From the NCBI GenBank assembly GCA_002069605.1, contig MWBQ01000028.1:1-37911 (forward strand): 37,911 bases of DNA, in the 5' to 3' direction. The translations under genes were made by a program, and so were the position numbers. The stretch comes from Candidatus Atribacteria bacterium ADurb.Bin276 (GTDB lineage: Bacteria > Atribacterota > Atribacteria > Atribacterales > Atribacteraceae). Below are positions 1 to 37,911 of the stretch, piece after piece. Below the pieces are notes generated by a model. That model was not told the origin of the DNA, did no database searches, and saw only the letters and a list, made by a program, of their open reading frames with translations. Position 1 is the stretch's first letter; the number at the start of each line of letters is the position of its first letter.

Positions 1-104
1 ACTGAAGATAAATGTACTGTGTCTTCCACTTTCAAGCTATTCTTGGTGTATGAAAGGGATTGTGACACAGCCTGAATGACAGAATGGAGGATGAGATTGC
101 TACA

Positions 105-150
105 TTTTTTTCCTCTCCCCTGGTGGGAGAGGATTAAGGTGAGGGGGGAA
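105..150 (-). repeat. Dispersed repeat family A, inverted copy
   Basis: Read on the - strand, this stretch has the pattern TCACC, TAATCCT, CTCTCCCACC, GGGGAGAGGA. The same pattern occurs in direct orientation at 208-249 and 26939-26980. With 208-249 it forms an imperfect inverted pair about 145 bp long. No credible gene covers it. The open frame at 76-267 is simply the translation of the repeat pair and has no ribosome binding site. Confidence 0.6.
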
Positions 151-207
151 CCTACAAAACTCTCTCAAGTTCGTTTTAAAACACCAAACCTGGGTCTGAA
201 TCTTAGG

Positions 208-249
208 TTTCACCCACATCCTGACTATCTCCCCTCAAGGGAAAAAAAC
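208..249 (+). repeat. Dispersed repeat family A, direct copy
   Basis: Begins TTTCACCCACATCCTGAC, then TCTCCCCTCAAGGGA. It matches 26939-26980 in the same orientation and 105-150 in inverted orientation. The gene-free stretch 1-330 therefore holds this repeat pair plus AT-rich sequence, and I see nothing else in it. Confidence 0.6.
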
Positions 250-330
250 TCTGCTTCCGCTCAATGACGGTTTTCGATAGGTATTTTTATTTTCACCTGG
301 TACCATAACATTTCATGAGAGTCTACCAAT

Positions 331-588
331 TTAATACTCTTTCCCTTTTAATTGTTTTAAATCGTTCAAAAACATCTTTTTATTGGTTATAAAATGAACC
401 ATTCCTAAGATAAACATGATAATCCCAACGTTAGGATGAATCTGGGAAGCAGCGCTCCACAATCCTGGATGATTCATAACTCCAAGCATGGCTAACCACA
501 AAATAACCCCGGTAATGATCATAATAAAAATGAGAATAAGCATCCCCAAGGCAATCAAACCACGAACTTGCATAGTTGACTTATTCAT
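331..588 (-). CDS. Small membrane protein, DUF4405-like
   Basis: An 85-residue protein with two hydrophobic segments, roughly residues 9-36 and 52-66, and a short basic cytoplasmic tail. Histidines at HPGLW, HPNVG and the HFITN stretch near the second segment resemble the small DUF4405 family of cytochrome-b-like membrane proteins, where such histidines may bind haem. The family assignment comes from pattern and size only. The ATG is preceded by GGAGGAAAG at good spacing. The gene stands alone on the - strand and is divergent from the fuculokinase gene. Partner and function are unknown. Confidence 0.6.
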   Translation of the reverse strand: MNKSTMQVRGLIALGMLILIFIMIITGVILWLAMLGVMNHPGLWSAASQIHPNVGIIMFILGMVHFITNKKMFLNDLKQLKGKEY

Positions 589-826
589 TATCTTTCCTCC
601 TCTATTAGCTTTGGATTAGGGAAAAGAAAATAACGCCTTTTTTTAAAAAGAGAAAAATTTTATAATAAGAAAAATTCTTTATTTCATTATAATATAATGG
701 AGAGAAAGGATGAGAGCAATTCGGTCAGATGGTTTTTTAAAGAATCTCCCCTAGAAGCCAGGAAAAATTTCCATTGAAAATATTTTCCCATCAAACCTAA
801 ATATAAATTAAATCGGAGGGAAAACT

Positions 827-2329
827 GTGAATCAATATATTTTGGTACTTGATTGTGGCGCAACAACGCTCCGGGCAGTAGCAGTTGGGATGAAAGGAGA
901 AATATTGGCTATTTCGGCCTTGCCTAATGCTCCCCGATTGCAAAGTGGGTGCGAAGATTGTCTCATTTGGGATTTAGATGAAATATGGAATAAGTTTTTA
1001 CAGATTATTCCTAAGGTAAGGTCTCAAGTCAATGGAAAGGTAGTAGCAGTCACTGTTACCACCTTTGGAGCTGATGGAACGACGGTAAAGAAGGATGGTA
1101 CATTAACTTATCCGGTTATATCCTGGCAATGTTCTCGAACAACCGAATGGGCAAAAAGGATTGCATCGTTAATATCCCCACGAGAAATTTTCCGACTCAC
1201 TGGCTATCAAATAATTCCTTTCAATACCATTATTAAGCTATTGTGGATGAGAGAAAATGTTCCAGAAGCATTGGATGAAGCCGATACCTATATGATGATG
1301 CCTGGGTTATTAAGCTATAAGCTTTGCGGAGAAATGTCTTTTGATTATCCCTCGGCTTCAACGACCATGATGATTGATATTCGTACCAAAAAATGGTCGG
1401 AGCGTTTATTATCTTTAGTTGGATTAGATGAAACCTTTTTTCCACCATTTCTTCCTAGTGGGGGGGTGATCGGGCGGATTACGGAAAAAGTGTCATCAGA
1501 AACCGGGATTCCCTTAGGAATTCCAGTTATTGCTGCTGGTCATGATACTCAATTCGCTTTAATTGGGTCAATGGCTGACCAAAGTGAAATGGTTTTGAGT
1601 TCGGGAACCTGGGAAATTGCTGCGATACGGATCCTAGAATATCGTGACTCAGAAAGAGCTTTTGAAACGGGTATTATGACCGAATTTGATGCGGTAGATG
1701 GTCTTTGGGACCCTCAAATGCTGATGATGGCCGGTGGTGTGGTGGAGTGGGTTCGACGGAATTTTTTTGCTGACATTAAAGATCGATCAGACATCTATTC
1801 ATTGATGATTGATAATGCCAGAGAGATTGAACCGGGAAGTGGGGGAGTTATAGTGGTTCCCTCCTTTATGCCCTCCGGTCCGAATAAGCCTTATGAAACA
1901 CAAGGAACGATCTTAGGGCTAGGGCTAACTACTGATCGTTCGCAAGTTTATCGAGCTGCTCTGGAAGGATTATCCTTTCAACTTAAGCAAGCGGTAAAAG
2001 CATTTTATGAAACCTTTAGTTTTGAACCAACAGCAGTAAGGGTGGTTGGAGGAGGTTCAAAAAACCACCTTTGGAATCAAATACGAGCAGATGTTTTAGG
2101 ACTTCCGGTGATTACTACTTCTTGCGAGGAAGGGACCGTTTTAGGAGCAGCTCTCTTTGCTATGGTTGGTTCCGGTATAGCTCGATCCATCGAAGAAGCA
2201 AAAAAAATGGTCGAAATATCCACTCGGGTATGGGAACCTTCGGAAAATTGGCCCTATTATCAAAAATTATATGAAGAGTATGAAAAGCTTCCTCTTTTCT
2301 TGGCTTCTCATTATCGAAATAAGATCTGA
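827..2329 (+). CDS. fucK: L-fuculokinase (FGGY carbohydrate kinase)
   Basis: A 500-residue sugar kinase of the FGGY family, closest by eye to FucK, which phosphorylates L-fuculose to L-fuculose-1-phosphate in the cytoplasm. The N-terminal phosphate loop LDCGATTLRA lies at about residues 8-17. The FucK-like stretch AGHDTQFALIG contains the probable catalytic base Asp240. SSGTWEI follows, and the C-terminal ATP-binding motif VVGGGSKNHLWNQI is near residue 405. Length matches the family (about 480-500). The start is GTG with CGGAGGG six bases upstream. No fucose isomerase, aldolase or transporter gene is in the window, so the gene is an orphan here. Activity on L-rhamnulose, D-ribulose or another ketose cannot be excluded. 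Confidence 0.85.
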   Translation: MNQYILVLDCGATTLRAVAVGMKGEILAISALPNAPRLQSGCEDCLIWDLDEIWNKFLQIIPKVRSQVNGKVVAVTVTTFGADGTTVKKDGTLTYPVISWQCSRTTEWAKRIASLISPREIFRLTGYQIIPFNTIIKLLWMRENVPEALDEADTYMMMPGLLSYKLCGEMSFDYPSASTTMMIDIRTKKWSERLLSLVGLDETFFPPFLPSGGVIGRITEKVSSETGIPLGIPVIAAGHDTQFALIGSMADQSEMVLSSGTWEIAAIRILEYRDSERAFETGIMTEFDAVDGLWDPQMLMMAGGVVEWVRRNFFADIKDRSDIYSLMIDNAREIEPGSGGVIVVPSFMPSGPNKPYETQGTILGLGLTTDRSQVYRAALEGLSFQLKQAVKAFYETFSFEPTAVRVVGGGSKNHLWNQIRADVLGLPVITTSCEEGTVLGAALFAMVGSGIARSIEEAKKMVEISTRVWEPSENWPYYQKLYEEYEKLPLFLASHYRNKI

Positions 2330-2334
2330 ATCAC

Positions 2335-2362
2335 TTGACAATTAACAATATCAAGTTAGAAT
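2335..2362 (+). promoter_or_regulatory. Sigma70-type promoter for the FMN riboswitch-ribU unit
   Basis: TTGACA at 2335-2340, a 16-bp spacer, then TAGAAT at 2357-2362. It begins just after the fucK stop codon and puts the transcript start about ten bases before the riboswitch P1 helix. Confidence 0.7.
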
Positions 2363-2379
2363 AAATCATTGAGAAAATA

Positions 2380-2515
2380 CTTCTTCAGGGTAGGGTAAGG
2401 GAGAAATTCCCAATTCCCAACCGGCGGTGATGGTTCATCCTAAGCCCGCGAGCCCGATATGGGTTGATCCGGTGAAAATCCGGAGCCGACGGTAAAGTCC
2501 GGATGGGAGAAGAAG
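2380..2515 (+). promoter_or_regulatory. FMN riboswitch (RFN element)
   Basis: Carries the hallmark conserved segments in order: AGGGTAAGGGAGAAATTCCC, CCGGCGGTGATGG, AGCCCGCGAGCCC, GATCCGGTGAAAATCCGG, GCCGACGGTAAAGTCCGGAT and GGGAGAAGA. Helix P1 is seven perfect pairs, 2380-2386 with 2509-2515. It is followed by an intrinsic terminator and then ribU, the expected arrangement for FMN-repressed riboflavin uptake. Confidence 0.97.
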
Positions 2516-2531
2516 TCCATAATAAGCCCAT

Positions 2532-2566
2532 AAACCCTGAAGGCGAAATGCTTTCAGGGTTTTTTT
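2532..2566 (+). terminator. Riboswitch-controlled intrinsic terminator
   Basis: A 12-bp stem (2532-2543 with 2551-2562, one G-U pair), loop CGAAATG, and a run of seven T. The left arm, ACCCTGAAG at 2534-2542, is exactly complementary to 2383-2391 in the 5' side of the riboswitch, so an antiterminator can form when P1 does not. Confidence 0.93.
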
Positions 2567-2603
2567 ATCTCTGAAGAAAGACCATTCGAGGAGGCTTCTT
2601 GAT

Positions 2604-3170
2604 ATGAAGTGTCGAAATTTGGTTTATACTGGAGCATTTTCTGCTCTATCCATTGTTTTGAGCTATTTAATCCACTTCCCCCTAATTCCTTCGGCACCCT
2701 TTTTGCTTTATGATCCTGGTGATGTACCCATATTGATTATGGGCCTTAAATTCAGTCCTGGAATTGGCGTGGTCATGACTGCCATCGTATCAGTTTTATT
2801 TGCGGTTTTAACCGGGCAGGGAGGTCCTTGGGGAGTGCTTATGCATTTTATAGCTACTGGTGTATATGTATTGACTGCTAGTTTGATTTACCGAAGACAA
2901 AGAAACCTCTCTTCAGCAGTAAAGGGTTTGATTATTGCTCCTTTGGTGATGACGGGGGTTATGGTGATAGCTAATCTTTTGGTTACGCCTTTGTACTTAG
3001 GAGTGACTCGAGAAATGGTTATCGGCATGTTGCTTCCTGCCATTATACCCTTTAATCTTCTCAAAGGTGCTATTAATGGAATTATTACATTTTTGCTCTA
3101 TAAAAAAGTCAGCAACTTTCTTGAGGCTGGCGATCAGTGTGTTTCAAAACCCAATGCTGTTAGACAATAA
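2604..3170 (+). CDS. ribU: Riboflavin ECF transporter S component
   Basis: A 188-residue integral membrane protein with about six hydrophobic segments, matching the S component RibU that captures riboflavin and works with the shared ECF energising module (EcfA, EcfA', EcfT, none in this window). Diagnostic features are the N-terminal transmembrane helix followed by PSAPFLLYDPGDVP and the small-residue-rich membrane helices. The FMN riboswitch immediately upstream supports riboflavin as substrate. The ATG at 2604 has GAGGAGGC upstream. A repeat at 3192-3276 follows the stop and separates the gene from convergent ogt. Confidence 0.92.
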   Translation: MKCRNLVYTGAFSALSIVLSYLIHFPLIPSAPFLLYDPGDVPILIMGLKFSPGIGVVMTAIVSVLFAVLTGQGGPWGVLMHFIATGVYVLTASLIYRRQRNLSSAVKGLIIAPLVMTGVMVIANLLVTPLYLGVTREMVIGMLLPAIIPFNLLKGAINGIITFLLYKKVSNFLEAGDQCVSKPNAVRQ

Positions 3171-3191
3171 ACCCTCATACTGCCTAACAAC

Positions 3192-3276
3192 ACCAGATGA
3201 GGATGAAAATACCTATCTAAAACCATCATTGCGAGGAGTCCAACCGTTTTTTGGTTGAACGACGTGGCAATCTCAT
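3192..3276 (+). repeat. Dispersed repeat family B, copy 1
   Basis: About 85 bp, nearly the same as 7131-7214 with roughly ten substitutions and one indel. The core is TCATTGCGAGGAGTCC, then CAACC and GGTTG arms around a T-rich loop, then GACGTGGCAATCTCAT. It lies between the convergent ribU and ogt genes and could serve as a transcript end, although its stem is imperfect. Confidence 0.8.
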
Positions 3277-3319
3277 TTTGTAAATTTTAAAAAAATAATT
3301 TCAGGAAAGAATTTTGTTT

Positions 3320-3844
3320 TTATAGCTGAATATTTTCGAGGGTCAGTAAACGTAATTTCCAGTCTAACCCGTAACCGAATCCTCCTAAAGAACTTTTGGC
3401 GACGACCCGGTGACAGGGGATAATCAAAGGAATCGGATTACGATGTAAAGCTTGGCCTACTGCCCGATAAGCTCTTTTTCGTGAGGATAATTGTGCAACC
3501 TGTTGGTAGGTTTTTACTTCTCCCCAAGGTATATTTTTGGTGATATCCAATATCTGGCGGGTGTAATCGGGAAATTGCTCAATAATAACTGGTTCAGTAA
3601 ATTCAACTTTTTTCCCGGAAAAATAAGTATTGACCTTATCAGAAAAATCTGGCCAGGGCAATTTAGTTTCAAGTACGAATGAATCGTGCTGGGGGAGATG
3701 GTAGGACTGGAGATATTGGAAAGCTTCTTCAGGGGTTGGTTGAGGTAGAACAAATGCAGCCAGCAGGTCATTTTGCCAGCCAATAACTGCCGTACCTAAT
3801 AGTGTGGTTAGAAATGAATAAAAAAAGAGATTTGATTTTTTCAC
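3320..3844 (-). CDS. ogt: Methylated-DNA--protein-cysteine S-methyltransferase
   Basis: A suicide repair protein that moves the methyl group from O6-methylguanine (and O4-methylthymine) in DNA to its own cysteine. The active-site PCHRVV motif is clear, with acceptor Cys144 counted from the GTG start. Upstream are the DNA-binding helix region IPWGEVKTYQQVA and RAVGQALHRNP with its arginine finger. The N-terminal beta-rich domain is the ordinary one for this family, not a membrane segment. I place the start at GTG 3844, behind GGGTGG at six bases, rather than at TTG 3874, which has no ribosome binding site. The gene runs alone on the - strand, divergent from the T-box promoter. Confidence 0.93.
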   Translation of the reverse strand: MKKSNLFFYSFLTTLLGTAVIGWQNDLLAAFVLPQPTPEEAFQYLQSYHLPQHDSFVLETKLPWPDFSDKVNTYFSGKKVEFTEPVIIEQFPDYTRQILDITKNIPWGEVKTYQQVAQLSSRKRAYRAVGQALHRNPIPLIIPCHRVVAKSSLGGFGYGLDWKLRLLTLENIQL

Positions 3845-3931
3845 CAAGACCCACCCTTTCCATTTTCTTATCAAATTGGTCTTTAAATGAGTATTTTAAT
3901 GGTTTTTTGCAAAAAAAGTGACTATTACCTC

Positions 3932-3959
3932 TTTACAAGATTGAAAATTACCGTATAAT
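3932..3959 (+). promoter_or_regulatory. Promoter of the T-box/trpXYZ operon
   Basis: TTTACA at 3932-3937, a 16-bp spacer and a perfect TATAAT at 3954-3959, giving a transcript start near 3966, just before the T-box stem I. The 3845-4249 gene-free stretch consists of this promoter and the T-box leader. Confidence 0.75.
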
Positions 3960-3965
3960 TTTTGA

Positions 3966-4232
3966 TATACTGTTAATAATATCGTAAAAATCCGAAGAAG
4001 GGAACAAGTAGTTTCATCTGACAAACTATAGAGAGCCGGGAGAAGGGATGGAAGCCTGGTGTTTGCGATGAATCGAATGGAGCCTGGAGGAGTGAAGCTG
4101 GTCGAAGAAGGAAAAAACAGCTTCATCGCATTCTGCGTTAAAGGTCTAAAGCTGGAGCCTCTTGCTCAATGAGGGTGGTACCGCGGGTCATTTTAATCCC
4201 TCCCGTCCCTGTGTCGGGAGGGATTTTTTTTT
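3966..4232 (+). promoter_or_regulatory. T-box leader, tryptophan (UGG) specifier
   Basis: The conserved T-box TGGTACCGCGG is at 4176-4186. Stem I can be traced. AGTA (4007-4010) and GAA (4075-4077) form the loop-E motif. TTCATC (4013-4018) pairs with GATGAA (4067-4072). The K-turn AGAGAG is at 4030-4035, and CCGGG pairs with CCTGG (4036-4040, 4055-4059) around the distal loop. The codon right after the loop-E GAA is TGG (4078-4080), hence tRNA-Trp. An internal stem TGAAGCTG/CAGCTTCA (4093-4100, 4118-4125) follows. The base after TGG in the T-box is T, which would pair best with a discriminator A. Most bacterial tRNA-Trp have G73, so a G-U pair would be needed if that holds here. Confidence 0.88.
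4195..4232 (+). terminator. T-box intrinsic terminator
   Basis: An eleven-bp perfect stem AATCCCTCCCG/CGGGAGGGATT (4195-4205 with 4215-4225) with a nine-base loop, followed by a run of T. Its 5' side follows directly after the T-box sequence, as expected for tRNA-controlled attenuation. Confidence 0.93.
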
Positions 4233-4249
4233 AAAAAAGGAGGTAAGAA

Positions 4250-5257
4250 ATGAGAAAGATACTTTTTTTCACATTATTGGTTTTGTTGTCAATAGGGTTG
4301 GTTTTGCCAGCAACGGCTGCTGAACCGATAAAGATTGGGATCATGCAGATTGTTGACCATCCGGCTTTAAATGCAACCCGAGATGGTGTAAGAGATGTCC
4401 TTCAAGAGGTCTATGGATATGTTCCCGATCAGGACATTATCTATGATATGCAATCAGCTCAAGGTGATGTAGCAACTGCCAACACCATAGCACGTAAATT
4501 TGTATCCGATCAGGTTGATGTTATCGTTTCAATTGCAACACCCACCTCCCAGGCAGTGGCTAATGCCACCAAAGAAATACCAATTGTTTTTTCTGCGGTA
4601 ACTGATCCAGTCAGTGCTGGTTTAGTTAAAGATCTTAATAAACCGGGTGGAAATGTTACTGGTGTATCCGATATGACACCGGTAGACCGACAAGTCGAAA
4701 TGCTAAAATATGTATTCCCTGATGCCAAAAATTTAGGTACCGTTTATAACGCTGGTGAGGTTAATTCGGTGGTAACCAACGATTTAGCAAAAGTTGCTTG
4801 TGAAAAATATGGAATGTCTCTTATCGAAGCCACCGTTTCAACATCGGCTGATGTGGCTATTGCCACACAATCCCTGGTTGGTAAGGTCGATGCAATTTAT
4901 GTTTCAACCGATAATACAGTAGTGAGTGCTCTGGAAACGGTAATCAAGGTTTGTCAAGACAAAAAAATACCGTTAATCTTGGCCGATCCTACAACCTTGG
5001 AAAAGGGAGCAACTATGGCTTTAGGATTTGATTATTATTTGCATGGTCGTCAGACCGGTGACATGGTAGCTCGAATTCTAAAAGGAGAAAAGCCATCTGA
5101 TATCCCGGTAGAGTTTGCCAACAAATTGGTTTTAATGGTTAACAGTAAAAACTTGGAAATACTGGGAGTTCAAGCTGATGATTTTAAAGCCCTTTTAGAA
5201 AAGTATGTTGAAGACATGAGATCACAGAACGTTGAGGTCACTTTAGAGTTCAAATAA
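4250..5257 (+). CDS. trpX: ABC transporter substrate-binding protein, TrpX type
   Basis: A 335-residue periplasmic binding protein of the ABC_sub_bind (PF04392) family. An N-terminal signal peptide (MRK, a hydrophobic core, then ATAA just before Glu25) lacks a lipobox cysteine, so the mature protein is soluble. Family-typical stretches include KIGIMQIVDHPALNATRDG, IATPTSQAVANATKEIPIVF and ALGFDYYLHGRQTGDMVARI. Relatives include the tryptophan-binding TrpX of streptococci, also T-box regulated. The Trp specifier upstream makes tryptophan, or a precursor such as indole, the likely ligand. Start ATG 4250 has AAAGGAGG upstream. A hairpin follows the stop. Confidence 0.88.
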   Translation: MRKILFFTLLVLLSIGLVLPATAAEPIKIGIMQIVDHPALNATRDGVRDVLQEVYGYVPDQDIIYDMQSAQGDVATANTIARKFVSDQVDVIVSIATPTSQAVANATKEIPIVFSAVTDPVSAGLVKDLNKPGGNVTGVSDMTPVDRQVEMLKYVFPDAKNLGTVYNAGEVNSVVTNDLAKVACEKYGMSLIEATVSTSADVAIATQSLVGKVDAIYVSTDNTVVSALETVIKVCQDKKIPLILADPTTLEKGATMALGFDYYLHGRQTGDMVARILKGEKPSDIPVEFANKLVLMVNSKNLEILGVQADDFKALLEKYVEDMRSQNVEVTLEFK

Positions 5258-5268
5258 AAAAAGAATTC

Positions 5269-5308
5269 AATTCTAGCCCCATGTTGATTTCATCATGGGG
5301 CTAGAATT
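5269..5308 (+). other. Intercistronic hairpin between trpX and trpY
   Basis: A perfect 15-bp inverted repeat (5269-5283 with 5294-5308) around a ten-base loop, with no T run after it. It is therefore not a standard terminator. This is the position where binding-protein operons often carry a stem that protects the upstream mRNA and raises binding-protein output. Confidence 0.7.
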
Positions 5309-5358
5309 AACACTTTATGAAAACGTAATCTTGAAATGATGAAAAGCAGGTGAAGTGA

Positions 5359-6258
5359 TTGTACGACTATTTTATTTTTAGTGTACAGGAAGGATTGCTA
5401 TACGGAATTCTTGCTTTAGGCGTGTATATTACTTTTCGTTGTTTAGACTTTCCTGATCTAACCGTTGATGGGAGCTTCCCGTTGGGAGCGGCAGTTTTTG
5501 CTTCATTGGTTTATCGAGGATTTGGCCCGATTGAAAGCATGATAGCTGCTTTTATAGCTGGAGCCTTAGCCGGTCTATTAACTGGAGTATTGCATACTTT
5601 TTCGAAAATTCCAGCTCTCTTATCGGGAATTCTTACCATGACCTGTTTATATTCTATTAATTTAAGGATTATGGGGCGACCTAACATATCACTTTCTGAA
5701 AATCTTGGACATCGAACGATTTTCACCATGCTGAGGGATTCCCTCAACGGCATTCCAGAAAGCTATCTTCGTCTCTTTTTTTTAATTGGTCTTATTTTTC
5801 TTATTAAAATTTTATTAGACCTTTTTTTGCAAACCGAAATTGGTTTAGCTATCCGGGCTACTGGTGATAATGAAACTCTGGTTGAGGCCCAAGGGATTAA
5901 TCCTGACCGAATCAAACTGGTGGGAATTTCTCTTTCTAATGCTTTGGTAGCATTCTCTGGTGCCATGTTTGCTCAATATCAGGGTTTTGTTGATATCAAT
6001 ATGGGAATTGGTATGGTAGTTTTAGGCCTGGCTTCAGTGATCGTTGGAGAAGTTCTTTTAAGAGGGAGAATTATTCTGGTAATAACCCTTCAGGTTATTA
6101 TTGGAGCGGTGGTATATCGATTGGCTACCGCAACTGCCTTGAACTACGGGTACAGTATTGGGTTTAAACCCTATGATTTGAAGCTTTTTACCGGTCTTTT
6201 GGTTATCATTATTCTCTCTTTTCCGGTAATAAAAGCGAAGTTTAGGAGAGTGAAATAG
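5359..6258 (+). CDS. trpY: ABC transporter permease, TrpY type
   Basis: A 299-residue membrane protein with about eight to nine hydrophobic segments, of the branched-chain amino-acid/ribose permease type (PF02653). Features typical of TrpY relatives are the N-terminal GLLYGILALGVYITFRCLDF stretch, FPDLTVDGSFPLGAA, and the cytoplasmic coupling region IGLAIRATGDNETLVEAQGI that contacts the ATPase. The start is TTG 5359 with AGGTGA five bases upstream. No better start is in frame. Its stop overlaps the GTG start of the ATPase gene by one base, indicating translational coupling. Confidence 0.9.
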   Translation: MYDYFIFSVQEGLLYGILALGVYITFRCLDFPDLTVDGSFPLGAAVFASLVYRGFGPIESMIAAFIAGALAGLLTGVLHTFSKIPALLSGILTMTCLYSINLRIMGRPNISLSENLGHRTIFTMLRDSLNGIPESYLRLFFLIGLIFLIKILLDLFLQTEIGLAIRATGDNETLVEAQGINPDRIKLVGISLSNALVAFSGAMFAQYQGFVDINMGIGMVVLGLASVIVGEVLLRGRIILVITLQVIIGAVVYRLATATALNYGYSIGFKPYDLKLFTGLLVIIILSFPVIKAKFRRVK

Positions 6259-7070
6259 TGTTACAACTTGAACACATTGATAAAGTATTTTTTAGAAATA
6301 CTCCAGATGAACGATGGGCTTTGAGAAACCTTTCCTGCACTGTTCAGCCTGATGAGTTTGTCACTATTGTAGGGAGTAATGGTGCTGGAAAAACAACCTT
6401 GTTGAATATTGTCAGCGGAAACCATTTTCCCGACCGAGGAAGGGTGATTATAGAAGATCATGATGTAACATCCCTACCAGCTTTTCGTCGAGCTCGTTTT
6501 ATTGGCAGAGTTTTCCAAAATACCTCCCAAGGATCAGCAGCATCGTTGACCATTGAAGAGAATTTTGCCATTGCTTACGCCAAAGGAAGAACCAGGGGGC
6601 TCCGTCTGGCAATTTCTGAACATTTGAGAAAAAAAATTCGAGAGAAATTAGCAGAAGTTGGTTTAGGATTAGAAAACCGCCTTCGAGATCGAGTGGGGCT
6701 TTTATCAGGCGGTCAGCGTCAAGCCTTAGCGTTGCTTATGGCAACTATCGGGAATCCCAAAATTTTACTTTTAGATGAGCACACCGCTAACCTTGATCCC
6801 AAAACTGCTGAAAAAATCATGAATTTAACCAATCTTCTCATTCGGGATGATCATCTGACAGCGTTTATGATTACCCATGACTTGGGAGATGCTCTGAAAT
6901 ATGGGACTCGAACTATTCTTATGGATGATGGTGGAATTGTTTTAGATATCTCGGGAGAAGAAAGAAAAAAAATGACTATCAATGAGCTTTTAGAGCGGTT
7001 TAGTGAACGTCGCCATAAAAAATTTGCTAACGATCGCGTGTTGCTTTCTACTGAAACCAAGGAAGGTTAA
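6258..7070 (+). CDS. trpZ: ABC transporter ATP-binding protein, TrpZ type
   Basis: A 270-residue cytoplasmic ATPase that drives the importer. Walker A GSNGAGKTT spans residues 40-48, the signature LSGGQRQ is near 151, Walker B ILLLDEHTANLDP is near 170, and the switch histidine is in MITHD. The EHTANLDP variant is typical of ATPases paired with PF04392 binding proteins. The start is GTG within the stop region of trpY (one-base overlap). The gene is the last of the T-box operon and is followed by a cluster of palindromic repeats. Confidence 0.92.
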   Translation: MLQLEHIDKVFFRNTPDERWALRNLSCTVQPDEFVTIVGSNGAGKTTLLNIVSGNHFPDRGRVIIEDHDVTSLPAFRRARFIGRVFQNTSQGSAASLTIEENFAIAYAKGRTRGLRLAISEHLRKKIREKLAEVGLGLENRLRDRVGLLSGGQRQALALLMATIGNPKILLLDEHTANLDPKTAEKIMNLTNLLIRDDHLTAFMITHDLGDALKYGTRTILMDDGGIVLDISGEERKKMTINELLERFSERRHKKFANDRVLLSTETKEG

Positions 7071-7130
7071 AGACAAAATGGACAATAGTTCACCAATGAT
7101 GAAGATAAACTCTCAGGCCATTTTTATAGT

Positions 7131-7214
7131 ACCAGATAAGGATAAAAGTAGCTATCTAAATCCGTCATTGCCAGGAGTTCAACCGTTCTTTGGTTGAACT
7201 CCTGGCAATCTCAT
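7131..7214 (+). repeat. Dispersed repeat family B, copy 2, with perfect 18-bp hairpin
   Basis: The second copy of the repeat at 3192-3276. This one folds into a perfect 18-bp stem (7167-7184 with 7192-7209) around GTTCTTT. It begins 60 bp after trpZ and may end or protect the trpXYZ transcript. Confidence 0.82.
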
Positions 7215-7224
7215 CCAACCACTC

Positions 7225-7268
7225 CGTCATTCTGAGGAGCGTATTTTGCGACGTGAGAATCTCATCCT
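7225..7268 (+). repeat. Dispersed repeat family C, unit 1
   Basis: The unit starts CGTCATTCTGAGGAGCG and ends GTGAGAATCTCATCC. Related units lie in inverted orientation at 7303-7342 and 7355-7398, so the region can form a large stem-loop. The start and end words also resemble family B. The gene-free stretch 7071-7629 is made of these repeats, then AT-rich sequence with no confident promoter, then the trpB ribosome binding site. Confidence 0.75.
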
Positions 7269-7302
7269 TTAAAGTATTTATGAAGAATAAAAAACCTAAA
7301 AA

Positions 7303-7342
7303 GATGAGATCCTCACACGGGAAAGCACCACTCAGGATGACG
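7303..7342 (-). repeat. Dispersed repeat family C, unit 2 (inverted)
   Basis: The reverse complement begins CGTCATCCTGAGTGG and ends GTGAGGATCTCATC, matching unit 1 at most positions. With unit 1 it makes an inverted pair with a spacer of about 34 bp. Confidence 0.75.
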
Positions 7343-7354
7343 CCGGTGGTGTCA

Positions 7355-7398
7355 GATGAGGTCCTTACGCCCTCGAAAAGCGAAGCCTCAAGATGACC
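7355..7398 (-). repeat. Dispersed repeat family C, unit 3 (degenerate, inverted)
   Basis: The reverse complement reads GGTCATCTTGAGGCTTCGC and ends GGACCTCATC. It is recognisably the same unit as the two before it but more diverged. Confidence 0.6.
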
Positions 7399-7629
7399 GA
7401 TTAAAGAATTCAAATGATGGTATTTTCAGAATAGAAAGCTAGACATAGCAAGACGTACTTTATGAAAAAAGAACAGTATTGAATAAAACTTGGTAGATGT
7501 AAAAACTGCAATTCGTGAAATTGTTCTAAACACAAGATGTTGAGAAGAGATTTTATAAAAAATATCAAACGATAATAAGGGTATTGGTTTTCAAATGAAC
7601 CAATAAAAAAAACACCGGAGGTGATTACC

Positions 7630-8952
7630 ATGGAAGAGGCAAACCGAATATACCTGAGCGAAAGGGAGATGCCGACCATCTGGTATAATATCATTCCAGA
7701 TTTACCACGGCCTCTTGATCCCCCGTTGCATCCAGGCACAAAAGAACCGGTTACTCCTCAAGATTTGGAACCAATTTTTCCACCGAGCCTAATACAGCAG
7801 GAAGTAAGCAGCCAGCGTTTCATTGATATACCTGGTGAAGTGCTTGATATATACCGCCTCTGGCGTCCCTCACCCTTGTATCGTGCTCGACGGTTGGAAA
7901 AAGCCTTACAAACACCAGCCCGTATCTATTTTAAATATGAAGGCGACAGCCCGGTTGGGAGTCACAAACCAAATACCGCAGTAGCACAGGCTTATTATAA
8001 CAAAAAGGATGGAACTAAACGTTTGACTACTGAAACTGGTGCCGGCCAATGGGGTTCGGCACTTTCTATGGCTTGCCATTATTTTGGTATGGAGTGCACG
8101 GTTTATATGGTAAATGTAAGCTATCGTCAAAAGCCTTATCGCCGGGTATTAATGCAAACTTGGGGTGCTAATGTATTTCCCAGCCCCAGTGAGAACACTA
8201 AAACTGGGAGTGATATACTTCATGAAACTCCCGATTCAATAGGTAGTTTGGCAATAGCAATCAGTGAGGCCATCGAAGATGCAGTGAATACTCCTCATTC
8301 CAAATATAGTCTGGGGAGTGTTCTTAACCATGTTCTTCTTCACCAAACAATAATTGGTGAAGAAACAAAACTGCAGTTGGAAAAGGTTGGAGAGAAGTAT
8401 CCCGATATTGTTATTGGTTGTGTTGGGGGTGGTAGCAACTTTGGAGGAATGGCTTTTCCATTCCTGCGTGATAAAATTGCTGGTACGAAGAATTTTCGAG
8501 CAATAGCGGTTGAACCCAAATCTTGTTCCACTTTGCTAACTGGGAAATATGAATACGACTTAGGAGATGTTGCTGGGATGACACCTTATTTAAAAATGTA
8601 TACCCTCGGTCATGACTTTATCCCGCCAGGAATTCATGCCGGTGGTCTACGATACCATGGTATGGCTCCTTTGGTAAGTTTATTGTATAATGCGGGTATT
8701 ATCGAAGCTCAATCCTATAAGCAAAATGAAATTTTTGACTCAGCTGTTCTTTTCACCAAGACCGAGGCAATTTTACCCGCTCCTGAAAGTGCTCATGCAA
8801 TTAAGGCGGCTATTGAAGAAGCTAAGAAATGCAAAGAAACCGGAGAAGATAAGGTTATTGTCTTTAATCTCAGTGGTAATGGTTATCTTGATTTAGGAGC
8901 CTATGATATTTTTGTTAATGGAGGTTTCCCTGAAGCCAATAATGGTTCATAA
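7630..8952 (+). CDS. trpB: Tryptophan synthase beta chain, TrpB2 type
   Basis: A 440-residue PLP enzyme that joins indole and L-serine to make L-tryptophan. The PLP lysine is Lys113 in [14 protein letters not shown], and the phosphate-binding loop GGGSN is at residues 266-270. The long N-terminal region ([11 protein letters not shown]...) and the VGSHKPNTA variant mark the TrpB2 subgroup, often found without a TrpA partner. No trpA is here. The true start is ATG 7630, eight bases after GGAGG. GTG 7621 lies inside that ribosome binding site. The gene is downstream of, but probably not cotranscribed with, the Trp-controlled importer. A role in indole salvage fits. Serine deaminase activity is an alternative described for some TrpB2. 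Confidence 0.9.
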
Positions 8953-8963
8953 GTGAATTGAAA

Positions 8964-9005
8964 AAAAATGCCTCCAGTGGGAAACTACAGGAGGCATTTT
9001 TTTTT
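8964..9005 (+). terminator. Intrinsic terminator after trpB
   Basis: Stem AAAAATGCCTCC/GGAGGCATTTTT (8964-8975 with 8990-9001) followed by more T. The A-rich 5' flank means it could also work in the opposite direction. Confidence 0.92.
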
Positions 9006-9030
9006 GCCTGGTATTTAAAGTGGAGTATCA

Positions 9031-10371
9031 ATGATGAATGAACATATTCTTTTAGTCAATCCTTGGATTTATGATTTTACCGCTTATGACCTCTGGATGA
9101 AGCCATTGGGACTACTTTATCTGGCATCTCACTTGAAGAATTCTGGTTATAAGGTTACCCTCCTAGATTGTATGGATCGCCATTACCCTTTTATGCCTCT
9201 ACCAGACCATCCGGGGCCGAAACGGCTTAAAAGTGTGGGTTGTGGTAGTTATTATCGGGAAAAGATTCCTAAACCGGCTCAATTTTTGTCGATTCCTCGT
9301 TATTGGTCACGTTTTGGAATACCTTGGGATGAAGTTAAGAAACAACTCAAGGAGATTGAACCCCCAGGATGGGTGTTTATCACTGGTACCATGACTTATT
9401 GGTATCCTGGTCAAGTCGCTTTTTTAAATCTTGTTCGTCAATTATGGGGAAAAACTCAAGTAATTATTGGTGGTTGGTATCCTACTCTCTGTTCAGAACA
9501 TGCTCACCAATGGGGATTCGACCGGATCATTGAAGGGATTGACCCCTTGCTGGTCATCAAGCAACTCAGTTCAGATTTCAAGGAATTATCTACTATTACA
9601 GGTTATAAAGAGTTTTTTTCGGTGAAGCCAGCTTTTGATCTTTATAAAAAACTTGACTATACGGTCGTTTTGACTTCTATCGGTTGCCCCTTTCGCTGTA
9701 CTTATTGTGCTTCCGGGAGGTATTTCTCAGAATTTTGGCGGCGGCCCTGGGAGCAGGTACTCGATGAAATTACCTATGATTATGAGAATTACCGGATTCA
9801 AGACCTAGCTTTTTATGATGATGCATTGCTTTATCGAGCCGAAGAAAGTTTTCTACCCCTTCTAAAAGCTTTACAAAAAGAACGACTCCCCCTTCGTTTT
9901 CACCTCCCCAATTCTATCCATGCCCGGTATGTAACTCGGGAAATTGCCGAACTCATGAGAGAATGTAACTTTGAAACCCTTCGAATTAGCCTAGAATTTT
10001 CCGATGTCGATAGCCAAAAAAACACTGGAAATAAGGTGGATAATTTCATTTTTGAAAAAGCCATTCAATCTTTTATACAAGCCGGTTATGCCCCTGAAGA
10101 ACTGGAAGTCTATCTTCTTTTTGGCCTTCCTGGTTTAAAGGCGAAGGACTATGAATTGTCGATTGAATATGTTACTGATTTGGGATTAAAGCCTCGTTTG
10201 TCTCTATTTTCTCCACTTCCTGGTACACCAGATTTCGAAAAGGTTATCATGCATCAAATCAAAGATGACCCCTTGTTTCAAAATAAAATAGCTTATCTTT
10301 ACCTATCCGAACAAAATGAGTTATATGAGGCGTTGCAAAGGAAAATATCTAAATATACTTTTTTCCATTAA
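9031..10371 (+). CDS. Radical SAM protein with N-terminal B12-binding-like domain
   Basis: A 446-residue protein. An N-terminal Rossmann-type B12-binding-like domain (about residues 1-190, with LLVNPWIYDF, GLLYLASHLKNSGYKVTLLD and VIIGGWYPTL) precedes a radical SAM core. Its cluster-binding cysteines are Cys219, Cys223 and Cys226 (CPFRCTYC). ASGRYFSEFWRRPWEQVLDEI and YDDALLY are typical of the B12-radical SAM group that includes methylases and cyclases. The classical DxHxxG cobalamin ligand motif is not evident, so cobalamin binding is uncertain. The gene sits about 25 bp after the trpB terminator. Neighbours give no clue to substrate, and I do not assign one. Confidence 0.82.
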   Translation: MMNEHILLVNPWIYDFTAYDLWMKPLGLLYLASHLKNSGYKVTLLDCMDRHYPFMPLPDHPGPKRLKSVGCGSYYREKIPKPAQFLSIPRYWSRFGIPWDEVKKQLKEIEPPGWVFITGTMTYWYPGQVAFLNLVRQLWGKTQVIIGGWYPTLCSEHAHQWGFDRIIEGIDPLLVIKQLSSDFKELSTITGYKEFFSVKPAFDLYKKLDYTVVLTSIGCPFRCTYCASGRYFSEFWRRPWEQVLDEITYDYENYRIQDLAFYDDALLYRAEESFLPLLKALQKERLPLRFHLPNSIHARYVTREIAELMRECNFETLRISLEFSDVDSQKNTGNKVDNFIFEKAIQSFIQAGYAPEELEVYLLFGLPGLKAKDYELSIEYVTDLGLKPRLSLFSPLPGTPDFEKVIMHQIKDDPLFQNKIAYLYLSEQNELYEALQRKISKYTFFH

Positions 10372-10500
10372 CGCAACAAATAAACCAACTTAAAATATTA
10401 ATAATTTAATTAATTAGATGAAATATCTTCATGATGGTAAGGAATGAGATTATATTCTCATGGGTTTGATAGAAAAGGAAGTAATGTTGGAGGTGTAATT

Positions 10501-11142
10501 ATGAAAATTCAATGGTTTGGTCATTCTTTTTTTCTGGTGACATCCCAAGGTGGGAAAAAGATAGTATTTGACCCCTTTGATCAAAGTGTTGGTTACCCAC
10601 TCCCTCAAGTATCAGCAAATATGGTGTGTGTCAGTCATTCCCATTATGATCATAATAATGTTCAAATCATTGGAGGAAATCCAGAAATTATTCAAAAAGC
10701 GGGTATATATGTTCGGGATGGGTATCAAATACAAGGCTTTCAAACTTACCATGACCATAAAAAGGGGAAAGAGAGAGGCGAAAATGTTGTTTATCGAATA
10801 GAAATAGACGGTTTATCATTAATTCATGCCGGTGATATGGGTATGCTACCCAGTTTGGAAGAGATTGAATCCTGGAAACCACTGGATATTCTCCTGGTGC
10901 CAGTAGGTGGAATTTACACGATTAATGGACATGAAGCCCAAACTCTGGTGGAGCATTTAAAACCGAGAGTCGTCATTCCCATGCATTATCGAACCCCCTT
11001 GCTTAAATTTGAGCTTCAACCAGTTGAAAATTTTACCTATCAGTTTTTTAAAGTGAAAACTCTTTCGGAAACCCAGGTTGAAATTACCCGAGAAAATCTT
11101 CCCGAATCCACCGAGATTTGGATATTCCCAATTCCAAAATAA
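10501..11142 (+). CDS. Metallo-beta-lactamase-fold hydrolase (UPF0173-like)
   Basis: A 213-residue protein of the MBL-fold family that includes UPF0173/UlaG-like hydrolases. It opens with MKIQWFGHSFFLV, has IVFDPFDQS near residue 25, and carries the dinuclear metal motif His46, His48, Asp50, His51 (HSHYDH). Further metal ligands are expected at HAGDMG and PMHYRTP. The start is ATG 10501 behind GGAGGTG. An in-frame upstream start near 10444 lacks a good ribosome binding site. Substrate is unknown. The preceding intergenic stretch is AT-rich, with only weak hairpins. Confidence 0.85.
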   Translation: MKIQWFGHSFFLVTSQGGKKIVFDPFDQSVGYPLPQVSANMVCVSHSHYDHNNVQIIGGNPEIIQKAGIYVRDGYQIQGFQTYHDHKKGKERGENVVYRIEIDGLSLIHAGDMGMLPSLEEIESWKPLDILLVPVGGIYTINGHEAQTLVEHLKPRVVIPMHYRTPLLKFELQPVENFTYQFFKVKTLSETQVEITRENLPESTEIWIFPIPK

Positions 11143-11185
11143 AGAACGAAATTATTCAAAATTAAATAAAAGTAAAAAGAAATTG

Positions 11186-11194
11186 TGTTATAAT
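11186..11194 (+). promoter_or_regulatory. Extended -10 promoter upstream of the hydrogenase block
   Basis: TGTTATAAT fits an extended -10 (TGnTATAAT), and the -35 region is weak. A transcript starting near 11201 would carry a leader of about 130 bases. That leader includes a 10-bp stem, CTCTTTTTTC at 11222-11231 with GAAAAAAGAG at 11261-11270. Confidence 0.55.
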
Positions 11195-11332
11195 GATAGG
11201 CTTATTTGGATAGTGTAAATACTCTTTTTTCATTAAAAATGAATTACCTAAAGATGAAGAGAAAAAAGAGAATATTGATCTTCAAAAGATATTGTTTGAC
11301 AGGTGCTTAAAAGAAAGAATAGGAGTACATGA

Positions 11333-11590
11333 ATGGTGACAATTGCTATATGCGTGGGAAGTTCGTGCCATTTAAAGGGAGCTTATGACATAATTCACCA
11401 ATGTGAAGAAACGATCAGCAAGCTTGGCTTACGAGATCAGGTTGAACTGAAGGGTACTTTTTGTTTAGGTAAATGCAGCCAAGAGGGGGTAACTATAGTC
11501 ATAGATGATGAAATAGAAACCGGAGTTACTCCCGATAATTTTCAACGTATTTTTGAAGAAAAGATCTTGGTGAAGGTTCGGGAGGATTAG
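11333..11590 (+). CDS. Stand-alone thioredoxin-like [2Fe-2S] ferredoxin
   Basis: An 85-residue thioredoxin-fold ferredoxin with cluster ligands Cys7, Cys12, Cys44 and Cys48 (CX4C, CX3C), the pattern of the NuoE/HydC C-terminal domain without the helical N-terminal part. It resembles the C-terminal end of HydA in the same block: CVGSSCHLKGAYD here against CVGTSCYLKGSYN there, and GTFCLGKCS against ATFCLEKCS. It opens the operon four bases before the sensory hydrogenase gene, so a role in passing electrons to or from that protein is plausible but inferred. AGGAG lies upstream of ATG 11333. Confidence 0.88.
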   Translation: MVTIAICVGSSCHLKGAYDIIHQCEETISKLGLRDQVELKGTFCLGKCSQEGVTIVIDDEIETGVTPDNFQRIFEEKILVKVRED

Positions 11591-11594
11591 CTGA

Positions 11595-13310
11595 TTGAGC
11601 ATACTTTCAACGATTAAAACCAGTTGCCGCGACTGTTATAAATGTGTACGTCATTGCCCGGTTAAGGCTATTCGTTTTAGCATGGGACATGCCGAAATTA
11701 TTGATGAACGTTGCATCAAGGATGGTCGGTGTGTTTTAGTTTGTCCCCAGGATGCTAAGGTTATAAGAAATGATACCGGAGTAGTTAAGAATTTCCTTGA
11801 GAATAAAGAATTTGTTATTGCCAGCTTAGCTCCTTCTTTTGTTGCAGCTTTTTCTGATATTATGCCTGGTCAGCTTTTTAATGCTCTAAAATCATTAGGA
11901 TTTGCCGTTGTTCGTGAAACTGCGGAAGCTGCTGAATTGGTAGCCTTAGAACACGCTCAGTTAGTAAAAGAAGGGAACAAGGCAATAATTACCAGTTCCT
12001 GCCCGACAATAAATGCTTTCATTTATAAGTATTACCCTCAGCATATTTCTTCCTTGGCTCCAGTGGTTTCTCCAATGGTTGCTCATGCTCGTCTTCTCAA
12101 AAAAGAATTTGAAGATCAACATCCTCGGGTGGTTTTTGTTGGACCATGTATTGCCAAAAAAGCTGAAAGAGAAGAAAGTGAAATAATTGATGAAGTCGAT
12201 GTTGCGCTAACTTTTGATGAATTGAAAGAGTGGCTCACTCAAGCGAATATCGATCTCAAACAATTTCCCTTCGAAAGCGAGGACCTCTCATCGGTTCAAT
12301 GGGCAAGAGCCTTCCCAGTTGAAGGAGGTTTGCTCAAAACCGGTGATTTTGATACCGGAATCCTATCTCAGGAATCAGTTGTTATTACTGGAATTGAAAG
12401 ATGTCAGCGATTTTTAGATAATTTTGAAAAAGAAAAAGAAGGTTTAAAAATGGTTGAAATGATGAGCTGTGAAGGGGGATGCATTGATGGGCCTCTTCTC
12501 AAATCACCTCTTTCTCTTTATCAAAGAAGAAAAAAGATTATTGAATTTTCTCAGCAGGGCACTAATTTTGATGGTGCACGAAAAATCCTCGAACTCCCAT
12601 CACTGAGGCGTGAATTTAATCCTCATCCCATTCCTCAACCACAACCATCAGAAGAAGAATTAAGAAAGATATTAACCTTGACCGGTAAATTTACCCCGCA
12701 AGATGAGCTCAATTGTGGGGCTTGTGGTTACGATACCTGCCGAGAAAAGGCAATTGCTGTATATCAAGGTTTAGCCGAAGCTGAAATGTGCATTCCCAAT
12801 ATGAGAGCTCGTGCTGAATCCTTTTCCAGTTTTTTGATTGCGGTGACACCGAATGGAATCATTTTAGTTGATGAAAACCTGAGAATTGTTGACATGAATC
12901 CAGCTCTGCGTCAAATATTCGATCTTAAAGGACGTTTAATGGTTGGAAAGATGCTGGATGAGTTTATAGATCCTTCAATTTTTATTGAAGTCCTCAGAAC
13001 CAAGAAAGCAAATAGCCAGGAAATCCATTATCCACAATATAACAATGTTTATGTAAAGCTTTCAGTTTTTTATTTAGAAAAGTCTGGACTGCTCATGGGG
13101 GTGTTTGTTGATTTAACCAAACAAAAAGATCAAGAACAAATGATGGAAGAAATCCGTGGAAAAACCTTAGAAAAAGCTCAGCAGGTTATTACTAATCAAA
13201 TGTTGGTTGCTCAGGAAATTGCCAGTCTTTTAGGTGAAACAACTGCTGAAACCAAATCGTTGCTCAGTAAGCTCATGAAAATTCTTCGAGGAGAAAATGT
13301 CGAGGAATGA
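11595..13310 (+). CDS. Sensory-type [FeFe]-hydrogenase homologue with PAS domain
   Basis: A 571-residue multidomain protein. It has an N-terminal pair of [4Fe-4S] motifs (CRDCYKCVRHCP and CIKDGRCVLVCP). An H-cluster domain follows, with ligands Cys136 (TSSCPT), Cys185 (GPCIAKK), Cys292 and Cys296 (MSCEGGC). Next is a further Fe-S motif (CGACGYDTC...MC, about residues 375-400), then a PAS domain at about 410-515 and a helical tail. The usual proton-relay cysteine of TSCCP is Ser135, and the third H-cluster loop lacks the GGG tail of catalytic enzymes. These traits fit the group C sensory hydrogenases, thought to sense H2 or redox state, not to turn H2 over fast. The stop overlaps the phosphatase start (ATGA). 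Confidence 0.88.
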   Translation: MSILSTIKTSCRDCYKCVRHCPVKAIRFSMGHAEIIDERCIKDGRCVLVCPQDAKVIRNDTGVVKNFLENKEFVIASLAPSFVAAFSDIMPGQLFNALKSLGFAVVRETAEAAELVALEHAQLVKEGNKAIITSSCPTINAFIYKYYPQHISSLAPVVSPMVAHARLLKKEFEDQHPRVVFVGPCIAKKAEREESEIIDEVDVALTFDELKEWLTQANIDLKQFPFESEDLSSVQWARAFPVEGGLLKTGDFDTGILSQESVVITGIERCQRFLDNFEKEKEGLKMVEMMSCEGGCIDGPLLKSPLSLYQRRKKIIEFSQQGTNFDGARKILELPSLRREFNPHPIPQPQPSEEELRKILTLTGKFTPQDELNCGACGYDTCREKAIAVYQGLAEAEMCIPNMRARAESFSSFLIAVTPNGIILVDENLRIVDMNPALRQIFDLKGRLMVGKMLDEFIDPSIFIEVLRTKKANSQEIHYPQYNNVYVKLSVFYLEKSGLLMGVFVDLTKQKDQEQMMEEIRGKTLEKAQQVITNQMLVAQEIASLLGETTAETKSLLSKLMKILRGENVEE

Positions 13311-14461
13311 ATGATATATTTGTTGAAGTTGCTCAAGCTCAGATATCAAAATGGGGCGAAGAATTATGTGGGGATAGTGTTCGCATCGAGAAAGATGACC
13401 TTTCCACCATTGTTTCCCTTTCTGATGGATTAGGGAGCGGAGTAAAAGCCAGTATTCTATCGACACTAACTACGCGAATCATAGTTTCCATGCTTCAACG
13501 GAATTCACCCTTGGACGAAGTAGTGGAAACATTAGCTGAAACCTTGCCAGTGTGTAAGGTGAGAAAAATTGCTTATTCTACTTTTTCAGTCATGCAGGTT
13601 TTTCAAAACGGTGAAGCCTATATTGCTGAATTTGATAGCCCACCAATCTTCTGGATTCGAAGTGGCCGAGTGATGCATATCGAACGGAAAGAAAGAAAAA
13701 TTGGGAATCGAGTTATTCATGAATCAAACATGAAACTCCAAAAAAATGATTGGTTAGTAGCGGTTAGCGACGGAGTGGTGCACGCCGGTATTGGCGGGAT
13801 CTGGAATTTAGGCTGGAGATGGGAAAAAATCGCCTCTTTTCTTGAAAGTAGTGTGAACGAGCACATTGATGCCGATTCTTTGTCAAGAAAAGTGATCGAA
13901 ACGACGGCAAGTCTTTACAAAGGGATGCCTGGAGACGATGCAACCTGTATTGTAGCGAAAATTCGTCTTCCTCGGAAAATGATTTTATGGGCGGGACCAC
14001 CAGAAGACCCAAAAATTGATCAGTTCATTACTCAAAAATTTCTTTCCTTTCCTGGAAAGAAAGTTCTTTCTGGTGGAACAACCGGAAATATCGTCTCCCG
14101 TTACTTAGGAAAACCGATAGACGTGGATTTAAATTCTATGAAAGAAGATATTCCCCCGGTAGGCATTTTAGAAGGAGTAGACCTTCTCACCGAGGGGATT
14201 TTGACTTTGGCCAGTGTTCGCCGCCATCTAAAGCAAGGAGTAAGAGATATCGATGTTCTCTATAAACAAGATGGTGCCAGCCGTTTGTTACATTTATTAT
14301 TAGAATCAGATGAAATTCTTATCTATACTGGAATGGCGATCAATCCAGCTCACCAGAATCCAAAATTATCAGGTGAGCTTTCATTGAAAGCCAGAATTTT
14401 AGAAGAAATCACCGAAGAGCTGGTAAAGTTAGGAAAAGAGGTTAAATTGGAGTATTTTTGA
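13307..14461 (+). CDS. SpoIIE/PP2C-family protein phosphatase
   Basis: A 384-residue protein. Residues 1-225 or so form a SpoIIE-type serine/threonine phosphatase domain. Its metal-binding aspartates appear in SLSDGLGSGVKAS (about 37-49), AVSDGV (about 147-152) and GDDATCIVAKI (about 208-218). The remaining 160 residues (from KMILWAGPPEDP to the end) form an extra domain I do not recognise, with GGTTGNIVSRYLGKPIDVD. The start overlaps the stop of the sensory hydrogenase gene by four bases, so the two are translationally coupled and probably act together. A likely role is dephosphorylating a partner that controls hydrogenase expression. Its substrate is not in the window. Confidence 0.87.
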   Translation: MNDIFVEVAQAQISKWGEELCGDSVRIEKDDLSTIVSLSDGLGSGVKASILSTLTTRIIVSMLQRNSPLDEVVETLAETLPVCKVRKIAYSTFSVMQVFQNGEAYIAEFDSPPIFWIRSGRVMHIERKERKIGNRVIHESNMKLQKNDWLVAVSDGVVHAGIGGIWNLGWRWEKIASFLESSVNEHIDADSLSRKVIETTASLYKGMPGDDATCIVAKIRLPRKMILWAGPPEDPKIDQFITQKFLSFPGKKVLSGGTTGNIVSRYLGKPIDVDLNSMKEDIPPVGILEGVDLLTEGILTLASVRRHLKQGVRDIDVLYKQDGASRLLHLLLESDEILIYTGMAINPAHQNPKLSGELSLKARILEEITEELVKLGKEVKLEYF

Positions 14462-14533
14462 ATTAAAATTGATATTTAAGTGATGATTATTCCGTAACTC
14501 AGCAGGTTACGATGAAGGTATATCCGGAGGTGA

Positions 14534-15067
14534 ATGTCATTGGAAATTGATAATCCAGAATTAACCTTAAGTCGTCAGTTCGAAAAAGTGAATGCAATTC
14601 TAGAAAAACACGATAGAAATGCATCCCATTTAATTTCTATCCTTCAGGAGATTCAAGCCGATTACCGATATCTTCCCGAAGAAATATTGACCTATGTTGC
14701 TACCGCCCTGGGAGTGTCCCCGGCCTATGTGTATGGGGTCGCTACCTTCTATGCTCAATTTTCTTTAAAACCAAAAGGAAAGCATATGATTCGAGTATGC
14801 GATGGGACAGCTTGCCATGTAAAAGGGTCAGTCAATGTTTTAAAAACTGTTAAGGAGCAATTAGGATTAAAAGAAAACGAGGAAACGACCCCCGACCTTC
14901 TTTTTACGGTTGAAACCGTGGCTTGTATCGGAGCCTGTGCTCTGGCGCCAGCTATGATGATCGATGAAGAGGTCTTTGGGATGTTAAACGAAGAAAGGAC
15001 TCGTGAAATCATTGAAGGATTGATTGAAGAAAACAAGGGAGGAATGGTCCATGCCATTCAAGACTAA
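14534..15067 (+). CDS. hydC: Electron-bifurcating hydrogenase subunit HydC (NuoE-like)
   Basis: A 177-residue NuoE-family subunit with an N-terminal helical bundle (HLISILQEIQADYRYLPEEIL, AYVYGVATFYAQF) and a C-terminal thioredoxin-like [2Fe-2S] domain. Cysteines are in CDGTACHVKG and CIGACALAP. It is the small subunit of trimeric bifurcating hydrogenases, which couple oxidation of NADH and reduced ferredoxin to H2 formation or the reverse. GGAGGTGA lies directly before ATG 14534. The third codon, TTG 14540, has better spacing and may be the real start. The gene overlaps hydB by 17 bases. Confidence 0.93.
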   Translation: MSLEIDNPELTLSRQFEKVNAILEKHDRNASHLISILQEIQADYRYLPEEILTYVATALGVSPAYVYGVATFYAQFSLKPKGKHMIRVCDGTACHVKGSVNVLKTVKEQLGLKENEETTPDLLFTVETVACIGACALAPAMMIDEEVFGMLNEERTREIIEGLIEENKGGMVHAIQD

Positions 15068-16952
15068 AGAAGAACTGGAAAGATACATTCAAGAGTTAAA
15101 AAATAAACCAGTTACCGCACAGGTTTTAGTCTGTGGTGGATTAGGGTGTTTAGCGAAAGGAGCAGAAGCGGTTTATAAAAGGTTTCAAGAATTAATTGAA
15201 AAAAACCAGCTCTCAGCTACTGTGGAAAAAACCACTGATGATCATCAGCCATCACTCAAAGAAACCGGATGCATGGGATTGTGTGAAGCCGGTCCCTTGG
15301 TAAGGATTGAACCGAAGGGAATACTTTATCTGAGAGTGAAACCGGAAGATGTTGATCGAATAGTTGAAGAAACCTTGATAAACAACCGGGTAGTTGATGA
15401 CCTGGTATATCAGGAAGAAACCAACCAGGAAATCCGGAAATGGCCATTGATGAAAGACGTTCCCTTTTACCGGAAGCAGAAGAAAATTGTTCTCCGTAAT
15501 TGTGGTTCCATCGACCCTGAAGAGCTTGACGATTATCTGTTTCACGACGGTTACTTGGCTTTAGCAAAAGTCGTTACGACTATGAGCCCCGACGATGTCA
15601 TTGGAGAGATTTTAAAATCCGGTCTGCGTGGCCGGGGAGGCGGGGGGTTCCCGACCGGTCGAAAATGGCAATTTGCTCGTTTATCCAAATCCGAACGGAA
15701 ATTTATCGTATGTAATGGTGACGAAGGAGATCCCGGTGCTTTTATGGACCGCAGTGTTATGGAAGGTGATCCTCATACGGTTATTGAAGGAATGGCAATT
15801 GCCGGTTACGCTTTTGGAGCTCAAGAAGGATATATTTATGTTCGAGCCGAGTATCCCTTAGCAGTTAAAAGATTGAAAAAAGCTATAGCTGATGCCCGAG
15901 AAGCTGGATTAATAGGAAAAAATCTTTTTGGTACTTCCTTTTCCTTTGATCTTACTATAAAAGAAGGTGCCGGAGCTTTTGTCTGTGGTGAAGAAACCGC
16001 TTTGTTGGCTTCTATCGAAGGAAAACGGGGTATGCCAAATCCTAGGCCCCCCTTTCCCGCCAACAAAGGTCTTTGGGGATATCCAACCGTTATTAATAAT
16101 GTTGAAACCTTAGCCAATGTTCCCATCATTATTTTAAAAGGAGCCGATTGGTTCCGTTCCTTTGGAACAGTTAACAGTCCTGGAACGAAAACCTTTGCTC
16201 TTTCTGGAAAAATACGAAACACCGGATTGGCGGAGGTACCAATGGGTATCAGCCTTCGCGAGCTCATTTTTGATGTTGGGGGAGGTGTACAAAATAATCG
16301 AAAATTCAAAGCGGTTCAAATTGGAGGACCCTCCGGTGGGTGCTTGACTGAACAGCATTTGGACCTCGCTGTAGATTATGATTCGCTCTGTGCTGCCGGT
16401 GCCATTATGGGTTCTGGTGGATTGGTCACCATGGATGAAGATACCTGTATTGTTGAATTAGCGCGCTATTTCCTTCATTTTACTCAAAATGAATCCTGTG
16501 GAAAGTGTGTTCCCTGTCGAGAAGGGACCAAGCATATGTTAAATGTACTCCAGAAAATTGTTGAAGCTCGTGCGAAAGTTGAAGATCTGGACTTATTGAT
16601 TGAAACCGCTGAGGTCGTGCGCGATGCATCACTTTGTGGCTTGGGAAAGACCGCACCTAATCCGGTTTTGACCACTCTCCGCTACTTTAAAGATGAATAT
16701 CTGGATCACGTAAATAATCACGTCTGTGTTGCTCACGTTTGTAATGCCATGAAAGAATACCGAATTGATCCGGAAAAATGCCGGGCTTGTGGAAAATGTG
16801 CCCGAGTATGTCCGGTCAAATGTATTTCCGGACGACCGAAAGTCCCATATGTAATTGATCAGGAAGCTTGCATTAAGTGCGGTTCATGCTTCGAAGCTTG
16901 TCCCTTTGATGCGGTATTGGTTGAATGGAGGTCGAAGAACCATGAGTCATGA
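15051..16952 (+). CDS. hydB: Electron-bifurcating hydrogenase subunit HydB (NuoF-like)
   Basis: A 633-residue flavoprotein that carries the FMN/NADH site of the bifurcating complex. Domains run in this order: an N-terminal thioredoxin-like [2Fe-2S] domain (CGGLGCLAKG, CMGLCEAGP); the NuoF core with the FMN/NAD loops GRGGGGFPTGRKW and NGDEGDPGAFMDRS and an SLBB region; the [4Fe-4S] motif CGKCVPCREGT with its distant cysteine in SLCGLG; and a C-terminal 2x[4Fe-4S] ferredoxin (CRACGKCARVCP, CIKCGSCFEACP). I choose ATG 15051, behind GGGAGG at eight bases, over an upstream in-frame TTG at 15024. It overlaps hydC by 17 bases and hydA by 11, so expression is coupled and stoichiometric. Confidence 0.96.
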   Translation: MPFKTKEELERYIQELKNKPVTAQVLVCGGLGCLAKGAEAVYKRFQELIEKNQLSATVEKTTDDHQPSLKETGCMGLCEAGPLVRIEPKGILYLRVKPEDVDRIVEETLINNRVVDDLVYQEETNQEIRKWPLMKDVPFYRKQKKIVLRNCGSIDPEELDDYLFHDGYLALAKVVTTMSPDDVIGEILKSGLRGRGGGGFPTGRKWQFARLSKSERKFIVCNGDEGDPGAFMDRSVMEGDPHTVIEGMAIAGYAFGAQEGYIYVRAEYPLAVKRLKKAIADAREAGLIGKNLFGTSFSFDLTIKEGAGAFVCGEETALLASIEGKRGMPNPRPPFPANKGLWGYPTVINNVETLANVPIIILKGADWFRSFGTVNSPGTKTFALSGKIRNTGLAEVPMGISLRELIFDVGGGVQNNRKFKAVQIGGPSGGCLTEQHLDLAVDYDSLCAAGAIMGSGGLVTMDEDTCIVELARYFLHFTQNESCGKCVPCREGTKHMLNVLQKIVEARAKVEDLDLLIETAEVVRDASLCGLGKTAPNPVLTTLRYFKDEYLDHVNNHVCVAHVCNAMKEYRIDPEKCRACGKCARVCPVKCISGRPKVPYVIDQEACIKCGSCFEACPFDAVLVEWRSKNHES

Positions 16953-18966
16953 AAATCTCAAAAAATCAGTAATAATTGATGGTCAAGAAATTGAATTAAG
17001 TGGCGAGAAGAACATCCTTGAAGTAGCTCGCAAAGCAGATATCGATATTCCAACCTTTTGCTATCTTTCTGATTTAAGTGTTTATGGTGCTTGCCGAATG
17101 TGCCTGGTTGAAGTTGAAGGACGAGGCATTATGCCATCTTGTTCGACTCTGCCTGAACCAGGAATGGTGATTAAAACCAATACACAAAGAATTCTCAAGG
17201 CTCGTAAAATGGTTTTAGAGCTCCTCTTAGCCAACCATAAACGTGATTGTACCACCTGCGAACGAAATCTAAACTGCCGTCTACAGGAACTCTCCGCTCG
17301 TTTAGATATAACTGAAGTTCCCTTTGGTGAAAGGACGGACGACCTTCCGTTAGATACTTCTTCCTTCTCTTTGGTTCGCGATCCGAATAAATGCATTCTT
17401 TGTGGTGATTGCGTTCGAACCTGTAAAGAAATTGAAGGTATTGGAATCTACGATTTTACCCAGCGAGGCTCAAAGTCGCTGGTGGAACCAGCTTTTGGGA
17501 AAAAACTCAGCGAAGTGGAATGTGTTTATTGTGGACAGTGCTCAGTTCGTTGTCCAACGGCTGCTTTGATTGTAAAATCTGAAGTAGATAAAGCCTGGGA
17601 AGCAGTTTTAGATCCAGAGAAATTTGTCGTGGCACAGATTGCTCCGGCAGTTCGAGTGGCAGTTGGAGAAGCTTTTGGATTAGAACCGGGAGAGATCAGT
17701 ACTGGAAAAATTGCTGCTGCCTTGAAAAAAATTGGATTTGACCGAGTATTCGATACAGCCTTCAGTGCTGATTTGACCACTGTTGAAGAGGCCGAGGAAT
17801 TCTTTAAACGTTTGACCAAGGGTGGTCCATTCCCCCATTTTACCTCTTGCTGCCCCTCCTGGGTGATTTATGCTGAAAGGAATTATCCTTTCTATTTAAA
17901 TAACTTATCCAGCGCCAAATCTCCACAACAGATGTTTGGAGCAGTGATTAAGAATTTTGTGACCAAAGCTGAAAATAAAACCTTAGATGAAATCGTATCG
18001 GTTTCAATCATGCCGTGTACAGCTAAGAAATTTGAAGCCCGTCGTCCGGAGTTTCAAACCGAAGGAAAACCGGACGTGGATATTGTCATGACTGCTCAGG
18101 AAATCATCAAAATGATTAAATCGGCCAATATTGATTTTAAAGAGTTAGAGCCGGTTCCATTTGATGTACCATTAGGCTTAGGGACGGGAGCTGGGGTCAT
18201 CTTTGGAGTAACCGGAGGAGTAACCGAAGCGGTTCTCCGCTATGCATACGAAAGACTGACTGGAAAAGAACTCAAAAATGTTGAATTTAGCGGAGTTCGA
18301 GGTTTTGAAAGTTTGCGAGAAGCCGAGGTCGACTTTGACGGTCGAACGGTAAAGGTAGCCGTGGTTCACGGTTTAGCGAATTTGCAACGTTTAGTGAAAG
18401 ACATTCGAGAAGGAAAGCGTTATTATGATCTAGTCGAAGTCATGAATTGTCCAGGAGGATGTATCGGTGGTGGCGGTATGCCTTTAGCCCATCCCGACCG
18501 AGAAATGACACTCCGCAAAAGAGCTCAGGGTCTCTATAATGCCGACCGGATGAGCACGATTCGAAAAGCCCAGGATAATCCATCATTAAAATACCTCTAT
18601 GAGAAATGGTTAGAAAAACCCAATAGCGAAGAAGCCGAAAAATTCCTTCATACCAGTTATCGGTCTCGCCGGAGAATCAGCAAAGAATATATTCGAATAC
18701 AAGAAGCTAAAGAATCTCAGAAGATTGACATTGCTGTGTGTGTTGGAACCAGCTGCTACCTGAAGGGTTCCTATAACCTTCTCCAGCGTTTGCTTGAATT
18801 AGCCAAAGAGCACGACCTGCAAGACCGAGTGAGTATTGGTGCCACCTTCTGTTTAGAAAAGTGCTCTCTCGGGCCTAATATTCGGATTAACGATGAAGTT
18901 ATCTCTGGGGTAACTGAACAAAACGTAAAAGAAATATTTGAAAACCATGTCTTAGCTAAACTTTAA
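16942..18966 (+). CDS. hydA: Electron-bifurcating [FeFe]-hydrogenase catalytic subunit HydA
   Basis: A 674-residue catalytic subunit. An N-terminal [2Fe-2S] plant-type ferredoxin domain (CRMC) is followed by a His/Cys-ligated [4Fe-4S] motif (HKRDCTTC) and two more [4Fe-4S] sites (CILCGDCVRTC, CVYCGQCSVRC). The H-cluster loops are TSCCPSW (Cys303 relay, Cys304 ligand), MPCTAKK (Cys359) and NCPGGCIGGGG (Cys503, Cys507). The small-subunit-like helix region follows (YRSRRRISKEYIR), then a C-terminal thioredoxin-like [2Fe-2S] domain (CVGTSCYLKG, CLEKC). All catalytic residues are present, unlike the sensory homologue upstream. The start is ATG 16942 with GGAGG upstream, overlapping hydB. Maturases HydE/F/G are not in the window. 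Confidence 0.97.
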   Translation: MSHENLKKSVIIDGQEIELSGEKNILEVARKADIDIPTFCYLSDLSVYGACRMCLVEVEGRGIMPSCSTLPEPGMVIKTNTQRILKARKMVLELLLANHKRDCTTCERNLNCRLQELSARLDITEVPFGERTDDLPLDTSSFSLVRDPNKCILCGDCVRTCKEIEGIGIYDFTQRGSKSLVEPAFGKKLSEVECVYCGQCSVRCPTAALIVKSEVDKAWEAVLDPEKFVVAQIAPAVRVAVGEAFGLEPGEISTGKIAAALKKIGFDRVFDTAFSADLTTVEEAEEFFKRLTKGGPFPHFTSCCPSWVIYAERNYPFYLNNLSSAKSPQQMFGAVIKNFVTKAENKTLDEIVSVSIMPCTAKKFEARRPEFQTEGKPDVDIVMTAQEIIKMIKSANIDFKELEPVPFDVPLGLGTGAGVIFGVTGGVTEAVLRYAYERLTGKELKNVEFSGVRGFESLREAEVDFDGRTVKVAVVHGLANLQRLVKDIREGKRYYDLVEVMNCPGGCIGGGGMPLAHPDREMTLRKRAQGLYNADRMSTIRKAQDNPSLKYLYEKWLEKPNSEEAEKFLHTSYRSRRRISKEYIRIQEAKESQKIDIAVCVGTSCYLKGSYNLLQRLLELAKEHDLQDRVSIGATFCLEKCSLGPNIRINDEVISGVTEQNVKEIFENHVLAKL

Positions 18967-18985
18967 GCTTTTTTTGATGAATCCG

Positions 18986-19014
18986 TTGACTGATGAACGT
19001 GATTCTCCTATAAT
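18986..19014 (+). promoter_or_regulatory. Promoter of tRNA-Ala
   Basis: TTGACT at 18986-18991, a 17-bp spacer and a perfect TATAAT at 19009-19014. The expected transcript start is about 18 bases before the mature tRNA. Confidence 0.88.
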
Positions 19015-19038
19015 ATAGGTCGTCTGCTAAGTAATTTT

Positions 19039-19114
19039 GGGGCTGTAGCTCAGTTGGGAGAGCGCCTCCTTGGCGTGGAGGAGGCCAGGGGTTCAACTCC
19101 CCTCAGCTCCACCA
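19039..19114 (+). tRNA. tRNA-Ala (anticodon GGC)
   Basis: A 76-base gene with encoded CCA. The acceptor arm GGGGCTG/CAGCTCC contains the G3-U70 wobble pair that identifies alanine tRNAs. The anticodon stem CCTCC/GGAGG encloses TTGGCGT, giving anticodon GGC at 19072-19074, which reads GCC and GCU codons. The T arm AGGGG-TTCAACT-CCCCT is intact. The gene has its own promoter and terminator. Confidence 0.98.
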
Positions 19115-19121
19115 GTATAAT

Positions 19122-19150
19122 AAAGCTCGTCCCTACGGGACGGGCTTTTT
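19122..19150 (+). terminator. Intrinsic terminator after tRNA-Ala
   Basis: A twelve-bp stem with one T-G pair (19122-19133 with 19137-19148), a tight TAC loop and a T5 run. leuS starts only about 20 bp after it. Confidence 0.92.
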
Positions 19151-19170
19151 CCATATAGGGGGTAAGCAGT

Positions 19171-21642
19171 TTGCGAGAGAATTATGATTTTGATGCAATT
19201 GAGTTGGAATGGCAAAAAAAGTGGTCTGACCATCGCCTCTTTCAGGTAGAAACCAACCCCGAACGAAGAAAATACTATGTTTTAGAAATGTTTCCTTATC
19301 CTTCTGGCGATCCTCATATGGGTCACGTTAAGAATTATGTGATTGGAGATGTCGTAGCCCGGTATTTTACCCGCAAAGGCTTTAATGTTCTCCATCCCAT
19401 GGGCTATGACTCTTTTGGTTTGCCTGCGGAAAATGCTGCAATTAAAAACAACATTCATCCATCGGTTTGGACTCATGATAAAATAGATAAAATGCGTGAA
19501 GTTTTAAAACGAATTGGTATCAGTTATGATTGGCGGAGAGAAGTCATAACCTGTGAACCAGAATACTATAAATTTACTCAGTGGTTTTTCCTGCAATTTT
19601 ATAAAAACAACTTAGCCTATAAAAAAGCCGGTCAAGTAAATTGGTGTCCTTCTTGCGCCACAGTTCTCGCCAACGAACAGGTTGTGGAAGGGAACTGTGA
19701 ACGATGTGGAACACCGGTTATTCGAAAAATGCTTAGCCAATGGTATTTAAAAATCACCCAATATGCTGAGGCTTTGTTGAATGATATCGACACTCTTGGA
19801 GAATGGCCGGAACGAGTTCTCGCTATGCAGAGGAATTGGATTGGTCGGAGCGAAGGTGCTTACATAGATTTTTCTCTTCCGGATTTAAACCAGTCAATCA
19901 GAGTATTTACCACCCGGCCTGATACCGTCTTTGGTGTGACTTTTTTTGTCTTAGCTCCCGAACATCCTTTGGTTGACGAGCTGGTTGCAGGAACACCCTA
20001 CCAAGATAAAGTTATTAAATTTCGAGAAAAAATTTCTCGAAAAAGCGATATCGATCGGATGTCGGAAACCTTAGACAAGGACGGAATGTATATCGGAAAG
20101 GAAATCGTGAATCCCATTAACGGGGAGAAGATTCCGATCTGGATAGCTGACTACGTGCTCCTTGAATATGGAACTGGTGCAGTTATGGCGGTTCCTGCTC
20201 ATGATGAACGTGATTACCAGTTTGCTGTTAAATATAATTTGCCGATTCGCCAAGTTATCCAACCTCTTCAGTTGGATAACAAAGAGAAATGTTATGCTGG
20301 TTCAGGATTAATGGTTAATTCAGGAGATTTTAGTGGTTTGCCTTCGGAAGAAGGAAAAAGAAAAATAATTTCCTATATAGAAGAGAAAGAAATTGGCAAG
20401 GGAGCGGTTACTTATCGTTTAAGAGACTGGTTAATTTCTCGGCAAAGATATTGGGGAGCTCCTATTCCCATTTTATACTGTAATCGTTGTGGTGAAGTAC
20501 CGGTTTCAGAAAAAGACCTTCCCGTGCTTCTTCCTAAAAATGTTGACTTCCAACCGGGTGGACCTTCACCATTAGCTCGGAGTGATGAGTTTGTCAATAC
20601 CGTTTGCCCGATTTGTGGTGGTCCGGCAAAAAGAGAAACCGATACCATGGATACCTTCATGTGTTCTTCCTGGTATTTTCTCCGCTATTGTTCACCTTGG
20701 ACCGACCAAGAACCTTTTGAAAGAAAAGATGTTGATTATTGGATGCCAGTCAATCAGTATATTGGTGGGGTAGAACATGCCATTCTACACCTTCTTTATT
20801 CACGCTTTTTTATAAAAGTATTGAGAGATCTGGGGATGATCAATTTTCCCGAACCTTTTATTAATTTGTTTGCCCAGGGAATGGTTACCAAGGGCGGAGT
20901 TAAAATGTCAAAATCAAAGGGAAATGTGGTAAGTCCTCGAGACATAATTCTGAGATATGGGGCAGATACCGTTCGGGTCTTTATTCTTTTTGCTGGGCCC
21001 CCAGAACTGGATATGGAATGGTCAGATCGAGGCGTTGAAGGAGCACATCGATTTCTCAACCGGGTATGGAGAACAGTAACTGAAGTTATTCGATGTGAGG
21101 AAGACCAACGAGTAGAACCTGATCAAGAGAAAATTAAAGCCTTGGAACGAATGATCCACCGGACGATTTTAAAAGTGGACACCGATATTCGTGAGCGTTT
21201 CCATTTCAATACTGCTATCAGTTCATTGATGGAATTGCTAAATGAGATTATCGATTCTCACCGGGCTTTTTCCGGAAAAGGGATTCATCCTCAAGAAAAG
21301 AAAATTTTAATTACAGCCGCTAAAACCCTGATATCGCTGCTTAATCCTTTTGTTCCTCACCTGACCGAAGAACTCTGGAGAGCCTTAGGAGAAACGTCCT
21401 TTTTGTCAGCCTCTGATTGGTTAACTCACGATGAAGAGAAACTGGTCGAAAATCAAGTTGAAATTGTTATTCAGATCAATAGTAAAGTAAGAAGTAAGGT
21501 TACTGTGTCTGCTGGTACCGATGAAAAAGGAGTTTTGCAAATCGCCCTGAAGGATGAAAAAGTTCAAACTTGGATAGATCAAAAAACACTGGTTAAACAT
21601 ATCTTTGTTCCAGATAAGCTTTTGAATCTAGTGGTTCGATAA
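19171..21642 (+). CDS. leuS: Leucyl-tRNA synthetase
   Basis: An 823-residue class I synthetase that charges tRNA-Leu. It shows the HIGH-type motif PSGDPHMGHVKNY near residue 48, the zinc-like CPSC/CERC pair, the CP1 editing domain (TTRPDTVFGVTFFVLAPEHPL), the KMSKS motif (KMSKSKGNVVSPRD) and the C-terminal anticodon-binding domain. Length is normal for bacteria. The start is TTG 19171 behind GGGGGT. No promoter or leucine T-box stands between the tRNA-Ala terminator and the gene, so read-through from the tRNA promoter may supply expression. Confidence 0.97.
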   Translation: MRENYDFDAIELEWQKKWSDHRLFQVETNPERRKYYVLEMFPYPSGDPHMGHVKNYVIGDVVARYFTRKGFNVLHPMGYDSFGLPAENAAIKNNIHPSVWTHDKIDKMREVLKRIGISYDWRREVITCEPEYYKFTQWFFLQFYKNNLAYKKAGQVNWCPSCATVLANEQVVEGNCERCGTPVIRKMLSQWYLKITQYAEALLNDIDTLGEWPERVLAMQRNWIGRSEGAYIDFSLPDLNQSIRVFTTRPDTVFGVTFFVLAPEHPLVDELVAGTPYQDKVIKFREKISRKSDIDRMSETLDKDGMYIGKEIVNPINGEKIPIWIADYVLLEYGTGAVMAVPAHDERDYQFAVKYNLPIRQVIQPLQLDNKEKCYAGSGLMVNSGDFSGLPSEEGKRKIISYIEEKEIGKGAVTYRLRDWLISRQRYWGAPIPILYCNRCGEVPVSEKDLPVLLPKNVDFQPGGPSPLARSDEFVNTVCPICGGPAKRETDTMDTFMCSSWYFLRYCSPWTDQEPFERKDVDYWMPVNQYIGGVEHAILHLLYSRFFIKVLRDLGMINFPEPFINLFAQGMVTKGGVKMSKSKGNVVSPRDIILRYGADTVRVFILFAGPPELDMEWSDRGVEGAHRFLNRVWRTVTEVIRCEEDQRVEPDQEKIKALERMIHRTILKVDTDIRERFHFNTAISSLMELLNEIIDSHRAFSGKGIHPQEKKILITAAKTLISLLNPFVPHLTEELWRALGETSFLSASDWLTHDEEKLVENQVEIVIQINSKVRSKVTVSAGTDEKGVLQIALKDEKVQTWIDQKTLVKHIFVPDKLLNLVVR

Positions 21643-21667
21643 AACGCCTTTCTTCAAGAGAATCCTA

Positions 21668-21696
21668 TTTCCATTTTATTTATTTTATATTATAAT
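21668..21696 (+). promoter_or_regulatory. Candidate promoter of comEA
   Basis: TTTCCA at 21668-21673, a 17-bp spacer and a perfect TATAAT at 21691-21696, in a very AT-rich gap after leuS. The -35 matches the consensus at only four positions. Confidence 0.5.
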
Positions 21697-21812
21697 AGAA
21701 ATTATCATATTATGAATATAAATAAATTGCTTATTGTATGAGATTTCTAACGTATTAAATCAAAAGATTAAAATTTATTAGCGGGGATTTTATTAGGTTT
21801 AAAGCAAGAACG

Positions 21813-22400
21813 ATGGCATTCTCTCGTCAAGAAAGAATCGTTTTTATTATTCTATCGTCAATATTAGTGTTTAGTACCGGTTTTTTATTTTATAAAACCT
21901 GGACTGTTTCGTTACCGAATAAGGTTTCGAACGAGAATAGACCAGAAAACTATATTATTCAAATCGCCGGTGAAGTGCTCAAGCCAGGAGTATACCAAGT
22001 AGAAGAGGGTACCCGGCTATACCAGCTTATTGAGCTTGCTGGCGGAGTCTCCCCTCAAGCTGATATTTCAAGTTTAAATTTGGCAGCACCAGTACATGAT
22101 GGACTCCGTATCAACATTCCAGCTCAGAATTCTAATCAAGGCCAGCTTGAAAATTCTCAATTATCTTTTATTGGGCAACGCCCCTTATCTGAAGAAACTG
22201 ATAGTAATCTGGTTGTTCAAATCAACACTGCTTCCCTTGAGGAGCTCAAAAGACTCCCCGGAATCGGTGATGTCATCGCTCAAAGAATAATTGAATATCG
22301 AAAAACCTATGGCCCCTTTCAATCGGTTGAAGATCTTATAAATGTGAAAGGAATTGGCACCAAAAAACTACAAGATATTAAAGAATCGATTAGCTTTTAA
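21813..22400 (+). CDS. comEA: ComEA-type helix-hairpin-helix DNA-binding protein
   Basis: A 195-residue membrane-anchored protein. A transmembrane segment at about residues 10-28 is followed by an SLBB domain (about 47-105, QIAGEVLKPGVYQVEEGTRL) and a C-terminal helix-hairpin-helix pair (about 135-195, INTASLEELKRLPGIGDVIA and VKGIGTKKLQDIK). This is the layout of the DNA-uptake receptor ComEA, which binds double-stranded DNA outside the membrane. No comEC or comEB gene follows, so natural competence is not shown. The ribosome binding site before ATG 21813 is weak. Confidence 0.9.
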   Translation: MAFSRQERIVFIILSSILVFSTGFLFYKTWTVSLPNKVSNENRPENYIIQIAGEVLKPGVYQVEEGTRLYQLIELAGGVSPQADISSLNLAAPVHDGLRINIPAQNSNQGQLENSQLSFIGQRPLSEETDSNLVVQINTASLEELKRLPGIGDVIAQRIIEYRKTYGPFQSVEDLINVKGIGTKKLQDIKESISF

Positions 22401-22448
22401 TTATTTCCAGCCAAGGATTGTGATGCTAACCTATAAATAGAAACTTTT

Positions 22449-22865
22449 TTAAGCCGGAGCTTCGTCCTTTTCTTTGTAAGATACCTCTCGGATATTGACA
22501 TCAACTTTATTAACGATCATTCCGGTTTTGTTTTCTATGACTTTTTTCACTTCACGCTGTACATTTTTGGCCACATCGATGAGGACGGTGTCAATATCGA
22601 TAACCACGGAAATTTCTAAGCCAACGGTTTTGTCTTTAATGTCTACCTTAACCCCTTTGTTAATTTCACGTTTTCCCATTATGGTGCTCAAAGAAGCTGA
22701 TGGAATACCCGCCATGCCGGTTATACCGGCAATTTTCATGGTGGTAATGCCAGCAAGAGTAGCAATAATATCCGGTGCAATATTGATTTCACCAATAGCT
22801 TCCGTTACGGTAGGAGTCGGTTGTTGTGGAGAATTATCCATGAGTGGATTTTGTTCTTCGTTCAT
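22449..22865 (-). CDS. Asp23/Gls24 family envelope stress protein
   Basis: A 138-residue protein of the Asp23/DUF322 family. A short polar N-terminus is followed by the conserved block INIAPDIIATLAGITTMKIAGITGMAG and a C-terminal part ending VNKVDVNIREVSY. Members associate with the cell envelope and are linked to stress or cell-wall homeostasis. The start is ATG 22865 with GGGGG about six bases upstream. A TTG at 22880 lies in that ribosome binding site region and is rejected. The gene is convergent with comEA and divergent from rpsU. Its upstream region has a TATAAT-like element but no clear -35. Confidence 0.9.
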   Translation of the reverse strand: MNEEQNPLMDNSPQQPTPTVTEAIGEINIAPDIIATLAGITTMKIAGITGMAGIPSASLSTIMGKREINKGVKVDIKDKTVGLEISVVIDIDTVLIDVAKNVQREVKKVIENKTGMIVNKVDVNIREVSYKEKDEAPA

Positions 22866-23097
22866 GGTTGAAACCCCCAATCTGATATAATATCTTTATT
22901 ATAATATCATTATCTTTCTATTTTTAGAAAGCAAAAAAGTTCATAATAATTGTAAGGCCATATTAAACCAAAGGTATTTTTTTACGCTTTGTACGAGAAT
23001 AATTTGTGATTTTTTTAAACTTGGATTTGTTAATTCCCGGTTTTAAATGATCATTTAAACTTAAAAGTGGGTGGAAGCCTTCTTTTCTGGGGTTTCA

Positions 23098-23126
23098 TTG
23101 ACACCCTATAGTGAATATCCTATAAT
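23098..23126 (+). promoter_or_regulatory. Promoter of the rpsU operon
   Basis: Perfect TTGACA at 23098-23103, a 17-bp spacer and perfect TATAAT at 23121-23126. The transcript start would be near 23133, giving a leader of under 30 bases and excluding the TTG at 23136 as the rpsU start. The rest of the 22866-23097 gap is AT-rich. It holds a 7-bp hairpin near 22917-22934 and nothing else I can name. Confidence 0.93.
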
Positions 23127-23159
23127 TTTTCTACTTTGGATTTTAAGGGAGGAATTTTG

Positions 23160-23339
23160 GTGACAGAAATAAAAGTAAGCCAGAACGAAAGCATTGATGA
23201 AGCATTAAGACGTTTTAAAAGAAAATGTCAAAGAAATGGGATAATTTCTGAGATAAAAAAACGAGAGCATTATGAGAAGCCCAGTGAAAAGAAAAGAAAA
23301 AAGGCTCAAGCTGCAGCTCGGAGGAAAAAAAGAAGATGA
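23160..23339 (+). CDS. rpsU: 30S ribosomal protein S21
   Basis: A 59-residue S21 with the usual [20 protein letters not shown] start and a lysine/arginine-rich C-terminus that contacts 16S rRNA near the platform. The start is GTG 23160 behind GGGAGG. The stop overlaps the yqeY start by four bases. It is the first gene of the long housekeeping cluster. Confidence 0.96.
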
Positions 23340-23776
23340 TCAAAGAACGGCTGGTTGAAGAAATGAAAAAAGCAATGAAAGAAAAAGACTTCACCCGGCT
23401 TGATACGATTCGTCTGGTTTTAGCCGAAATAAAAAATGAAGAAATCGAAAAACGTGAGCCTTTAAATGAGGATGAGTTGGCTCGGGTGCTTAAAAGAGGT
23501 GTAAAAAAGTTGGAGGATTCTATTGGGTATTTTGAAAAAGGGAACCGCCCGGAACTCATTCAAAAAGCCAAGTTGGAAATGTCTATCCTCCAAGAATTTA
23601 TGCCATCTCAACTGACCATTGAGGAGATTGAAGCTTTGGTTGATGAAGTATTAACGAATTGGTCGGAAAAGAAATCCTTTGGCTTAATTATGAAAGAGGT
23701 TATGACTAGGGTAGCCAATCGAGCAGATGGTTCTCAGATATCGGCTATAGTTAAACAAAAGTTGAATGAGGGATGA
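23336..23776 (+). CDS. yqeY: GatB/YqeY domain protein
   Basis: A 146-residue YqeY protein, which resembles the C-terminal tail domain of GatB, the subunit of the tRNA-dependent amidotransferase. The family is recognised by the all-helical pattern and the [22 protein letters not shown] and [15 protein letters not shown] blocks. It likely binds tRNA, but its role is not established. The start overlaps rpsU (ATGA), and rpsU-yqeY adjacency is a common arrangement. Confidence 0.94.
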
Positions 23777-23785
23777 TAAGCTCAT

Positions 23786-24793
23786 TTGTCTATAAATGCC
23801 AAACACAAACAAATTGAATATCGTCTTGATTGTTTTGAAATTTCTGATATAAAGAAACTTTTCGGGTATTTAGATAAAAATCTTCGATTAATCGAAGAGA
23901 TATTTCAAGTTAATATCGATTTAACACCAGAGTCCCTTATAGTTGGGGAAAAGAATGATGATGCCAGTTTGACACAGGTGAAGACCTTTCTTGATGAGCT
24001 GGCGGCTTTTATGAAAGAAGGACATGATTTGACTAGTGATGATATCCAAAAAATGGCAGCTACCATTAAGGAAGGTAGAGAAATCTGGTGGAAGAAAAAT
24101 TATAGCCAGGGAATTATCACCACTGCTTACCATAAAATCATTCATCCCCGAACCGCTGGGCAGGTGAACTATGTCCGTGCGGTGAAAGAAAATGAACTCA
24201 TTTTTTGTATTGGACCAGCGGGAACTGGTAAAACCTATTTAGCCATGGCGATGGCCTGCGCTGCTCTTCAAAAAAAAGAGGTTAGCCGGATTGTTTTAGT
24301 GAGGCCGGCGGTCGAAGCCGGTGAAAGCCTGGGATACCTTCCTGGTGACCTCCGAGAAAAAATTGAACCCTATCTTCGTCCGCTTTATGATGCTTTATAT
24401 GAAATGCTTTCTCCCGAACGTTTTCAAAAATATATTGAAAAAGACATTATAGAAGTGGCTCCATTAGCCTATATGAGAGGGAGAACTTTAAATGATTCTT
24501 TTATTGTTCTTGATGAAGCTCAAAACACTACACCGGAACAAATGAAAATGTTTTTAACTCGTATGGGTTTCGGCTCAAAAGTGGTAGTTACCGGGGATAT
24601 AACTCAAGTTGACCTCCCATCTGGAAAAAATTCCGGTCTCATGGTAATACAGAAAATACTTGCCGATGTTTCTGGTGTCGAGTTTATCTATTTAACCGAG
24701 AAGGATGTGGTACGACATCAACTCGTCCAGAAGATCATCCAAGCCTATGAAAAATTCGAAAAGAACCTTCCAACTCAAGAAAAAAGTACTTGA
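23786..24793 (+). CDS. phoH: PhoH-family ATPase
   Basis: A 335-residue P-loop ATPase of the PhoH/PhoL group. An N-terminal KH-like region is followed by the ATPase with Walker A GPAGTGKTYLAMAMA near residue 145 and Walker B FIVLDEAQNTTPEQMKMFLTR near residue 240. The family is linked to RNA metabolism and sits next to ybeY in many genomes, as here. The start is TTG 23786, with the GAGGG of the preceding gene's end as a distant ribosome binding site. No better start is seen. Confidence 0.93.
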   Translation: MSINAKHKQIEYRLDCFEISDIKKLFGYLDKNLRLIEEIFQVNIDLTPESLIVGEKNDDASLTQVKTFLDELAAFMKEGHDLTSDDIQKMAATIKEGREIWWKKNYSQGIITTAYHKIIHPRTAGQVNYVRAVKENELIFCIGPAGTGKTYLAMAMACAALQKKEVSRIVLVRPAVEAGESLGYLPGDLREKIEPYLRPLYDALYEMLSPERFQKYIEKDIIEVAPLAYMRGRTLNDSFIVLDEAQNTTPEQMKMFLTRMGFGSKVVVTGDITQVDLPSGKNSGLMVIQKILADVSGVEFIYLTEKDVVRHQLVQKIIQAYEKFEKNLPTQEKST

Positions 24794-26864
24794 TTTTTTT
24801 ACTTCTATTTTTATTCGTCTCCGAGCCATTCTTACTTTTCAATTTTGGAATTACCCCCTGTATGGACTGGGCCTCTTTTTCGTCCTTTGGGTTTCCTATT
24901 CAATGGGAGGCGTAGTGCTCAGTGAAGGCCAGATTGCTCCGAGAGATATCTTTGTTAGAAAAACCATTGAAATTGTTGACGTTAAAGCGACAGAGGAACG
25001 AAAAAACGCTTTGCTGGCTGAGTTAGTGCCGATTTTTCGAATTGATGAAAGCTTTACCCAAGAGCTTAAAAAAGAATATACCACCTTTTTTCAAGAATTA
25101 GAAGCCATTCGCAATACTGTTACTACTCCATCAATTTCCTTTGAAAGGAAAGAGGAATTTTTTCGCGAATGGAAAATTACTCCAGGAGTTTTCGAGTGGT
25201 TTATTGAAACAAATCCAGAAAAGTATGAAAGGATAAAAGAGGTATTTTTCTTAAACATGGAGAAAAACCTCGGTCAACCCATACGTGAAGGAGATGTTGA
25301 ACAAAAAATTTTAGAGAGTTATTCAGCATATGAAAGAATGAATTTAGAGGTTGACGAAATTCGCGTCTTGAATTTGCTAACCTCCCGCTTTTTAAAGCCA
25401 AATGCCAGAATAGATATAACTGAAACCGAGAAACAGCGGGAACTAGTTATAAAAAATATCGAACCGGTTAAACGATATATTCAAAAAGGTCAAATTTTAG
25501 TCAAAAAAGGAACCATTGTTACTCATACCGACTTAGAAAGTCTTCGTGCTTTAGGATTAGTCGGTGAACAATATGAATCTTACTTATTAGTTGCCCTGGG
25601 AATTCTAATTGTTTTTACTTTAGTGTTTGAATATTCTTTTATTAAAAAATTTATTGCGGAAATCATCCAGAGGAACTCTCTTCTTTTAATTCGAATCCTT
25701 ACTGCAATTGGGGTTATTGCTCTAAATGCTTTATCTCTTCGCTTTTCTTGGTATTTGATTTTATTAGCGGCAGTCCCATTTATTCTCTATACTTTGATGG
25801 GAAGAAATTTGGCTTTATGTGAATCACTCATTTTGTTTCCTCTTTTAATGTGGGGGGAAAGGGCTGATTTTATGCGGAGCTTTTATATCTTTATGAATCT
25901 TTTTTTGCCGCTGTTTTTGTTGGACAAAACTATTAAACGCCGCGATCTGGTAAAAACCGGTTTTTGGATAGCCCTGGCAAACATACTGATGGTGATAATA
26001 TTTGGTTTGCAGGAGGGAAATGCTCCTTTAGAATTCCTCGTCAATTCGGTTTATGGATTTGGAGGAGCTATCATTGCTTCAATCGCAGCCTTGGGTGGGA
26101 TATCCTTGTTTGAGACCACCTTTCATGTCGCTACGGATTTTCGCCTTTTGGAATTGGTCAACCCCACCCATCCATTACTTAAACGCTTGATGATGGAGGC
26201 TCCTGGAACTTATAGCCACAGTCTTATGATGGCCAATCTTGCTGAAGCTGCTGCCGATGCTATCGGAGCAAATCCACTATTGGCTCGAGCCGGTGCCTAT
26301 TACCATGATATTGGTAAAATCAAGCGACCCTATTTTTTCATCGAAAATCAAATGAGTGAAAATATCCATAATCGCCTTTCTCCCCATCTAAGTACGCTGG
26401 TGATTCAAAACCATCTCAAAGATGGATTGGAAATAGCTCGGAAATACCATTTACCAGTTGAAATTCAAAACATTATTCAAAGCCACCACGGAAATACCGT
26501 AATGCGGTATTTTTATGATAAAGCAATCAAACAAAAGAAAGATGATGTAACTGATACCGAGTTTCGTTATCCAGGACCTCTTCCCAAAACCCAGGAAGAA
26601 GTTCTCATTTTTTTAGCCGATAGCGTTGAAGCTGCTATCCGGAGTGCAAATAATCTCAATTCTAGTCGGTTGGAAGCAATAGTAAATGGAATAGTTCAAA
26701 ATTATCTCAAAGATGGGCAACTGGATGATTCACCGCTTACCATGCGGGATATTCATAAAATTTCTGATGCCTTTGTTATGATATTAAGTGGGATGTTCCA
26801 TGCCAGAGTTCCTTATCCGGAAAATACGGTGAATGGTGAGGACAAGGGCAGTAAGGGAGATTAA
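24747..26864 (+). CDS. pgpH: 7TM-HD family phosphohydrolase (PgpH type)
   Basis: About 705 residues. An N-terminal transmembrane anchor (WNYPLYGLGLFFVLW) leads to an extracytoplasmic 7TMR-HDED domain (about 60-280), seven transmembrane helices (about 280-465) and a cytoplasmic HD domain with GTYSHSLMMANL and GAYYHDIGKIKRP. PgpH enzymes hydrolyse cyclic di-AMP, so control of this second messenger is the likely role. The start is uncertain: ATG 24747 lies inside phoH with a 47-base overlap and a weak ribosome binding site, and no other plausible in-frame start occurs before 24903. Confidence 0.92.
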   Translation: MKNSKRTFQLKKKVLDFFTSIFIRLRAILTFQFWNYPLYGLGLFFVLWVSYSMGGVVLSEGQIAPRDIFVRKTIEIVDVKATEERKNALLAELVPIFRIDESFTQELKKEYTTFFQELEAIRNTVTTPSISFERKEEFFREWKITPGVFEWFIETNPEKYERIKEVFFLNMEKNLGQPIREGDVEQKILESYSAYERMNLEVDEIRVLNLLTSRFLKPNARIDITETEKQRELVIKNIEPVKRYIQKGQILVKKGTIVTHTDLESLRALGLVGEQYESYLLVALGILIVFTLVFEYSFIKKFIAEIIQRNSLLLIRILTAIGVIALNALSLRFSWYLILLAAVPFILYTLMGRNLALCESLILFPLLMWGERADFMRSFYIFMNLFLPLFLLDKTIKRRDLVKTGFWIALANILMVIIFGLQEGNAPLEFLVNSVYGFGGAIIASIAALGGISLFETTFHVATDFRLLELVNPTHPLLKRLMMEAPGTYSHSLMMANLAEAAADAIGANPLLARAGAYYHDIGKIKRPYFFIENQMSENIHNRLSPHLSTLVIQNHLKDGLEIARKYHLPVEIQNIIQSHHGNTVMRYFYDKAIKQKKDDVTDTEFRYPGPLPKTQEEVLIFLADSVEAAIRSANNLNSSRLEAIVNGIVQNYLKDGQLDDSPLTMRDIHKISDAFVMILSGMFHARVPYPENTVNGEDKGSKGD

Positions 26865-26938
26865 TTTCTATTCTAGAAATGCAGTTACTTGTTAAAGGCT
26901 AAGAATTTAGAATAACTGACCTGGATATCAATTGGGAC

Positions 26939-26980
26939 TTTCACCCGCATCCTCAACTTCTCCCATCAAGTGAGAAGGAA
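26939..26980 (+). repeat. Dispersed repeat family A, third copy
   Basis: TTTCACCCGCATCCTCAAC then TCTCCCATCAAGTGAGAAGG, matching 208-249 directly. It lies in the only sizeable gap (26865-27029) within the housekeeping cluster, between pgpH and the ybeY fusion. Confidence 0.6.
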
Positions 26981-27029
26981 GTAGAATGAGTAAAGGCAAT
27001 CATACCTATCGATAAATTAAAAGGAGTCG

Positions 27030-27860
27030 ATGATGGCTACTGTTATCGTGAACCGTTCATCAAAAGAAGCTACTCTCTCTCGTGCAGTAATAAAAAAAAT
27101 CGTCGATTATGTTTGTGAATTGGAGAATCGTGAGATTCTTGGAAAGTTGAGCATCGCCTTTGTAAGTCTTGATGAGATAAGGGCTTTGAAAAAAGAATTT
27201 TTTCATCAGAATATCGATACCGATGTCATATCTTTTTTTTATGGAACGGAAGAACCGGACGAAGTATGGGGAGAAATCATTATTTGTCCGGAAAAAGCAA
27301 GAGAATATGCTAACACCTATGGGACTAAATATGAAAATGAACAAAAGTTACTTCTCATTCATGGTCTTTTACATATATTGGGTTACGATGACATTGACGC
27401 GAAAAAAAAACATATCATGGAAACTAGACAAAACTATATTCTTGAGCAATTTCTTACTGCAGAAAAACGCGATCTATTAGTAATATCAGCCCAAAAAGCA
27501 CAACATTATGCCTATGCCCCTTATTCGCTCTTCCCGGTAGGTGCAGCCTTGGAAACCTGTGATGGTAAAGTGATTCAAGGGGGAAACATTGAAAACGCTT
27601 CTCTGGGGTTGTCGGTATGTGCCGAAAGAGTTGCTCTTTTTAAAGCAGTTTCTATGGGATTTGCTACCTTCACTCGACTGGCAGTAATATCTTCCGATCA
27701 AGATTATTGTCTTCCTTGTGGTGCCTGTCGGCAAGTTTTGCATGAGTTTGCGCCTCATCTTGAAATCTTAGCTGCCCGACAGGAGGGAGATTATCAGGTT
27801 TACATTTTAGATGAACTCCTCCCCAATCCCTTTCAGTTCAATCCCGAAAAAGGGAGATAA
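27030..27860 (+). CDS. ybeY-cdd: Fusion protein: YbeY rRNA maturation factor + cytidine deaminase
   Basis: A 276-residue single frame with two domains. Residues 1-145 are YbeY-like (FHQNIDTDVISFFY, EIIICPEKA). In place of the usual HGxLHLxGYDH metal motif it reads HGLLHILGYDD, with His111, His115 and Asp121, so the third ligand is changed from His to Asp. Residues 150-270 are a cytidine deaminase with zinc ligands Cys197, Cys230 and Cys233 and the catalytic glutamate Glu199 (CAER, PCGAC), which turns cytidine into uridine. In Firmicutes, ybeY, dgkA and cdd are separate neighbours upstream of era. Here dgkA is missing and the other two are joined. The second codon, ATG 27033, has better spacing to AGGAG and may be the true start. 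Confidence 0.9.
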   Translation: MMATVIVNRSSKEATLSRAVIKKIVDYVCELENREILGKLSIAFVSLDEIRALKKEFFHQNIDTDVISFFYGTEEPDEVWGEIIICPEKAREYANTYGTKYENEQKLLLIHGLLHILGYDDIDAKKKHIMETRQNYILEQFLTAEKRDLLVISAQKAQHYAYAPYSLFPVGAALETCDGKVIQGGNIENASLGLSVCAERVALFKAVSMGFATFTRLAVISSDQDYCLPCGACRQVLHEFAPHLEILAARQEGDYQVYILDELLPNPFQFNPEKGR

Positions 27861-27863
27861 GCC

Positions 27864-28760
27864 ATGGAAGATCGGGCTAGCTTTCGTTCAGGTTTTGTAA
27901 CCATTTGGGGGAGACCAAATGTTGGGAAATCTACTCTCCTCAATAGCATTTTAAAATATAAAATTACCATTGTCAGTGATAAACCTCAAACCACACGAAA
28001 AAATATAAAAGGAATTTTAAATCACCCCGATTGTCAAATCGTTTTTATCGATACCCCTGGGCTTCATGTTCCGGTTGACCCCCTTGGCGAATTCCTTTCC
28101 AATCAATGGAAAAGTTCGCTTTTCGATGCCGATTGTTTGCTCTATTTAACCAACCCTGGTGTTTCGGTTGATACTGACGAAATCTATCTAAAAGAGATCC
28201 GAAATTTTCCCCATCCGGTCCTATTAATCGTGAATAAAATTGATTTATTTAAAAAGGGAACAATTCAAAAAACCATTCATGAATTTTCTCAACATTTTTC
28301 TTTTCACGATATTCTTGAGGTTTCAGCTTTAACAGGTGTCGGACTGGAACAATTAATCCAGAAAATCCGCGACCTTCTTCCCATCAGTCCACCCTATTTT
28401 GATGAGGAACAAATATCTGACGTCTATGAAAGAGATATTGTTGGGGAAATGATTCGTGAAAAAGTTTGGCATCATATTCATCAAGAAGTTCCTTATGGGG
28501 TGGAAGTACGGGTTGAAGAATTTAAAGAGAAGGAGAATTTGGTATCTATACGGGCTATAATTTATGTTGAAAAGGATTCCCATCGTAAAATTATAATCGG
28601 AGGGAAGGGAAGCATGATTAAAAGAATTGGTTCAGATGCCAGAAAAGACTTGGAGGAATTTTTTGGGGTAAAAGTGTTTTTAGATCTATGGGTTAAAACT
28701 CAGCTGAATTGGAGAAAAAAACCCGCTGTCTTAAGAAGATGGGGTTATACAATCCGATGA
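27864..28760 (+). CDS. era: GTPase Era
   Basis: A 298-residue GTPase that helps 16S rRNA maturation and 30S assembly. G1 GRPNVGKST (about 16-24), G2 region TTRKN, G3 DTPG and G4 NKID are followed by a C-terminal KH domain with IIIGGKGSMIKRIGSDARKDLE. The start is ATG 27864 behind GGGAG, four bases after the ybeY-cdd stop. The stop overlaps recO (ATGA). Confidence 0.96.
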   Translation: MEDRASFRSGFVTIWGRPNVGKSTLLNSILKYKITIVSDKPQTTRKNIKGILNHPDCQIVFIDTPGLHVPVDPLGEFLSNQWKSSLFDADCLLYLTNPGVSVDTDEIYLKEIRNFPHPVLLIVNKIDLFKKGTIQKTIHEFSQHFSFHDILEVSALTGVGLEQLIQKIRDLLPISPPYFDEEQISDVYERDIVGEMIREKVWHHIHQEVPYGVEVRVEEFKEKENLVSIRAIIYVEKDSHRKIIIGGKGSMIKRIGSDARKDLEEFFGVKVFLDLWVKTQLNWRKKPAVLRRWGYTIR

Positions 28761-29524
28761 TGAAAACTGGTCGTTACTGGAAAGATCAGGGAATTGTTTT
28801 AAAAAGTATAAATTTTGGTGAATTAGATAGAATTGTCACCCTCTTTACTCGAAAAAAGGGGAAGATTAACGTTATTGCCAAAGGAGCTAGGAAGGTTGGA
28901 AACCGATTTGGTCCGGCTCTTGATTGCCCGGCAATTTCGAATTTTATGTTTTATAATGGTCGAGGAATGCCGGTTCTTTCTCAAGCGGAAATTGTGGATT
29001 GTCATCGAGAAATCGGCAAGAAAACCAATCAGTGGGTTTTTGCCAATTATCTTTTATTTGCAATTGATCGTTGTTATGAACCGGAAGAGTCCGATGAAAG
29101 GATTTTTGAAACCGTTCTCTTTTATCTTGATTTATCTACGAAGTGTGAGAACTTTTATATTTTAGCCTTAAAATTTCGTATCGACTTAATTCGTTTTTTG
29201 GGTTTTTTGCCTCGGATACGATCTTGTGCGGTTTGTGGGAAACCTTTTAAAAAAATTCCTCAAGGATGGAGTGTTGCATCAGGTGGAATGATTTGTGAAA
29301 AATGTTTCTCTTCGATAGCCGATATTCATTATTTACCTCCGAATATGATGACTCTCTTGGCGAAGTTAATGACTTTTTCCTGTGCCTCGTGTTTATCGAT
29401 TCAACTGAGAGAAAACCAGTTTGCCTATCTTGATCGATTCGTATCTGAGTATCTCACTTATCATGTTGGAAAAAAAATTACCGAATGGAAAATATTTCTC
29501 GAGCGTTTTCAAGAAGCAAGTTGA
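28757..29524 (+). CDS. recO: DNA repair protein RecO
   Basis: About 255 residues. An N-terminal OB-fold ([37 protein letters not shown]) precedes a helical domain with a zinc-type motif, CAVCGKPF and CEKCF, near residues 155-195. RecO loads RecA onto SSB-coated single-stranded DNA together with RecF/RecR. I place the start at ATG 28757, overlapping the era stop as ATGA. Earlier in-frame starts lie within era without a ribosome binding site. The stop codon overlaps the -35 box of the glyQ promoter. Confidence 0.93.
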
Positions 29525-29549
29525 CACCCATAAAGGCAACTGATATATT
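29521..29549 (+). promoter_or_regulatory. Internal promoter for glyQS
   Basis: Perfect TTGACA at 29521-29526, overlapping the recO stop codon, a 17-bp spacer and TATATT at 29544-29549. Transcription would start near 29557, downstream of the only ordinary start codons in the glyQ frame. Confidence 0.8.
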
Positions 29550-29586
29550 AATACCTTGGTGTGTTTTTTGGGTAGGTGATGATACC

Positions 29587-30462
29587 ATATACTTTCAAGA
29601 TATAATTTTAACCCTCAGTCAATTTTGGAAAAAAAACGGCTGCATCATACAACAACCATATGATATTGAAGTTGGTGCTGGAACCATGAACCCGGCAACC
29701 TTTCTCAGGGTGATTGGACCAGAACCCTGGGGTGTTGCCTATTGCGAGCCTTCACGACGGCCAGCCGATGGACGTTATGGAGAAAATCCTAACCGTCTAT
29801 ACCAGCACTATCAATATCAAGTAATTATCAAGCCATCACCATCCGATATCCAGGATATTTATCTCAACAGTTTATATGAGTTAGGCATTAATCCTGCTGA
29901 ACACGATATCCGCTTTGTTGAGGATAACTGGGAATCTCCCACTCTGGGAGCCTGGGGCTTAGGGTGGGAAGTGTGGTTGGATGGTATGGAAATCACCCAG
30001 TTTACCTACTTTCAGCAAGCTGGAGGTTTGGACCTAAAACCGATATCAGTGGAAATAACCTATGGTTTAGAACGAATCACCATGTATTTACAAGAGAAAG
30101 AGAATGTTTTTGATATTCAGTGGAACGAAATCCTCACTTATGGTGATGTTCGCTGGCAGGAAGAAAGAGAGCACTCGATTTATAGCTTTGAGCATAATGG
30201 AACTGATATTCTTTTTAAACTTTTTGAGTCTTATGAAAAGGAAGCTCAGCGGCTCTTAGAAAGAGAAATGGTTATGCCCGCTTATGATTATATATTGAAA
30301 TGTTCTCATACTTTTAATCTTCTTGACTCTCGGGGTGGAATCAGTGTCCTGGAAAGAAGTCAGTATATGGGGAGAATTCGACAATTAGCCAACCAGTGCG
30401 CCCGCCTTTATTATCAACAAAGAGAAAAAATGGGTTTTCCCTGGTTAAAAAAGTCAAATTAG
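29587..30462 (+). CDS. glyQ: Glycyl-tRNA synthetase alpha subunit, apparent AUA start
   Basis: A 291-residue catalytic subunit of the bacterial alpha2beta2 glycyl-tRNA synthetase. The conserved core is complete: [68 protein letters not shown] and [18 protein letters not shown]. Family members start just before FQDIILTL. Here that position is ATA 29587, preceded by AGGTGAT (29574-29580). The next ordinary start in frame upstream is TTG 29521, which is part of the promoter's -35 box, and the ATG at 29485 lies within recO. The next in-frame ATG downstream is inside the active site. So either AUA initiates or the assembly has an error here. Confidence 0.9.
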
Positions 30463-30475
30463 GTTAAGGTAAATC

Positions 30476-32581
30476 ATGACTGATAAAAGAGATTTCCTTT
30501 TAGAAGTTGGAGTTGAAGAACTGCCTTCGAGTCTGATACCTTCGATATTTGAAGAAACCAAAAGTAGGTTTATCGAAAAATTGAAGGAATCACGGCTCCA
30601 TTATGAGGATTTATATTTAGTCGGTACACCCCGACGAGTTGCCCTTATCATCAAGGGATTACAAGAACACCAAGAACCTTTGATTATGAAAGTAAAAGGA
30701 CCAGCGGCCAAGGTTGGTTTTTCTCCGGATGGAAAAGCTCTTCAACCAGCACTGGCATTTGCGCGGGCTCAAGGGATCGACCCTCAAGACCTTTTTATAA
30801 AAGAAACCGAAAGAGGGAAATATGTTTTTGGGAAAAAAGTGAGAGTTGGACAACCAACCAAAGAAGTATTGATCCAAATCTGTCCTATCATTTTACGTTC
30901 TTTAAACTTTCCTCGTTCCATGCTTTGGGGAGAGGGAAATTATCGTTTTGTTCGTCCCATCCGATGGTTGGTAGCACTTTTTGGAGAAGATGAAATTCCG
31001 TTTTCGGTAGCTGGTGTTTCTGCTTCTCGTTTCACTCACGGACATCGATTTTTATCAAAAAACTCTCAGGTTTTACACAAATCAACAGATTATATTCCAG
31101 TTTTGGGAAGCCTCAAGGTTATAGTGGATCCGGCCCAAAGAAGAACAATGATTGAAGAAGCGTTAGATAGAGAAGCCAAAAAGATTGGCGGTCATTGGTT
31201 GAAAGATGAGGGCCTTATTAATGAAGTTACTTTTTTAGTAGAATATCCCGATGCAGCTTTGGGAAATTTTAACGAAAAATATTTAAAACTTCCCGCTTGC
31301 GTTCTCACTACGGTGATGAAACATCACCAAAAATATTTTGCCTGTGTTGATGATGAGGGGAAATTGCTTTCTCGTTTTTTGGTGGTTTTGAATCGACCGG
31401 CTTTTGGGTGTCAGAAAATTATTCATGGGAATGAAAGAGTGTTGAAAGCTCGACTTGAAGATGCTTTGTTCTTTTTTACCGAAGACCAGAAAAAAAATTT
31501 AGAGCAAAGAACCAAATTCTTAAGAGGAATAGTTTTTCAAGAAGGATTAGGCACCATGTGGGAAAAAACACTGCGCTTAAAATTCTTAGTTAAACGATTG
31601 GGGGCTTGTTTCCCTGGCAATGAAGACTCTCTCACCCATTTAGACCGGGCTGCTCTTCTAGCCAAAGCCGATTTGACCTGTGAAATGGTTAAAGAATTAC
31701 CGGAATTGCAGGGTCATATGGGAAAGGTTTATGCTCAATTAAACCATGAAAATGACGAAGTTGCCATTGCTATTAAAGAACAATACCTTCCCTCCCCTGG
31801 GCAGGAAGACTATCCGGAAACTTTTACCGGAAGTATTCTTTCCCTTGCTGATAAAATGGATAATATAGTTTCCAGTTTTTCTTTGGGGAGAGTACCCAGC
31901 GGTTCAACTGATCCTTTTGGATTAAGGAGACAAGCGCAGGGTATTTTTAATATTCTGTTAAACCGTCATTGGTATTCAAACTTGCGAGAATGGATTGGTT
32001 GGAACTTAGAAATTTTAAAAGAACAGGGATTTGTAAATCCCGATCCTTCGGTGATAGATGATGTAATTCAGTTTATTGTTGGCCGGTTTCGTTATTATTT
32101 ATTGGAAACTGGAATGAATTATTCCATTATCAATGCAGTATTAAGTGCCTCTTGTAATGATATCTATGATATTTACCTGCGAATACATGTACTTCAAAAA
32201 TTATTTGATAATAAAAGGAAATTTTTTGACGATATAATTACCGGCTTTTGTCGAGCCAACAACATCACCAAAAATTTTCAAGAACTTCCCTTAGTGGATA
32301 CCAATCTCTTTGAAGAAGAAGTTGAACGCCAACTAAATAACACACTGCAAAGCGTAGAAAAAGATTTTTATCCAGCTATCCAACGAGGCGATTATATTTA
32401 TGCCTGTGAATCTTTTTCAACCGTTATTCCGGTGCTCAACCGTTTTTTTGATGATGTGTTGGTTATGACCGAATCAGAATTAGTGCGCAACAATCGATTA
32501 TCATTATTAAAAAAGATTGTTGAACTCTGGCAACCCATTGCCGATCTTTCTCAAATCGTTATTGAGGAGGAATCCAGGTGA
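30476..32581 (+). CDS. glyS: Glycyl-tRNA synthetase beta subunit
   Basis: A 701-residue partner of GlyQ that provides tRNA binding. The N-terminus (FLLEVGVEELPSSLIPSIFEE), the block WGEGNYRFVRPIRWLVALFGE, the HD-like stretch LAKADLTCEMVKELPELQGHMGKVYA and PSGSTDPFGLRRQAQGI are typical. ATG 30476 follows glyQ by 13 bp with AAGG upstream. The stop overlaps the next gene's GTG start. Confidence 0.96.
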   Translation: MTDKRDFLLEVGVEELPSSLIPSIFEETKSRFIEKLKESRLHYEDLYLVGTPRRVALIIKGLQEHQEPLIMKVKGPAAKVGFSPDGKALQPALAFARAQGIDPQDLFIKETERGKYVFGKKVRVGQPTKEVLIQICPIILRSLNFPRSMLWGEGNYRFVRPIRWLVALFGEDEIPFSVAGVSASRFTHGHRFLSKNSQVLHKSTDYIPVLGSLKVIVDPAQRRTMIEEALDREAKKIGGHWLKDEGLINEVTFLVEYPDAALGNFNEKYLKLPACVLTTVMKHHQKYFACVDDEGKLLSRFLVVLNRPAFGCQKIIHGNERVLKARLEDALFFFTEDQKKNLEQRTKFLRGIVFQEGLGTMWEKTLRLKFLVKRLGACFPGNEDSLTHLDRAALLAKADLTCEMVKELPELQGHMGKVYAQLNHENDEVAIAIKEQYLPSPGQEDYPETFTGSILSLADKMDNIVSSFSLGRVPSGSTDPFGLRRQAQGIFNILLNRHWYSNLREWIGWNLEILKEQGFVNPDPSVIDDVIQFIVGRFRYYLLETGMNYSIINAVLSASCNDIYDIYLRIHVLQKLFDNKRKFFDDIITGFCRANNITKNFQELPLVDTNLFEEEVERQLNNTLQSVEKDFYPAIQRGDYIYACESFSTVIPVLNRFFDDVLVMTESELVRNNRLSLLKKIVELWQPIADLSQIVIEEESR

Positions 32582-33438
32582 GCTCCGAATTTTGTGATAT
32601 TAAGACCAGTGATGATTTCAGTATATTTGTTGTTTCTGATGGAACGGGAAAAACTGCTTATTTAGCCGTACAAGCAGCACTTGCCCAATTTGATCTCCCT
32701 CGAGTTAAAATTTTACGGTTTGATCACGTAAAAAATAAAGAAGAAATATTTAGTATACTCGATATAACACGCCCTCAAAAGGATTTGGTGATTTATACTC
32801 TAGTCAACGATGATTTTGTCCAAGCACTAGTTTCTGAATCACTGCATCGTCGAATTTTAGTATTGGATTTGTTGGGCCCGATTGTTAATTCTATCCGGAA
32901 GCTATCGACTCGATCTCCCCGGGGAGAACCGGGTTTGCTTCATGGCTCCAATAGGGAATCAGTGGCAATTACTGAAGCTGTAGAATATGCACTGGCGGAA
33001 AGTACCGGAGTAAGTTTTTCTCGGCTTAATGAGGCACAAGTCATCATTCTTACCGTATGGTTTCCCCATCGTGACGATTGCATTTTGCAATTGGCAAAAA
33101 AGGGAATTAAATGTGGTTATATGATGCTTAACCCTGACCTTCCACTTCCACAGAACATGGAAGATATTTTGGGAAAAGACCCAGGGAAAATTGTCATCGG
33201 CTTTATAATGGAACCAGAACTTTTACAAAAGCTCCGTAATGAGCGCATTATGAACCTGGGTTTAAATTATATGGAATATAAAGCCAATCAAGAAGTTGTT
33301 CGACAAGAGATTAAATTTGCTCAAGACATATATCAAAAGTTAAATTGTCCGGTGATTGATATCACCAGTTTAAATAGTAAAGACATAATCAATCAGATTT
33401 TGCTTAAAATTCAAAAGCAAAGGGAGGAAGCAGAATGA
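32578..33438 (+). CDS. Pyruvate, phosphate dikinase regulatory protein (PDRP)
   Basis: A 286-residue bifunctional kinase/phosphorylase of the DUF299 family (PF03618). It inactivates PPDK by ADP-dependent phosphorylation of the threonine near the catalytic histidine and reverses this with phosphate. A P-loop-like SDGTGKTA is near residue 20. The central and C-terminal parts fit the family pattern (SRLNEAQVIILTVW, IGFIMEPELLQKLRNER). GTG 32578 follows GAGGAGG and overlaps the glyS stop. The stop overlaps ppdK as ATGA, which supports PPDK over PEP synthase as the target. Confidence 0.93.
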   Translation: MSSEFCDIKTSDDFSIFVVSDGTGKTAYLAVQAALAQFDLPRVKILRFDHVKNKEEIFSILDITRPQKDLVIYTLVNDDFVQALVSESLHRRILVLDLLGPIVNSIRKLSTRSPRGEPGLLHGSNRESVAITEAVEYALAESTGVSFSRLNEAQVIILTVWFPHRDDCILQLAKKGIKCGYMMLNPDLPLPQNMEDILGKDPGKIVIGFIMEPELLQKLRNERIMNLGLNYMEYKANQEVVRQEIKFAQDIYQKLNCPVIDITSLNSKDIINQILLKIQKQREEAE

Positions 33439-36107
33439 AGAAGTACGTTTATTTTTTTGGTGAAGGCGATGCATCAATGAAGATGCTTTTGGGCGGAAAA
33501 GGTGCCAACCTTGCTGAAATGACCCGAATAGGTCTCCCCGTCCCTCCAGGATTTACCATTAGTACCGAAGCCTGTCATCATTATTACAAAAACAATGAAA
33601 CATGGCCCGAAGGACTTGAAGAAGAGGTTAAAAAGAACTTAATTGAACTGGAAAAGAAGTCAGGAAAAAAATTTGGAGATCCAGTAAACCCGCTTTTAGT
33701 TTCAGTTCGTTCTGGCGCTCCGGCATCCATGCCAGGCATGATGGATACAGTTTTAAATTTAGGGTTGAATGAAAGCTCTCTTCAAGGTCTTGTTAAACTA
33801 ACCGGTAATGAGCGCTTTGCCCTTGATTGTTACCGACGTTTTATCCAAATGTTCGGTGATGTGGTTATGGGTGTCGACCACGATAAATACGAAGAAATTC
33901 TCAGTGATGTAAAAAAACAGGTTGGTGTCAATCTCGATACCGATCTCACTGCTGAAGACTTAAAGGTAGTCATTTCACGATATAAAGAACTGTATAAAAA
34001 GGTGACTGGTGAAGATTTCCCTCAAGAGCCATTTGATCAATTAAAAAAATCCATCAATGCTGTTTTTAGTTCATGGAATAATAAAAGAGCTATCACCTAC
34101 CGAAAGATCAATAAAATTCCTGAAAACTGGGGAACCGCAGTCAACGTTCAAATGATGGCTTTTGGTAATATGGGAAATGATTCGGGAACTGGCGTTGGTT
34201 TTACTCGCAATCCATCAACCGGTATAAAAGAATTCTATGGGGAATACTTGCTTAATGCTCAAGGTGAAGACGTGGTGGCTGGTATTCGAACTCCAAAACC
34301 AATTAAGGATATGGGGCAAGATCTTCCCGAGGACTTTGAAGAATTGAAGAAGATTTATTCTATATTAGAAGAACATTATCGGGATATGCAGGACTTTGAG
34401 TTTACAATTGAAAAAGGGAAGCTTTATATGCTTCAAACCCGAACCGGGAAACGAACCACCCAGGCGGCCATAAAAATAGCTGTAGACATGGTGAGTGAAG
34501 GATTAATTGATAAGAAAACAGCTGTAAAACGAATTGATCCGGCCTCTCTTAATCAACTCCTTCATCCCCAGATTGACCGAAGCGTTCCGTTGAGGGTTAT
34601 CGCTAAAGGACTTCCAGCTTCACCTGGTGCAGCCAGTGGGAAGGTATATTTTGATGCTGATGACGCCGAACGGGAAGCCAATGAAGGAACTAAAGCTATT
34701 TTGGTTCGTCCTGAAACCACCCCTGATGATATTCATGGTGTCGTTGCTGCACAAGGGGTTTTAACCAGCCGAGGCGGAATGACTAGTCACGCTGCAGTAG
34801 TTGCTCGAGGAATGGGAAAACCCTGTGTTGCCGGTTGTGAAGCGGTAGTTATCGATCTCGATAAAAAACAATTTCAGGTTAATTCTTTGGTCGTCAAAGA
34901 AGGAGACTATATCAGTATCGATGGTGGGAAAGGCGAAGTCATTTTAGGACAAGCCAAAACCATTCCACCTCAACTTTCCGAAGATTTCCAAAAGCTTTTA
35001 GGTTGGGCTGATAGCATTCGAAAACTGGGTGTTCGTGCTAATGCCGATACACCAAATGATGCTCGTAAAGCGATCGAATTCGGTGCTGAAGGAATTGGTT
35101 TGTGTCGGACCGAGCATATGTTCATGGCACCCGATCGTTTACCAGCAGTACAGGAAATGATCATAGCTCAGAACGTTGAAGAACGAAAAAAAGCCTTGGC
35201 AAAAATTGAACCAATGCAAAAAGGTGATTTTAAAGAGATATTTAAGGTTATGGAAGGAAAACCAGTAACCGTTCGTTTAATCGATCCTCCTCTTCATGAA
35301 TTTCTGCCTAAATTAGAGGATCTCTTGGTCGAAGTAACCACTTTACGGGTGAAAGGAATCAGTGGTTCTGAACTCGAGGAAAAAGAGAAGATGCTCAAGA
35401 TCGTGCGTGGACTTCATGAAGTCAACCCGATGTTGGGTCTCCGCGGTTGCCGATTGGGAATAGTATATCCAGAAATTGTCGAGATGCAGGTTCGGGCAAT
35501 CATCGAAGCAGCTTGTGAGCTCGACAAAGAAGGAGTAAAAGTTCTTCCAGAAATTATGATTCCATTGGTAGGTCACCAGAACGAGATCAAAATCCAAAAA
35601 GAAATTTTGGAAAAAGTAGCCAAAGAAGCTTTGGATCGACATCAGTCGAAAGTTCAGTATAAATTTGGAACCATGATTGAAATCCCTCGAGCAGCAGTAG
35701 TCGCCGATCAGATTGCTGAATACGCTGAGTTTTTCTCCTTTGGGACCAACGACTTAACCCAGATGACCTTTGGGTACAGCCGAGATGACGCTGAAGGCAA
35801 GTTCCTTTTCTTCTATGAAGAAAATGGTATTCTGCCCGAGGATCCTTTCCAATCCATTGATCTTGATGGAGTTGGTGAGTTAATGAAGATGGGTGTTCAA
35901 AAAGGGAGACAAGTCCGACCAGACCTCAAATGCGGGATCTGCGGTGAACATGGTGGTGATCCGAAGTCGGTTATGTTCTGTCATACTATTGGATTAAACT
36001 ATGTCAGCTGTTCACCTTTCCGTGTTCCTTTGGCTCGTTTGGCAGCCGCTCATGCGGTAATCGAAGAAGAAGGAAAAGTGAAGGATACATCTAAGTTCGA
36101 TAAGTAA
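33435..36107 (+). CDS. ppdK: Pyruvate, phosphate dikinase
   Basis: An 890-residue enzyme interconverting pyruvate, ATP and phosphate with PEP, AMP and pyrophosphate. The N-terminal ATP-grasp domain (GGKGANLAEMTRIGLPVPPGF, SVRSGAPASMPGMMDT) precedes the swivelling phosphohistidine domain GGMTSHAAVVARGMGKPC. There His452 is the catalytic residue and Thr450 is the likely regulatory site. The C-terminal PEP/pyruvate barrel includes GIGLCRTEHMF, MIEIPRAAVVAD and CGICGEHGGDP. GGGAGG lies upstream of ATG 33435. In anaerobes with a membrane pyrophosphatase (one follows here), PPDK is often part of pyrophosphate-linked energy metabolism. It is the last gene before a strong terminator. Confidence 0.97.
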   Translation: MKKYVYFFGEGDASMKMLLGGKGANLAEMTRIGLPVPPGFTISTEACHHYYKNNETWPEGLEEEVKKNLIELEKKSGKKFGDPVNPLLVSVRSGAPASMPGMMDTVLNLGLNESSLQGLVKLTGNERFALDCYRRFIQMFGDVVMGVDHDKYEEILSDVKKQVGVNLDTDLTAEDLKVVISRYKELYKKVTGEDFPQEPFDQLKKSINAVFSSWNNKRAITYRKINKIPENWGTAVNVQMMAFGNMGNDSGTGVGFTRNPSTGIKEFYGEYLLNAQGEDVVAGIRTPKPIKDMGQDLPEDFEELKKIYSILEEHYRDMQDFEFTIEKGKLYMLQTRTGKRTTQAAIKIAVDMVSEGLIDKKTAVKRIDPASLNQLLHPQIDRSVPLRVIAKGLPASPGAASGKVYFDADDAEREANEGTKAILVRPETTPDDIHGVVAAQGVLTSRGGMTSHAAVVARGMGKPCVAGCEAVVIDLDKKQFQVNSLVVKEGDYISIDGGKGEVILGQAKTIPPQLSEDFQKLLGWADSIRKLGVRANADTPNDARKAIEFGAEGIGLCRTEHMFMAPDRLPAVQEMIIAQNVEERKKALAKIEPMQKGDFKEIFKVMEGKPVTVRLIDPPLHEFLPKLEDLLVEVTTLRVKGISGSELEEKEKMLKIVRGLHEVNPMLGLRGCRLGIVYPEIVEMQVRAIIEAACELDKEGVKVLPEIMIPLVGHQNEIKIQKEILEKVAKEALDRHQSKVQYKFGTMIEIPRAAVVADQIAEYAEFFSFGTNDLTQMTFGYSRDDAEGKFLFFYEENGILPEDPFQSIDLDGVGELMKMGVQKGRQVRPDLKCGICGEHGGDPKSVMFCHTIGLNYVSCSPFRVPLARLAAAHAVIEEEGKVKDTSKFDK

Positions 36108-36128
36108 ACATAATTATTGAACCGAAAT

Positions 36129-36160
36129 AAACCGGACTGGTATATACCAGTCCGGTTTTT
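36129..36160 (+). terminator. Palindromic terminator after ppdK
   Basis: A perfect 30-bp palindrome (36129-36158) centred between 36143 and 36144, with TATA at its turn and a T5 end. It should stop the rpsU-to-ppdK transcripts strongly. Confidence 0.93.
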
Positions 36161-36171
36161 CAGGTGATCGC

Positions 36172-37239
36172 TTGGAAATTGCTACGATCAAAAGATTTTG
36201 GGAAAACTGGGAAGCTCAAACCCTCTCGCCACTGGCAACTTTGAGTACCAAAAGCCGAGGTCGTGAGCACCCTGAAGAAGAATGTGAATTACGGAATTGC
36301 TTTCAAAGAGATCGTGACCGAATCATCCACAGCAAGTCTTTTCGACGACTCAAGCACAAAAGCCAGGTTTTTTTAAGTCCGGAAGGCGATCATTATCGTA
36401 CCCGGCTTACCCACACCCTGGAAGTCTCGCAAATTTCTCGGACTATTGCTCGAGGGCTAAGGTTGAATGAAGACCTAACCGAGGCGATCAGCCTTGGTCA
36501 TGATCTGGGGCATACCCCTTTTGGGCATGCCGGCGAGGAAGCCCTCCGGGAAATACATCCGGGAGGTTTTAAGCATAATGAACAAAGTTTACGAGTTGTT
36601 GAGTTTATCGAAAGAGATGGAAAAGGTCTAAATTTGACCTGGGAGGTGAGAGATGGTATCCTTCGGCATTCCAAGACCAGGGATTTAAATATGGAGAAAG
36701 TTTCCAAAGAAAATTTACCCCAAACCTTGGAAGGCCAAGTAGTTAGATGGTCAGATATGATAGCCTATGTAAACCACGATATCGATGACGCTATACGAGC
36801 TGGTGTTATCACTCAAGATGACCTTCCCCAGGATTGTTTAGAAGTTTTGGGGAAAAGCCATCGAGAAAGAATTAATCGAATGGTGAAAGACGTTATTCTT
36901 AACAGCGTTGAAAAATCTCCAGTGACCATGAGCATTCCAGTTCGGAACGCCACCCAGGAATTACGAAAGTTTCTATTTGATACGGTGTATTTTGGAGAAT
37001 ATCAACAGTTAGAAAGAGAAAAAGCGAAACGATTAATAAAAGAGCTTTATCAATTCTTTTTGGAAAATTTAGATATCTTTGAAAAGGAATATCGGGTTAA
37101 TTTTTATCACCAAGATACCGATATAATCGTATGTGATTTTATTTCGGGGATGACTGATCGATATGCCATGGCCATCTACCGGAAATATTTTATTCCATTT
37201 TCCTGGCCGCAGGAAGGAATGGGAAAAGAAATCAACTGA
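36172..37239 (+). CDS. dgt: dGTPase-like deoxynucleotide triphosphohydrolase
   Basis: A 355-residue HD-domain protein of the Dgt family, which splits dNTPs into nucleoside and triphosphate. Family blocks are RDRDRIIHSKSFRRLKHKSQVF, the metal-binding HTLEVSQISRTIARGL and GHDLGHTPFGHAGEEAL (His and Asp ligands), WSDMIAYVNHDIDDA, and a C-terminal HD-associated region. Length is like the short, non-enterobacterial group, whose substrates may be broader than dGTP. TTG 36172 follows AGGTGATC, and no alternative start is near. It lies just past the ppdK terminator, with no separate promoter that I can see. Confidence 0.93.
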   Translation: MEIATIKRFWENWEAQTLSPLATLSTKSRGREHPEEECELRNCFQRDRDRIIHSKSFRRLKHKSQVFLSPEGDHYRTRLTHTLEVSQISRTIARGLRLNEDLTEAISLGHDLGHTPFGHAGEEALREIHPGGFKHNEQSLRVVEFIERDGKGLNLTWEVRDGILRHSKTRDLNMEKVSKENLPQTLEGQVVRWSDMIAYVNHDIDDAIRAGVITQDDLPQDCLEVLGKSHRERINRMVKDVILNSVEKSPVTMSIPVRNATQELRKFLFDTVYFGEYQQLEREKAKRLIKELYQFFLENLDIFEKEYRVNFYHQDTDIIVCDFISGMTDRYAMAIYRKYFIPFSWPQEGMGKEIN

Positions 37240-37274
37240 ATGAATAGTAGTAATTCAGAAGGGAGGATTATATT

Positions 37275-37911
37275 GTGGGATTAGCAGTATTTGCAACTAT
37301 AGCTGGTTTAATAGCAGTTATATATGCAGTTTATTTGATTATGAAAATTAATACGTTTGATGCCGGTAATGAAAGAATGAAAGAGATTTCCCATGCTATT
37401 CAGGAAGGGGCTATGGCCTTTCTCAAAAGGGAATACTTCTTTTTGGTTTTTTTTGTTATCGGAATGTTTATCCTCCTCACTTTTACCCGAGGAATTGTTG
37501 AAGCCATTTGTTATCTTTGTGGTTCGATTTGTTCAGTATTAGCCGGTTTTGTGGGAATGAGGGTTTCAACCAGAAGCAATGCCCGAACCACGCAGGCTGC
37601 AACCCAAGGAATAGGTCAAGCTCTCAAGGTGGCTTTTTCCTCAGGTACTGTTATGGGAATGTGCGTAGCTGGTTTTGGACTTTTGGGGTTAGGAATTCTT
37701 TATCTGATCGTTCGAGATGCTGATATTATCAACGGTTTTGCCCTGGGTGCTAGTTCAATCGCCCTTTTTGCCAGAGTTGGTGGTGGGATTTATACCAAAG
37801 CTGCTGATGTGGGTGCCGACTTAGTGGGAAAGGTTGAAGCCGGCATTCCCGAAGATGATCCCCGCAATCCAGCGGTTATTGCCGATAATGTCGGTGATAA
37901 CGTCGGAGACG
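37275..37911 (+). CDS. hppA: Membrane pyrophosphatase (ion-pumping), 5' part
   Basis: The first 212 codons of a membrane-bound pyrophosphatase, which pumps H+ or Na+ with energy from pyrophosphate. The reading frame runs off the window end. Several hydrophobic segments are followed by the hallmark ARVGGGIYTKAADVGADLVG and the DDPRNPAVIADNVGDNVGD region, containing the aspartates and lysine that bind Mg-pyrophosphate. The start is GTG 37275 with GGGAGG eight bases upstream. The residues that decide K+ dependence and ion type lie beyond the window. Confidence 0.95.
   Translation, partial: MGLAVFATIAGLIAVIYAVYLIMKINTFDAGNERMKEISHAIQEGAMAFLKREYFFLVFFVIGMFILLTFTRGIVEAICYLCGSICSVLAGFVGMRVSTRSNARTTQAATQGIGQALKVAFSSGTVMGMCVAGFGLLGLGILYLIVRDADIINGFALGASSIALFARVGGGIYTKAADVGADLVGKVEAGIPEDDPRNPAVIADNVGDNVGD

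Follow-up and report, generated by a model that had tools for sequence, protein, structure and literature searches.

A YbeY–cytidine deaminase fusion carrying Asp at the third metal position of YbeY is a trait of one class of Atribacterota

In the window, by which we mean the whole stretch of 37,911 nucleotides analysed from Candidatus Atribacteria bacterium ADurb.Bin276, one open frame of 276 codons and a stop on the forward strand encodes YbeY followed directly by a cytidine deaminase of the tetramer type. This fusion is a trait of one class of Atribacterota, and its YbeY half bears Asp in the place of the third metal-binding His, a variant that is common among YbeY proteins and not unique to the fusion. 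The explanation that we favour, with some reserve, is a bifunctional protein in which a working deaminase would be joined to a YbeY that holds a metal and contacts uS11, probably without the canonical RNase action. The features on which this account rests are collected in Table 1.

Table 1. Positions in the window of the fusion gene, of its parts and of the adjoining genes.
Feature	Position	Strand	Basis or remark
7TM-HD protein (YqfF type), upstream neighbour	24705..26864	+	Pfam
AGGAG ribosome-binding site	27022..27026	+	suits ATG 27033 better than ATG 27030; sequence and start context of relatives
ybeY-cdd fusion gene	27030..27860	+	open frame, 276 aa and stop; start probably 27033
YbeY half, residues 1-144	27030..27461	+	PF02130 and TIGR00043 above cut-off; model against 1xm5 Z 18.9, 1oz9 Z 19.1
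Phe58, in the place of E. coli Arg59	27201..27203	+	alignment with 1xm5; 21 Phe and 1 Leu in 22 fusions
Glu82, in the place of E. coli Asp85 (uS11 contact)	27273..27275	+	alignment with 1xm5; Glu in 22/22
Metal motif H111-x3-H115-x5-D121	27360..27392	+	YbeY site reads H111-GLL-H115-ILGYD-D121
Single predicted helix uniting the halves, residues 124-158	27399..27503	+	AlphaFold2, block pLDDT 94-97; gapless join
Met130, Met-turn-like; unlikely second start	27417..27419	+	Met in 22/22; no conserved Shine-Dalgarno in 17 fusions
Gln134, in the place of E. coli Glu137 (human Glu141 by offset)	27429..27431	+	alignment with 1xm5
Cytidine deaminase half, tetramer type, residues 145-276	27462..27857	+	TIGR01354 above cut-off; Z 22.0 with 1jtk, 23.1 with 1mq0
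C197-A-E199 of deaminase	27618..27626	+	invariant in 22/22 fusions
C230-x2-C233 of deaminase	27717..27728	+	invariant in 22/22 fusions
Era-type GTPase (GTPase and KH domain)	27864..28760	+	Pfam MMR_HSR1 and KH_2; starts 3 bases past the fusion stop

Both halves were recognised by family models. Pfam YbeY (PF02130) matched residues 17-140 with an E-value of 4.9e-30 and 104.5 bits, well past its cut-off of 25, and the NCBIfam YbeY model TIGR00043 scored 108.4 bits (cut-off 45); the Pfam deaminase family matched residues 150-241, and NCBIfam TIGR01354 (cyt_deam_tetra) gave 133.5 bits (cut-off 113.65). The fusion is the sole YbeY match and the sole TIGR01354 match of its genome, a 2.5-Mb assembly of 231 contigs that is 98% complete. 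Translation probably begins at the second ATG, since both the AGGAG upstream and the starts of relatives favour it; clear AGGAG- or GGAGG-like sites precede the chosen starts in about 10 of the 17 fusions inspected. The deaminase half carries C-A-E and P-C-x2-C, which we take to be the zinc and catalytic motifs of tetrameric cytidine deaminases, C197, C230 and C233 being presumably the zinc ligands and E199 the catalytic Glu. The original prediction, that ybeY and cdd form one frame and that the deaminase zinc site is intact, is borne out on both counts, with 22 of the 25 class genomes alike and these four residues invariant in the 22 fusions. Judged by its sequence, the deaminase half is probably an ordinary, active enzyme, and it is probably tetrameric, although the structural model is of a single chain.

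Of the 25 genomes of the class, 22 carry the fusion, the window genome included, in open frames of 275-324 aa; all 12 class genomes with a completeness of 90% or more and a contamination of 5% or less have it. The fusion-bearing genomes belong to 10 genera, the other 21 fusions are 41-90% identical to the window protein, and two of these genomes (G004 and G024) consist of a single contig; a similarity search of genome contigs gave two same-genus records with 82% and 89% identity. An assembly or base error that joined two genes and created the Asp codon, a doubt which the 231-contig state of the window genome might invite and which the original prediction had itself raised, is ruled out for practical purposes by these relatives, which share both fusion and Asp. 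Nor does the other circumstance hold that would have undone the prediction, separate genes with the canonical His in relatives, since 22 of the 25 class genomes share the fusion and the Asp. Among the three class genomes in which the fusion was not found, G016 (88% complete) and G018 (75% complete) gave no YbeY match, and the only YbeY of G002 is a stand-alone one of the His type on contig C110. We considered G002 as a same-genus counter-example and dropped it: on contig C110 the YqfF gene, 31% identical to that of the window (that of G004 is 93% identical), is followed by dgkA, so that the contig looks foreign, and G002 has a listed contamination of 6%.

Among the 25 genomes of the phylum outside the class, 22 gave a YbeY match, all stand-alone in frames of 148-170 aa; these 22 rows, from which G002 is excluded, serve below as the rest of the phylum. 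When a profile of the fusion was run over 386 genomes, 361 of them outside the class, both halves were spanned only in the 22 fusions among the matches listed, which extend to an E-value of about 5e-38, so that a fusion of very divergent sequence might have escaped notice. In plasmid records 55 had a match, none of which covered 80% of the fusion query, and a scan of viral contigs gave 12 loci with the match confined to residues 117-271. One long frame (G077) joins a His-type YbeY to an upstream frame and contains no deaminase.

In the YbeY half, codon 121 is GAC (27390-27392), and D121 aligns with H124 of E. coli YbeY (1xm5), so the earlier reading of HGLLHILGYDD, with Asp for the third His, holds. 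This position is Asp in 22/22 fusions against His in 22/22 stand-alone YbeYs from the rest of the phylum; the H3XH5XH triad of histidines is absent from the fusions, all of which have H-H-D. For a wider comparison we used 145 genomes beyond the phylum, each with a different family code, of which 138 gave a YbeY match and 136 a readable column (among loci L097-L235). There the third position is His in 96, Asp in 39 and Glu in 1; at the first two positions His never varies, whether in the 135 His- and Asp-types or in the single Glu row. The Asp-bearing proteins include those of Bacteroides finegoldii, Parabacteroides distasonis, Riemerella anatipestifer and a Prevotella, and database records of Asp-type YbeYs carry the YbeY annotation. 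The H3XH5XH signature thus fails in 40 of the 136 sampled YbeYs and understates the diversity of the family.

According to PMC3890501, the Asp-zincins have Asp as third zinc ligand with the spacing H-x3-H-x5-D. Had the site lost its metal, a restriction to His, Asp and Glu would be surprising; because the position shows this restriction, and because of the Asp-zincin precedent, the best reading of Asp121 is that of a metal ligand. The suggestion that Asp serves as ligand in a natural variant of the metal site gains from both points, and the variant has proved to be widespread and not specific to the fusion. In the literature accessible without journal subscriptions, our search recognised neither a report on Asp-type YbeY, nor data on its metal, RNase activity or ribosome binding, nor a report of a YbeY-deaminase fusion.

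Two further residues set the fusions apart. PMC5101352 reports that H114, H118, H124, R59 and K61 of E. coli YbeY are needed for RNase activity and that the interface with S11 (uS11) is the beta-sheet with D85, not the RNase residues; in PMC7515705, on human YBEY, H128A and E141A are the more harmful substitutions for RNase activity in vitro, and H128A and R55A still rescued cells. The Arg59 equivalent is present in 0/22 fusions against 22/22 stand-alone YbeYs from the rest of the phylum. Outside the phylum it is lost in 44/136 overall, among them 25 of the 39 Asp-types (the other 14 keep Arg) and 18 of the 96 His-types. Fisher's test for an association of its loss with Asp gave p 1e-6 over the 135 outside rows, uncorrected for their relatedness by descent; a tree-based pair test yielded a single usable pair, too few to be informative. 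The Glu137 equivalent is likewise missing from all 22 fusions, which have Gln, Ala, Gly or Thr, against 21/22 present in the rest of the phylum; outside, Glu occurs in 60/96 His-types (6 gapped) and 17/39 Asp-types (p 0.056 for a link with Asp, gaps scored as not Glu). These frequencies among His-types, 60/96 for Glu137 and 18/96 without Arg59, mean that the two losses need not abolish activity.

The proposal that the YbeY half may have lost its nuclease chemistry gains from the missing Arg59 and Glu137 equivalents, which the first reading had overlooked. That reading had also posed a ligand Asp and a lost nuclease as alternatives; the two are compatible with each other. Elsewhere in the domain, the Asn of the LN motif is Lys in 21/22 fusions; in the TDVxSF motif, Asp65, Val66 and Phe69 do not vary among them. 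In the uS11 patch of E. coli YbeY, T42 and R44 correspond by alignment to Ser41 and Ala43 of the fusion, and the patch Arg (R44) is Leu in 23/23 rows of the rest-of-phylum type, G002 included in this count. E. coli Lys61 aligns with residue 60, which, read by eye, is Lys in 2/22 fusions; this position is not diagnostic, because the few rest-of-phylum frames that show the residue mostly have no Lys there either.

The YbeY half is not decaying but under strong purifying selection, as its dN/dS of 0.045-0.198 indicates in 13 pairs from five genera, for which some dS values are near saturation; the deaminase half gave 0.022-0.148. An AlphaFold2 model built from the 22-row alignment (mean pLDDT 92.0, pTM 0.85; a monomer without PAE) places residues 2-144 on E. 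coli YbeY and residues 145-273 on residues 1-131 of the B. subtilis deaminase, with the Z-scores of Table 1, so that no linker is left between the two. No gap occurs at residues 100-172 in any of the 22 fusion rows, which is what a fixed helical register would demand, and the continuous helix is predicted to fix the two halves rigidly together.

By Pfam, the gene order in the window is YqeY, PhoH, the 7TM-HD protein, the fusion, the Era-type GTPase, RecO, GlyQ, GlyS and a Kinase-PPPase protein. The original prediction noted that dgkA is absent, and indeed the window genome gave no match to it; in the class, one genome of 25 has a match, on the foreign-looking contig of G002. Absence is, for all that, nearly phylum-wide: 23 of the 25 rest-of-phylum genomes, some of them incomplete, gave no match either, so the absence has no tie to the fusion, and loss of dgkA probably came earlier than the fusion event or independently of it. 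In 14 of the 25 rest-of-phylum genomes the unfused cdd lies 4.0-7.4 kb downstream of ybeY on the same strand and contig. As a side observation by reading, in the four rest-of-phylum genomes followed to that point (L090, L091, L093 and L096) frames resembling a solute-binding protein and a large TRAP-like membrane protein (TRAP/TAXI) stand between ybeY and cdd, a RecO-like frame then follows, and no Era-like frame adjoins.

A single origin of the fusion is likely, as the fused YbeYs form one group and the join shows no variation in length. With the trait columns left in, the fusions had a weakly supported place among the Asp/Leu types of the YbeY tree, and their fork took in two outside rows; after removal of five trait columns they formed a group of their own (SH-aLRT 99) and the wider Asp/Leu grouping dissolved. 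A more careful tree, built from 54 of the 180 rows, grouped the 12 fusions that it included at 87/75. A joint clade of the fusions and the rest of the phylum was not rejected (p-AU 0.09, on the reduced set of 54 rows), the deep forks being poorly resolved. Against a single origin, the deaminase tree (83 rows), itself poorly resolved at depth, did not unite the 22 fusions and implied two changes, of which its starred branches force only one, so that two origins are not required by it. Transfer from a Bacteroidota-like YbeY, which we also considered, is at most a possible source, the Asp/Leu grouping having collapsed once the five trait columns were removed.

Compared with known proteins, the YbeY half is alike in fold to the YbeY / UPF0054 family of E. 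coli and human YBEY (besides the values in Table 1, Z 17.2 with 7y7o and 11.4 with the NMR model 1tvi), and shares with it the first two metal His, the Met of the Met-turn and most of the TDVxSF motif; it differs by Asp for the third His, Phe for Arg59, Gln for Glu137, Lys for the LN Asn and the C-terminal deaminase. The YbeYs of B. finegoldii (WP_007748675.1), P. distasonis (WP_005860456.1) and Riemerella (WP_014937792.1), annotated as rRNA maturation RNase YbeY, also have Asp as third ligand, with Leu for Arg59, and the fusions join the same two traits, Asp and loss of Arg59; unlike the fusion, these Bacteroidota proteins are stand-alone, keep the Asn of LN or IN and have Asp at the place of D85. 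The Asp-zincins, for their part, are peptidases with HExxH in place of the HGxxH of YbeY and, as defined in PMC3890501, lack a Met-turn. The deaminase half is 45-48% identical to the tetrameric enzymes of B. subtilis (1jtk) and human (1mq0) and shares their zinc and catalytic motif, but in the model its N-terminal helix continues the final helix of the YbeY half.

In the bifunctional housekeeping protein that we favour, two His and one Asp would hold the metal in the YbeY half, which would aid assembly of the 30S subunit together with uS11 and with Era, encoded next door. One acid of the uS11 contact is retained as Glu, and with the RNA-binding Arg59 and the active-site Glu137 gone, RNase activity would be weak or nil; the deaminase tetramer would display four copies of YbeY, and the fusion would have arisen from a ybeY-cdd-era gene order from which dgkA had already gone. 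The rival to which we give most thought, though we hold it rather unlikely, is that Asp-type YbeY is a fully working metallo-endoribonuclease with a catalytic His2-Asp site and with Phe58 and Gln134 standing for other ways of binding RNA. It accords with the invariance in the fusions of all three metal positions, the Met-turn Met and the three TDVxSF residues, with the known use of Asp as third ligand by zincin peptidases, and with the outside Asp-types that keep Arg59 (14 of 39) and the His-types that lack it (18 of 96); it fits poorly with the loss of both the Arg59 and the Glu137 equivalents in 22/22 fusions, given that R59A lowers activity in E. coli and that H128A and E141A are the more harmful changes in the human protein.

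The remaining readings concern what the fusion is for, or whether it exists as one protein. It might couple RNA turnover to pyrimidine salvage, the deaminase using freed cytidine, or let the level of pyrimidines act on ribosome assembly. The fixed length, the conserved join, the constraint on both halves and the proximity of the unfused genes on one strand and contig in 14/25 rest-of-phylum genomes would suit such coupling, yet the products of YbeY would be oligonucleotides and not nucleosides, and neighbouring genes also fuse without functional coupling; we think it improbable. A more elaborate proposal, of a rigid tetrameric assembly factor in which the deaminase would be scaffold and pyrimidine sensor for four metal-bound, non-cutting YbeYs and 30S assembly would be tied to pyrimidine supply, seems to us quite improbable. 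Finally, two proteins might be made from the one frame, by an internal start at Met130 or by cleavage, so that the fusion would be only apparent. An in-frame ATG for Met130 stands 15 residues ahead of the deaminase in all 17 fusions inspected, the Met is invariant in the 22, and two of the 17 (L021 and L024) have a GGAGG or GAGGAG somewhat far upstream of it. Met130 is, on the other hand, also kept in 22/22 stand-alone YbeYs elsewhere in the phylum, no Shine-Dalgarno before it is conserved in the 17 fusions, and the join is predicted to be a continuous helix with no linker; we regard two products as very improbable. To the error discussed above, finally, we would grant next to no chance.

The fusion bears on an open dispute, whether RNase activity is the real job of YbeY. 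According to PMC7515705, assembly of mitochondrial ribosomes is still rescued by human YBEY altered at the position of Arg59 or of the third His; the fusion is a natural test case, in which changes at these two positions are joined by a third and have been kept under strong selection in 22 of the 25 sampled genomes of the class. Cultured Atribacterota exist, namely Atribacter laminatus (3.1 Mb, 38.69% G+C) and Thermatribacter velox, as PMC7736352 and PMC11227167 report, and a fusion free of linker should ease structural work on the YbeY and deaminase halves.

A few minor observations may be added. In Mesomycoplasma hyorhinis (L318, NZ_LR214949.1, 1890-2732) the order is likewise ybeY-cdd-era without dgkA, and ybeY and cdd share a reading frame, as in a comparable stage; they differ from the fusion in being separate genes, with a stop and one codon between them, and in a His-type YbeY, which has Lys at the place of Arg59. 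Models of the dimeric cytidine deaminases (TIGR01355, PF08211 and PRK09027) also matched the fusion, starting at residues 105-114 (window 27342-27659, residues 105-210) and so covering the last part of YbeY together with the helix at the join; both NCBIfam models stayed below their cut-offs and PF08211 exceeded its own, and this is perhaps a chance match of helices. The wider family PF00383 has two further matches in the source genome, and a second, distant deaminase-like gene of 141 aa (L028, G001:C382:2566-2934) is 29-30% identical to the Cdd half.
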